DNA of 64,000 bases. Source: Byssothecium circinans. Its lineage: Eukaryota > Ascomycota > Dothideomycetes > Pleosporales > Massarinaceae. This document shows, piece after piece, positions 1 through 64,000 of this stretch. How positions within the stretch are numbered: position 1 is the stretch's first letter; every line of letters begins with the position of its first letter. The notes under the pieces were generated by a model, which was not told the DNA's origin, did not search any database, and saw nothing but the letters and a program-made list of their open reading frames with translations. The position numbers and the translations under genes were made by a program. The stretch is taken from positions 583,666-647,665 of the forward strand of contig ML976983.1 in NCBI GenBank assembly GCA_010015675.1, written 5' to 3'.

Positions 1-789
1 AGTATAATATACACTAAAATACACTATCAAGAATATAGTGTAATTTTTATGATTACTAAGTACCTAGTACAAAGCAGTTATACCAAAGTACTAGAAATCA
101 AAAGATTATTATTTTTAACTTGTTATAGTAAAATAACTAGTCAACCAATTTATATCAAATTTTAATATGTTATAGAGAAAAGCCTAAACTATAACATAAA
201 AATATCTTAGCTTATTATATAAGCTATTAAGCTTACTATTTTACATATAGTATAAAAGAAAGCTAAGAAGGAGAAGGAGAAAGAGAAGGCTAAATAAGTA
301 GCTTAGTGTACTACCTAGAAATCTGCTAATAACGCTGAAAAGTCTCTATAACTATCCTAAAAGGGTAAGAGAAAGGCCTCTTAGCTATCTCTACAGAGTT
401 AAAAGCGTCAGAAACGTAGTGTTAATGCTTAGGATATTAAGGAGGTCTTAGAGGGCGCATCTGCTGCTCTAACTAGATTAACGCGCTGTGGCTGCAGCGT
501 TAAGCTTCTAGATAGATATTAATAGTGCAAATTGATCGCAAGGATTAATATAGTCTCTATCTAGAAAATATCGTGATAATATTAATTGTGGGTGGCTCTA
601 GGGCCTCATCTCTAGTAGAGCGTTTATGTTGTTCCGCGTGCATCACGCGAATCCGTGCACCACGCGCACGGACACGGTACTTTAGTGGATTTTAGACACC
701 TTCTCACGTTTAAAGAAGAGCTAAGATAGGCAAGAATAAAGCACTTTGCTAATGAACGATTCGGACTAATAACAATGTGGGCCTTGAGA
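1..789. other. AT-rich, RIP-like flank without an intact gene
   Basis: The first 600 bases are strongly AT-rich with many TA dinucleotides. Apart from the transposase-tail relic at 259-522 I see no coding frame. Around 620-690 there is GC-richer sequence with repeated CACGCG/CGTGCAC words that may belong to the end of the same degraded transposon. Confidence 0.6.
259..522 (+). pseudogene. RIP-damaged C-terminal tail of a Fot1/pogo-like transposase
   Basis: One frame starting at 259 gives a Lys/Glu-rich tail followed by Ser/Gln/Lys/Arg-rich sequence and a terminal TRLTRCGCSVKLLDRY. It ends at a TAA at 520-522. The frame contains about eight internal TAG/TAA codons that are easily explained as mutated CAG/CAA codons. 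Fungal Fot1/pogo transposases end in such a basic tail with a TRxGR...LPxRF/Y motif, and the element at 7311-9424 ends similarly. The upstream part lies in AT-rich sequence with no readable domain. I read this as the degraded 3' end of an element whose body runs off the left edge; the family assignment is inference from the tail alone. Confidence 0.5.
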
Positions 790-2181
790 TCATGCTAAGA
801 GAAGGTATCGCCGCTTGGGATTCTCTTTCGCCAGACCCTTCAGTTTTTGCGACAGAGCTCTAGCTGTGATCCTGGTTTTAGGGTCCAGGTCTAGCATCTC
901 TTTCAATAGAGACCACTTGTCGGGGATTTTCCCCTTCGCCTTGATCACTGTGCGAATCCACTCCATCATTTTGCGCTGCTCCTTTGGGTCCTCCTGGAGC
1001 TTGTTAATTTGCCAGACCTTCGCGCCCGGCTCGGAACCAGGCAAGGGAATTATGTTAAGCACAAAGAGCATAGTGACCCCTAGAGCCCAAATATCGGAAG
1101 CCGTACTCATCTCGTTGCTAGACAGGAACTCGGGGGCAATGTAGTGGTGTGTGCCTCCACCTCTAACCCGTTCTTTAATGTTACGAGCGTGGCCAAGATC
1201 GCAAAGCCTACTTATCTGATGGTCATCAGATAGAAGGATGTTACGCGGCTTGATATCAAGATGCTTGATTTTTTTCTCCTCATGGATATATTCCAGTGCT
1301 GATGTTATGTGGACCCAGATGCGTTTTTGTACGTCTTCAAGATTAATAGCTACGTCGAACATGTTCGTGCCAGTTGTTAGAGTAGCCAAGTCTTTACCGC
1401 CATGCTCGAAATCAATCGACAACTTAGCAGGATTCCACTTTATCGCCTGGACGACGTGACGGTGCGAAATCTGGCCTAACATGGAAGTCTCCCTCTCCCA
1501 TTGAACTGCAGCCTGACGGAGGACTGCCCCTCGTATGGTCTTTCGCACCCATATCTTGTCTGAGCTTTGGAGTTCCTCCACGGTGATTGCTCTGTTCTGG
1601 AACAGGACAATAGCCTTAGCATCGTTGCCACTCGGTGAGGGCGATCTTTCATCAAGTAGTACTTTAGCCTCAAACGTCTTGTCGACCAGTGGTTCCGATG
1701 ATTGATTCAATAGAGCTGAAATGGAAACACGTCGTACTTGTTGACCTTCTCTACCTTCTTCGCCTCCTGCACTTGCAGACTCGAGATTCCTCTGACTTGG
1801 TTCTTTCGGGACACTTACGGGTTTGGATTCTTTGTTTCCGTTGCATGTTGCATGTCGAACGAGGGCTTGATAGACATCGGAAGATGGCCGAAGAACTAGT
1901 CCAAAAGTGTGCGTCTCCGTTATTTTGATGACCCAGCTACATGCTGCCTCCAATGGAAATCTTTCCCCAGTACGAACGCTGTTGGCTAGTCTACTCCCAG
2001 TGGGCGAAATGGATATCGAGAGACTAGGCGATGCGTTGAACAATTCTGCGTGGTCCGTCTCGGGGTCTGGGTAAATTTGAACGCAGATCTGATGCTTCCA
2101 GTCCCCGTCGTGATCGTTGATCAGCTCGGGTCTTCCTAGCGTCACGTTGCCACACAAGCTTGTCCCGTCACGTTGCAACAC
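790..2181 (-). CDS. Ser/Thr protein kinase (C-terminal catalytic part of a broken or mis-started gene)
   Basis: The frame encodes a eukaryotic protein kinase domain. Visible motifs are the candidate ATP-anchoring Lys in WVRKTIRG, an alpha-C Glu in ERETSML, the catalytic loop HLDIKPRNILL (Asp and Asn present), DLG in place of DFG, an activation segment ending in APEF, and SDIWALGVTMLFVL for subdomain IX. An N-terminal region of roughly 150 residues (CVQIYPDP... onward) has beta-rich, FHA-like spacing before a low-complexity linker. There is no ATG at the 5' end: position 2181 is a GTG inside a 26-bp tandem repeat, and a TGA at 2194-2196 separates it from an upstream same-frame segment. The gene may be an expanded-family kinase disabled by the repeat, or the true start may lie in an upstream exon. 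Kinase identity is secure; substrate and pathway are unknown. Confidence 0.8.
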   Translation of the reverse strand: MLQRDGTSLCGNVTLGRPELINDHDGDWKHQICVQIYPDPETDHAELFNASPSLSISISPTGSRLANSVRTGERFPLEAACSWVIKITETHTFGLVLRPSSDVYQALVRHATCNGNKESKPVSVPKEPSQRNLESASAGGEEGREGQQVRRVSISALLNQSSEPLVDKTFEAKVLLDERSPSPSGNDAKAIVLFQNRAITVEELQSSDKIWVRKTIRGAVLRQAAVQWERETSMLGQISHRHVVQAIKWNPAKLSIDFEHGGKDLATLTTGTNMFDVAINLEDVQKRIWVHITSALEYIHEEKKIKHLDIKPRNILLSDDHQISRLCDLGHARNIKERVRGGGTHHYIAPEFLSSNEMSTASDIWALGVTMLFVLNIIPLPGSEPGAKVWQINKLQEDPKEQRKMMEWIRTVIKAKGKIPDKWSLLKEMLDLDPKTRITARALSQKLKGLAKENPKRRYLLLA

Positions 2182-2217
2182 AAGCTTGTCCCGTCACGTT
2201 GCCACACAAGCTTGTTC
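2140..2217. repeat. 26-bp tandem repeat, three copies
   Basis: Copies are at 2140-2165, 2166-2191 and 2192-2217. They are identical apart from one C/A change in copy 2 and one C/T change at the end of copy 3. The unit contains a HindIII-like AAGCTT core. Because 26 is not a multiple of three, each copy is read in a different frame on the minus strand and one carries the stop that separates the two kinase segments. Confidence 0.9.
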
Positions 2218-2463
2218 CGTGCAAAGACGTAATTTCACAATGAAAGGCGACTCATCCTCTCTTTTCGGTTCCGCCTCGCAACAGTTTCGAGCTGCTGGTG
2301 ACAATGGATAGATGATCGCTCGAACCTTTCTAGCGTATGCTGGACCATGCTTGTGGCACCCCAGCAATGGATTGTCCCTGAACGCCTGGTCGGTGTCTTC
2401 ACTACTGCCAGCTATGAATACAGATTTTGTTTCTGGTGGCCATTTCCGCCGTCGCGCTTCCAT
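2197..2463 (-). pseudogene. Probable displaced N-terminus of the kinase gene
   Basis: An ATG at 2463 opens an 89-residue frame (MEARRRKWPPETKSVFIAG...) in the same frame as the kinase. It stops at a TGA (2194-2196) in the first copy of the 26-bp repeat. The end of this frame (SPFIVKLRLC) followed by the kinase's own N-terminus (VTLGRPELINDHDG) reads like one continuous fold. I infer that both were one gene and that repeat expansion broke it; an intron across the repeat is the alternative. Confidence 0.35.
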
Positions 2464-3285
2464 CGTTACGTTGTGGGTTCCCAGGTGACACAAATTCGCA
2501 AGCCTAGGGTTCCAGGACTCGGTACTCGTTCACGACTGCCTTCGCGGCGTACGAACTGCGCTTATAGGCTTGGGTAATTCTCCTGTCAAGTCTTCCCAGT
2601 GTCCGTCCGGCCTCAGATCTCAGAACGGCTATCTCAAAATGCCGGTAGAGACTCGCTAGTATAATTGACTTTCGTTTACTTGGGGCTGATGCTTTGCTTC
2701 GTCGGTCTATATGCTGCACGGAACGAACCCGCCGCGTAGGATAAAAAGTCTTAATTAGAGCATACAATTGTCTTCGAAAGCTGAATTGCTGATCTGTCGA
2801 ACGTGCTTCAGCAGATGGCAAGCGGCGCGGTTTTGTCGCCGTGACATCTGCGACCGTGGTGTTAGCACTATCATCCTTCTGGAGTAGTGAAATGCATTCC
2901 CCGCTCCTAGCGGCAAGTGGGTGGCCCTTGAAATGTCGATAGGAAGAGGGCAAAAGGAGGATTAGTGGGACGAAGAGCTGAGGCTGCACAATGCCGCTCA
3001 TCCAATCGGACGCAGCCCGCACCGAGTCGGCAGGGGTGCAGATTAGAGATGGCTCCGCCACAAAGCGTGCGCTCCAGGATGACTCAAGCTCACCAGTAGA
3101 AGCTAACTCTACGGTATCAAATAATTACTATACAAGCGCGCACGGTCGCCTGGAAGGTCGCGTGACTAAAAGCGACAGGCTTGGCAGCCAAATGCGTCCC
3201 GAATCTTTGCCGACCCGCTCGGCCCCGCTTCAGATCTCAACGCTTTAATTCCCTCGACCAGTTCTGAACGCCCACACGAGCGACC

Positions 3286-4020
3286 ATGACGAAAGCAACA
3301 AACACTCAGCCTCTCAGTCCTGCAGCATCACCAAAGCTAACTGCTTCACAAATCGTTCCAGGCCTTAATATCAAGATCAACGATGGCACGCAACTCCCCC
3401 CCGTTGACCTTGACCTCCCGCATGCAAAGCTGCTTCAGACTTGGGAGAACCTGTACAATCGGTACACCTTCCCTGTGATGAGTACCAGTGACTTCCAGAA
3501 CGTTGTACACCACGTCATGCAAGATCCTACTATGTCTGCTGCAACCGAGCCCGCTTTAGAAAAGGAGGTAGCGAAGCGACTACTAAGCGCAAAAAGGAAA
3601 CACGAAGAAGACTTGAAAAAACTCCAAAATGAAATTCTTATGGATGAGGATATCCCTGATGATTTGGACGAGCTGATATCGTATATTTGGGAACATAACC
3701 AACATGCTGCAACGCAATACATGGTCCAATCGTACCGTAAGTTGCGCCAGCGTTGCCCTGGCCAGCGAAAAGCAACAGCGAAGCCAAGAAAGGTTTCACG
3801 ATCACCCTCGTCGACGCGCACAACATGCAAGATTCACCGCAGATCGGTCACACCAGCGGCTATCGATGACCGACCCATTCAGGGACAGAATCCCGCACCG
3901 ATTCAGCCCAAGGTCATACGTCGACGAACGACCGCTGTACGGAAGACCTACAAGATGAAGATGAATCTTCCAACACCGTTACGCCGCAGTTCTCGGATAG
4001 CAAACAGGAACACTCTATAA
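3286..4020 (+). CDS. Hypothetical basic protein, 244 aa
   Basis: An uninterrupted frame begins at an ATG in good context (GCGACCATGA) and ends in TAA. I do not recognise the family. Residues 30-80 are mixed hydrophobic (LPHAKLLQTWENLYNRYTFP). Residues about 85-135 are charged and probably helical (EKEVAKRLLSAKRKHEEDLKKLQNEILMDEDI pattern, split here by the eye into heptad-like spacing). The C-terminal 90 residues are Arg/Lys/Ser/Thr/Pro rich and end in PLRRSSRIANR, which resembles tails of DNA-binding or nuclear proteins. Immediately downstream lies a LINE remnant, and upstream (3161-3220) is a copy of a dispersed repeat, so this could be an orphan gene in accessory DNA or part of a mobile element. 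Confidence 0.5.
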   Translation: MTKATNTQPLSPAASPKLTASQIVPGLNIKINDGTQLPPVDLDLPHAKLLQTWENLYNRYTFPVMSTSDFQNVVHHVMQDPTMSAATEPALEKEVAKRLLSAKRKHEEDLKKLQNEILMDEDIPDDLDELISYIWEHNQHAATQYMVQSYRKLRQRCPGQRKATAKPRKVSRSPSSTRTTCKIHRRSVTPAAIDDRPIQGQNPAPIQPKVIRRRTTAVRKTYKMKMNLPTPLRRSSRIANRNTL

Positions 4021-4129
4021 AGGAAGGAGCTTCTGGTCTGGCATGGCGGGAGTTATTTGCGTAATGCAGACACAATCACCCGGCTCCTATCCCGCAAACC
4101 TTACGCGACCACAGTAGGCTTCCAGCCCA

Positions 4130-4470
4130 CGGATGCTACCCAACCGACCGAACGCAAGAAACACACAGGCTCATGGCATAGGATCTACCGCGGGATGAGG
4201 GAGAGATGGGGTCAGGACCTAAACAAGCAGGAACCGACCCCCCCCCCCCCCCCCCTCCTACATCACACCACCCTGGCAAGGAGGACCAAGAATCTACATA
4301 GACAAAGATGACGAGACAGCCCGAGAGCGACACAACAGGAAACCGCGACGGGTCAAGAGCTTAGCATCTACACAGACGGAAGCAGAATAGACGGCAGGAT
4401 CGGTGCCGCTGCAGTATGTCCGCAGACGCAGCAGACGCGCAGTGCGTACCTAGGGCTGTCCACAACATCG
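4130..4470 (+). pseudogene. Tad1-like LINE remnant: RT/RNase H junction
   Basis: One frame reads TPPWQGGPRIYIDKDD, the linker typical of fungal Tad1/I-clade LINEs between reverse transcriptase and RNase H. A second frame then reads LSIYTDGSRIDGRIGAAAV, the first strand of an RNase H domain with its catalytic Asp. The two halves are in different frames, and a C homopolymer (about 4240-4257) lies upstream. The match ends near 4470, so only about 110 residues of the polyprotein survive. It is not heavily RIP-mutated, unlike the relative at 38.0-38.4 kb. Confidence 0.75.
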
Positions 4471-4503
4471 ACCCGGGATTGGACTACATCAAAAAGAAAG
4501 AAA

Positions 4504-4704
4504 ATGAGTGCTCAAGGCATGGAACGCAAACTCGATAAGTTTCTGGAGCAGCACCAAGACATTTTCCCAGACAGCGATGGTGGGGTACATGAGAAGTCGG
4601 AGACCTTGAAGAAGTGGATGCACGACCATGTCGAGAGGATGTGTAGGGGAGTCAAGACGAGCGATAGCGATGAGTGGCAAAGGGAAGGCATGTATGATGA
4701 CTAG
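4504..4704 (+). CDS. Small hypothetical protein, 66 aa
   Basis: An ATG in AAAATGA context opens a short acidic, mostly helical frame (ERKLDKFLEQHQDIFPDSD ... WMHDHVERMC) ending in TAG. The amino-acid composition looks like real protein rather than a random frame, but no family is recognised. It sits directly after the LINE remnant and may be the last exon of a gene truncated by that insertion. Confidence 0.3.
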   Translation: MSAQGMERKLDKFLEQHQDIFPDSDGGVHEKSETLKKWMHDHVERMCRGVKTSDSDEWQREGMYDD

Positions 4705-6941
4705 AGCAAATGATGTCTCGTACTATGAATTTCCATGACTGGTCCGTGCCTAGATCTGAAAGGGAGCCTTGGAAGCCCTCAAGCTCAGCGCTCTGGTGAC
4801 GAAAATAGCGATATAGGCGAGCCTTCGACACGAACGTGGGTACCTCTTCTGGACGCGTAGGCGCAAAACAAGAGAGTTGCAAATTCCGAAGCATGAATTC
4901 GGCTTGCAATAATCACAGTCGCTCGTAAATATGCCCGTGCCACTGGCTTCGTCCTAGCCTTTGTTATGCTTGCCCTCCAATACCCTTATCATTCATTATA
5001 ACGTTGCCCATTGTCGTTATAACTACCTACCGTTGTTATGCCCCGTGGCAGTCGATGTCAGATGGTTGGGAGATGCCTTGGGCGACAAGGCGAGCCGTTC
5101 GCTTCACAATCCGCCCTATTCATTCTTCCGATATCGAAAACCCTCCTTGTGCCGATCAGCGTCGCGCCAGGAACTTCTAATTAGTACGGTTGTGTATGTG
5201 TTGTTGGCTTCGTGGGGCGCGAACATCATGGATGGGCGGATGCTACAGTGGGACATTGGCTTCGTCCGGTGTCTCTTCGCTAGTAGCGACTAACGTTAGA
5301 GATTAAGCGTATGTTCCAGCCGCGGTCAGCTGATCGAGCGGCGGAGATGAAATTGAGTAGCTCGATTCTGCGACGTGCACGTTATTGCTCTGCTCCGCGC
5401 CTTGAGCGAAGGCCTGACGGTACGATCGGGTTGTGTAGTTCTGAAGGTATTCGCATGTGTTCTGCGTGTGAGTCGCGGCAGCTCGTCGACGTCCTTGACG
5501 AGCGGGGTGCTGTGCTTATGAGGATGATGAATAGCCAATGTATCCAAAGGCGTCGCCTGCTCTAGAGAAGGGTCAGAATTGGTCCAGAAGCCGCTGAACC
5601 ACACAGCGCTTGACCTCTGCGTAGCACAGCCCTTTGGACCCTGCTGGGCCGTGATTTCAAAAGAAGGCCCTACGTGGTTGCGGGTTCCTCTTCTGGGCCC
5701 CATCAAGACTCTATACTGGGACCAATCTGAGTCCGTCCTCTGGTTCCCATTTCTGCCTCTGTCCAACTCTCAGAGTACCGACTTCGAGTTTTGGCGTCGC
5801 CCGCCGAGGGGAATTCTTCGTGGGTCCGCTCCGGGGGGACGTCGTCAAAGCCATTGAAGTGTCGACGGCGAGTGGATAGGCGGCAACTTGCGTCGCAATC
5901 GGAGTACGCTTATAGTTGTATATGCTGTTGCCGGATCTAAGCTGCCCAAGACTGGGCCTTCCATTGCATCTGCTAAGGGGATGCGGCACGGAACGAAGGA
6001 TCGAGGACGATAGTTGAAGTATTATTACATTGCCAACGACCTAGCAAAGCTGGAGGCGCCCATGCCGAGCTGAGGGTTGAACTGGAACAACCTCGCCAGG
6101 ATGAGCCGGCTCAACAGTTGTTCCGGTTCCGATATTCCACGCCAAGAATATCCCATGAACTGCTAGGATCTCCTCCTTGAACCTAGTACTGTCCCAGACC
6201 TGATATCGAGACCTGTATTAAACCTTCCTTTGACATCGACACCGTCTCCAGCCGCCGCTTCGTGCCTGCTGACCGACAGCCTCCCGGCTTGGGACCACCT
6301 CTCCAAGCGCTGGTTCACCACTTGCAAATAATTCGCCGGGCACTGAGGCTAGCTTACGAAGCCTCCGCCGGAAGAACAGCCCTTCTTCCATGTTACCACC
6401 TTACTCGCTATCGCACACCCGATTGCACCGGAGTGACAAAAAGGTAGGCTATCAATAAATGTGGTTTTAGTGATTGTAACAGCATTATTAACCCTTAGCG
6501 TCTCAAATCCTACATACTTTCTACGATAGGCATAATTGCACATCTTAAGAGGGCAGGTGGTGTAATACATGATGGCTGGCAACGACGGAAGGAGCACTAT
6601 AACTCCGTGATGTGATGGCCATGGTGGGTAAGTGACGCAACTGGGATCACATTGTCTATCGTGCAACAGCACTCGCTCAGCCTGGCAGAACCCCTTGCAT
6701 GCCGTCATCCGGATTTTTAAGAGATCTCCCGTTGACGCTCGACGCTCAAGACACAAATATAGCTGGGGATTGTCCTGTCTGTAAGGGAGTAACACCGTCT
6801 AATTCCTCTGATTAGACTGGTTAGCCCCCCAGCCCAGCGTAAGAGATCGTTGATAAGCCTTCTTGCTAGCATTCTCTCCAAGATCTCGAAAGGTGCTGCT
6901 CAGAACTGATCTAGTTAGTTCTCCAATTGTGAAGATTTTAC
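4705..6941. other. Gene-poor spacer
   Basis: About 2.2 kb with only short overlapping frames on both strands, none with a recognisable domain or convincing start context. The stretch 6060-6440 has a Pro/Arg-rich frame interrupted by stops that could be an old coding relic, but I cannot support a gene. Confidence 0.45.
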
Positions 6942-7190
6942 TCACAACTTTTTGTTTTTACGGACTTTGAATACCTGAAGTTCCACCTCGCAAAGGTTGA
7001 CTCCGCAATGAAGATCAAGAACAAGATACAAGGTTGCAGGAGAAGAGGGTTCGCCACATATATGTACGCCGTAATCGTCTAGTTCGAAGAGGTCCTGCGA
7101 TTGGAAAAAGGCTTCAAGCATCGCTCTTTGATCTTGAAAATACTGCTCGCGACATCGAAGGACAATTCGTTTGGGGGTGTGTTTACTCAT
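6942..7190 (-). CDS. Small hypothetical protein, about 82 aa
   Basis: From an ATG at 7190 the frame reads MSKHTPKRIVLRCREQYF, then a mixed region (FELDDYGVHICGEPSSPATLY) and a Lys-rich end, stopping at 6942. The composition is protein-like but no domain is recognised. It lies next to the dispersed repeat that received the pogo-like transposon at 7311, so it may be the remaining end of a disrupted locus. Confidence 0.3.
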   Translation of the reverse strand: MSKHTPKRIVLRCREQYFQDQRAMLEAFFQSQDLFELDDYGVHICGEPSSPATLYLVLDLHCGVNLCEVELQVFKVRKNKKL

Positions 7191-7310
7191 AAGAAATGGA
7201 GTTCCCAATTGCGAAAAAGCAGGGCGTACAGTTCAAAGGCAATTTGCATCGTGATTTAGTCCGCAACAGGCTTGGCAGTTAACTCGTCCCGGACTTTTGC
7301 CGATTCGCTA

Positions 7311-7350
7311 CCGTGATTTGTCAGCTGACGATCGCCCTCGGCTAACGATC
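7311..7350 (+). repeat. Left terminal inverted repeat of the pogo-like element
   Basis: Starts CCGTGATTTGTCAGCTGACG and pairs with 9385-9424 on the opposite strand; differences are seen at about positions 14, 18 and 38 of the repeat. Confidence 0.9.
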
Positions 7351-7469
7351 GATTTTGGGCGTACTACTACACAACTTTTGAGGCTCTAGAGCTCTATACA
7401 AATGGTAAATTAAAGCCGTTTTTTAGTGTTGCAGTCTATACAGTTTAGAGAGTCTCCTAGTACTATTTA

Positions 7470-9335
7470 CTACGTACGAAATCTAGTGGGGAGGTTGGTT
7501 TTCCTCATGCGACGGCTCCTTGCAGGGGTAGGAGCTCCTACTTCTACATATAATTCCTCATCATCAGGCTCATCTCTATCACTAGAGCTTGCTGGTGTAG
7601 TAATCTTCTGCTTGCCCTTGCCCTTTTTAGAAGCCTTTGCTTGGTGTTGAGTTGATTGCTGACGTATTTTTGCAGCCTCTCGTTCAGCAGCCTTTTGGGC
7701 CTGTGCTTGAAGCCAAATCTCCTTTGCAGTAGCCCTAATACGCTTCCTTTCCTCTAGCATGCGCGCCTTCTCAGCCTTCTCATTTATCCTACGTACTTGG
7801 TCCTCCATCTTTTGGTGTTGTAGTACCTCTACCTCAACGTCCTTTTAAGCTTGACGCTCTCGGGCTTCTTAAACCTTTTGTGGTGACTAGAACTGGGCCC
7901 CTCCATTATACTCTGGTGTTGGTTCTAGTAGGAGAGCCTTACTACGCTGTCGCTTCCTCTTCTCATTAATTAGAGCCTCTTTGAGCTAGTTGTTCTCATC
8001 CTCTAGGAGCACATTGCGTACAGAGATAGAGTGGATAGTCTGGCTGAGTTGCTAAGAGCCTTTATCATAGATATCAGTAACAACCTTACGCAGGAGCCTC
8101 TTAATCTTCCTCCAATCACTTGCGCTAAGTACTGAGCCTGATGAGTCGCTAGAGGATTGGCAGTCCTCCTCTTTGTAGCTAAATCGAGCTAATACTCTCT
8201 GTGGATTAAATGGATGGAGCCCACACTTTTCAAAGGCAGAGAGTATAGTTTCCTGCTTGAAAGAGGCCCCCCAGGCTTGGTTGAACAGGCGGAAGAAGTC
8301 TCTCTTTGTAATCCCTGAGAGGCCCTGGCATTTATCCATATGATTAGCCAGGGCAGCTGAGTAAGCTGTTGAGAGCGGTTTGAACAGGCATACATCTAGA
8401 GGCTGAAGCGTATGGGTTGAGTGAGGCGGGTATAGAGCCAGGAGGATCTTATTCTTGTCGCAGTAGTTGATAAACTCCATAGTTACATGCGATCCATGGC
8501 CATTAAGGAGTAACAGTTGATAGGATTGACGGGCCTTTGCTCTTGTCTCATGATCAAACACCTGCTCGAGCCATCTCAGGCCTAAGCTATTGTTGGTCCA
8601 CCCACTAGGAGATGAGGCAAAAAAGGCCTTGTGTACAGTAGGATTAAAGTCCTGTAGCCAGGTGTCTTGTATGTTGCCAGTAAGAGCCTGATAAATCAGT
8701 GCAGGCGTAAGAGATGATCCATTAGCGCAGATACAGGTAATCATAGTAATCCACTCGCGATTACCATCCTGTATAATCTGCTTGATGCCCCCCTCTTCAT
8801 ATCGTTGTTTGGTAAAGATCCGCTTCATTCTTGATAGTATACCAATCAAAAAGCCCTTCTCATCCATATTGTACGTATGCCGTGGATCAACGTTGTATTG
8901 CTCAATTTTGCGTCGCAAAAGCTCAAAATAGAGAGAGTATTTGAAGGCTGAATTAGCTCTTTTCCTATTAGTATCCATACCGGAGGTCCATCAAGATATA
9001 AGATTGACGTCGAAGCGCTTGATAAACCGATCAACCCACGACCTGCCTGCCTGCCTACCACCTATTTCAGAGGCAAAATTGCGTATCATCTGTCTTGAAG
9101 GTGGTAGACCTCGCGCACAAAGCCCGTCAATGTATTTTAGAAGCTCCTTCTCTTGGGTTTTGTTCAGAAGTTGTGAGTTTTCGATCTTCTTAGCCATAGT
9201 ACCCTGTACCCCGCGATGCCTCCGCGACAACGTATTGCGATCGCAGCCATACTTTTTGGCTACCTGAGCGTAATTAATCGATTCTCCTGGCTCCAGCCAT
9301 TCTAATGAGGCCAGTGCGTCGTCAATTGGGCTCAT
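7470..9335 (-). pseudogene. Fot1/pogo-like transposase, inactivated by stops
   Basis: A single frame runs from an ATG at 9335 to 7470. The N-terminus is a helix-turn-helix plus CENP-B-like DNA-binding region (INYAQVAKKYGCDRNTLSRR, then RSWVDRFIKRF). The DDE domain has YNMDEKGFLIG for the first Asp and LQPLDVCLFKPL for the third. The second catalytic Asp, normally in LxLDGHGSH, is Asn here (LLLLNGHGSH). The frame is broken by TGA at 8991-8993 (an Arg position), TAG at 8052-8054 and TAG at 7986-7988 (Gln positions), plus more stops down to 7809, after which a basic tail reads open to 7470. The changes are C-to-T or G-to-A transitions, consistent with light RIP or deamination. The encoded enzyme should be inactive. 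Confidence 0.88.
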
Positions 9336-9384
9336 ATTGATGGTTTGGTGTTGAGTTGAACTTTTGGTGATAAGTGCTGGAACC

Positions 9385-9424
9385 GATCGTTAGCCGAGGG
9401 CGATCGCCAGATGACAAATCACGG
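9385..9424 (-). repeat. Right terminal inverted repeat of the pogo-like element
   Basis: Read on the minus strand it starts CCGTGATTTGTCATCTGGCG and matches the left end over about 40 bases. It is followed by TA at 9425-9426. Confidence 0.9.
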
Positions 9425-9667
9425 TACCGTTCAGAAGCATGAAAGAAGCATGAAGAGGCTCTGGTCTATTCCGCTGGGTTTCCCCCGTGGCTGCCTACTT
9501 CAGCATGGCTCGAACTGCTGTCTGCACGCCACGCAGGAATCACTAGGTTATTCAGGGCGCGCACCTCTATTTCAGAGAGTTGGTCATAATCGCGTCTAGG
9601 AAAACATACATCGTTGCTGGGTGCGCGCGGATCAGGCCGGCTAAACGGTTTACAGTCCTTTAACAAC

Positions 9668-9964
9668 CTAGAATGCGGTGCAATTTGCCAGATAGCCCAT
9701 TCTTTCCTTCTCCAATTTCGACTTCGTCATTCTTAGCAACGCATGTAACTGATCTGCCAACTCGAAAAGGTCCTGCGCGAGGCCAAGTACGGTCCTCCAC
9801 AGCCGACGCGTTGCCGTAAGCTCGCGGTAGAGAGTCATGTTCTCCTGAAGTAGGAGGGGTATGGCCGTATCATACTGCTCATCAGCCTGCTTCGTGAGCC
9901 GCAGCAGCAGGTCATCTAGCTCGAAGGTGTCGGAATAAACGCTTGATGTGCGACGAGGCTCCAT
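9668..9964 (-). CDS. Small helical hypothetical protein or first exon, 98 aa
   Basis: An ATG at 9964 opens a coherent frame: EPRRTSSVYSDTFELDDLLLR, then long amphipathic helices (PLLLQENMTLYRELTATRR, GLAQDLFELADQLHALL). The pattern is that of a coiled-coil or adaptor-like fungal protein. It ends at 9668; a second minus-strand frame (9666-9466, DYDQLSEIEVRALNNLVIPAW) in another frame may be a second exon, although I could not fix the splice sites. No family name can be given. Confidence 0.45.
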   Translation of the reverse strand: MEPRRTSSVYSDTFELDDLLLRLTKQADEQYDTAIPLLLQENMTLYRELTATRRLWRTVLGLAQDLFELADQLHALLRMTKSKLEKERMGYLANCTAF

Positions 9965-10131
9965 CGTTGCTGCAGCACTTGGCTGGTCATGGTCGTTTAA
10001 GTACTCGGGAGGGATCTATTTCTGGCTTCACTGCCAGCGTTAAGTATGGCCAACCACCCAACCAATTACTGTCATAGCCCTTGCTCCTGTAATTGCGAAC
10101 ATTCGACAGCCACTGTGCATGCAGAACACCA

Positions 10132-10756
10132 ATGCATCGTTCCGCGATACTTTCTTGCCAATCATGGCTGCAGCCGGGTGTTTACCCCGCCGTTGACCAT
10201 CACAAAGCAGCTGTTTCCTCCCCGACCCCGAACACACCGGCGGACGCCGATCGATTCGAACAATTCTGTCGGCACACTCTTCCCCCACGTATTATTCATA
10301 GTGTGGTCGAGCGCTTCCTTTCAAGGATTCTGCCCGTCAGCGCTGATATATGGAACTTCCCCTCGGGTTTGGAAGCCTTTTTGCGCCACCTGCTGTTATG
10401 GGCCGACATAAGCGGAGCTGTATTTTTGCGGTAGTCTGATCTACCTAGAGCGGGCTGCACGCCGCGGACAAAATACTCCGGTAACGGAGATGGGCCGGCG
10501 TCTTCGGGTCTTGGTGGCAATCATCCTTGCTCGGAAATATCTTGAGGACGACATGTACGAAACGCGGTTCTGGATCGGCCTGACGGCTGGGATGTGGTCG
10601 TCGTGTTTCACAAACGATGACATTAATGACGCTGAAATGGCACTTTTGGAAGATATCATGTGGGATCTGAAAATAAACCGTCAGGGAATGTACGTAATGA
10701 TCACGCTGGTCCGCGATCCGGACACTATCTCTGTGCTAGTCCACAGAGCGCTCTAA
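10132..10756 (+). pseudogene. Cyclin-like protein gene with a frameshift
   Basis: From an ATG at 10132 the first frame runs to a TAG at 10432-10434 and includes DRFEQFCRHTLPPRIIHSVV and HLLLWADISGAVFLR. A one-base frame change at about 10429-10431 (GCGGTAG) continues it as SLIYLERAARRGQNTPVTEM, RRLRVLVAIILARKYLEDDM, and FTNDDINDAEMALLEDIMWD, ending at 10756. The order helix / YxxR / short loop / RxxxxAxxxARKYLEDxxY / NxxEMxxLE matches a cyclin box of the PCL/Pho80-like type. Deleting one G restores the frame. It could be a pseudogene, an assembly error or a very unusual intron. CDK partner and role are unknown. Confidence 0.5.
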
Positions 10757-13306
10757 CGTCAGCCAAAGACCCTTTTTGCAGTTTTGGCATGCCCAAACTA
10801 CGCGTTGTGAACGAGTGATACATACAGTTTTGAGCATAAGTCGCTTCCTCTTCAAAAAGACAGAATGGATCATTCAAGAGGCTCCACACAGTTTCATTAA
10901 TCAAGCGGATGGACTGTATACACCTATCTCTCAAATTCGATGGCATTTGGGGTTGTTGCTAGAGCTAAGAATGGGTGTCAGCAAGTACAGTGGCATGACT
11001 TCTCTGCTCACCCGCACTGTCTGGCTCCATATTTCATCTGGATTAGGCAGCCACCGCTGTTTTGGGGGATTTAGGGAGCACATTACGGCTGTTCTTGGCT
11101 TTCGAAACATTAAGAGGATGTGCAGAAGAGGAAGCAACATATGCTCATAACTGTACAGTACACGTCAACTGCAATCTCTCTCATTGAGATACAGTACCAC
11201 TGCCGTCGAATGAGGAAGAAACGGCGCGACAGTCTCGTCGCAGTAGCTCCAATCAGGGCTGTACGCGTCGCGCGGCGAAAGACCGCAAACGTGGAGGACC
11301 CACTTCAAACGACGGCATGAAAGCTAGGGTCCAAAAGACGCTCCCCCGATCTGGCGCCACCAGATGCTAGCGCCAGATTTGGCCGCGAGTCAGCCGAGCT
11401 GCATTGCACACAAGACGGCACCCGCTCTTGCCACTTTCTTTTCCTCCTTCCAACGAGTCCAGCCCCGACACCCCGGTCATCCCGCGAACTTGTCGCCTGG
11501 TCTAGACCTGGTCCATCTAGAGCCAAATGCGGCTGTCTGCTCATTCGGTGACACCAAGTTTGATGTTTTGCATCCCGCCCCATTACGGCGCTGCTTTTGA
11601 CCAGGATGCAAGAATGTTTGTTCACGCAAGGACTGACAGTAGTTTGGTGACGTCAATTTTACAAGGGGTCGACCAGGTTCCTCACATCGAAGCCTTGCAA
11701 GCGACTGGAGAAAGAGGAGTGTCATAGAACTATAAGTCGGGACGTCTTATCCAGCTTGGACTGAGGATTTTTTTTTGTCGGGCTGGGCCTCCAGCCCCAA
11801 TTTCTTTGTTTCCCGCTGATACATTTCCAGCGATGTCGTCGCAACAGTTCTGCATGATATTCCGCTGATGCTATTCGAGCGATGCCGCCGCAACGGTTCT
11901 GCATGATTTCCTTTGTTTCCCGCTGATGCTTTTCCAGCGATGCCACTATGTGATGGGGCGGCGAAATTCGGACTCTGCAACCTCCCCGTGGTGCCGCCTG
12001 GGAACCTATCTTTAATAGAGATAGAGCCAGTGCAGAGACGTGACGGTGTGCGAGTGTGGAGTGCTGGCGAGCGATACGCAGAACGTTTTGCAGGTGTGGA
12101 AGTGTGGGATCGGACTTGGGGTGAGGGATTTTTGGAGTTGGACAAAATTTCTACGAGTAATCTGGCCCAGGGAGTCGTACCTAGGACAACCAGCGGGCTG
12201 TTACAGACGCATTCGAGCAGCAGAGTTTTCTAATTCTCCTCTCGCTGAAATGCCCAAATTATAACACAAGATTCGATCTAGTCCTATAAACCACCCAAGC
12301 TGTTTTGCAGATGACTCATGTTCATTGTATGGTATGTGAACGTGCTTCTGTTGGTTGAGGACCTTTGGAGTTGACAACATCAAATAGATGTGTTGGACAA
12401 AGTTTTCCGATGGGTTTCAATCGATGGATGGTGATCATGCGCAGGGACATGGAAATGACAGGTCCTAGATGTATGTTTTGCCACGAGAGACGTTGTCTGC
12501 GATGCGTGGGGGTGGGTGTCTGCCGGGTCTCGTTTGAAGTTGCAGGGGCTCTTTTATAAGGAGAATACATCAAACGAGTTGGCTCCTTCACCCGAATATT
12601 TGTGATTGGGCCAAAGCCCAACCAGCCAATGCGCAGGCCTCAGATGTCTGGTGGTGGCGGTGGCCGCTCACATACTCTGCGAAAAACATTCCGTTGCCGA
12701 AAATCTCATGCTAACTTTTTGACGGAGTTATTCGGCTTGGGCATGGCACTGCGTCTTGTCTTCTCTTCAGACCACTTACGGAATTTCTAAACATGCTCCG
12801 CATAGTGGTTGTTGTCAGTGAAGATCAACCGTGTACGCCGATCTGTGGGGTTTGCTTTGATCCATAGAACCACGACTAATTGGCTCGCCCACTTCGAGCA
12901 TTCTAGCTTTGTCAACCGCCCAAAAACCAAGGATCGCCGCCACTGGATGATTGGGGAAACACATCGCGGCTGTTTCTAGGTTTGGACATTGAGAATCTGC
13001 TATGAAGGAAGCCATACTTGCTCCGAGCAGCACGTCCTATTGATTGGTCACTTGCAATGCCTAGGTACGTTCTAGATGGCTGGTGTTATGCTCAGAGCTG
13101 ATTCTGGCTTTCGGCAGGGGCTACTCTTAGCCGCACAGCAAAGAGCTTGCTTGCTCCACCGCGTACCCTATCCATAAGGCTCATATCTGGTTCGCAGCTT
13201 GTTTCCCAAAGCAAGGTCCACAAGCGCTTCCATACAGACTTTATTTATATTCACTGAGAGCTTTGACCTTTCAAAGCCGCTGGAAGAGGAGAACGTACAA
13301 TATATG
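10757..13306. other. Gene-poor spacer with short repeats
   Basis: I find no convincing gene on either strand. Overlapping frames at 10776-11150, 11305-11725 and 11913-12264 lack domains or good starts. The interval includes the degenerate tandem repeat at 11812-11940 and a short inverted repeat near 11350-11380 (ATCTGGCGC with its complement). Confidence 0.5.
11812..11940. repeat. Degenerate tandem repeat, about 49-58 bp unit
   Basis: The words CCGCTGAT, CAGCGATG / GAGCGATG and GCAACRGTTCTGCATGAT recur starting at about 11812, 11861 and 11920, with a TTTGTTTC leader shared by the first and third copies. Two copies are full and one is partial. Confidence 0.7.
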
Positions 13307-14172
13307 TCACTGCTCCGCCTGCCACCTCATGATATCCCATCCATCCATACCATCACTCCCTTCCATGCCCGGTCTCCATCGCCAAACGCCAACCTTTTTG
13401 AATCCCAGCTTGGTATATAATTCAGCTCCGGCAGGGGTTGCTGAGAGCTCAATTGTGACGGCCTCCTCTCTTGCCTTTTTCATTCCCCACTCAACGAGCT
13501 TCCGTGCGACGCCGCGACCCTGAAATTCCGGGTGCACGGCAATGTCCATGATACCATACTGAGGTGAGTTCTCGATTTCAGGGCAAAAGTAGTGATTAGA
13601 TGACGGAAGTCGACATGTGCGAGCCATGGTGGAGGCATTCGAAGCCGATACCAGCGGGTTAAAGAGGTCGGATGCATATTGAAAAACTTCATAACTGGAG
13701 ATGGAGGCTTTTATTCCTGGCCACTGATTAGCCACGTCTAGGAATGGCTATAGATAATAAAAATTCAGAAAACTTCGCCAGTCTTTTCCAGGGGTATTCA
13801 ACGATGGCATGTAATGCGGCGAAAGATGGGCTGAAGTGGAGACTCACTCGATAGGAGGGGCTGCTTCTTCTCAATGTCTTGCGTCTTCTCGCTCTTCTCG
13901 TTGCCTTCCTCTCGAAACCAGATGCAAAAGCCAACGATGTCGGCCCTTCCGCTCCAGCCTTCCTCTCCTTCTTCAAGTGCGGCAACAATCACCGTTGCGG
14001 TCGGGTCCTCCATGCCGTGGCGAATAATACTCTCTTTCGTTTTCAGATACCGTTGAGGGTGCTTCATGCGGCCGGGGAACATGAAGGCATCCTGCTCGTC
14101 ATCGATGTATGCCGCTGCCGCAACGGCTCCGGCAGCGGGTACGTCTTCCTTTGTAGCGTTGCGAATAAGCAT
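13307..14172 (-). CDS. GNAT-family N-acetyltransferase, two exons
   Basis: Exon 1 is 14172-13848 and exon 2 is 13737-13307. The 110-bp intron starts GTGAGT and ends CCTAG and joins in phase 1, giving 251 aa. Residues 1-30 (MLIRNATKEDVPAAGAVAAA) form the first GNAT strand and helix. The acetyl-CoA loop is VHPEFQGRGVARKLVEWG (the Q/R-x-x-G-x-G/A signature), followed by the ELSATPAGAELYTKLGF motif typical of fungal acyl-CoA acyltransferases. It probably transfers acetyl from acetyl-CoA to a small molecule or protein amine; the substrate cannot be told. It is an isolated gene between transposon-rich stretches, with the hAT element 157 bp upstream of its start. Confidence 0.88.
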
Positions 14173-14321
14173 TGGTCCAGAGTTACTAGGTTTATGGTGT
14201 CAAAGTGAGCGGAAGAGGGCCATATAGTTCTTAAATAGTTCTAACTGTAGAAGTCTACCGAGCAACTTGCTCAGCTGTCTGAGTCACTGACAGAAGCCAG
14301 AGTTCGATCCGTGCTTCTCGG

Positions 14322-14329
14322 CCCTGGAC
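14322..14329. repeat. Left 8-bp target-site duplication of the hAT element
   Basis: CCCTGGAC, identical to 17592-17599. Confidence 0.9.
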
Positions 14330-17300
14330 CAGTGTTCTTCATGGATGGATTTCTTCTGTGATCCATCCACTCCATCCACTCCGGGTGGACTGGATTTGCT
14401 CCATGGAGAATATGAAACCGTAATGCCGTCGTCTGATTGGCTGCTTTAGTGCAGCACCATAGTTTCATGTGGTTTCGGATGGACAGGGGTTAATGTGGGG
14501 CATTAGATCTCAACGTCAGTCCATCACGGTAATCACCCTCAGCCATCCCATTTGTACGTACTTGTATCGATTTCAGAGGTTTTCCATCAAAATGAGGACT
14601 AGACGTACGCAAATACGCCTAAATACGCCCCCCTTTCCGCTTGTTAGCCAATTATTAAGCAGCCAGCTCTCGTCGGTGCCCTCGTTGTCGCTTTCCGTCC
14701 TATCTACGTCGTTCAAGATTTTCGAGGACAATGACGCCCTAGAGGTGCTTACTGAAGTGGACAGTAAGCAGGTGCCTATAGAGCTTCAGGTCACCAATAG
14801 GGACAGTAAGGTTGTACATGCCGAACTAAAGAGCGGCTTTCAAGCCCCGTATGACTACTCCTTTGTTGATTGGTCGTCAAAGCGGCTAGAGGGTCTCCGT
14901 TAATTGCAACGCCCTCACTGAACAACTACTTGGTGGTGGAAATACGGGGTTCCTCTGTCAGGGGGGGAACTTGAAAGCCTCTGGTTTTTGTGTCGGGCTT
15001 GCTATATATCAGGTAAAAGGAAGTGCCTATATAAAGTAAGCCAGGGCAGCAAGTCCGTATTAAGCCATTTTAAGAGCCTTCATCTGAACACTTTCCTAGA
15101 GGAGACGGCCATTAGTATTATGACGTTTGACAACACCGTAACGCTCGACCTGCTAGATAGAACAGATCCCAAACAACAGGAGGTGTATAGTCAGATTATG
15201 GAGACCTTTCGGCTAGAAACACTTTAACGGGACATCCTCTAATGGGTGGTGCACGATAATATCCCCTACAGGAAGCTTGACAGTGTACATTTTCGGAGAA
15301 TCCTTAGCCACATGTTCCCGTTCATTGATTAAGGGGTGATACCGTCCAGCACCACCATCTTACGCTGGGTGTAGAAGGAGTATGAGGTTTATAAAAAGGA
15401 CATAAAGACGGTGCTTAGTAAGGCTGTTAGTAAAATCCACTTATCATTTGACCTCTGGACGAGCCGTAGGAAGAAGGCTTTGAATAGTATTATAGCTCAC
15501 TTTGTTAACGAGAATCTTCTGTGCTAAACCATACTTCTAGCCCTCCTAGAGATGGACGATACCTATAGTGGCAAGAATATAGCGACGTGTACGCTTGAGG
15601 TTATTAAGGACTACGGATTTAAGAAGAACGTTGGCTACTTTGTCCTTAATAATGCCTCTTCAAATAATGTTGCCGCTGAGGTGTTATGCCTTGAGCTTAG
15701 TTTGAAACCTAGTCGACGACTCCCTTGTTCTGGCCACATCCTCAACCTTATAGCACAAGCTACGCTGTTTGGCAGCGACTATGAGGTCTTTGAAAGGGAG
15801 GTTGCCTCTGTTAGGGACTTTAAAGAGGAGGTTAGCCTTTAGAGAAAGAGGGGACCAGTTGGTATAGTACATTCAATCAGCCTATGGATCAACAGAAGCC
15901 TAGGACGGGTTAAGCGCTTTGATCAGGTACAAAGGGACGTGTAGAAAGAGGAAAATCAACAATCCCAAGGCTCTACACCAATATATACGTTAATGCCGGG
16001 CAACGCCACAAGGTAAGTTCGTTAAGATAACTCACCCTCTAGCCCTCCCGCACACGCCCTTCAACCCTCTAGCGGCTGCTGATAGGGTTGGCAAAAGCCT
16101 TTTTAATCCCCTGATTGGCGTCTTGTTTTTCAGCAACCTCGCTTTTAACTAACGAACACTAAAGATGGAACTCCACCTTCGACGAAGCTATACGATTTAT
16201 ACGCCTCCGCAACCCAATTGAGCACTTTCTAGACGTAGAAGCTTTTCGATACGGCAGTCTTATCGCTAACAAGACGAAGAAACCACTCCACGAGAAACTA
16301 GATGACTTAGTTACCCGTGTAATATTCCAGAACCGTATGGGGAGCGACGACTGGGCTATACTCACTGAACTCGTAGAGTTGCTTGAACCAATCAAGGAGA
16401 GCACTAAGAGGCTTGAAGGAAGACCGGATGAGAACAGTGGTAGGGGTATTGCTGAGGTGTACCCCCTAATAGCACTTGTATTGAGTAATTTTGAGAAGCT
16501 AAAGGATTAATATCAGCACTCTACGACTCCGGACGGTAAGGCTTTCTGGGCGGCAATTGAACAAGGGTGGAGCAAGGCCAACTAATATTACACGAAACTT
16601 AATAATAGCCCAGTATACACAGCAGCTGTTTTTCTGGACCTACGGCTTAAACTTGAGTACCTATAAAAGGAGTGGACCGAGCAGGAGGCTGCCCGTTAGG
16701 TCAATAAGGTACGGGAGCTGTGGGAGTTAGATTATCGCCATCTATCTCCGCCCAAGACGTCAACCAATGCCCTCTAAGAGACGTCTGCAAACGTTCGGCT
16801 GCACAAGAAACGCAAATACAGCTCCATTGCCGACGCCCTTACTCAGTCCTACAGCTTTCCCCCTCCTGCTAAAGCTCTAGATGAGTTTGCTGTATATACA
16901 ACAGACCCACGAGATACTGACAAGGACCTTGTCCCCTCCCAGTACTGGAGACGAGCAGACATACGTGCAAAGTACCCTACGCTTTCTCTTATGGCTATTG
17001 ACGTCCTGGCGATCCCCGCCATGAGCTCCAAACCAGAGAGAATCTTCAGCCAAGCCGGCAACACCCTTACAGCCCGTCGAAATCGGCTCTCCGAACAATC
17101 TGTGGAGGCTGCCCTTTGTTTATCAAGCTGGGCTAAATCAGGACTCATCCAAATGGGGCTGCACGTCGAGGAACTTCGTGGGAGCCTAACCGCTGAGGTG
17201 AATACCCTGCTCAACAACCCTACCTAATCCGTCACCCAGCTGTATAAGGACGACGACGTTGACGAGCTTTTTCGTGAGAGCTGGGAGGGGATACAGGTCA

Positions 17301-17591
17301 GGGGTGACGGTAACAGTAGCCAATAAAGCGTCAAATATATACTATGGCCTATAGTACGGAATTATATGTGACAGCTTTTAACTCTCTAAAAATACTTTTA
17401 CTGACACTAAGCTCAACACTAAGGACCTCCGGGGACCTTGATATTGGAGTGATTTCAAGCTTTCTACTACGTTTGACCCTTTGCCTGTACAAGTTACTAC
17501 TGTGGATCGGTCAGTTTCAGTTTCTCCATGGATTTATCCAGTCCACCCGGAGCAAATGGATGGAGCTCCAATCCATCCATGCAGTACACTG
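14330..17591 (+). mobile_element. hAT DNA transposon with perfect 8-bp target duplication
   Basis: The 3,262-bp element begins CAGTGTTCTTCATGGATGGA and, read on the minus strand, ends CAGTGTACTGCATGGATGGA (20 of 22 terminal bases match). Subterminal inverted copies of CCGGGTGGACTGGAT lie about 50 bp inside each end. Both flanks carry CCCTGGAC (14322-14329 and 17592-17599), an exact 8-bp duplication diagnostic of hAT insertion. The interior holds a degraded transposase on the plus strand. Confidence 0.93.
14592..17227 (+). pseudogene. hAT transposase, multiply interrupted
   Basis: Coding segments in order are an N-terminal region from an ATG at 14592, a BED-like zinc finger (CRACYISGKRKC ... 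SHFKSLH, near 14990-15090), LSFDLWTSRRKKALNSI carrying the first catalytic Asp (about 15450), YFVLNNASSNNVAAEVL (about 15640; an Asn where many hATs have Asp), HILNLIAQATLF, and the C-terminal dimerisation domain with MSSKPERIFSQAGNTLTARR (about 17020-17090), ending in TAA-like context near 17227. At least a dozen in-frame stops and several frame changes lie between them, many being TAG/TAA at expected Gln or Trp. No active product is possible. Confidence 0.88.
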
Positions 17592-17599
17592 CCCTGGAC
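17592..17599. repeat. Right 8-bp target-site duplication of the hAT element
   Basis: CCCTGGAC, identical to 14322-14329. Confidence 0.9.
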
Positions 17600-18376
17600 C
17601 GAGCAGACTTTTCAGACGCATCGACCAGTTTTTCAAAGGTGAGTCGCTCTGTCCCATGGTCTATTACTTGACTCACCGCCGTTCCAGGAAGTTACTCGTC
17701 CCACTGCTAGAGTACTATCTGAATCCCCAGTAATTCTTATGGGACTGGGTTAATGTCTTATAGCATTTTGGGTAGGTCAAATCCAAACCGCCGATGGAAC
17801 TAAGCAGCGCCGTTTCCTATTGGCTCGGGCGCTCTCTGCTTCCTAATCTGGCTTAGTGGTCATTGACGTGGAATATCCGTGGGCTCGGCCAAAAGGAGGG
17901 CCCACTCATGGAGTGGGGCGGCGAAATCCTGGGACAGCCACTTTGTATGACAGCCGCTTACCTAGCCGGATTTTTAGCCAGAAAAACACCACAGATCAAG
18001 ATCACCCTGCGGCTGCGTTAGCTGCTTTTTACGCTGCCTGCGCTCAGGGCGCCGCACCGCCAAACATGTTTTCCCTTTTCCCTTTTCACGGTAGTTTCAC
18101 GGTAGTTTGCTGGAGGCGTTGGGCAAGCCGCGGCCACGTAATGACGCAGAGCTGGGATAGGACCCTGCCTTGATTGGACCCTGAACCCACAATTTCATCA
18201 CGTTAGCCGCTCGGCAGGCACGGGCCCGATACGAATGGGCAGGGATATCCCCTCGGGTGCCACTGGACCTCTGAAAAGCCCGGGCCATAACTGACCCACT
18301 CTTACTCCGCACCTTGAATGAGTACATGACGCAATAACATTTCTACCCTAAGATCAACATTCTAATTAATGTTATA
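17600..18376. other. Spacer without identified gene
   Basis: About 0.8 kb between the hAT element and the piggyBac-like fragment. Only short frames are present, none with a recognisable domain. Confidence 0.5.
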
Positions 18377-18915
18377 ATGTCTGCTGAAGAGTCCGGCCCT
18401 TCCGATACCTCCGATACCTCCGTACGGAGCTGTATTATAGTTGACGTCCTTCCGGAAGACCTTGAAGTCAGCTGTACGGCCGACTGTACGCCGGAGCGGT
18501 GTGACAATAGTACGGTCCGGCCTAATGAGCCTCCGGCCGAGTCGGGACCTCCGGGCACCTTCATACCCTTCAACGTGCCGGCCCGGCCTCCGTTTATCCA
18601 TGAGCTCCCGGGTACGCCGATTGACCTTCTGCTCCAATTTATCCCCCGGAGCCTTGTTCAAAAGTGGGCCCAATGGACGAATGAAGCGCCGTTATTGAAG
18701 GAAGGGCCTTACGCGAAGAACTCAAGAGTCCATAGTTGGAAAAACACTTCTGTTGATGAGATTTACCTCTTCTTAGGTATTCTGATTTATATGGGAATCC
18801 ACTGTGAATCTAAAATATCAAGATATTGGTCAACTCAACAGCAGAATGAGGATCCTATTCACCTATTTACCCGGTTCATACCCCGGAATCGCTTCCAGAT
18901 AACGTCGGGCACCCA
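18377..18915 (+). pseudogene. N-terminal fragment of a piggyBac-like transposase
   Basis: From the ATG at 18377 an acidic leader of about 70 residues is followed by PPFIHELPGTPIDLLLQFIP, HSWKNTSVDEIYLFLGILIY, MGIHCESKISRYWSTQ and FTRFIPRNRFQ. This is the beginning of the DDE_Tnp_1_7 (piggyBac) domain as found in fungal piggyBac-derived proteins. The match stops at NRFQ, where the sequence passes into what looks like the terminal repeat of another transposon (about 18908). Catalytic aspartates and the C-terminal Cys-rich domain are absent, so this is a truncated relic. Confidence 0.7.
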
Positions 18916-19645
18916 CTTATGGGCACCCCCCACATGTGGGCACCCCAAAAATGCCTCAACACCATGACCAGCGTCCTCATTCCTCCCACTTCCAACCATC
19001 ACAACAATTACAATACTCATCCAAACAACTTCATTTTTAGGAATACCTTCTTATATACCTTATGGTCCAATATACTGAAGATGAGGTCCAGCAAGCGATT
19101 GAAGCCATCAGCAACGGCATGGCCATAAAGAGGGCAGCCATTGAGTATGGCATTCCAAGATCAACCCTTCAGCATCAACTCAATGGCAAGCGGGCCAGGA
19201 AATTCGCATTTTCTGACCTTCAGAGGCTTTCTCCTGATCAGGAGCATAAGCTAGCTGAATGGATTCACATTCAGCATGCCCTTGGCGTTGCCCCAACCCA
19301 TCTGCAAGTGAAGCTATTCGCAGAAAGGATCCTCTATGCTATAGGAGACACAGAGCCTATAGGAAAAGGCTAGGTTTCTGCCTTCATGAAGAGGAATCCT
19401 TCAGTCAAGGTCCAGAGAAGTCGCCCTATTAATTCTAGGCGTGTTAATGGGGCATCTACTGAGGTTATCAGGGACTGGTTCAAACTCCTCGCCATACTAG
19501 AGATCATCAGCATCAAACCAGCCAATAGATACAACATGGATGGGACTGGTATCCTTGAGGGCCAGGGATCTAATGGGCTGGTGCTGGGGGTGTCTGAGAC
19601 GAAGTCTGTCCGCAAGAAACAGCCTGGATCAAGGGCATAGGTATC
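18908..19645 (+). mobile_element. 5' part of a second pogo-like transposon, truncated
   Basis: It starts with a GGGCACCCC-containing palindromic end (18917-18949) and a leader. The transposase starts at 19062: VQQAIEAISNGMAIKRAAIE, YGIPRSTLQHQLNGK (psq-type helix-turn-helix), then a CENP-B-like half, FMKRNPSVKVQRSRP, and RYNMDGTGILEGQGSNGLVL for the first catalytic region. A TAG at 19371-19373 replaces an expected Trp (GKG*VSAF). The frame is cut at about 19640, where a copia long terminal repeat begins. It differs in family from the element at 7311-9424 (EGQGSNGLVLG signature). It is inserted in the piggyBac relic and truncated by the copia element. Confidence 0.75.
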
Positions 19646-20190
19646 TGTCGGAACATTAGCTGTCCAGCCGCCGGCCGGATGACTCGTGTGCCCGGAAGGC
19701 TACATATCGGCCTCTGACGGCCTGGCAATAACCTTCCTTTTTATTCCACTCACTAAGCAATATCATAAGTAGACTAATACAACGAGTCTTCGTTGCTTCA
19801 CCTCGCCGTATATACGGATACCTGGTATATTTACCAACACTGATCAGTGGTTGGTTTAACCACTGCAAATCAGCAAGGGATATCAGAAGAGACGACGAAG
19901 ACGGTACCATTAGGCCTTCCCCGTTGCCTAAAGGACCTCGCCATACCCTCAAATCTTCGGAAGAAGTAAACGCAGCTATCTGATGGCTGGTGAGTTACCT
20001 AGCCAGAAGAGCGTCCATCACGCAACCCTCGATAACCACAGATTTCCGCCTGGTTAATCGAACAACAACAACCCCTCCTCTACACCCTTAAGAATCTCTG
20101 ATCTTTTTACTCTACTTTTCGACCTCTTCTTCACACCTACAACAACCTCTCTTTTACCCTTTTTTTTTTTTCCCTACCTACAAAACAACA
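19646..20190 (+). repeat. Probable 5' LTR of the copia element
   Basis: The block begins TGTCGGAACATTAGC directly after the truncated pogo-like frame. It could end at ACAACA near 20190, with a TGG (possible primer-binding-site start) at 20194. The right boundary is uncertain because no 3' LTR is present for comparison. Confidence 0.5.
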
Positions 20191-20420
20191 AATTGGTTTT
20201 TATCCTTCTCGTCGAATTACCCCTCTTTTACGATACTTTCCTGCGAGTCAAGGCTATTGACGGCTTTGAGTCAAACCAACTAAGTTTTCGACCGAGTGAA
20301 ACACTATGTTTCACAATACCTGTCTTCGGCGAGTCAAGAACCCGTCTATCAACAACAACCAACTTGAGCCTAGGAGAAACGCCTGTGATCGAGGTGTAGT
20401 TAGACTGGTACACTGTTGCA

Positions 20421-22187
20421 ATGACTACGATGAACAACAACGGGAGTCAAGAGCCCGAAGGCAACCCGGATACAAGCTTGGCAAGCGCAACCAACACAAC
20501 AACTACAACCCAAGGAATACCAATACCTCAGAAATTCCTCCCCCACGTCAATCCAGCCCTATGGGATAATGCTGCGAATATCGATGTCGCTGGCAGTAGC
20601 GAGATTTCACAGAAAGACCTCTCTACCTTCATCCTCTGGCACCTTGCCATATACCAACAAGAAGACCTATTAGGCAGGGACCTCTGGAGTGCTGCCCAGA
20701 GAGACTTTGAGGGGTGGTCCGAGGGGCACCTCAAAGAGGTACAACCCATCGTTGTAAGGCTCCTCCGGGACTTCTTATTATATCGTGGTGTTTATATACC
20801 CCTCGACGGCGCATTGATCAGCCGAAATATCGCCCAAACCCTACAACAAGAAAACCACCACTTTTGGAGCGACCAAGAGGTCAACGCAGCGGCAGCAAGA
20901 AGTGCTATTTTCCGGCAACGCACAGATTACCGAGATTTCCTCGTCAACTTGCAAGAGCTGCCAGAAACAACGATTCAGCGCATCCAACAACAACGTGAAA
21001 GGCCACAGCAACCTCGCGATATCAGCGCACGCGATACCCCCTCAAGCAACTACACCCCCCTTTCAGAGCAACCAACAACAACAGCAACGACGGGATATCC
21101 ACCTCCGGCAGCCCAGCCAGCTGCCCAATCAGTCACCACTCTGACTGACCCTCTGCAGCCAAAACAACTAACCGACCTCATGAAGTTGTATACAGTAGAG
21201 ATGAAATACAGTGGTGAAAAGTACGATATCTTTGACACGAAGCTACGCCGTTTCAGAGACAACTGCTATAAAGTCGGGATACCCCAATCGAGAGCAGCAG
21301 CTGCCTTCTCAATCATGCTGAAGGGCAAGGCAGCAACCCACTACTTTCGCGAAATCTGCGATAAGGCAACTGGCGATATCCCCAGAGACCTCCCCACCGT
21401 CGTGCGCCTCATGAAACAACACTTCGAGACCGAAGAGAGCCGCCAGGCGTACCTATCAGAGTGGCGAGACATCGCCTTGATAAAGATTATCCAACAGCAC
21501 CCAGGAAAGACCAAATTAGAGGCCTTCGAGATGATGCTCGAAAAACTCGCCACGTTGCAAGAAGCCTTATCATCGTCAAGTCAAGGTGATTTTTCACTTC
21601 GCGAGCAGGTTATTAACGCCTGCCGCGATGTGAGGGAGTGTGAGCTCAGCCTCTTCAACCCAGCAGCAACGTACGAAGGCGTCTGCAACCAACTTCGCAC
21701 AGCGACTTCTACTGCAACAAGGTTGCAAGCAACAGGAGCTTATCAGACCTATCAGGCTGAAAGTGACCAATTCTGGACCGACCGGAGATATAACGGCAAC
21801 GGTCGGAACAACCGCTTCCCGAGACAACAAGGAGAATATCGCAGCAGCAGCCAGCGACCACATTCAGCCACAGTGCCATTGAAGAAGTGCTACGTCTGCG
21901 GTCAGCCCGGCTGCTGGTCAACGAAACACTCGAAGGAGGACCGCCAACAGGCATACAACCGCTTCAAAAGCAATAAGCTTGTGAAAGACCCCTCAGGAGG
22001 ACGATATTATCACTTCTTGGCCCAGTATGAGGGATGCGAAGAGCTTGATAGCGATATCGACGATAATGAGGATAATGAGGATATCCAATATTACCTCCAG
22101 CCAAAGATAACAACAACGACGATAGCCAATTCTTTGTCAGTTATTTCGGCACAACCGTTGACGGCAACACCCTCACATCCATCCTAG
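20421..22187 (+). CDS. Copia Gag polyprotein, 588 aa
   Basis: An ATG at 20421 opens an intact frame ending TAG at 22187. The N-terminal 220 residues are Gln/Thr/Pro rich. The capsid-like middle includes MKLYTVEMKYSGEKYDIFDT and LREQVINACRDVRECEL, as in fungal copia Gag. A zinc knuckle CYVCGQPGCWSTKHSKED lies near residue 490. The acidic end (DIDDNEDNEDIQ) overlaps the start of the protease frame, which is shifted by -1. In related fungal elements gag and pol are usually one frame, so the shift is probably a mutation rather than programmed frameshifting, but I cannot exclude the latter. Confidence 0.88.
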   Translation: MTTMNNNGSQEPEGNPDTSLASATNTTTTTQGIPIPQKFLPHVNPALWDNAANIDVAGSSEISQKDLSTFILWHLAIYQQEDLLGRDLWSAAQRDFEGWSEGHLKEVQPIVVRLLRDFLLYRGVYIPLDGALISRNIAQTLQQENHHFWSDQEVNAAAARSAIFRQRTDYRDFLVNLQELPETTIQRIQQQRERPQQPRDISARDTPSSNYTPLSEQPTTTATTGYPPPAAQPAAQSVTTLTDPLQPKQLTDLMKLYTVEMKYSGEKYDIFDTKLRRFRDNCYKVGIPQSRAAAAFSIMLKGKAATHYFREICDKATGDIPRDLPTVVRLMKQHFETEESRQAYLSEWRDIALIKIIQQHPGKTKLEAFEMMLEKLATLQEALSSSSQGDFSLREQVINACRDVRECELSLFNPAATYEGVCNQLRTATSTATRLQATGAYQTYQAESDQFWTDRRYNGNGRNNRFPRQQGEYRSSSQRPHSATVPLKKCYVCGQPGCWSTKHSKEDRQQAYNRFKSNKLVKDPSGGRYYHFLAQYEGCEELDSDIDDNEDNEDIQYYLQPKITTTTIANSLSVISAQPLTATPSHPS

Positions 22188-24187
22188 CTGACCAGTCAGC
22201 CCGTCACGGGATAACAAAGGAGGATATCAAGGGCCAACAACCGGAATCACAGGGCATATTCACCCTCGAAGGGAGATACTCGTCAACAACCTTCCAGGGT
22301 ATAATGCCAGACACAGGGGCCTCGAACTACTCTACTGCTGGCCACCATCAATATCTGGCATTGAACAAAATCGACCCCTCGATAACGTTGGATACCTCCA
22401 CTGCCGGCGAGGCCAACATTCGCTTCGGCAGCGGCGATCCAATCGCATCAATGGGGACAGCAGATGTTCCGTCCCCCTTCGGCATTATCCGATTTCACGT
22501 TGTACCTGTGAATACTCCTTTCCTCCTCTGTTTACGAGACATGGACGAGATGGGCGTTAAATTCGACAATATCGACAACATCCTCTAACAAGGGGATAAG
22601 ATCGTCCCTATTATCCGCAAATGGGGGCACCCTTGGTGGCTGTTGTCACAGGAGCAAAACCTGGCCTACAACCATCTGACAGACGTCGAGCTACGCCGCC
22701 TCCATCGCCGATTCGGACACCCCTCTGTTCAACGGCTTTATCGGGTGTTATCACAGGCTGGCAACGACGTCGAAATCGCAGCTATCGAGCACTTGACGAA
22801 ATACTGCCATCACTGCCAACTCCACGGCCGGGCCCCCAATCGCTTCAAATTCACCCTTCGCGACGATTATCACTTCAACTACGAGATAGTGGTCGATGTG
22901 ATGCATCTCGAAGGCAACAAGCCCGTACTTCACGTGATTGATACTGCAACAACCTTCCAAGCAGCCCGTACTTCACGTGATTGATACTGCAACAACCTTC
23001 CAAGCAGCCCGTACTTCACGTGATTGATACTGCAACAACCTTCCAAGCAGCCCGATTTCTAAAAGACGTCTCCGCCAAGCACACGTGGGAAGCCCTACGG
23101 TTGGTTGGATTGATGTCTACCAAGGGCCCCCTGATTGGATAACAACAGACGCTGGCCGCAACTTCCATGCCCAAGAATTCAGACAATCGGCCAGGTCAAT
23201 GGGAATATCCATCAAGGAGGTCCCCGTGGAGGCCCATAACAGTATAGAAAAGGTCGAGAGATATCACGCAGCCCTCCGCCGGGCATATGAGATTATCCGG
23301 GCCGAATCGCCTTCAACACCACCAGAGGCAGCCCTACAATCGGCCCTCAAGGCCATCAACGATACAGCAGGCCCGGAAGGCATAGTGCCCACTTTACTGG
23401 TCTTCGGGGCATACCCAAGAATGACCGAGGAATCACCCCCATCGCCAGATATCACCGCGCGGGCTGAAGCGATTCGGAAGGCAACCAAGGAAGTGCAAAA
23501 GCTCTACGCGCAACGACAAATAGCCGATTGGCTCGCGACGCGGAATGGGCTATCACAACGAGTACTTTGGACCTCCCTTTGCAATCGCTGGTCCGCGTAT
23601 GGCGCGAAAACAACGGCTGGCAAGGGCCCTATCGCCTGATCGCCGTTGACGGCGAGAGGTGCACCCTCGAGCTCCCTCACGGCCCAGTCAATTTCCGGTC
23701 AACAGCAGTCAAACCCTACCACCGCGATGGAGATACGCCGGGAGGGCCCCATCGGCAGTCCGATCACATCGGCGGCTCGGAGCAACAGCCTCCCGAAGAG
23801 CCCTTCGCTGAAGAGCCCACTGGCGAAGAGGCCAGCGAAGAGACTACCGCCCTATCGCCAGGCCCAACACGACGACCTCGCGGCCGTTCTCGCAAGCACC
23901 CTATCGCCCGTGAAGTTGACAACCCGGCCAACCAGGACGATGAACCCATCGAGGATACTATCGTCGTGGCCCACGTGACCAGCAAAGAGGAGTCAGATAT
24001 GCAACTCGCGATTGACCTACGCAAGAAGGGTACTATCACTACCCCAGGGCAACCCTTCGAGCTATCCACCAAGCAGGAAATCGAGAGCTTAATCGACCGC
24101 GGCGTGTTCGAATTCGTGCCTTTTGACGAAAACCAACACCAAGATATACGTATCTTCAAGTCACGTATCCATCACTTGCACCTCTAG
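22130..24187 (+). pseudogene. Copia Pol: protease, integrase and RT start, frameshifted
   Basis: The frame opens inside the end of gag (SYFGTTVDGNTLTSILADQS) and contains the aspartic protease motif MPDTGASNYSTAG (about 22304). Next come the integrase zinc domain (LHRRFGHPS ... YCHHCQLHG) and the integrase core with VVDVMHLEG (first Asp), WITTDAGRNFHAQEF (second Asp) and VPVEAHNSIEKVERYH (Glu). The frame is broken by a 43-bp tandem triplication at 22921-23049, again near 23100 (RL...WIDVYQGPPDW) and near 23547. A conserved linker before RT (LIDRGVFEFVPFDEN) is present, then the sequence stops resembling copia at about 24180. Confidence 0.85.
22921..23049 (+). repeat. Exact 43-bp tandem triplication inside integrase
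   Basis: Copies 22921-22963, 22964-23006 and 23007-23049 are identical, and the next bases (GCCCG) restart the unit. The two extra copies add 86 bp, which shifts the pol frame. Perfect identity suggests recent expansion or an assembly artefact. Confidence 0.95.
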
Positions 24188-25184
24188 CGCTTCCGCATCG
24201 TAAGATTTCCGCTCCTGCGGAGCAGGGGGGCTTAACGAGTTAAAGTCGAGTGCCCCGCACACTCGGAAGCCGAACCTTCATGAGGCTGTACTTGGTTTGC
24301 GGCTTTCCGTTGCGGGGATATGGTTTCTGGTTGGTTGGTTGGTTGATTTCATTTACCCTGACCTCTCCCTTTTCGGGATATGCAGGCTACCACTACTGAA
24401 GTCTATCCTTGTATATCTATTTTACAGTGTACCGCTACATGCACAAACTTTTAGCCTCGTTAGGCCTGTGTTTGTGCCTCTTCTATCGACTTTGGCGTGC
24501 ACCTCTCTACATGTGAAATAGGAAATTCCTTCGCTGAACACTCTGTTTCCACTCTTGTGTAATATATCATCTCGTACTATTTATAGCCATTCTCTCGGTG
24601 TAAATCCCTATCTCCTAACTTCCTAGTACGGTATATGACTGTCATGATGTCCTCCTTGTATGTCTAATAGGAATCTAGTGAATGCTGGGAGTGCTGAGAG
24701 CAGAAATTTCAATAGCGAGTCCGTCACTGTTGTGGCTAGGTGGTATTGTGGCGTATCTGTGTGATATCTATTGAATCGGACCGGGATAAATGGTGACGAT
24801 TTGTTGTGAAAGCGCTTGTGTAGGTCGTCTATGCTGAGGGTGGGTGTTGGTGAGTTGCGGTGTGGTTTAGCTGAGGGTGTTTTCGTTGAGCACGGTGAGG
24901 GCGACTGAGGAGTATGTGGAGGCGATTTTGGTTCTGATTGTGGTTGAGATTTTGGAGGGGTCTTCAGAACTGAAGCATAAGTCGGTCTTGCGATATTTAA
25001 TGACGTGGTTGGTGGCGGAGGTTAGGCTTCTAGTAATATTAATAGTAACTAAGCAAAGTCGATTTACATTACGTATTGCATTAGAGACTAAGATTCATGA
25101 AGTGAACAGAAAGTTTCCAGATCTGCTATCCAGCTCGAGGATCACGTTGCTGCATGTCCCCTTGATATGAAATCCCTTGAATAG
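24188..25184. other. Spacer after the truncated copia element
   Basis: No gene recognised. A GC hairpin (GCTCCTGCGGAGC, about 24211-24223) and a run of GGTTGGTT occur near the copia breakpoint; frames at 24297-24521 and 24877-25170 lack domains. Confidence 0.45.
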
Positions 25185-25266
25185 TCGCTGGAGTCGCTAA
25201 ATATGGCTGTCGTTGGAGATGTGGATCGCTGGAGTCGCTGGATGTGGCTGTCGTTGGAGTTGTTGA
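25185..25266. repeat. 41-bp tandem duplication
   Basis: TCGCTGGAGTCGCT...GGCTGTCGTTGGAG occurs at 25185 and again at 25226 with a few substitutions. Confidence 0.8.
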
Positions 25267-25383
25267 ACATCACTGTGGCTGAAACAGTCACGTGTGTGGC
25301 TGGAGCGTGGATCATGTGTATATAGACAGCGCCTCGCCCTTCAATACAGAACAACGAGTTCTGCTCAATCACTTGCTTCAACA
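25261..25383 (+). repeat. Candidate small solo LTR
   Basis: A 123-bp block starts TGTTGAA and ends TTCAACA, perfect 7-bp inverted termini of the TG..CA type. It contains a TATA-like GTATATA followed by a CT/A-rich leader, as in a promoter-bearing LTR. No matching direct flank (target duplication) is visible, so a 5' LTR of a lost element or chance are alternatives. Confidence 0.4.
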
Positions 25384-26500
25384 AACACTAACACCGCAAG
25401 TCGGTGCGCAAGGACCACCGCGACGCGCGCCCTTAGCGGCCATGTTACGTGCATCGCTCGACAGTCGCGTCTCTACGCCCATAGTGCAGAATAAACGGAT
25501 CTTCGAAAAGGTAGTGGATGGGCCCTTCGGGAGGAATTGAGAGCAGAGACGTGTTGAAAAAAGAAGCAAACAGAACCTGCTTTATCAGCCACTTTATTGT
25601 TTTTTGTTATCTTTCTCATCTCAGCGTCACTTCTTAGCAGCCAGGCGTGAAGCGGACGCATGGAAAGCAGAGAGTAACGTAGAATGGGTGCGTCGATGGC
25701 AGTGAGAGGTGAAGCCCCTGCGTGGAGGGAAAACCATGTGAAGAGGGCGAGACAGCGCCTTGAGAAGCAAATAACCGGAGGCATCCTTCCCCGCGATTAT
25801 CCTATACCACTGACATTGTCCATAGGCAGTAGCTGCTACTTCGGCAGTATTGAACCTGCCTTCCAAGCGCCACCGTTTACTGCGTGACGAGCTGCGCGTT
25901 GGTCAACCCCTGGAGCTATATCAACTTCGTTTTTGCGTTGACACCAATTACCCGGACTTATACCTTGCCATACTGTTTCACCTTTGCCAGAACAACGCGT
26001 AAGTGAACTTGATTCTTTGGAAGAGGGTTCCTACGAGCGTCTATAACGTTGCACGCATACTGCCTGCATTCTACTGTTAGTGATTGACAAGTGAGGGGCT
26101 GACTGATTAGGAGCAGGTCATATATCTTTCCAAAATGCCTGACAACTCTGCATCCAATGCTCTGTCGGGCCAGCAAGGCGGTACGCCCTGAATGGTCAAC
26201 GGAGATAAGGATAGGAATGGACAACCTTAAGGCAGCGCTTCTAATGCTCAGCAATCGCAACTGGTTACTCTGGCTTAGCAATTGGAATCGTTCACTCTTG
26301 CTCTCTCTATACAGTCCCCATTAACGACTAGTGATAGACTTGCATTGGGTCTGTAACTGATCTCGGCAACGGAAGGCTCAGATCCCCGCGGTTAAGAAGA
26401 TTTGATAGTGCTATGCTTCCTTTTTAATGCACGAACAGCTCATGCATGCTTTGGTGATTCTTATATGTTCCTTATTAAAGTGTATCTAAGAGGAGCGTCT
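25384..26500. other. Spacer without identified gene
   Basis: Several short overlapping frames (25.3-25.9 kb) on both strands, none with a recognisable domain. Base composition falls toward AT-rich from about 26.4 kb. Confidence 0.45.
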
Positions 26501-27354
26501 CAGATTGATAGCAAATAATAGCTTTCATTATCATCCTGCGCGTTTCTTTTAATTGTTAGCATAATAGGGATGCTTACCTCTGCATTAATGATAGCTTTCA
26601 TTGCACGTCGCACTAGTGCTAAACTTGCTGCAACTATATTAGATCACTCTAGAGTTTTCGCGTGGTACAGCAAGGACCCCTTACGTTCCTTACTACGCCT
26701 TATGAAATAAGACTAGAGATCTATAGCGACAGAAGCCTACTATGTTTAGCAGCAGTATTAGACTGTAGTTGTGAGGGGCGTGATAATGCTCTAGTATAGA
26801 ACTTAGGATCATCTAATCTATAGATTAATAAAACTAAATAAAGGATTAAGAGCGAAGCCTATGCCCTAGCTTAATCTAGTTAGATGTAGCATGGGAATTA
26901 AATCTACGCTATTAGTGTAATATAGATGCAGTAATTTAATACTTTGTATAGATAGACCTTAACTAATATTATATATTAAAAAGTAGGTCCTGCCTCCTAG
27001 TCTATGTTAAGCAATATAGTAGCTTATAGATAGAGGGGCTAAGAGGGTATAGCATTAGAACTAGACTAGTATAAGCTATTATAGACTATAGGGTAGGCGC
27101 GTATATATATATATAAGAATACTTAATTTAAATATCTTTAATAGGCTAGATTATTTACTCTTACCTATAGATAGTACTAGAGCGTACCTTTATATTAATT
27201 CTTTTAAAAATTATTATCTTTCTATATCTAAAGTTCTTAAATATAACTATAATAAAAGTAGTAAAGGTCTATAATTATAGTATTTCTCCTAAGATAATAT
27301 ACTTATATAGGTAACGTATTCCACTATTAAGCCGGCCACACTATTAAGCCGGCT

Positions 27355-27839
27355 ATATATTACTAAGGGGTATACTTGCCAGGCCTAGTCCGTATAAGGG
27401 GAGGTCGGTATATAACGTGTATACGTTAGGTAGTTGGTCTTTAGTAGTTTAAGAGGTAAATGTATAAAGCAACTAATTCTATAACAGACTATAGAATAAC
27501 TAAGTATTAATCTAGGTAAGAGATAAACTATAGAGAATTAACTACAAAGAATTAGAATTAGAAAGACAAAGGAAATTTATCTAGTCTTTATATCGCCTAT
27601 CCTGTTCCTTTGCTATGTCCTTGCTACGCCTGCTACGTCTGTAGTAGTTGTAGTAGACTAAGCACTTAGGTACTACGTCTGCTACGTCCTCTTAGCACGT
27701 AGCGCACCAAGCACGTTACCTAACCTGCTAACGTAACCTAACCCCGCGCATCGTCGTGTAGCCGTTCCCTAGGCTTAATACCTTCTACGCTGCATTATCT
27801 AGCTCTGGATACCCTGTATCCTTTCTTGTTTATAACACC
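27355..27839. repeat. 485-bp block inserted in the left array
   Basis: It separates the second and third 17-bp units, so it must have entered after the array formed. It is less AT-rich than its surroundings at 27580-27830 and ends TTATAACACC, resembling an LTR end; its start TACTAAGG could be a RIP-altered TG. A solo LTR is a reasonable guess, not shown. Confidence 0.4.
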
Positions 27840-27924
27840 ACACTATTGAGCTAGCTATACTATCGAGCTGGCTACACTATTAAGCCGGCCACACTATCGA
27901 GCCGGCCACACCATCGAGCTGGCC
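27840..27924 (+). repeat. Left 17-bp array, five units
   Basis: Units at 27840, 27857, 27874, 27891 and 27908, e.g. ACACTATCGAGCCGGCC; outer units show T-for-C changes. They are the reverse complement of the array at 29176-29294. Confidence 0.9.
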
Positions 27925-28409
27925 ACTTTTGCTTAGCAAGGAAAATCAAACCATATTATCTTAATAATAAAGCTAAACCTTAATATTTTCTTTTAAAGTT
28001 TTAAATCTAGATAGATATATATATAATCTAGTAGGTTTTAAATTTATAAAGCTATAGCTTACGTAATACAATAGTTATTAGTAAAAGAGAAAATCTTAAG
28101 TAAAACCTACCTTTTACTATAGATTTATAGCTAAACGTTAGTAATATACTATATAACTTTTAGGACTTAATTATTAGTATATTAGTTAGTAGCTATTAAG
28201 TTATTATAGCGTGCAGCCTAGGTTTAATACTATAATAGTAGGTATAAGGTAGGGGGTAAGAAAAGTTAAAAAACCTTCTAAATAAAGTTATATATATTAG
28301 ATATCTCTACTCTCTTCTTAGGAGGAGGATAGTATATACTAAATAAAGCTATATATAAAATTTAAAGTAAGTAAATACCTCTAAAACTAAAAGATCTAGC
28401 TTAGGAAGT

Positions 28410-29175
28410 NNNNNNNNNNNNNNNNNNNNNNNNNNNNNNNNNNNNNNNNNNNNNNNNNNNNNNNNNNNNNNNNNNNNNNNNNNNNNNNNNNNNNNNNNNN
28501 NNNNNNNNNNNNNNNNNNNNNNNNNNNNNNNNNNNNNNNNNNNNNNNNNNNNNNNNNNNNNNNNNNNNNNNNNNNNNNNNNNNNNNNNNNNNNNNNNNNN
28601 NNNNNNNNNNNNNNNNNNNNNNNNNNNNNNNNNNNNNNNNNNNNNNNNNNNNNNNNNNNNNNNNNNNNNNNNNNNNNNNNNNNNNNNNNNNNNNNNNNNN
28701 NNNNNNNNNNNNNNNNNNNNNNNNNNNNNNNNNNNNNNNNNNNNNNNNNNNNNNNNNNNNNNNNNNNNNNNNNNNNNNNNNNNNNNNNNNNNNNNNNNNN
28801 NNNNNNNNNNNNNNNNNNNNNNNNNNNNNNNNNNNNNNNNNNNNNNNNNNNNNNNNNNNNNNNNNNNNNNNNNNNNNNNNNNNNNNNNNNNNNNNNNNNN
28901 NNNNNNNNNNNNNNNNNNNNNNNNNNNNNNNNNNNNNNNNNNNNNNNNNNNNNNNNNNNNNNNNNNNNNNNNNNNNNNNNNNNNNNNNNNNNNNNNNNNN
29001 NNNNNNNNNNNNNNNNNNNNNNNNNNNNNNNNNNNNNNNNNNNNNNNNNNNNNNNNNNNNNNNNNNNNNNNNNNNNNNNNNNNNNNNNNNNNNNNNNNNN
29101 NNNNNNNNNNNNNNNNNNNNNNNNNNNNNNNNNNNNNNNNNNNNNNNNNNNNNNNNNNNNNNNNNNNNNNNNNNN
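28410..29175. other. Assembly gap (766 N)
   Basis: Run of N that interrupts the first TIR element next to its 17-bp array, as expected where tandem repeats defeat assembly. Any frame drawn through it is artificial. Confidence 1.
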
Positions 29176-29294
29176 ATGGTGTGGCCGGCTCGATGGTGTG
29201 GCCGGCTCGATGGTGTGGCCGGCTCGATGGTGTGGCCGGCTCGATGGTGTGGCCGGCTCGATGGTGTAGCCGGCTCAATAGTGTAGCTAGCTCG
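29176..29294 (-). repeat. Right 17-bp array, seven units visible
   Basis: ATGGTGTGGCCGGCTCG repeated at 29176, 29193, 29210, 29227 and 29244, then two diverged units at 29261 and 29278. The left side of the array is cut by the assembly gap, so the true count may be higher. Confidence 0.95.
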
Positions 29295-32200
29295 ATAGTG
29301 GAATACGTTACTATAGTTAGTAGGTAAGTAATACTAAAGCATACACCCTTATTATTAGGGTTATGTATCTAGATAGAAATATCTAGTATTACTAATCTAA
29401 TTAGAAATTAATAATATAGGAATCTATAGTCTTAGACTAAAGTGCTACTACCTCTTAAACCCTTATATACTCCTTTCTAGATGCTAAGATTATTATATAT
29501 AAATTAGGAGAGTAGATTAGGTATAAAGGGTATATTAGCTTAATTAGCATGTAGCTATGCCTTACTCCCTACGTTAGTGCTACGTCGCTTACGCTTATTA
29601 GACTACTTTATAGTAACTCTAGTATCTATAAGTATCTCTATCAAGCTATTAGATTCCTTAAAGATACCTAATATATTAGAGCCTTTATAGTTAACTTATA
29701 GGTATAATTAAGATAGCTATAGGTTATAGATAGTCTAATAGTACTACTAGCTACCTAGCCTTAGCGTAAGGCTTTATAGCTAATTTTAAAGTCCTAATTC
29801 CTCTTTATTATCCTACTATAAGTACTAAGACTATCCCTTTACTTACCTATATCTAAACGCTGTAGCCTTTATTTACCTCTAGGTCTTATAGAAACATATA
29901 GGATATAGGTAATTACTTCTTTTTCTTTTTAGGGTTACTTAACTTAGACTATATTATTATATCTATAGTAACTAGTTATATACTTAGCTAGCTATCTAAT
30001 ATTAATCCTTTATTAGCTAGATAGTTATCTTTAAACTGCTAGGATAGTTCTAAGCATGATAACACTTACTCTTAATCTAGAGATTAAGTTTTAGACTAGC
30101 TAGTAACTTTAAAATTTAAGCTAGTAAGTAACATATTAATAGTAGAATAAATTCTTTTAAAATATCTAGGAACCTATAGATTATAGATTTTTTAGATAAA
30201 GTTATAGGCTATCTACCTCTTCCCTTAATCTAGTTCTATATTCTTAATACTAAATTCCCTAATTAAGTACTAATAGAATATAGTATCTCTTCTATTAATA
30301 GCGGTATAATAGCCCTAGATACGCACGTCTACATTATTATAAGAAATTAAAAAGCTATTAATTTCTTAATAGGGCTCTTTCTTATAGCCTATAAGTTAAA
30401 AAAGCTCTACTAAATTCTGTAATGCAATAGTCTAATTATAAGCATTCTATTAATTAGTAATATCTAGTATAGATGCTCTACATTTTACCTTATAAGTAAG
30501 AAATAGAAGGTATATATTATACGTAGCTATAATATAGGAATAGTCTTCTAGTTTATTACTAATAAAAAGCTAGAGTTTCTATAATTATTATCTATTAAAT
30601 GCCTCTTACTTAAATCTAAGACTATAATCTAGTTACAGACATAGTCTATAGAAAGGAATAGTGTTATTCTAGCTAGTATTAGTAGTCTCTTTAAGGATCA
30701 TTAGATACTTAGCACTATAGTATACTAAGATTTCGCTAGGAGAGATAATAAGCTATATAATATTATAGATTACTCTAGTCTTATTTCTACCTTTAATTAT
30801 ATCTAAAGTATCTTTAAAAAGATCTTTATTAAATAATATATATTCTAGTAGTAGCTGCAACGCTCTTAGAAGCTTTTAATAAAGCTCTTTACTTTTTATT
30901 ATAATTCTCTCTTTATATTTACCTATAAAGCTACTACGTTCCCTAAGTTAACTTTTATACTATAGATATCTATATAGAGTACTCTTCTATTCCTATAGTT
31001 ATTAGTTACTTAGTATTTATAATAGGACTATTTCTATGCTAATACTAGCATCTAAATGCTTATAGCAAAGGGACGCTAAAATCTCTTTCTTATAAGCGCA
31101 TGATAGATAATATCTTAAAAATAATATATTATTCTCTCTTGCTCTTCTATTAGCTAGTTTCTATTCTCCTTCTAGTAATTAACTTAAGCCTTACTAATAG
31201 TCTAGTACCTAAGTTTTCTATTAACTAAGGCTATAGATACCTATATTCATTTTATAGGTAGCTTAAGTAAAGAGTAGAAGGGTTAAACTTTACCTTTTTA
31301 TTAAGGTTACTTTAAAGTCTTTATCTACTAAATAGAGTTAGGCGCTATTTAGATAAGACTGGTACCTTAGATACGTAAGCTTCTATAACTTTATTATAAC
31401 GCCACCTTAATAGTAGATATGATGCGAGAATTTTATTAAATTATAGTAGCTTTATTTATGCTACCTTAATATCTTTATGTTTTAATTATTAGCTTAATTA
31501 TAATAGTTAAGAGTTATAAAAATGCACTTTTCTTTATAGTAGTTAATAAACGCTTTCTCTTTATAGTAGCTAAAAGTAGTAAAGTACCTACTATATTAAT
31601 TTAACTTATAGGATTAAAGCGCTTATATGTATTACTACTAAATATAAGTTAGAGTATTAAAGTTAATATGCAAGTCTATAGGAAGGAAGCTACTAAATAT
31701 ACTAAGCTTATATAACGCTAAGGCGCTTACCTTATACTAGTATTAAGAGAGTAAATAAAGAGCTTAGTATTAGTAATCTTACTATATATATACATATTTG
31801 CTTTACTAATACCTTAAGTATTCTTGCTAATAGATGAATGGTGTGTAGATATATATAGAACTAAAGAAAAAGTACGCCTTCTTTCTAGCGTCCTTCTAGA
31901 TAGCTAACTTTTTCATGATAATTAGCTATAGCTATTAGTAGTTATAAGGAAAGAAAGATATCTATAAAAGTCTTAGGAATACAAAGACTAATGCTTATTA
32001 ACGTAAGAATTACTCCGTAGGAATGTGTTTAAGCTAGGATTATAGAAATAAGAGTATTAATAAGATCCTCTATCTAATTAGATATAGCTAAATAAGTAAT
32101 AGCCTATAGGAATATAAATCAGAAATAGCTCTACTATAGCATGTACTTTAGAATATAAGTCTATATTATGTATAGCTAGACTAAACTCTAAAACTAGGTT

Positions 32201-32880
32201 ATATATTATTACTAATTATTCTATACTAATTAATATATAGCTAAAGTTACTACTCTACGCTTACTAAACCGCTAGCTAGATAGAGTATTAATAAGACTAA
32301 GGACTAAAAGGCGCTTTAGGTGTAGTTAATAATAGTAGAGCTATAGGTATTATTAACTAGCACCTTACTAGATAAATTCTAATTTAGATAATACTAATAT
32401 GAAAGATAGAGGAGGATAGTATAAAAAGAGTAAGTTAGATAAAGTAAGGGGCTTAATATAATATACTAAGAGCTCTATAATAGATCTTATAGTACTATAT
32501 TTATACCTCTATAACCTAGGTAGAATAGGGAAGATGTAGTAGGTTATCCTATTATAGTAAAGAAATTATAGAAAGCTAACTAATTATAGCTTAGAGATAC
32601 TATCGCACGCTTTAAGGTAATATAAACTAAGTAGTAGTAGACTACCTTTACTATATTATCTTATTATAACTACTAACCTAGTAACCTAGTAACTAGCGCG
32701 TAAACTAGATAACCTACTACTTACTCTTAGTATAATTAGCACCTATCTCTATTTAGTAATAACTAGCTTTATTAACTATATTTAGAGCTATATAAGGCTT
32801 TATAGCTCTACCTATAGTAGAAGACGCTGTAATTACTAGCGTACTTTAATAATAAAAAAGTAGTAATAATTATATATAAT

Positions 32881-33240
32881 AATAGAGAGTAGTTTTAGTC
32901 TATTAAGGATCTATAGCCTATATGAATCTATCCCTTAGCCTATCTTGCTTTTTACTTATGCTTTAAGTAATGCTAGCACCCTATTAAGCTCTATAGTTTT
33001 ATTCTTAGCAGCTATATTAAAAGCTTCTATAGCTAATTTATTATAAGTCAACTTTTTCCTAGCCTAATCCCTTAAAGCTAGGCTCTTTACCTATAAGTTA
33101 ATCTATAGAATAATATTAAGCTTCTAGGTTGCAGGATTATATTAGCCTGCGTTAATGCGGTACTAGAACTTAGCGTTCTTAGATTTAGATAGTAAGATAT
33201 AGTTCCTATCTATAACTCTAGGGGTAAATTTAGAGGTAGA
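32881..33240 (-). pseudogene. Unidentified RIP-mutated coding relic
   Basis: One minus-strand frame reads smoothly for 120 codons apart from TAA/TAG stops at plausible Gln/Trp positions: RVIDRNYILLSKSKNAKF, then RKKLTYNKLAIEAFNIAAKN and KTIELNRVLALLKA. The regular hydrophobic/charged pattern looks like former protein. I do not recognise the family. Confidence 0.3.
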
Positions 33241-34101
33241 GCTACTAAGTATTTTTACCTTTTAAATAAAGGCTCTAATTACTTTAGATATTATTTAGCT
33301 TATAAAAAGGTTTAGCTATCTTAGCCTTAAAGATAAAAATAACTTACTAGGGGTTTAAATAGGTTAAGAGAGTAAAAGTATAAGTTTTAAGTAATCTAAT
33401 ATAAGGTAAGATATATTAAGAATCTAGAAAATAGCTTAGAGGATAGGGTAATAGAGTACTATTTAAATACTATATATTCTAGGATAACTAGCTATGCATG
33501 TAATCAGATAGACTATAATATAAGCAGCTAATTTATATAATAAAAGGTAGCATAGCTCCCTTACTAACTATCTAAGGACTTATAGCATTTTAAAAGTCTA
33601 GTTAAGGTTATAAAAAATATTTTCTTACTATATGATTTAGTCTTAACTTAGAAGAGACGCAAGTATAAAGGAGGTAAAGTAAAAGTAATAATTATTAGGT
33701 AATATACTAATACTAAAATAAGGACTTTGCTAAACTTATTATAAGTGCTAGGGTATTAGCTTATCCTTCCTACTATTACTAGTAACCTAGTTTCTACTAT
33801 ATTAGTATAAGTATAGACTCTTAGCAAGGAAGAAAAGCTAAAAATACTATATTAATATAGGAATACTTATTTAGCTAGCCTTTAGGTAGAACTACTAGAT
33901 GCTATAAAAAAAAGTTATATTAGTTAATAGTCTTTATAGATAGCTAGATGCATATACATTTATAGTTCTAGCTTGCATAAGAATGAAACTTCCTTTAACC
34001 TAACTAATAGATTGCGGTTTATCTTTTAACTAGACTAATTAAATTACTTTTAAATATTTCTTATAGCTTAATAACTATCCTAGCTACGGTTAGATAGATT
34101 T

Positions 34102-35700
34102 TTATTCTTTTAAGTTAAATAGCTAGATTTCTCTAAGGTTATCCTCGTCTTTAATTAGCTTATCTTTATTAGGCTGCTTGTTTCCTAATATTTCTCGCCG
34201 CATCCCCCTAAATATTTCTTGATGCGCTAACTTAGTTAATTCTTAGTACTTAGAAGGAACCTAGCTATTAGATATAGTATTAAGTAGACCTAATAGACTA
34301 TATTTTAAATATTAGGCTACTTTGAATAGCTTATAGTCCTTCTAATAGTTCATAAGTTTATTAGGGTAGGGTAGTATGAATAGACATAGTTCTATAAAAC
34401 TAAGCTTTTTATAGAAACTAATAGCCTATCCTCTTAGGTTCTATAGTAATAATAAAATAGCTAAAATAAAGCTTTATCTATTAATCTAGTAGCTAATAGC
34501 CTTAGAGCTAATATTTAAATACACATCTTAAATACTTTTATATACGCCTTACTTTTAGGTTTAATCTAACCTTTATCTAAAGGATTAGGAATAGGTTACG
34601 TAAAATCTAGTACTTTATCTACGTACTAGAAAGCTAGTTTAATACTAGATAATTACTAATTAATAATAGCTAAGATAATAGTAGGATCTTCCTCTAAGAT
34701 AAAGATATTTCTTTTATACAGATTAGGGTGAAAAATCATAGGAATAGCTATGTTTTAAACGTAAGGGTCCTTAGCTATTCTACTTATTACCGCGTAACTA
34801 TGTTTAAGTAGTTAATAATGTATTTTAATAGATCTATAGTAGTATAAACATTTTAGAGAAGACCTAGCTAATAGAAGTCTAGAAATTCTAGCGTTAATTA
34901 GACTATTACTATGTATAGCAAGATTAGGCTCTAAAGATGCTATTTAGTATTTTACTAGTTTTAATACGCATTAAGCAACTTATAGGGTCTATAATTAGGG
35001 TTAATGCTATAATAATATCTAGATTATCTAATATTATAGTCCTAGTAGATAGCTCTATAATAAGGACTAATATAAAATTCCTAGTTTAATAATAGCTTTA
35101 GAGTAGTAAGATATAGGGTATTTATAAAGTATAAGCTACTATAGGCTAGAAAGTTAAGGTTATTAAGTTTCTTAAGCTTTTTATATATTACCTCTATATA
35201 CCTGATTTAATCGCTTACGCATATAGCTAGCTATCTTTTATATAATAGAATTCCTAGTGCGTATTCTATAATAATATATTTACTACTAATAGTGTTTGAA
35301 GCGTTATTACTCTACTCTAGTATTCTTAGTATAAGAATAGTAGTCTTAGCCTATACTAGAAATATATAAAGCTATTAGTCCTTTAGCTATTTTTTACTAA
35401 TTACCTTAGTATAGAACCTATAAAACTTAATAGTTATAACTTTAGAATTTATTATTAACCTTGCTAGCCCTGCTAGTAAGAATAGTAGTCTTATAATAAC
35501 ATATTTCCTATTATTAGTATAAAATATAAAGACTCTATTAAAGCTACCTTCCTTCTTATTATATAAAGTAATAGAGCTAGCGCTAGGATAAAGTGCTACA
35601 ACCCTATAATATAGGGCATTAAAATTAAATTATATAATATACGCGTCTCTTTCTCGTATATTCTAACGGAGCTATCAGCCCTTTATATAGTTATAAGAAT
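34102..35700 (-). pseudogene. RIP-destroyed paralogue of the APH/AIM9-like gene
   Basis: The minus strand reads as a mutated copy of the gene at 44059-45948, from the SGRWLRCDEL region down to the very end. Examples are NKKEGSFNRVFIFYTNN (functional NKMEGG-type region), ASNTISSKYIIIEYALGIL (functional ASNAIGSEYIIMEHALGIP), MIFHPNLYKRNIFILEEDPT (functional VMFHPDLHKRNIFVSEDDPT) and a final LFNLKE before the TAA at 34102-34104 (functional PFDLKE). The catalytic HPD has become HPN; Trp and Gln codons are TAG/TAA; Asp is Asn. There is no large deletion, so this was a full-length gene. The 5' boundary, including the mitochondrial leader, is less clear (about 35.7 kb). Confidence 0.9.
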
Positions 35701-38034
35701 TAGGGCCTATAATTATGCTAATGCTCTATTTATAATATAAAAGAAGAAGGGCTACCTAGACTACTTACTTTCCCTAATTAATTCTATTATCTACCTTAAA
35801 CTAAAAGATTTCGTATTACTAAGAAAGGATCTTATAGAAATTATAAGATGTGCTAAGGCTAAGGCGTCTATATAATATAGAAGTATTAAAGTTCTATTTA
35901 GAGAAACGTACTACGTATAGAAAAGATATAATAAGAAGTAAGATACTCTATTTAATATAATATAATATATTAGACCTTCTACTTTAAAGCTAGAGATCTA
36001 TTAACTTAAATAAAGGAAGAATTAACTACTAGGGAAAGCTTAAGTTAATTACTTAAGTAATAAGGAACTTAGGTAATATCTAGGATAAAGAGCCTTTTTA
36101 TATTTAGGCCTTAGCATTACCGCATAGTCTATATTTGCTAAGGCGCGTAATTTATGCTACGATATAAACTATGCAAGCTCTATTATAATTTATGATAAGA
36201 GGCACTAAGAGTACTATTATAGACTAATCAATTTGTTTATATTATTAGCACTACTCTTATTTTTAAATTATACTTATTAAAAGTATTCTATTAACGTTTT
36301 TCTAACTAGACTAGAATAACCTTAGCACTATTATACTCTAAACGTTACGCTTAATTATAAGTAGTAATTATTATTAACTTAAGGCTCTAATAAAAATCTT
36401 ATTATCTATCCCTTAACCCTACCCCTCGCGCTAACTAGCAGTTAACAAATATTATTTAGTTAGGTTAGTGCTTTTATAATGCAAGTAGCTTTTCTATTAT
36501 CTCTAGACTACTACGTAAGATTTTATTCTTTAGGAAGGAATAGAGCTAAACATTAGGCCCTCTAATTCTCACTTATAGGTAGCTATAATCTATAGAAGGG
36601 AAAACGTATTAAGATTCAATATAATAATGCATTTATGTAATATAGTACTTGCTTTAGCTACACTTTATACTCTTTAATGCTATAGTTATCTTTACTTTTT
36701 AGTGTTATTATATTATGTATATTTTTAAATACCCTAAAAGAGTATAAAACCTTCTTTCTTAGAGGGGCACTATTAATAAAGTATTTTATCTTATAATTAT
36801 AATACTTTAGGCTAGCATACTGCGAAGTTATATATCTAAGCTCTATCATATATTATATATTATATACGCTAGCTATATAAAGAAGATTAATTACGACACA
36901 GTACCTATTATTATAAGGGGGTTTCCTACGTACCTTTACTAGCTTACTAGGACTCTTATAGGTATTTAGTAGTAAATTAGATAGAGAGTAAGACTATTAA
37001 GGGTAATAGATATCTAACCTTATATAAGTATAAGATAACGCTTTATAATTAGTAAGACTAATATATCTTATTAAGAAGATATGCTTTTAATTTAGTAAAG
37101 AGAAGAGTTAACTAAGAAGAATAAGAAATATCTAGAGAGTGTCTTAGGTTATATACTAATCTCCTTAAACCTTACTATTGCCTGATCCTTTATTAATATC
37201 TAGCTAAGAGGTTATTATCTAAAGATATCCTCTATTATATAGGATATTATTATATAACTTCCTTATTATCTAGCTAAGCCTTTACTTATCTTAGACATTA
37301 TTACATAATGTTAGTCCTTAGTAATACTAATAGCTAATACTTTATATTCTACTATTAGTATTATCTCTTATTATATTATCTCCTACTAGTACCTAGTTAT
37401 ATTCCTTTATAATTATAATACCTATATAATTATTTTAAGGACTAATTCGTAGTACTATAACCTCTTAAGAGTAAATATTACCCTTATTACTAAAGTAGCT
37501 AATACTAAACGCTACTAAATTCTAAACCTTAGAAGAAATTATAGTCTATACGTTAAAGCTATTAAAAGATAAATATTATATAGATAAACTATACTTACCT
37601 CTAGTCTAATATAAACTCTCCTTAGCTACTACTATAGCTTCTTAGGCTCCTTATGCTAGCTATTCCCTACCTAATACTTAAGCTAAAATTTATAGTAGTT
37701 AAGTTCTCCCTATTATACTTCCCTTTACTACTTACACTCTTTATTATTATCTTTATTAGTAATTTAGTGTTATTATTCCTATATTACTTCTTAGATAGAG
37801 GTGTAGCTATAACTATTATATTAGAATATAGCATGTTTAGAAGTAGCTAAATATAAGACTCTTATTTTACGCTCTATATAATCTCTGCTTGCTACTTATA
37901 CCTTCTTTTTAGCGTAGTCTTAAGGTAAGAGAGTTTTAAGGGCTTACCTATAGTTAGTACTTTTCTACTATTCTTTCTCTATTCTATAGCCTTCTTTATA
38001 GCTATATTAGCTACTTTATTAACTATGATCCCTT

Positions 38035-38390
38035 TATAGGCTAGTATCTAGTAAACTTATACTAGACATTCTTAGTCCTAGAGGTCCTAGATTTAGTAGG
38101 TAATCTCCTTTAGTATATAGGCTTCTATTTATCCTTTAGCCTTAGTAATAGACTATATAGCAGCCTAGTTATTTATATAGATAGTAATATTATATCTACT
38201 TTTATTCTAGTCCTACGTAATTTATAGTGCTAGGCTAATGCTATATAGCTCTACTATATATACTATAGATATTATAGGTAGCCTTAGGTATACACTACGT
38301 GTCTACTATATATATAGATATACTATAGTAGCACTAATCTTATTATCTATTCTACTTCTATCTATATATATGCTAAGGTCTTAGCTTATT
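38035..38390 (-). pseudogene. RIP-mutated Tad1-like LINE, RNase H domain
   Basis: On the minus strand from about 38385 the frame reads DLSIYIDRSRIDNKISATIV, later YNITIYINN*AAI and KGIIV. These correspond to the LSIYTDGSxIxxKxGAAAV, YTDNQAAI and HKGI motifs of fungal LINE RNase H, with Asp-to-Asn and Gln/Trp-to-stop changes. The same family is present in less mutated form at 4130-4470. The RT and endonuclease parts should lie at higher coordinates (38.4-40.9 kb), where I could not trace them confidently. Confidence 0.8.
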
Positions 38391-40990
38391 ATAGTTTCCC
38401 TATTATACGAAGTAGAGGCCTAATATAGAACTAATAGTATAGAGGTAGGTAAGAGCATACTAGTTACTAATATTATATAGAGAGTAGCTAGCTAATCCTA
38501 GTACGTATATTTTAAATATATATTCCTATCCTAGCATGCTTAAAATATAACTTTTTATTCCTCTACGCTATTAACTTAAAGTTCTATATAGGACACTCTA
38601 GTTTAGGTACCTACAGGTTCTTAGTAAAATTTATAAGATAGGTAAAGCTTACGTAAGGAAATCTAATAAAAGTCTCTAACTTTAGTATTTTAAGGTATAT
38701 ATAGTGGGCTAGGTATAAGATAAACTACTACCTTCTAGCCTAATATTATAAGGAACCTATACCTAGTAAGCTAATACTTAATTAGGTTTAAGAAGGCTAG
38801 CTAGTAGGTCCGTATAGTAAGCTTTAGTAGTTTAAAGAGAAAGATAGTTTTTTCTATTTTCTTTACTATAGTTAGGGCCTTAGCATTCTATTTTATCTAC
38901 TTATACTTAAGGTGCTCCCTATCTAGACTATTTTCTAATACTTAATCTACCTATTCTAAGTCCTTTAACTAGCTATCTTGCCTTCTACTATATAGCCTTA
39001 ATGCCTATCTTATTATAAGTGTTATTACTATAATACCTAAGATAGTATTTATAGTAAGATATCTACTAATAATTTGTCTATATTTATTTTCTAGTTTTTA
39101 TTACCTGCTTACCTAAGAATATTAGACTATAGCTTAGTCTTAATATTTATTAGGAGTCTATAGTTATCTAGGAGGTAACGCTAGGTATTAGTAGAATAAA
39201 AGGCTAATTTACTATAGTAATAATATAATAGGCTTAATTCTTCCTATTCTAGATTAATGTTAACCTAAAGAGCTAGCCTAATTTTCTTTCTTAGTAGTGC
39301 CCCTCTCTATTAGAAAGTAACTATCTTACTAGTAGTAACTTATAGCCCTTTACTAACTTTAGGTTACGTAGAACCTATTCTTATAGATTAATAGTATCCC
39401 CTTAGCTAGACTTAGTTATTCCTCTTATCTTAATTCCTACTATTTATACGTGACTATACCTATTAGTATGAGAAAAGCTCCTACTATTACTTAAAAATAC
39501 CTTATAACTCTACCTAACTCTTATATAACCTATATAATATCTTTGCCTATAGCTTTAATAAGCTTATTATTAGTAGATAGTATAACGAGGTTATTTATAG
39601 AAGATACAATTTTTTATATAGAGGATCTAGTAATAGAAGACTAAGTCTAAAAGATATAAAGGAAAGGCTTTCTAATTAAGTTAATAGATAGCCTTAACTT
39701 CTATAAGAATAATATGTTAGATAATATAGTAGGTAGAAACATTAGTAACCTATTATATATCTAATCTTCTTTTAGCGTATTTAATGTATTCTAGAGGCTT
39801 TGTTTCTATAGTTAGGTCTTAGACTCTATAAAATATACTAAACTAATGCAAGTTACGTCTACGCTTTTATAATAGGACTAAACCCTAAATTAAAGGCTAT
39901 TATTATCTAGTTATAGAGCCTATAATTATGCATACTAGTCTATAGTAGTTTATAACTACTCTAGATTAAGGATTTTAATATATTAAATAGCTTACTAGAG
40001 ATACTATATACTCCTCTAAAGTAATACAAGCCTATTAAAGTTAATATAGAAAAAGGTAGCCTATAGGTTTTTAGTACTCTTTTAGTTTATATATTTTAAT
40101 AAACTATATAGAGCTATTCTTAATGCATAGCTTACTTTTAAGAATTTAAAAGAGTTTATAATTTATTTTATCTTCGCACTAGTAGAAGAAGTTAAGGGCT
40201 GGCTAAAAAAGAACTTTCTAAGAGGGTAAGATTTTAAGTAAAGGGCTTTATAGCTAGAAAGCTTAATAATAGGGCTAAACCTTACTTTTAAGGGTAGCTA
40301 GTCTAACTATTAGTATTAGATTTACTCCTTAGCTATCTATCTACCTATGCGTAGAGCTAGAATAGAGCTTTTACTATTTAATATAATAACTATATCTGAA
40401 TATATGATAGGTACCTTTAATCTAAAGATAGTACTAGTATATATAGCTAGTATCTTTAATCTAAACGCTATATCTAAATATATAACTAGTACCCTTAACC
40501 TGTATTCTATCTCTAGATAAGGGAATGCATATTAAGTTTAAGCACTAAAATAGGTACTTTCAAGAAACCTAAGAATCTATGCATATTATATAAGAACATT
40601 TTAGCACTCCCTAAGCCTATGCCATTATTAACTTTAGGAAATAATGCAGTGCTTAAGAGAACTTCTATAGGTATTATATTTTTTACTCCTATTTATTATT
40701 AGATAATTAGGTAATAGTGTAGTATTAGGAGGTATACTATTAGCTATATAGTTAAGTAACCTATTAGCTAAATCTATCTAGTCCTTACTAATATTATCTC
40801 TTCCTATCTTATAGCACTTATAATAGAAGTTTGTATCTAAGTCCTTTATACTTAACTTTTGTATCTTATGAAATTTTAAATTCCTAGCCTTATTAAGTGC
40901 TTTATTAACTTTCTAGTAGAGCGCCTTCTATTACTATAAGATAGATTCGCCTAGATTTCCTTAGCCCTTCTTATAGTTATAATATAAGTA

Positions 40991-41947
40991 TAACGTATTC
41001 CCCTATCAAGCGCGCCAAAATTTCTTGGCAAGGAAAATCAAACTGTATTATCTTAATAACAAAGCTAAACCTTGATATTTTCTTTTAAAATTTTAAACCT
41101 AGATAGATATATATATAATCTAATAGGCATAAAAATTATATAGCTATAGCTTACGTAATCTAGTAGTTATTAGTAAAGGAAGAAATCTTAAGTAAAACCT
41201 ACCTTTTACTATAGATTAATAGCTAAACGTTAGTTATATACTATATAACTTCTAGGAGTTACTTATTAGTATAGTAGTTAATAGCTATTAAGTTATTATA
41301 GTATATAGCCTAGATTTAACGCTATAATAGTAGGTATTAANNNNNNNNNNNNNNNNNNNNNNNNNNNNNNNNNNNNNNNNNNNNNNNNNNNNNNNNNNNN
41401 NNNNNNNNNNNNNNNNNNNNNNNNNNNNNNNNNNNNNNNNNNNNNNNNNNNNNNNNNNNNNNNNNNNNNNNNNNNNNNNNNNNNNNNNNNNNNNNNNNNN
41501 NNNNNNNNNNNNNNNNNNNNNNNNNNNNNNNNNNNNNNNNNNNNNNNNNNNNNNNNNNNNNNNNNNNNNNNNNNNNNNNNNNNNNNNNNNNNNNNNNNNN
41601 NNNNNNNNNNNNNNNNNNNNNNNNNNNNNNNNNNNNNNNNNNNNNNNNNNNNNNNNNNNNNNNNNNNNNNNNNNNNNNNNNNNNNNNNNNNNNNNNNNNN
41701 NNNNNNNNNNNNNNNNNNNNNNNNNNNNNNNNNNNNNNNNNNNNNNNNNNNNNNNNNNNNNNNNNNNNNNNNNNNNNNNNNNNNNNNNNNNNNNNNNNNN
41801 NNNNNNNNNNNNNNNNNNNNNNNNNNNNNNTTTCAGCTTAATAGCTCTTATATTTAAATTGTTATTAAAGGTTGAATGTTTGATTTTCCTTGCTAAGAAA
41901 TTTTAGCGCGCTTGATAGGGTGGCGCGCTCAATGGTGCTTTACGTTA
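40991..41947. mobile_element. Unclassified TIR element (copy 2)
   Basis: The left end TAACGTATTCCCCTATCAAG and right end (minus strand) TAACGTAAAGCACCATTGAG are each followed by GCGCGCC-containing units and the arm TTGGCAAGGAAAATCAAAC / TTAGCAAGGAAAATCAAAC. The left arm (41028-41340) is alignable with 27925-28409 of copy 1 over its whole length. The centre is a 490-base N run. Here the terminal units are fewer than in copy 1 (one to two per end). Confidence 0.6.
41341..41830. other. Assembly gap (490 N)
   Basis: Run of N inside the second TIR element. Confidence 1.
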
Positions 41948-43424
41948 GTAGATTTAATAATATAAGCTTCTATAACTACTATATTAGATAGCTACCTACT
42001 TATTTTACTACCTTTGCTAACTACTATAGTGCTACGCGTATAGCGCTTATTACTTAAGCCTAGTAACTTCTTTAGGGAGGAGTATAAAGATAGCTAGTTA
42101 ATACTATAAGCTTTTAGGCTTAAGCTATAAGTGCTACTAGTAAAAATTACTTTAAACCTAGTTTTAAGACTATATAAGGGCTAACCTTAATAGTAAATAT
42201 CCTCTTTAATCTACTTAACTATACTAAAGTTAATATCTTTTACTACCTTTTAGTAGTAAAGCTATCTTAAATCTTTATTATTACTATAAGTTTTTTTAGA
42301 TATATTTTTACCTTATATATATACTAATTCTATTATAAAGTATTAAATTTACTATACTAGTAGACTACCTTATTTACTTTTTTAGTATCTTACTTTATAA
42401 TACTACGTATATACCTTTTATAGTTTATTAAGATAATACTAGTCCTTAAGTAGCTAGTATTCTATTCTAGCGCTAGTTATATATTAAGGTAATACTTATT
42501 TATATATATAAAAACTTTAATATTACTTCCTATACTTAATATACTATAGCTTATAATTATATAAAGGAATTTATATACTATGCTAGCTATATTTCTATTA
42601 TAGGCTAGTATAGTATAGTATATTTTAATTATATTTATAATAATTATATAGTATAGTATACTTTTTTTAATACTAACTAAAATACTAAGTATCTATATAT
42701 ACCTCTACTACTACCTCCTCCTTATAATAATAATTCTAGTAGTACACGCTTAATATCCTTTAAGTCTAGCTCTAGATAAGGTGCTTACAACTACTATAAC
42801 CTATATAAGTTACTTAGTAGTTCTATAATATACTTATCTAGATACTAGGTTAGTACTTTCTAAGTACTTTTATAATATTTAGTATCTAAAAAGGTCCTTA
42901 TATAAACTTAAAACCTAATAAGGTATATTAGGCTTCCTTGCTACTACCCTTTATATATAGCTATTATATAAATAAAATATATCTTATACATATATAGCTC
43001 TCTTTTACTTATAAATAGTATTATTTTTAATAGGTCCTATATATGTACTTATGTAATATTTATCTTCTGTAGTTTTAGTTCTAGGTTTTAGTGTTCTCGC
43101 TTACTAAAACTTATTCTGTCAGAAACCTGCGTTATTAGCTGCTGTAGGCGGAGTTCAGAGTCCTAATTTGCTTAAAAGATAAGAGGGAAAATGCGGAGTA
43201 CCTCATCCACCATTGACCTCACAAAGGCCGGGACCCCAGCTGTGCCGCTCATCGCCGTATCTGGATGCCTTAACTGGCTACCTATTGATAATATCCTTAT
43301 ACGGCACGATATACTCTCTTCCTGTGTAATTTCTCACCGAACACTTCTACTCTAATGACTTATTTTTCAGACTTTCAGTCCGAGGCCTCTCTGCGACGTT
43401 CTCTGCACAAAGCTCATTTACACC

Positions 43425-43544
43425 ATGCCTTTCGCGATAGCCTCGGGACTTGCACTTCTCATACCGCTCCCTACGTATCTCTTCCAACGCCGAAGGCGGA
43501 GGAAAGCGGCGGTGCATACTCAAGGATACACACTTCCTGCTTAA
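43425..43544 (+). CDS. Candidate 39-aa single-pass membrane peptide
   Basis: ATG in a near-ideal context (CACCATGC) starts MPFAIASGLALLIPLPTYLF, a hydrophobic segment of about 19 residues. It is followed by a polybasic stretch (QRRRRRK) and a short tail, and the frame ends in TAA at 43542-43544. Hydrophobic helix plus basic flank is the layout of small tail- or signal-anchored membrane proteins. No homologue can be named, and a random frame of this length is possible. Confidence 0.35.
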   Translation: MPFAIASGLALLIPLPTYLFQRRRRRKAAVHTQGYTLPA

Positions 43545-43643
43545 CACCGACCAAAAGAGCCTTTCTTAGCCTTCTACTTTCAGATGGCAATGTACAACGA
43601 AGTACCATCTCTTTTTCGTCTTCAGTGTCGTTATGGGAAAGAC

Positions 43644-43761
43644 CATGGTCACTCAATGATTGATTACTAAGCAGACAAGTCGCGTATCAGCTTATCGCTC
43701 ATACAAAACAGCCCCTGTCATTGACTTTTTTTCATTAGTAATCAATCATTGAGTGATCATG
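43644..43761. repeat. MITE-like inverted repeat, 27-bp arms
   Basis: Left arm 43644-43670 (CATGGTCACTCAATGATTGA...) and right arm 43735-43761 are reverse complements with one mismatch, separated by 64 bp. The right arm is followed by further GATCAT repeats. The size (118 bp) fits a miniature inverted-repeat element or a strong hairpin; no target duplication is evident. Confidence 0.7.
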
Positions 43762-44058
43762 ATCATGATCACCCCCATCAATGTTCCAGGTTTATTCACT
43801 TTGTGGCAAACCCACGCTCAACACCATCGCCCCAGAGAATGTCCGAGCGATTAATTTGTCGAGGGATTTCGTTGTTTGAGCCCGTGCGACTGGCCGGGAT
43901 GGAATAGCGCCGCTGTTCTTCCGTTTCCGCTATTGGGAGCTTGCTTAAACACCACACAAGCAGCAATTCTTCCCAGTTGAACAATTAACACAATCTCTCA
44001 TTCATTGTTGCTTCCTTCGTTAAGTCATTCTACCTCTATCTTCAGGTTAGGAGGTTCT

Positions 44059-45948
44059 ATGAATCGTATCATTTCAAGCAGGGCACCGCGGGCAAGGCCT
44101 TACCTCCTGTCATACCCCTTCTGCACGCTGCACACACCATCTCCAACCCAAACTTCAAAATTTCGAGATCGGAGAATAATCCACCGATCATTTTTCGGTA
44201 CTACGACATTCAGCTCTTCGAAAAAGATAATCGGCGCTCCCATAGAACGTGAGCACCTTCCGTAGCCCTCCTTTTTCATCAAAAAACCGTGGTCCTAATG
44301 TGGATGCAGGCCTCGATCCTTACGCTTATACCAGTGGCCGATGGCTCCGTTGCGATGAGCTAGAGCGAGAATCACGCCTCATACGGTTTGATTTTGATGC
44401 TTTATGTCGTAGAATCATAGAGCTATGCCCCAATGCCAGCTCCATCGCCTCGTACGACAAGATGGAAGGCGGTTTCAACAGAGTGTTCATATTTCACACT
44501 GACAACGCAAAACGCATCGTCGCGAGATTGCCCTTTGCGTTGGCAGGGCCGCCAAGGTTGACGACCAGCTCCGAAGTTGCGACTATCAAGTATCGTACGT
44601 TTTCCACAAATGGAATGAGTGGGACGGAGTGGCTTAGCGACTGACTTCTCTACATCTTTTTAGTACAAGCCAAAACCAGCATGCCTATTCCGAAAATCCT
44701 TGACTGGAGCGATGACGCTTCAAATGCCATTGGGAGCGAATACATCATCATGGAACATGCCCTCGGGATTCCACTGCACCAGAAATGGCCAACTATGGAT
44801 GGGAGCGATCAAGTTTGGTGCATAGAGGCTCTCTGCCGAAAACTCAAAGAAGTTGTCGACCTCCAATTCCCCGGCTATGGGAGCTTGTACTTTGCGGACA
44901 CTACGTATATCACCGCTTCTAAGCTGCCGTTGGACCAGGAATTCTGCATTGGTCCCCACTGTGGAAGTATGTACTGGAACTGTAATGTCAAACAGCCTAA
45001 ATATTATCACGAAGTCGGCCCAAATCAGGGACCATGTGAGTTAAACTACGTGCCTTCTGACTAGCAGAACACTAAGCAAGCACTCCAGGGCCTGAACTTG
45101 CCGCATACTGTGATGGACTCATCGATACCGGAATCTCCAGAATCCCACCAGCACAAGCTGTACCAAAACGACCACGTTATCAAGGGTCTATTCAGACACA
45201 CCGCGAACTACTCGAATACGGTCGGGCGGTGGTAAAGGAAATAGCCAAGGACCCTCGACTCTACAACGTTGCTGGCCCTGTAATGTTCCACCCTGACCTG
45301 CATAAAAGGAACATTTTCGTCTCGGAAGATGACCCCACTATCATCACTGCTATTATCGACTGGCAGTCGTCTAGCATCGAGCCGGCGTTTTGGTATGCAG
45401 ACGAAGTGCCAGACTTTGCGCAACCTATTCCTGATTCTTCATCCGACGATCAACTTGAGCGCAAAAGCGAGGCATGTGCAAAAACATACAACGTGTGCAC
45501 TCAATTCCTTTTGCCGAAAATTTCGGAGCCTAGGTTAATGGACGAAGCCTTTTTTCGCCCTTTCCGATATTGCTACCGGACCTGGGAGGATGGCGTCGTT
45601 GCATTTCACGAGGAACTGATCCAGACTTCACGACGCTGGAAGGAGCTTGGTCTTGCAGGATCGTGCCCCTTTCCTTTACCCAGTCCCGACGAATATGCCG
45701 TTCACCTGAAAGATTACAAACTTTTCGAAGCGGCACACGAGTTGAGATATAGTTTGTCGAGTCTACTCAATACTGCATCTGACGGTTGGGTCCCTCCGGA
45801 ACACTGGGAAGCAACCGAGTCAGCTCACAGGGAACTTTTCAAGAGCCTGTTGCAGGAGGTTCTGGGAAATGAGCACCCCGACGACGATGAGCCGCTCAGA
45901 GACGAGACAGATGTTAGAGAGATTTGGCCATTCGACCTGAAGGAATGA
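44059..45948 (+). CDS. APH-family phosphotransferase, AIM9-like, mitochondrial
   Basis: Four exons: 44059-44248, 44310-44594, 44664-45035 and 45089-45948, with introns of 61, 69 and 53 bp (GTGAGC..GCAG, GTACGT..TTAG, GTGAGT..CCAG), giving 568 aa. All junction phases fit and restore family-conserved sequence (GPW-PELAAYCDGLIDT; EVATIKYL-QAKTSMPIPKILD). The first 64 residues are Arg/Ser-rich and nearly free of acidic residues, a mitochondrial targeting signal. The kinase-like fold shows DPYAYTSGRWL, GGFNRVFIF, the Brenner motif HPDLHKRN with catalytic Asp, and IIDWQ for the metal-binding Asp. Yeast AIM9/FMP29 is the mitochondrial relative; the substrate is unknown. Filamentous fungi carry many such genes, and a RIP-killed paralogue lies 8 kb to the left. 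Confidence 0.9.
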
Positions 45949-46851
45949 GTGGCTAGGCTTAGCTGCAGAGGGCTGGCGAGGGCCATGTCGCAATCTCTCT
46001 ACATAATAATGTTGCATCACTGCGTGCGTCTTCAAACCTCGTTGGTCGCCCCTCTTGCTGTGTCTTAATAGTCGCTAGGAAAATTGAGCCGCTGAGAGGG
46101 TAATATGGAACTACTGCTACGGTGCTACCACGGTGGGTTGTACTGGCTTATATATGATAGAGATGTGATCGATTAGATTGAAGTATAACGAGGCGTATCG
46201 CTGTGCCACGCTGCATGAAGCTATTGTGACTCTGAGAATTGGATGACCCCCTCGTATGTGAGCGGTAGCGTAGTCGAATAGAAAGATAGCCTGATTCGGT
46301 ATTGGGGGTCTTGGGAAGATGTGTGGCGGAACCGCGTCTGAGGCGGATCACACGCATCGGAGGATACCGCACCTGACTACGCTTGAGCCTGATTCAACAT
46401 CAGGGCTTAGAGGAAGACTACACTCGTTACTAGTACATCAATCAACATTATTCCTACTTATCGTTGCATAGGGAGCTACCCTACCACGACGTATGGTGAA
46501 TCTCATCCTGCACACTCCCTTTGTACGCAAACTTGCTGATCAGCGTGGGCGCTCTGGTTTCCTTACCCAGTAATCATCCCCACGTTTCTCCAAAAGGAAC
46601 TGCGCTATCTTCTATCATCAGCTCTTAACCATCGAATCCTATGTATTGCAAGTGATCGATGCAGATTTTTTAAATTGTTTTTTTTATAGTTACAGACCCA
46701 AAGCTCTCATATATCAACAGATGACCCACCCATCATTAGATCATTCACCATCAACCAGTGCTCTCCCAACGTCCACACATCCCGGGTATCCAAATCATGA
46801 CCAAACCTTCCATACCGGTAGCCAAACTCGGCATCCTAACCCAACCCTAGG
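45949..46851. other. Convergent intergenic region
   Basis: Lies between the 3' ends of the AIM9-like gene and the SPX-VTC gene. It probably holds both 3' UTRs; no other gene seen. Confidence 0.6.
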
Positions 46852-49595
46852 TCAAACCCCACCGAATACCCACCTGACCAAAAGCGCGCCAATGACAAAA
46901 TTCGCCCCCACAGCCACACCCACGATCCCCTGATGGACCCACCCCAAGCTCTCGTGCCTCGTCTTCATACTAACCAGAGCGATTCCGCAAAGCAACACAT
47001 TGAAAATCGTCCCAAAAAGAATCACCATAGCGACAACACCCCTCTCTTTCCTACGACTGGTGGCTGTCATGGTAGTGATGATGGCGTTGATCACGGTGGC
47101 CATCAGCAAACAGGTCGAGTAGAAGCGCAGTTTGGCCATTTCGGTCTTGTGTTGTCGGACCTGGAGTTCTGTGAGGAGAGATCGTCGCTCGTGTTCGGTT
47201 TCTCGCCTCAGTAGGAACTCGCGTTGAGGGTTGCGAATTGTTCGGAAGAGGCTACTAAAGTAGCCCTCTTGTGAAGCAGTCCTGTTGGGGCCGCCGAACG
47301 TTCCGTAACCTAGGTGGTGTGTTAGTTTACTTATTCCTAAAACAGATGGGCAAGGGTCAGAATTACCTCTCGATGCTACAGCGGAACGCTCGTCGACGAC
47401 GGCCTCGTCATCGCTACTGTCGCTACTGTCATAACCAGACACCTCGTCGGGCACTTCCCGCATTCCAAACAACCATCTCACCTTCGCCGCACAGGCTTCG
47501 AAGAACTTCTGTCCGGGGTAGTCGTTCGATTCACTAGGGTCGATGTAGATGTAGTAGCCCTCATCTTCCGACGCCGGATTGTCGTATTCGTTCCAGTAAC
47601 CTTGGACTTCAGTCTCAGCCTGAATTGGTGGTGGGTAGTCGGCGTATGGCTTTCTCTTCTTGCGAAAAGCCTGTAAAGGCGGCGGGTCAACAAAATCAGG
47701 TGCTGAAGTTGCCGAAGTCTCCCCACGGGGAGTATAGGGGGTCGAAAAGCCATCCGTTGGTGAAGTCGCGGATATAGAGGCCTGCGGAGGAGAAACATGA
47801 GTTATCGACCCGTGGACACTGCTATCCTTCCGTTTTTGGCGTTTGATTGCCGGAGGTAGCTTGCGGATGTCTTGGTCCAACAATGGCATCCAAATAGGAG
47901 GGGCCATCACTTCCGGTCTACAGCAGGTCCATACCGCATGCGCTTCAAGGGAAAAGCCGCGGACTCGCTCAAGCAAATGACTACAATCCAGGGTCTGAAT
48001 CAACGCTGCAGAGTGAGTGCCCTCCCTGCGTATCTGAAGTACAGCATGAGGGAACGCTGTTGATCCGTTACGAGCTTCAGCCAGCCAGTCATCACTTCCC
48101 AGATCTTGAGGTAGCGATGCTTTGGTAAACACATCGCGATCCAGGAAAGCCCACATTCCCCCGGAATTGTTATTGTGAAGACCAACAAAGCGAGTGCGCT
48201 TAGAGCAGAGACCTGCAATTGGCTTCACTTCATGATGCTCGGAAAGCCACCTCTGGACAATTTGGATGTTGTTTCTGTGCAGTTGATCCTCACCCTCGAC
48301 TTCGTGCTCCTGTAAGCCAGAATCCTGTCGTGTATTGAACGGCGCGGAAACGCCAAGGAATGACGGAAGTTCTTTTCTCTTCAGCTGTGCGGTTACAACA
48401 TCATCACTCGCTTGCGCTTCGACGTTGACAGTGATTGTTGCATCACTGGAAGAAGTCCAACGTGCACCTCCTACAGCCTTCACTTGCAAGGTGCCTGTTG
48501 TCTCTTCACTGGCTCCTATTGTGCTGGCGTTTTGCTTGATTGCATATGACCCTGGGTGATCTAGGACAACAAGTCCAATGGGATCCTCGTTGCTTAGATG
48601 CTTATCAAGGTTTGGAGAAGATGGTGGGTGCCCAAGTGTTGATTTTGATGAGTTCCCCGTCGTCAATGTATTGCGTCCCGAGAACAGGCGCATATAGTGC
48701 AGTAGTAAGACCTCGACTTCAAGAATGTGATCCTTGTGTATCCAGTAGGTAGCTTTGCTGCCTTGATCTCCTAGTGGCGTCAATGAGAGAGCTAGATCAA
48801 AGTCAAGGTTAGTTCCATTCTGGATCAACTGAGATACTCTCAATGATGGTGAGGACGCATATCCGCCAGTTGTAATCCGCCCGTTTGTAGCAGGCGCCTC
48901 AAAAGCGGCGCGTAGAGCGCCAAGCACAGAGATGTATTGATCCAGTACATGCCCTAGATCCAGTTGATAGAAACTCTCTGGACTTCCTGTGACTTCGTGT
49001 TGGAAGCGGCGTTCTAACTCCCTGTCATTTGTCCATCGCTTATACTTTTTCAAGATCTTGCGAAATCCGGTCCGTTGAGCGATTTGGAACCGTGAAAGCG
49101 ATCGAATTTCTTCTCCGGCTCTGTTTAATGTCAGAAGGTCGCGATTTAGGAGCGGCGGTATATATTCTGGGGATATTGGTATACCTGGTGACGTCTGCGT
49201 CTATCTTCGCGAATCTTTCAATTGTACAAGCTGGCAGGCGGCCCTGAGAGTCCCTTCGCGACTGCAATTGCCCGATACTTTTGTCGATGTGCTCTAACCG
49301 ACGTTCGATCTCGCCGCTCTTGCTGCGTATAAACAGGTATATGCGATCGTGTTGGGCCTTGAGCGCGTGGTAGAATGTATCGCCGAAGGCTTTTTCGCTC
49401 GTCGCGCCTTGTCCGGGAATCGAGACAGCTTTACGGGTACCGGTGCTCGTCTGATGCTTAATCAGGTCTTTGAGGTAGTCATAGTCGATGTTGACTGTGA
49501 TCTGGGTGAGCTGGAGCGGTTGGTTGGGGTGATGGTGGAAGCTTACAATGTGCCCATTCCGGAGAGCGACGGCGCAGTGTGTCTCCGTATTTCAT
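46852..49595 (-). CDS. SPX-VTC domain protein (vacuolar transporter chaperone family)
   Basis: Exons 49595-49547, 49494-49185, 49120-47367 and 47309-46852 give 856 aa. Exon 1 encodes MKYGDTLRRRSPEWAH and joins to FNIDYDYLKDLIKHQ-type sequence, a complete SPX domain (about residues 1-165, ending RTGFRKILKKYKRW), which senses inositol pyrophosphates/phosphate. A VTC-like tunnel domain follows (TNLDFDLALSLTPLG, WIHKDHILEVEVLLLHYMRL). After a long disordered, acidic linker the C-terminus has three hydrophobic segments (STCLLMATVINAIITTM; VVAMVILFGTIFNVLLCGI; GIVGVAVGANFVIGALLV), the DUF202-like membrane anchor of VTC subunits. The last intron (47366-47310, 57 bp, GTAATT..CCTAG with ACTAAC branch) is a multiple of three and can be missed. 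Probably a VTC5-like or accessory subunit of vacuolar polyphosphate synthesis; the catalytic-subunit role is doubtful because the tunnel domain is divergent. Confidence 0.88.
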
Positions 49596-50981
49596 GCTTT
49601 GGCAGGCTTGTCCAGGAGATACAATGGCATGCAGACGTGATGCTGTGGGATGAGTCGCAGGCGGAACTATTTGGAAGGTACGCTCGACACAACTTGAGCA
49701 CACGACTTTCTATCGAGAGTGGAAGCCGTTCCGGATGAAGGATGGCAAGATCAGAGACTGCACCGTCGTCTACAAGTGGACGGGCAGGTAATTAAGAGCA
49801 TGCGCTACAGCAGAAGAGCCGTTAGGTGCCGTTAATGGGCGCACCAGAACAATAGGTGGACAAGTCCTATGACGACATCGACCGAGGTATATCGACTAGC
49901 TAAAGCGCAACAGAGAAGAGAAGAGAAGAGGAAAGGAGTGGAACAGCGACAAACGCTCGTACGATATCGTCAAGCCGAATCAATATTATCCGCAAAGGAG
50001 GGGGAGAAAGAGAAGCGGTTTACGAGTACGCTGTCCGGATGCTGCACATTGCATAATAATATGGCAAGGTCCCCCTGTACCCCATGCGTTATCAACCGAG
50101 AAAAAGTTGCGAAAAGATCGGAGACCCTGCGGAAAAATGCACATGTGCAGTAGACGCCCAGTAATACGTCTGAACTCTGAAAACAAAGTTCCAGCGTCTT
50201 CACAACTTACATCAACGCCACTTACGATACCTGTCGGAACAAGTCCAGAGTCCACATGTGCAGACTTTTCTCGCACAGCCTCGAGACTCTTGAGAAAGTT
50301 GGACTACCATAGCTCCGCAGTACGTCCGACCCAAGGGAGTCCCAGCGCAACGGGTTGGCCATTCGGCTCATTCGGCTCTACTGTGGTATCCAGCGAAAGT
50401 AGTGTGACAGTGAGAGGCCGCTAATTCGGGGTTTGTAAAAAGCTCTTACTTTATTAAATACAACACTAAATTGTATTAAAACTAGTGCATGGCTTTAACT
50501 CTACCTTCTCCGCACAAGGTGGCTACACTAAGTATTAAATACGATAAAATAAAAATTCTTTCCATCCTAACTTAGCCTAGCCAAAACGTTATTTCCGGCG
50601 TCTCACACCCTTGCTGCGCACTGACCTGTCACACTACTTTCGCTGGATACCACAGTAGGGTCTGCGGGGCGGCGTTGGGAATGGCGATTCGATACGATGC
50701 TTCCGTCTCGTCATGCAGCTTCTCTCAATCGTGCATATGGTGTGGCGTGGCGTTCGCGCCGTTGGATAGGCCATGTGCGCAATTACTGCATTGGCCAAAC
50801 ATTTTGAAATTGTGGAACTTGGGATAACGTGCTCAATTCGGGCCAATGGCACACTGTTCCGAGAGAAGAACATGCATATGAAAGGCAGTAATCCATTCCA
50901 CACTATAGAACGCCGATCCACGATTTACATGCGAGAACGCCCATGATCTACTCTGATAGTCCTACACAGAGCCAAGTGCAA
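49596..50981. other. Intergenic region, SPX-VTC promoter side
   Basis: About 1.4 kb. It contains an AT-rich patch at 50435-50580 that may be a degraded repeat. Small frames (49869-50153, 50634-50921) show no domains. The promoter of the SPX-VTC gene must lie in its left part. Confidence 0.5.
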
Positions 50982-52016
50982 TCAGCCTGGGGGAAGAGTG
51001 CTCTGGTCGACAACGTCCTGGGCGTCCTTCTCCTCGACCTCCTTGGGATCTTGAAGCGGCGAACGGGGTAACGCCATCAGACCTGCGTATCTGTTAGCAC
51101 ATGCTTTCGTATACTCGTACTGATACGGGGCCTCACCTGTTCGCGCAGACTCCAAGATACCGAACGGTGCGATGAGCTTCATGAACGAGTCGATCCTAGT
51201 CGACTTCGCAGACACCTCCACAATGCAGTTGTTTGTGCTGATGTCGAGCACCTTGCCGCCGAATTGATGCGTCATGAAGGTGATGGCGCGCAGATGCTCG
51301 TGCTTGTGCCTCAATGCCTGACTGACAGCCAGCTTGTTTGGGTGGAAGTCTCTCCGGAGTGAATCGCGAGCTGCCTCTGCTGCAAGCGCCACCTGCTCTT
51401 CAGAAAGCTCAACGGGCGCTTCACCCTCAGCGAGTTCCGGCTGGATAGCTTCTTGATGGTGATTGAGCAGCTCCTCAAAGTACTCCGGGCCTAGAATCGA
51501 GACCTTGGCCAACAGCAGCTCGCGCTGGACGAGAGCTGATTGCGTGTAGTCCAGGACAGCCCAAACCGGGACTAAATCTTCCAGCTGGCGACGGGCCTGC
51601 TCCACGACCCCTTCTTGACCCTGAAGCACAATGGTCATGCGCGAGAGGTCGTCCACCTCGGTATTGCACACAACCAAGCTGTCAATGTTGAAGCCACGGG
51701 CGGCCAGAATTCCAGAGACGCGGGAGAGCACACCGGGCTCGTTCTGCACCAAACAGCTCAGGATGTGTCGCTTCGGCGGAGCTTGGGAGGGCAGCGGCGT
51801 CTCATAGAGGATGCTGCTGACGGCAGCCTGGGCGGACCAGGCGGGTGGGCGGTCATCGATGGGGAGGGGCGCAATACGGCGATGGAGAGCTTTGTATGCG
51901 AGAGCCGAGGTGGACGAGGAGCTCTGTGACCGTAGCTGTTGACGCCCAGCGGCCACGCATGGCCTGGAGAGGAAGCTGCGCACTGGCAGAGCCTGGACGG
52001 CCCGCCGAGTTGCCAT
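50982..52016 (-). CDS. ILV6: Acetolactate synthase small (regulatory) subunit, mitochondrial
   Basis: Start at the ATG 52016 (MATRRAVQALPVRSF), which gives an Arg-rich, acid-free mitochondrial presequence; the frame is open further upstream but that part looks like 5' UTR. Exons 52016-51137 and 51082-50982 give 326 aa. The ACT domain (RHILSCLVQNEPGVLSRVSG, ILAARGFNIDSLVVC) binds branched-chain amino acids, and a second regulatory domain (HEHLRAITFMTHQFGGKVLD) follows, ending in the family signature RTGLMALPRSPL. The signature appears only when a 54-bp intron (51136-51083, GTGAGG..GCAG, GCTAAC branch) is removed; the intron is in frame and stop-free, so it is easily overlooked. The protein activates and confers valine feedback inhibition on the catalytic subunit ILV2, first step of valine/isoleucine synthesis. 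Confidence 0.95.
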   Translation of the reverse strand: MATRRAVQALPVRSFLSRPCVAAGRQQLRSQSSSSTSALAYKALHRRIAPLPIDDRPPAWSAQAAVSSILYETPLPSQAPPKRHILSCLVQNEPGVLSRVSGILAARGFNIDSLVVCNTEVDDLSRMTIVLQGQEGVVEQARRQLEDLVPVWAVLDYTQSALVQRELLLAKVSILGPEYFEELLNHHQEAIQPELAEGEAPVELSEEQVALAAEAARDSLRRDFHPNKLAVSQALRHKHEHLRAITFMTHQFGGKVLDISTNNCIVEVSAKSTRIDSFMKLIAPFGILESARTGEAPYQYEYTKACANRYAGLMALPRSPLQDPKEVEEKDAQDVVDQSTLPPG

Positions 52017-52299
52017 TGCGGAAGGTGCGGCCTTGACGAAGGCAATTGGGCGTCTTTCGAGGGGGGGCTGGAGCAGTCGAGGAGATGTCCCAAGACAAAC
52101 GCAGCTCACCGTGGAAATTCCAGACGTTTTGCGGCGATACCGGAACCAGGGATATGGACGCACGGATGGTGTTTAGGCGAGAGGGCCTTGGCGCGCCCCA
52201 AGCCTTTTAAACTCTTTTTGGCCTGGCCGACCTACCTCGACCTCACCACCACTGCTGTCGCAGCCTGTAACCACCACACCGCTCGCCCGCCTGCTCGCC
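52017..52299. promoter_or_regulatory. Divergent promoter between ILV6 and the KH-protein gene
   Basis: The 283 bp between the two start codons must contain both promoters. Pyrimidine-rich stretches precede the KH gene start (GCTCGCCATGG context at 52300). No specific factor site is claimed. Confidence 0.6.
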
Positions 52300-54248
52300 A
52301 TGGCAGACACATCACGCCGCTCGCGCTTCGATAGCGATAACTCTGATCGCCCGTCGCGCTCGCGCTTCGACCGGGAGGGGGAGGGGTCAGGCTCAGACCG
52401 TCCGCGCTCCCGCTTCGACACCGGTCGCCGCTCGCGCTCGCCTACAAGCAGAGAGCCAGAGTCTCGTCGCACGCGCAGCCCCATTGCACGCGGCGCTTCA
52501 GATAGCCCTGCGACTGCCGAGAAGCCCAAGATAAATGCTGCGGCACTTGCGGCGGCTGCGGCGGCTAAGATCAACGCGCAGATTCAGGCGAAGAAGGGCA
52601 TCCAGCATGTAGAAGTGCCCCCGATTCGCCCTGTATGTCCCCCTCTCCATCCCCCTAAGCCACCGACTTGCGCTAATAACATCACAGGTGCTTAGCCCCG
52701 CAACCCCCAAGTCGCCCAACCTCAAGTCCGGCACGGCCAGTATCAGCGAGACGTATCAGCAAGATGGCGACTACATCAAGGACATAGAAATCAACGATCT
52801 GCGTAATCGCTACACACTGACAAAAGGAGCTGTACAAAAAAAGGTATATACTTGAGCTTTTGCTGTCCACTGATCTTCCAGGGCCAGCACCTTGTCTCCG
52901 GCCGTTGCGCAATCCTCGTAATTTGAATTGCAACGAGCCGTGATCAAGCCCTTGTTTGAGCATCCCTCTTTCGAGAGAGATAGAGCTTACAGACATCTAG
53001 CTGTCCGCACGTTTGGCCACTGCTAACCTCTATTGTGACATTTAGATCAAAGACGAAACAGGCGCCGGTACGCTACTCCCGAAACTATTATTTAACCATT
53101 GTAGAACTTTGCTTATATTCTAAGATGTCACTACCCGAGGCGAATACTACCCGGATAAGAACATGGCCACCGCTGCTGTGAGTTGGCGCTGACCCAAGTT
53201 GAATCCGTATGCTAACTTGACAGAACCCTCCGCTCTACCTTCGCGTCACCAGCACTTCCAAAGCAGGCCTCGATGCTGCTGTCAAGCAGATCGAAGATAT
53301 GATGCAACAGGACCTGCCCAATCTAGTTGATGAGCGTAGATTCCGCCGTCGCGAGCCCGAAACCTTCGAGCGTGACGAGTTTGGTCGGGTATATAACCTT
53401 GTGCTAAGTATCTTTTTGTGGAAGCTAACATATGTAGCGCAAATGGCCCGAAGAGAAGCTTCCGGTTGACCTGGAACCCATCGGCGGCTTCAACCTGAGG
53501 GCTCAAGTGGTCGGCCAAGGCGGAATGAACGTCAAGTTCATCCAGACGGAGACCGGGTGCAAAGTTCAGATCAAGGGTCGTGGCTCGGGCTTTCTGGAGA
53601 ATGCCACCAACCGCGAGAGCGATGAGCCAATGTACCTGCACATTGCTGGACCCCGCCAGGAAGGTGTCGATGAGGCGAAGAAGTTATGTGACGAGCTCCT
53701 CGAGCAAGTGCGCAAGGACTATCACTCCTACAAAGAGAACTCTGCCCGGAATCGTGTTAATGGAGGTGGCGACCGTTATGGAGGAGGCGACCGCTATGGA
53801 AATGGACGTCCCGGTCACGACGACCGTCAACGCAGCCAGAGCCACGGATACGGAGGCTATAGCGGTGCCAACGATGCTCATCAGTCTCCCATTGCAGCAA
53901 CCAATGCTTCAGCTGATCCTATGGCAGCCTGGTACGCTTCGCAGCAAGGACAGCAAGCGACCGGGGCCGATCCATATGCCGCGTGGGGTGGAATGGAAGC
54001 CTACCAGCAATACGTATGGCAATATTGGTATGCGCAACAAGCTGCTCAGCAATCGGCTCCCGGGACCGCAGCTTCTGCGAGCGCAGCACCGCCCCCGCCG
54101 CCTTCGGAAGCCCCTCCTGGAGCTGCACCCCCTCCTCCCCCGCCGTCTGGCTCGCCTCCGGGCTACAACGCGGTATGTATCTTTCTATTTTCCTTGACAT
54201 TATTGCGGAGCTAACTAGTTCAAGGTCCCCCCGCCTCCTGGCTTGTAA
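52300..54248 (+). CDS. KH-domain RNA-binding protein, KHDC4/BLOM7-like
   Basis: Seven exons: 52300-52632, 52688-52843, 53046-53067, 53125-53177, 53224-53388, 53438-54172 and 54225-54248; 495 aa, all splice phases consistent. The N-terminus is Arg/Ser/Asp-rich (RSRFDSDNSDRPSRSRF), like splicing factors. The first KH-like domain is assembled from exons 3-5 (IKDETGADVTTRGEYYPD, PPLYLRVTSTSKAGLDAAV). The second KH domain has AQVVGQGGMNVKFIQTETGC with the GxxG loop. The tail is Gly/Tyr/Gln-rich then poly-Pro, ending VPPPPGL. The human relative KHDC4 associates with the spliceosome and affects splice-site choice; a splicing role here is inferred. The third exon is only 22 nt. Confidence 0.88.
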
Positions 54249-54876
54249 ATGTTTTCGGACATGCGAGGCAGCTTTCATCGGTCTTCAAGACGAGGTGAAT
54301 TTCAGGGATGGCGTTTTGTAGTCGATCTTGTCCGTCAAGGTATTCCGGCTAGTATTTGACCGTAAGTCCTGACTCGTCTTTCGCTTAGGCAGGTTTGCCA
54401 GGCTTGCCCAGCATTTGTGGGAATTCGAGGATTGAAAGAGGACATTCAAAGGCGACATTCGAACTGCTTGCTCAAGTTCTATGATGGATCCGGTGCCGAC
54501 TTTGCAGTAGCTCGTTCTGTATCTGCTCCCAGCGCTGCCAGTCCATGGGTAAGTGCCCAGGTGCGAGGGGATGTGATGGGGTCACGGATCTCAACATTTG
54601 AAACTTGTCGAGAGGGCTTGGATTCTACATTGAGCGCGGAGGAAGCCTTCAGAATAATTCATATTGATTCACCAGTCATATTACCTTTGTTCTCCTATTC
54701 TCGTGACGTGGATCTGGACATGCAATGGTAGGTGATGACTCTCGGCGGCGTCTGATAGGCCAGAGCTTCCCCAGAAATCAAAATCCCTGTGGTCGGTCCG
54801 ACATCGCAATCGGTAGATTTTTGTGGAATTGCGCGCGTTCCGTCCACTGACTGCATTGCCTCACAACGAGCCAACG
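54249..54876. other. Intergenic region before the aconitase gene
   Basis: Contains the 3' UTR of the KH gene and the aconitase promoter. A 104-residue frame at 54417-54731 has no recognisable domain and is not supported. Confidence 0.5.
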
Positions 54877-57711
54877 ATGCGGGCATACGCGATACGAGCT
54901 GGCCAGTTTGCCAATTGCAGGGTGAGTTTTCATTCAAAACAATGCACGAAGTGCTGCGTAGAACTTCATGGGTCCTGCGACCGCGCTACAGACCTCATTC
55001 AACGAGTAAAGAGATACGCTTACCAACTACGCTGCGATAGGCACACGCTCTCCCCTCCCTTCGCCATGCTCAAATACCATCGCGGAGGAGTCTAGCTACG
55101 GCTCACTCCGTGCCTCGCTTCCAACCTACCGATCTCGCCCTCCGCACGCCGCCGTACAAGAAGCTCCTCAAGCGTCTGGAAGAAGTTCGAAGAGTGCTGG
55201 GCCCGGCTAGGCAACTGACGCTCGCCGAAAAGATCCTCTACTCGCATCTCGATAACCCAGAAGAGTCGCTCCTCACCGGCACACGGAATGGCAAGGACAT
55301 CCGAGGCAAGGCGAACCTCAAACTCAAGCCCGACCGCGTGGCCATGCAGGATGCGTCTGCGCAAATGGCGCTCCTGCAATTCATGTCGTGCGGGTTGCCC
55401 TCGACCGCTGTTCCCGCTAGCATCCATTGCGATCATATGATTGTGGGAGAGACTGGTGCTTCCTCTGATTTGAAGAACTCGATTGCTGGGAACAAGGAGG
55501 TGTTTGACTTCCTGGAGTCTGCGGCGAAGAAATATGGCATTGAGTTTTGGCCGCCGGGTGCGGGCATTATTCATCAGAGCGTGTTGGAGAATTACTCTGC
55601 GCCTGGCCTGATGATGCTGGGGACGGATAGTCATACACCGAACGCGGGTGGGTTGGGCGCAGTGGCGATCGGAGTGGGTGGTGCGGACGCGGTAGATGCG
55701 CTAGTCGATGCGCCCTGGGAATTGAAGGCACCAAAGATTTTGGGAGTGAGGCTTGAGGGGAAGTTGAGTGGATGGGCAAGTCCGAAGGACGTCATCCTGA
55801 ATCTGGTTGGCCATCTCACTGTGCGGGTATGTTTGAGGAGTCCAAAAATTGAGACAACGGCTAACGAAAATAGGGTGGTACTGGGTACCTCATTGAATAC
55901 TTTGGTCCTGGCGTCGAGTCACTGAGCTGTACAGGCATGGGGACCATAACCAACATGGTTTGACTCCTCTATTCCTCACAAATTCAGTTATCCTCTAACA
56001 ATGTCCAGGGCGCAGAAGTCGGAGCCACAACCTCACTCTTCCCCTTCTCTCCCGCACACATCCCGTACCTCGAAGCTACACACCGTGGACCCATCGCCCA
56101 AGCCGCTCAAGCCATTGCTTCATCACCTATGGAACGAAACCTCCTGCGGAGAGACCCAGAAGCTGAGTACGACAAGGTTATCACGATCGATCTATCGACT
56201 CTCGAACCGCACATCAATGGACCGTTCACCCCGGATCTGTCAACACCACTATCGAAGTTCAAGTCAGTCGTAGAAGAGCAAAATTGGCCGAGGACATTTG
56301 GCGCTGGTTTGATTGGCAGTTGTACGAACAGCTCCTATCAGGATATGGTGCGTATTACCTAGTAGATTCTTGATTTGTTATACAAGATGAAGCATGGTGA
56401 CGTGACATTACCCTATATCGGCGTTGCTAACTTCCTGTAGACCCGTTCTGAGGAGATTGTCAAGCAGGCTTCTGCTGCTGGCCTAAAGCCCAAAGCGGAT
56501 TTTTTCATCACTCCAGGGAGCGAATACATCAGGGCGACCCTTGAAAGAGATAACACGCTGCAGACTTTCTCATCAGCCGGTGGCACTGTATTGGCGAACG
56601 CGTGTGGTGTAAGAATGCCACTCTACAAACTGCATGTGTGCCATACACTGACTTCGTACTTTAGCCGTGCATTGGGCAATGGAAGAGGACAGACGACGTC
56701 AAGAAGGGCGAGGCCAACGCTATTTTGTCCTCTTACAACCGTAACTTCCCCGGCCGGAACGACGGCAACCGTTCCACGATGAACTTCCTCGCCTCTCCAG
56801 AACTCATCACCGCGATGGCCTACTCTGGCTCGACAACCTTCAACCCCATGACTGATAGCATTCCCACACCATCCGGAACACCGTTCAAGTTCACTCCACC
56901 AAAAGGCTTCGATCTCCCTTCAGCTGGTTTCGCGGAAGGAGTAGAAGAGCTTCAACCCACACCTGGCGTGCCAGACCCAAGCGTCGAAGTCATTGTCGAT
57001 CCCAACTCCTCACGCCTAGCCCTCCTTGACCCCTTCTCACCTTTCCCAGACTCCGAACTCACATCTCTCCGCGTTCTCTACAAGGTCAAGGGTCAGTGCA
57101 CAACAGATACCATCTCAGCAGCAGGTCCGTGGCTCAAGTACAAGGGCCATCTCCCCAACATATCCGAGAATACACTCATCGGAGCTGTGAACGCCGCTAC
57201 AGATGAAGTGAATGTCGCCTACGACATCGATGGCACAAAATCCGGTATTCCCGAACTCGCGAAGCGCTGGAAGTCTCAAGGCCAGGAATGGCTCGTCGTA
57301 GCCGAGCACAACTACGGCGAAGGCTCGGCACGAGAGCACGCCGCCCTCCAACCACGATATCTAGGTGGCCGCATCATACTCGCCAAATCATTCGCCCGTA
57401 TCCACGAAACTAACCTAAAGAAACAAGGTATCGTCCCGCTAACCTTCGCCAACGAGTCCGACTACGACCTCCTAAACGCTTGCGATGAAGTCGCTACGAG
57501 GGGCTTACTAGATGTGCTGAGGAGCGGTGGAAAGGAAGAAGTCGAGTTGGTGGTTCAAAAGGGTGGGAAAGAGACGGTGATCAAGACGAGGCATACGCTC
57601 AGTGAGGACCAGTGTGCGTTTGTGCTTGCGGGGAGTGCGTTGAACGTGCTGGCGAGGAACGCTCAGATTGAAAGGGAGGAGGTCACGAGGGTGAATGAGC
57701 TGTCTGATTAG
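54877..57711 (+). CDS. ACO2: Mitochondrial aconitate hydratase, Aco2/AcoB type
   Basis: Six exons: 54877-54921, 55041-55826, 55874-55957, 56009-56347, 56441-56608 and 56665-57711; every intron is phase 0 and the product is 822 aa. Exon 1 encodes [15 protein letters not shown], and the next residues ([20 protein letters not shown]) complete an acid-free Arg/Ala/Ser-rich mitochondrial presequence. Aconitase motifs are [44 protein letters not shown], the cluster-ligand cysteines in [11 protein letters not shown] and NACGPCIGQW, and the swivel-domain [15 protein letters not shown]. The enzyme dehydrates and rehydrates citrate/isocitrate with a 4Fe-4S cluster. The RTPPYKKLL and [18 protein letters not shown] wording points to the second-aconitase clade, linked in yeast (Aco2) to homocitrate dehydration in lysine synthesis; that assignment is from memory of the family, and a generic aconitase is the fallback. 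Confidence 0.93.
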
Positions 57712-58397
57712 AGAGTGGAGAAGGTAGTTGTGAGGGGAAATGGCATAAAAGAATGGCGTTGTATGTATACTCTGTGTAAGTCGGCTTTGAAGCGTTGAAA
57801 TAGTACAGCTTTTAAGGGTTTTATGAACGATAGACTTTCAGATGGTTTTCAACACAGTGTGGACCAAGGCCGTCCCGAAGTCGGGCATATTGAAACGACG
57901 AGATTGTGTTCGTCTGCCATCATTGCCGGGTTCCAGCACGTCATTGCTTAGCACGCGAGTTGCGACCAACAAACCCTCGAGACGATGCCGCGCACCAATC
58001 ACAAGAAACAAAACATCTACCGTGTCATCGCTGCCGGAGTTAAGCCAGTCTCCCGAAGCTACACGATTCATGTTCTGTACGGCTCAGGCGCTTTTTCCGT
58101 GAGCAGCGTCTCTTTCTGACATAGCCAGTCTTGGGGTTTCTTAGGATGTGCTCATTGTGGCTATCTTTGGCAAGAGTGATTGAGGAGATTCATTGCGTTA
58201 TTGAAGAGATTTTTTCCCCTTATTTTTTCCCTTTAAGAGTGCAAGATGAAGTTTTCGATCTTTAGATCAAGATACTAGGACGGTACACGGTTTAATTCCA
58301 GATAACTTTGCCCCTCCATTAACGTACCCTTAGTTCCACAGCATCCCATTAATATTTCCCCCCCTCAACAAGAACGCCTTGGAAACCCATCGGCAGC
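57712..58397. other. Intergenic region
   Basis: About 0.7 kb between the aconitase stop and the MFS transporter start. Short frames on both strands at 57838-58102 show no domains. The T/C-rich run at 58205-58240 is probably promoter-associated. Confidence 0.5.
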
Positions 58398-60134
58398 ATG
58401 GCCTCCGTCCCAAGAGATAGATGGTGGAAAATCAAATGGTTCTCTGACGAAGACACCAAAGAAGAGCGCCGCCTGATAACGAAGCTCGACATGTTTCTCG
58501 TTCCGTACTCGGTGCTGGGGTACTGGGTCAAGTACATTGACCAGTCGAATCTGAACAACGCGTACGTGGCGGGTATGAAGGAAGACCTTGGGTTTTACGG
58601 GAATGAATTGGTGCAGCTACAGACGCTGTTTACACTGGGTAGTGTATTAGGGCAGATACCATTTCTGTAAGCCTGGGATCCTCTCTCCATGTTTTCTATG
58701 AGACAGATACTCTGTACTGACTAATGAGATAGCTTCATCATGACATATATCCCCATTCAGTACCTGATACCCGTCTGCGATATCATGTGGGGCATCTTCA
58801 CACTCCTACAATACCGCGTCCACTCGTATGCCGAGCTCGCAGCGTACCGGTTCCTGATTGGTTGGTTCGAAGCGGCCTTCTTCCCGGCGATGCATTATGT
58901 GTTTGGGAGCTGGTATAAAGGGCATGAGATTGCGAGGCGGGGTGGGATATTTTATACTGGACTGGGTGCCGGGACCCTGACGGCTGGGTTGATCCAGGCT
59001 GGGGCTTCGCATCGTTTGGAGGGCGTGCATGGTAGGTTGTCTGGGATTCGGTTGGGAAGAGTGATGTGCTGACGGAGTGATGTCTGTAGGTTTAGAGGGA
59101 TGGCGTTGGATGTATATTATCTGCGCTGTGATAACCATTCCCGTGGGTATACTTGGCTACTTCATCCTCCCGGGCACAGTCGATCGTAAGTAACATCGGG
59201 CGCAGATGAGGTAACCACCCTACTAACTTTAATACCCTGTTTTCTAGAACCCAACCGCTACATCATCAACGACCACGACATCTCCGTAGCCCGCACCCGC
59301 CTCGAAAAACACGGCCACGTCCTCCACGGCAAGATGAAATTCCGCCACATTTTCAAAACGCTCCTAGGCTTCCGCTTCTGGCTCATCACCGCCACAGACG
59401 CGCTCTTCTGGAACGCCGGAATCCACAAAAACACCGCCAGCTTCCTCCTCTGGATCAAAAGCATCGCCCCGGGTCGCTTCAGCGTCGCTAAGATCAACGA
59501 GCTAGGCACCATAGCCCCCGGCCTCGGCATCGCATACACTATCATCGCATGCTTTGCGTCCGACCTCCTCATAGGCCCTGCGTGGGCGATAACGCTGTGC
59601 TCTCTTTTCAACGCCGTGGGGCTTGCTATTCTTACCGCGTGGACGGTGCCGGAAGCGGCGCTGTGGTTTGCGTTTGCGACGATGTACTGGAGCAATGCGT
59701 TGTCTAGTGTGTTTCATGGTTGGGTGAATAATTTGCTGAGGGATAGTCCCGAGGAGAGGAGCTTTACGCTTGTGCTGATTAATTTACTCTCGCAGTCTTC
59801 GACGGCTTGGACGCCGCTGCTTGCGTTTCCGACGGTCGAGGCGCCGCGGTTTCGGAAGGGGTACTCGTTTTGTTTGGGGTGTGCGGTTGCGTTGATTATT
59901 TGTACGTGGGTTATGTGGGGGTGGTTGAGGAGGGATGAGAGGTTGGCGGGACGGACGGGAGGTGTTGACGAGGAGGGGAGTGGAGGGGATACAAATAGCA
60001 GCGACGGTGGGAGTGAGGAAAAGAGGTATGAGGAGAAGCAGATCACGGGAGTTAAGACGGTGGAGAAAAAGAGTAGTTCTAGAGTTGGTGAGGAAGAAAT
60101 CGTTGGAGAGGATGATGCGATTGTACGACGTTGA
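58398..60134 (+). CDS. MFS transporter, anion:cation symporter (Liz1/Fen2/Seo1-like) family
   Basis: Four exons: 58398-58666, 58733-59031, 59090-59185 and 59248-60134 (GT..AG introns of 66, 58 and 62 bp), 516 aa. The start ATG lies in GCAGCATGG context. Early motifs are LITKLDMFLVPYSVLGYWVK and YIDQSNLNNAYVAGMKEDLG, typical of ACS-family permeases (pantothenate Liz1/Fen2, allantoate Dal5, Seo1). YRFLIGWFEAAFFPAMHYVF and GWRWMYIICAVITIPVGIL follow, then six more helices up to CLGCAVALIICTWVMWGW. The C-terminal 60 residues are charged and cytosolic. It probably imports a small carboxylate or vitamin across the plasma membrane by proton symport; pantothenate is the closest guess but not proven. 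Confidence 0.88.
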
Positions 60135-61163
60135 TTGGTCTCCGACCACGACCAATGTTTCTGCCGCAAGACCCTGAACGTTCAGAGGGAGTCTCAAGTC
60201 TAGGTGTTGGAAGTCGGGGTTTCTCTCGCTTAAAGAAGCAATACGGAAAGTACCGTGGTAGCTGCTTCGTCTCCGCCAGGGCTGAGTTTCCACGCAATTT
60301 GCCGGCGCGCACAGGACGACGCACTCCTTCTAGGCGCAAGTAAAATGATTCGTATGCGCTGACTCTAGATCCTCTTCCAAGGTATATAAGAACAGGAAAA
60401 TACAAGGAAGGCGCAGTTTCACACATAGACTTTTCTCAATTCGAAAATAAAAAATTATCCGAGGTGTGTTGTGCCTACAATTTTTTCCGAGTTGGGATTG
60501 CGAAGCTGTAAGCTTTTTTCTCGATCGGGAAAGGATCGTTGACTCAGCCTTGCGCGTACTTCTACTTCAACCGTTCCTGAGGTGAGATGAGCGTTGAACT
60601 TGAAATACTCTTTGCAGGACTAAGACACTTCAGCTGCCAGGTCCATGGTGAAAGGAAACGTGATTTAATTTTGCGCCGAGGTAGCTTGGACTCTGCTTCT
60701 CCAATGGCTGCGAAGAGATGGGGAAAGGTGGAGTGGCGAAATGGCCTTGGTGGATTTTCTCCTAATGAGGATGCCATGTAGTAGGTGTCTCTACACGAGT
60801 TTTGCTAAAGACGTTGGAGCTGAAGGGCAAGTACTCAGGTGAAGATAAAGGGTGTTCCGTCTAGTGAGGCGAAGAGAAGGGCTTTTGGGGGTTGAAATAT
60901 GGATGTGATATAAAAGAAGAGCGTTGGATTCGAAATAACTGCATACTATCAGTCACCTCACTTCATCATTTCATACGCAGTCCATATTCAATCCGATACC
61001 AATTTGTTTTGGAAGACTCCCTCGAAGCAACTTTTGCGCCGACGTTTTGAATCCTCAAGCGAAACTACGACAAGAAGACCGATATACCTACCCATCACAC
61101 CGACGAATACGAAACTACTCCTACCTCCAAAATCCTACACAATTCACCCTGGCATTCGCATCC
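60135..61163. other. Intergenic region
   Basis: About 1 kb with no convincing gene; overlapping frames at 60562-60781 on both strands have no domain. A TATAAAAGA-like box at 60910-60918 and a pyrimidine-rich leader precede the small gene at 61164. Confidence 0.5.
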
Positions 61164-61394
61164 ATGGCCATCGTAGCTGCGATCAGCCTCGTTCGTCGCC
61201 ATCCTGACGCGGGGGTCTCAGACTTTGCGAACGCTCAGATGAAAGATAATCCAACGACTTCAGGGGCTGGGACAGATGGAAAAGAGAGCGGCGGCTCTTC
61301 TTCGGCGAAGGGATCACCTGCGGCAGAGTCAGTGGGGAAGCCAGAGGCAGGCGGGGCGAAGGAATCCGGAAGTCAAGGAAGACCAGGGAAGTAA
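61164..61394 (+). CDS. Small disordered hypothetical protein, 76 aa
   Basis: ATG 61164 (CATCCATGG) starts MAIVAAISLVRRHPDAGVSD, a short hydrophobic stretch. It is followed by a Gly/Ser/Ala/Glu/Lys low-complexity tail (KESGGSSSAKGSPAAE) ending GRPGK and TAA. A TATAAAAGA sequence about 250 bp upstream and a CT-rich leader give it a promoter-like setting. The composition resembles small stress-induced hydrophilic proteins, but no family is recognised. Confidence 0.5.
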   Translation: MAIVAAISLVRRHPDAGVSDFANAQMKDNPTTSGAGTDGKESGGSSSAKGSPAAESVGKPEAGGAKESGSQGRPGK

Positions 61395-62433
61395 GGAGAA
61401 TCAGTGATATACTTATGGTGTTGTAATAATCTTAAGATGTCAACGTTTTTAAGATACACGGAGGAGTTGAGGGAACGATATTAGAGCTGGAATCTAGACT
61501 GCTTCATTTACCGAAGACACTCCCGCTGGGCGAGATACACGATCTTTTAAGGCATCAGTGAACTATTGTCGTACTATACGCTGTCTAAATTAATATTTTC
61601 CTATACAACAGCGAATTATCAGATAACTCTAATAGGCCCTCTCAGTTCTTCAAGGTAATTTTCTAGTGGTCCTGATATAGTAGCCAGAGTTGGTTATATA
61701 TCCTCTGGTCCCTATGAATTTTACTTAAGCTAAATTTTCAGGGAGTCTAAATCTCGCGCAGTCTTCTTTTCGCGGCACTCTCGTTGACTACAAGATGATT
61801 CGTAAACTTGCCAGGTAAAGTAAAAATCCTTCCTCCTTTAAAATACACGAATGTAATTACCATTTATACAGCTATTAGACTTAATTCTAGATGATAATCT
61901 AAAGTCGCCAAGGATAAGACTGCTAAACAGGTCTGTATCAATGGCATCGCTTTAACACCTGAAGAAGAAAAGAAGGATCTGCAAAATGCTTGTGTTTGTG
62001 AGGTAATTATTTCTATCATAAGGTAGTGTCAAGGGTACACGAACTAAATATAAATGGACCTAGTAACAAGTGGCTGAGGCGTAAGCGAGAGATATAAGTT
62101 GGAGGGGGGGTTGTAAGTCACGTGACCCACATTTCACCAATCAAAAATATATGTAAAACACCAAAAACAGACTTGGAGGCTACAATTTCCGCAGTTATGA
62201 AATCCGAGGTGAGTACATAAGGCCGCAGATGAGTTATTCATGGGGGTCAGACTATTCATCGTTGATGTCATATGAAAATCGCTTGCGTCAATAGCTAGTT
62301 CCGACGTTACTGCCACACTCACGGCCGCATATCAGAGGCGAATCATTATTATTGAGCAGTTTTATCTCTAATAGAGTAACGCTACTAGAGGTTGCTGAAT
62401 GATTTCGAACCGTCCCCGGCATGATACCATCAA
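61395..62433. other. Intergenic region, partly AT-rich
   Basis: About 1 kb without a gene. An AT-rich patch at 61560-62050 may be an old degraded repeat. The 3' end of the HeLo gene lies at the right boundary. Confidence 0.5.
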
Positions 62434-62481
62434 TCACGTGAGTTGTCGCAGACCTAGGGAATTGTTCGAAAAGATGAAATG

Positions 62482-63318
62482 CTAAAATTGAATAAGCTGG
62501 TTACCATGAACGTGTGATGTGCCGCCCTGGTGCATGATTTTGCTGTTGTAGTTGTTCCAGGTGTTCGTCGCCCCTACCTAGCGGCCATCAGGTTTAGAAT
62601 GATAACGTTATCAAGGCACACTTACATCAGATTTCTTCAAAACTTCCAATATGACAGCATGGAGATCTTGGTCTTGGGACGCAGCAATACCATCAAGGAT
62701 GTTGGTAAGGATTTCATTGGTCCCAATTTCCGAAACCTCCTCCTTGCAGAGGTCTTGTTGTGCTTGCCGTACCGCTGGGAAGGTTTTGATAAGGTCGTCA
62801 ACCAGCTCGATTATGTCCGCAATTAACCGTTCGAAGTATTTCTTTTTATACAGTGCCCATTTCACCTTCTGTTGCAAGGGAGTGTTATTCTTTCTTTCGA
62901 TGGACAACTCGCGCATTTTCTCATGTAGAGTCCGATGGTCAGAATCGACGTCCGCTTGTGTATCAACAACAAGCAGGCTAGAGTCACCGGCAGCTGCCTG
63001 GCTCTTGAATTTTCCAGACTCCCTTTCAGCATCTTTAAACAACTCTAACACCTGTCCTAGCAATTCCTCCGCCTTTGGTATATCCTCCGTGGACAATATT
63101 GTCGATCTTAGGGATTGGGCATTCGCGACCTGGCCACTAAGCCCGGCGGCCTTGCCCCATCTCGAAAGCCGGAGCCCTGCGTTGTCGAGCTTGAGCAAAT
63201 CGGTCTGAAAGTCTTTGCCGATATTACGGGCGAGTTGAACGAATTCAAAGCAGTCCACGGCATTGTTGAAGAGGCCAGCAAGGGCGACGAGGCCGACAGC
63301 GAGACCGCCGGCTTCCAT
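62482..63318 (-). CDS. HeLo-domain cell-death executor with C-terminal amyloid motif (HET-S/HELLP-like)
   Basis: Exon 1 is 63318-62626 (231 aa) and exon 2 is 62577-62482, with a 48-bp intron (GTAAGT..CTAG, phase 0), total 262 aa. The N-terminus MEAGGLAVGLVALAGLFNNA and CFEFVQLARNIGKDF, LDNAGLRLSRWGKAAG are the HeLo (prion-inhibition) domain signature: a hydrophobic first helix that inserts in membranes, then a helical bundle to about residue 225. Exon 2 gives TNTWNNYN then SKIMHQGGTSHVHGNQLIQ (residues 243-261), a RHIM/PP-like amyloid motif matching the N-terminus of the neighbouring NLR. An alternative third exon (intron 62504-62454, end 62434) would truncate the motif after HVHG. In family members the amyloid motif keeps the protein silent until templated, after which the HeLo domain permeabilises the plasma membrane. 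Confidence 0.85.
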
Positions 63319-63563
63319 GGTCGCGGCTAGCGTATATAAGTAAAGATGAGAATAGACGTATGGTTTGGATGAATGGACTACATTATGGGAAGTCGATGCC
63401 TGGACCTAGATTTCTTCTACACACTGCAGCCGCATAACACGTGCATTTCAGCTGCGGGGTCGTCGACGCTGTCCTTCAGCTGCCTTCGCGGATACGGAGT
63501 GCTGTGCCTCCACTTGGGCCCCGTACTTTGCTTCGCCCACGGCCGCTCCTCTGAGCGGCGAGC
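63319..63563. promoter_or_regulatory. Divergent promoter of the HeLo/NLR pair
   Basis: 245 bp separate the two start codons, so both genes share this upstream region and are likely co-regulated. No specific site is claimed. Confidence 0.6.
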
Positions 63564-64000
63564 ATGAGCTCTTTCGCGTTCACCAACGACGGAGGCCGGG
63601 TCGCCATCCAAGCCGGCCAATACATCGTGCACGGAGACAGCGTCGTGCAGTAGGTTCAGTCGCAGCTCGAAGAATAACATGCGAAACAGTCGCTGACGGC
63701 ACAGACATGCTCCAAATCACCCCGCCAAGCTGCCCTGCGCTGAGGACGCCCCCTTCAACTCCTTCGCGAAACAGCACGAGCGGACCTGCCTTAGGGGCAC
63801 GCGCGTCGACCTCCTTAACGAGATACATGGCTGGGCGGATGGGCTAGACAAGCGGTGCATCTTCTGGCTGAGTGGCCTGGCGGGCACGGGAAAGTCGACG
63901 ATCGCGCGGACCGTCGCGCGCCGGTACTGCGACAGGGGGCGTCTGGCGGCCAGCTTCTTCTTCTCGCGTGGCGGCGGCGACGTTAGTCACGCAGGCAAGT
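63564..64000 (+). CDS. STAND/NACHT NLR with N-terminal amyloid motif (partial, runs off window)
   Basis: Exon 1 is 63564-63649 and exon 2 starts at 63705 after a 55-bp intron (GTAGGT..GCACAG, GCTGAC branch, phase 2). Exon 1 encodes MSSFAFTNDG then GRVAIQAGQYIVHGDSVVQ (residues 11-29), with the RHIM-like core IQAG. Exon 2 begins HAPNHPAKLPCAEDAPFNSF and TCLRGTRVDLLNEIHGWAD, the usual linker before a NACHT domain, then IFWLSGLAGTGKSTIARTVA with the Walker A at residues 86-94 and ASFFFSRGGGDV. The remainder of NACHT and the ligand-sensing repeats lie outside the window. The protein would sense a cue, oligomerise and use its motif to template the HeLo protein encoded next door. Splicing across exon 1 removes an in-frame TAG at 63651, supporting the intron. 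Confidence 0.85.

Follow-up and report, generated by a model that had tools for sequence, protein, structure and literature searches.

Do the two divergent genes at the edge of this DNA form a two-gene signalling unit for regulated cell death, and does the short motif that they share belong to a known amyloid class? The window, i.e., the whole 64-kb stretch analyzed here, comes from Byssothecium circinans (Dothideomycetes, Pleosporales, Massarinaceae), and all coordinates below are positions within it. The original prediction was that the pair consists of a HeLo executor and an NLR that carry a single RHIM/PP-like amyloid motif, possibly of a new class.

A divergent HeLo/NLR gene pair with one motif in each protein

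The pair has the following features:

63318-62626 and 62577-62482 (stop included), minus strand: HeLo-domain gene, 262 aa, two exons, ATG at 63318, spliced model
62578..62625, minus strand: HeLo intron, 48 nt, GT..AG, separating the HeLo domain exon from the motif exon
62488..62559, minus strand: HeLo C-terminal motif WNNYNSKIMHQGGTSHVHGNQLIQ, one copy; the gene ends three codons further, stop included
63319..63563, strandless: intergenic region, 245 bp, common to both divergent start codons
63564..64000, plus strand: NLR gene, NACHT-WD40, continuing beyond the window end
63564-63649, plus strand: NLR exon 1, ATG at 63564, encoding the motif
63579..63649, plus strand: NLR N-terminal motif FTNDGGRVAIQAGQYIVHGDSVVQ, its last codon completed by base 63705, past the intron
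63650..63704, plus strand: NLR intron, 55 nt, GT..AG, separating the motif exon from the NACHT exon; the spliced protein is P0121

The predicted arrangement of divergent HeLo and NLR genes, each with one homologous motif, was confirmed, with 245 bp between the genes and both models equal to database proteins. Specifically, the spliced HeLo model is P0001 (Byssothecium circinans CC80DRAFT_438777, 262 aa; 100% identity and coverage), and the NLR, once completed with flanking DNA (L007), encodes 1220 aa identical to P0121. The ends of six near relatives of the HeLo protein (P0002-P0007) match the unspliced reading at the position of the HeLo intron. A scan of the 245-bp intergenic region for bacterial-type promoters gave no match, a result that is uninformative for a fungus. 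Upstream of the pair, a multi-exon gene (58398-60134, plus strand), when read by eye, resembles membrane transporters of the major facilitator type.

The HeLo protein matches PF14479 over residues 5-201 with 172.9 bits, compared with a curated cut-off of 23.2, and its sequence matches the solved HET-s/HET-S HeLo domains 2wvn (E 2.3e-31), 2wvo, and 2wvq. The same three entries are the only fold matches at E<=0.001 for the predicted model (mean pLDDT 67, pTM 0.68), with an E value of 4.5e-10 for 2wvn and TM scores by query of 0.66-0.70 for the three. The HeLo assignment is therefore secure by family, sequence, and predicted fold. By analogy with HET-S, the protein would insert into membranes and kill cells. 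Its tail (residues 233-262), which carries the motif, has pLDDT below 50, as a tail that is unstructured before templating would show. On the NLR side, there are 11 WD40 stretches, and the precomputed domain list gives the NACHT models PF05729 and PF24883.

The two motifs match over 24 residues

The HeLo and NLR motifs align without gaps and are identical at 7 of 24 residues. The two 19-residue segments with six identities in the original prediction are as quoted there, and the present alignment extends them by five residues and one identity. The ungapped BLOSUM62 score of the window pair is 38; shuffled sequences average -21 (sd 11.1), and none of 20,000 shuffles scored as high.

To score each side against its counterpart, we used position matrices that leave out the window protein. 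The window NLR exon scores 13.8 bits with a matrix of 11 HeLo motifs, from which P0001 and the closely related P0008 were excluded; the highest score among 57,240 null 24-mers from NLR bodies is 4.8. Reciprocally, a matrix of eight NLR motifs without P0121 scores the window HeLo motif at 24.8 bits, and the highest of 21,195 null 24-mers reaches 3.9. Evidence against the match comes from a HMMER profile built from 16 HeLo motifs (with a typing error in one row), which scores the NLR exon at only 4.6 bits and aligns part of the motif. In addition, over 120 NLR N-termini, the PP-type P0176 and P0182 reach 13.3 bits with the HeLo matrix in another register, so that this matrix does not by itself distinguish the window NLR from all other motifs; the distinction comes from the NLR-side profile together with the genomic pairing.

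Profile comparison gave a similar picture. With 9 NLR rows and 13 HeLo rows (22 motifs in total), hhalign aligns the two profiles, window pair included, at 96.3% over 24/24 columns, next to 97.8% for the control of PP effectors against PP NLRs. The ungapped profile score is 32.5 at register 0, and the other sixteen registers lie between -27 and -10, except for +7 (5.5). Under column shuffling, the score has a z of 6.9, is not reached in 20,000 shuffles, and is unchanged without the window pair. For eight cognate pairs, including an Exserohilum pair taken from two records, the scores sum to 309, compared with a re-dealt mean of 269.5, and a fraction of 0.022 of all permutations is as high, which is modest evidence that the partner sequences co-vary.

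Across both sides, the conserved skeleton is N3, [IV]8, Q11, and G19, with N3 and G19 invariant in 22/22 motifs, and can be written as [FWYI]xN-x4-[IV]-x2-Q-x5-[IVA]-x-G-x3-[hydrophobic]. The shared VHG core of the original prediction is not conserved as such: V17 and H18 are variable. Positions 1, 8, 12, 15, 17, and 23 are hydrophobic in most rows of both sides, with glycines in between, an arrangement that would suit a beta-arch.

The motif recurs on both partners in other genomes

At E<=0.001, the HeLo protein has 263 relatives, of which the best 120 were examined. By regular expression, 20 of these carry the motif, 42 carry PP, and 58 carry neither. In many of the 58, the gene call stops at the intron, and one of them, P0040, is an additional motif carrier by eye. 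Among the best 120 of the 1542 NLR matches at E<=1, 16 carry the motif: the window NLR P0121, Pyrenochaeta P0122, B. circinans P0126, Phaeosphaeriaceae sp. SRC1lsM3a P0127, Corynespora P0129, seven from Alternaria, Exserohilum P0131, Paraphaeosphaeria P0137, and, outside the Dothideomycetes, the Onygenales Blastomyces silverae P0202 and Emmonsia crescens P0203.

Pairing was judged from equal contig size in the HeLo and NLR records, which shows a shared contig and not adjacency. A motif HeLo and a motif NLR share a contig in seven cases (contig size in brackets): the window (1443157), Pyrenochaeta (234417), a second B. circinans locus (2118044), Phaeosphaeriaceae (679919), Corynespora (642394), Paraphaeosphaeria (3244807), and Alternaria dauci (7052283). 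The two genes are adjacent in the window (245 bp) and in Alternaria dauci (consecutive locus tags ACET3X_001910 and _001911), and the other five cases are on the same contig only. Loss of the motif from either gene in sister species had been named as grounds for giving up the prediction; instead, the motif is kept in both genes in five other species or isolates and at the second B. circinans locus.

The pairing is not universal. While 7 of the 15 NCBI-named motif HeLo proteins have a motif NLR on the same contig, the remaining eight (P0031, P0040, P0054, P0055, P0057, P0081, P0085, and P0113) have none among the best 120 of the 1542 NLR matches, which counts against the module. The Onygenales P0202 and P0203, which have the motif and no HeLo partner among the matches listed, also count against it. 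For Exserohilum and Alternaria, motif NLRs are present in other records, and six metagenomic motif carriers are on contigs too short to judge pairing.

In a six-frame scan of loci from the B. circinans genome, nothing but the window pair rose above background. The second motif set of this species, known from the protein records P0020 and P0126 on one contig, was not found in the genome copy searched. The same genome holds another divergent HeLo/NLR pair (L002/L051; C21:670170-672279), in whose flanks a common motif was not seen by eye in six-frame reading.

The motif resembles PP and RHIM in its core

The strongest competing explanation places the motif in the PP/RHIM family, as a divergent form with the same central GxQxG core and respaced flanks. 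GxQxG itself is found in 3/9 NLR and 2/13 HeLo motifs, and the looser [GA]xQx[GA] in 9/9 and 5/13, respectively; the window pair reads AIQAG and MHQGG. Moreover, hhalign sets the PP core precisely on NLR columns 9-13, a five-residue stretch (AIQAG/GLQLG), and PP is frequent on the HeLo relatives that lack the motif (42 of the best 120). Nevertheless, the similarity does not go beyond this core: hhalign of the motif profiles against PP gives 0.2-1.2%, compared with 97.8% for the PP-PP control, and the ungapped comparisons have z scores of 0.7, 1.7, 1.0, and 2.7 (control 9.6), with best registers offset by 4 or 5, away from the central Q. The strict G[IV]Q[IV]G occurs in 0/22 motifs.

Searches against domain models point the same way. 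In a Pfam search at E<=10, no model matched two sets of motif peptides (19 in A1 and 10 in A2, with the window NLR motif in both). PF17046 (Ses_B, the PP motif) matched 0/19 and 0/10 of them, compared with 6/6 PP peptides as positive control, and the sigma motif PF17106 likewise matched 0/19 and 0/10, in a search whose positive control consisted of PP peptides only. Profiles of the A1 and A2 motifs found no match among PDB chains at E<=10. PP membership is thus rejected by the profile and Pfam tests, with the PP positive control passing, and we consider a diverged PP/RHIM origin unlikely. Of the original label "RHIM/PP-like", the resemblance of the core around the central Q stands and the wider affinity does not; given the negative Pfam, hhalign, and PDB comparisons, the label describes core resemblance and not membership.

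The PNT1/HELLP/SBP system (PF17046) also has a single motif copy per effector and a central Q, and its motif occurs on close relatives of the window HeLo protein, with GxQxG in some of the motifs studied here. However, it differs in flanks and spacing, its motif models do not match the window motif, and HELLP is HeLo-like. The mammalian RHIM of RIPK1/RIPK3 likewise has a Q in its core, and [IV]QxG is found in 6/9 NLR motifs, although the strict core is absent from all 22.

Relation to the HET-s motif and other published motifs

A second alternative is a single-copy, diverged relative of the HET-s motif (HRAM). According to the accessible text of PMC4518210, HRAM has N3, G19, hydrophobic residues at positions 5, 8, 10, 16, and 18, and K/R at position 15. 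In this numbering, N3, hydrophobic 8, and G19 are each kept in 22/22 motifs, in favor of such a relationship. The other positions are poorly kept: hydrophobic 5 in 0/22, 10 in 8/9 NLR and 0/13 HeLo motifs, 16 in 8/22, 18 in 6/22, and K/R 15 in 1/22. In addition, the HeLo C-terminus has one motif copy rather than the HET-s-type double repeat (PF11558 criterion), there is no Pfam match, and five FGN-type motifs, termed HRAM3-like after the accessible text of PMC9815663 and the sole HRAM-like set compared, give z scores of -0.9 and 0.7 against the motif profiles. The HRAM/HET-s motif proper is rejected by repeat number and core positions, and a diverged, single-copy form of it is improbable.

As a system, NWD2/HET-S of Podospora anserina (HRAM1) is nonetheless alike in its adjacent HeLo and NACHT-WD40 NLR genes and in the position of its motif, C-terminal in the HeLo protein and N-terminal in the NLR; the two HeLo proteins have family PF14479 and the 2wvn fold in common. 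This layout, which the original prediction had invoked, is borne out by the gene models and by the hhalign result above. In contrast, HET-S has two repeats and NWD2 one, whereas the window proteins have one copy each, and the motif sequence and core positions differ.

Three further motifs are of interest. NLR39 is described in the accessible part of PMC9815663 as a 24-residue NLR N-terminal motif of Ascomycota, with 20 NLRs, 0 neighbours, and 2 effectors. It agrees with the window motif in length, in occurrence in Ascomycota, and in the described G-hydrophobic-Q-hydrophobic-G core, so that, judged by this description, the window NLR motif could be identical to NLR39; the latter was published there without a neighbouring effector partner, whereas the window NLR has one. 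The GDQN motif of Fusarium oxysporum (NxxxGxQYxxxGxGDQNxVSxxxxQxN), which the accessible text of PMC12261475 reports with a SesA effector and one newly found NLR/effector pair, has a similar QYxxxG stretch and, by eye, differs in spacing and in its effector. PUASM (FxGxGxQxxGxGxF in the accessible text of PMC9815663) was set apart by eye only.

A proposed amyloid-signalling module

We consider it probable that the HeLo and NLR genes form a module of two genes that signals regulated cell death through amyloid, with a motif that is a class of its own in Pleosporales pairs. In the model systems NWD2/HET-S and PNT1/HELLP, as outlined in the accessible parts of PMC5485727 and PMC7885112, NLR oligomerisation leads through amyloid nucleation and effector templating to membrane attack. 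By the same logic, the WD40 repeats of the window NLR would sense a ligand and its NACHT domain would oligomerise, as expected from their families. Oligomerisation would crowd the N-terminal 24-residue motifs, which could then adopt a beta-arch amyloid fold. This fold may in turn template the homologous motif in the unstructured HeLo C-terminal tail, the two being paired by sequence. Finally, as in HET-S, the templated tail would free the HeLo N-terminal helix to damage the membrane of the cell itself. Amyloid formation and cell death by the window motifs, and with them the original view of the pair as a complete programmed-cell-death unit, are thus put forward by analogy.

The motif might alternatively be a non-amyloid short interaction motif, such as a docking beta-strand, that brings the HeLo protein to the NLR. 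Short homotypic motifs may have other modes of docking, and its amyloid nature is here a prediction; yet a homotypic motif, a disordered tail, a HeLo executor, and an N-terminal position in the NLR are together the hallmark of characterised fungal amyloid pairs in the accessible text of PMC5485727, and we regard simple docking as slightly less probable still than a diverged HRAM. Chance resemblance of two unrelated tails, to which the mere 7/24 identities of the window pair might point, is dismissed by the shuffles, the matrix scores against null 24-mers, and hhalign, and is refuted by the recurrence of the pair in other species.

Possible motif exchange between executors and possible novelty of the class

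We built a tree of 45 HeLo domains, 21 with the motif and 24 with PP-type tails. The tree needs two label changes: 20 of the 21 motif carriers cluster, with the weak PP-type P0099 at the base, and the Coniosporium protein P0040 (core GQQLG) is placed inside the PP-bearing group. As P0040 is a single case and a partial record, an exchange of the motif tail between executor lineages is a suggestion. In the window genes, the motif is on its own exon, which, together with the position of P0040, would make an executor re-wirable by tail exchange.

Several amyloid motifs serve fungal receptors and executors and apparently keep the pathways separate. The kind of system described here, NLR/HeLo amyloid signalling, is already known, and its motif has no match to any model compared. 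Published fungal classes considered in the comparison are HRAM1-5, PP, sigma, PUASM, and GDQN. Against the models that were run (Pfam including PF17046, PP hhalign, and PDB), the suspected new motif class is supported. No publication on the motif was found by taxon or species, judging by titles and abstracts and mostly outside subscription papers, figures, and supplements. The fuller proposal is tentative, and we put it at slightly under an even chance: an independent motif class, distinct from PP, sigma, HRAM, PUASM, and GDQN, that is centered on Pleosporales and reaches Onygenales receptors, and that would allow one lineage of executors to switch from PP receptors to the receptors of this class by tail exchange. 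With both of its partners known from several genomes, and with PP on sister executors, such a class would offer a natural setting for testing how motif specificity originates; the same test bears on exon-wise motif exchange and on the minimal core of a signalling amyloid.

A decayed NLR beside a putative enzyme

Elsewhere in the B. circinans genome (L031 on C18), the reverse strand holds a decayed, stop-containing NLR paralogue that shares 71% identity with the window NLR in the NACHT region. The neighbouring ORF, which by eye resembles a purine nucleoside phosphorylase, ends in ITFGNSQDSIQAGNIHGNIQFG, and an N-terminal motif resembling it is found in the Bipolaris NLRs P0123 and P0125, among others. 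The ORF, as a putative enzyme, and the decayed NLR are probably an enzyme-type amyloid pair.
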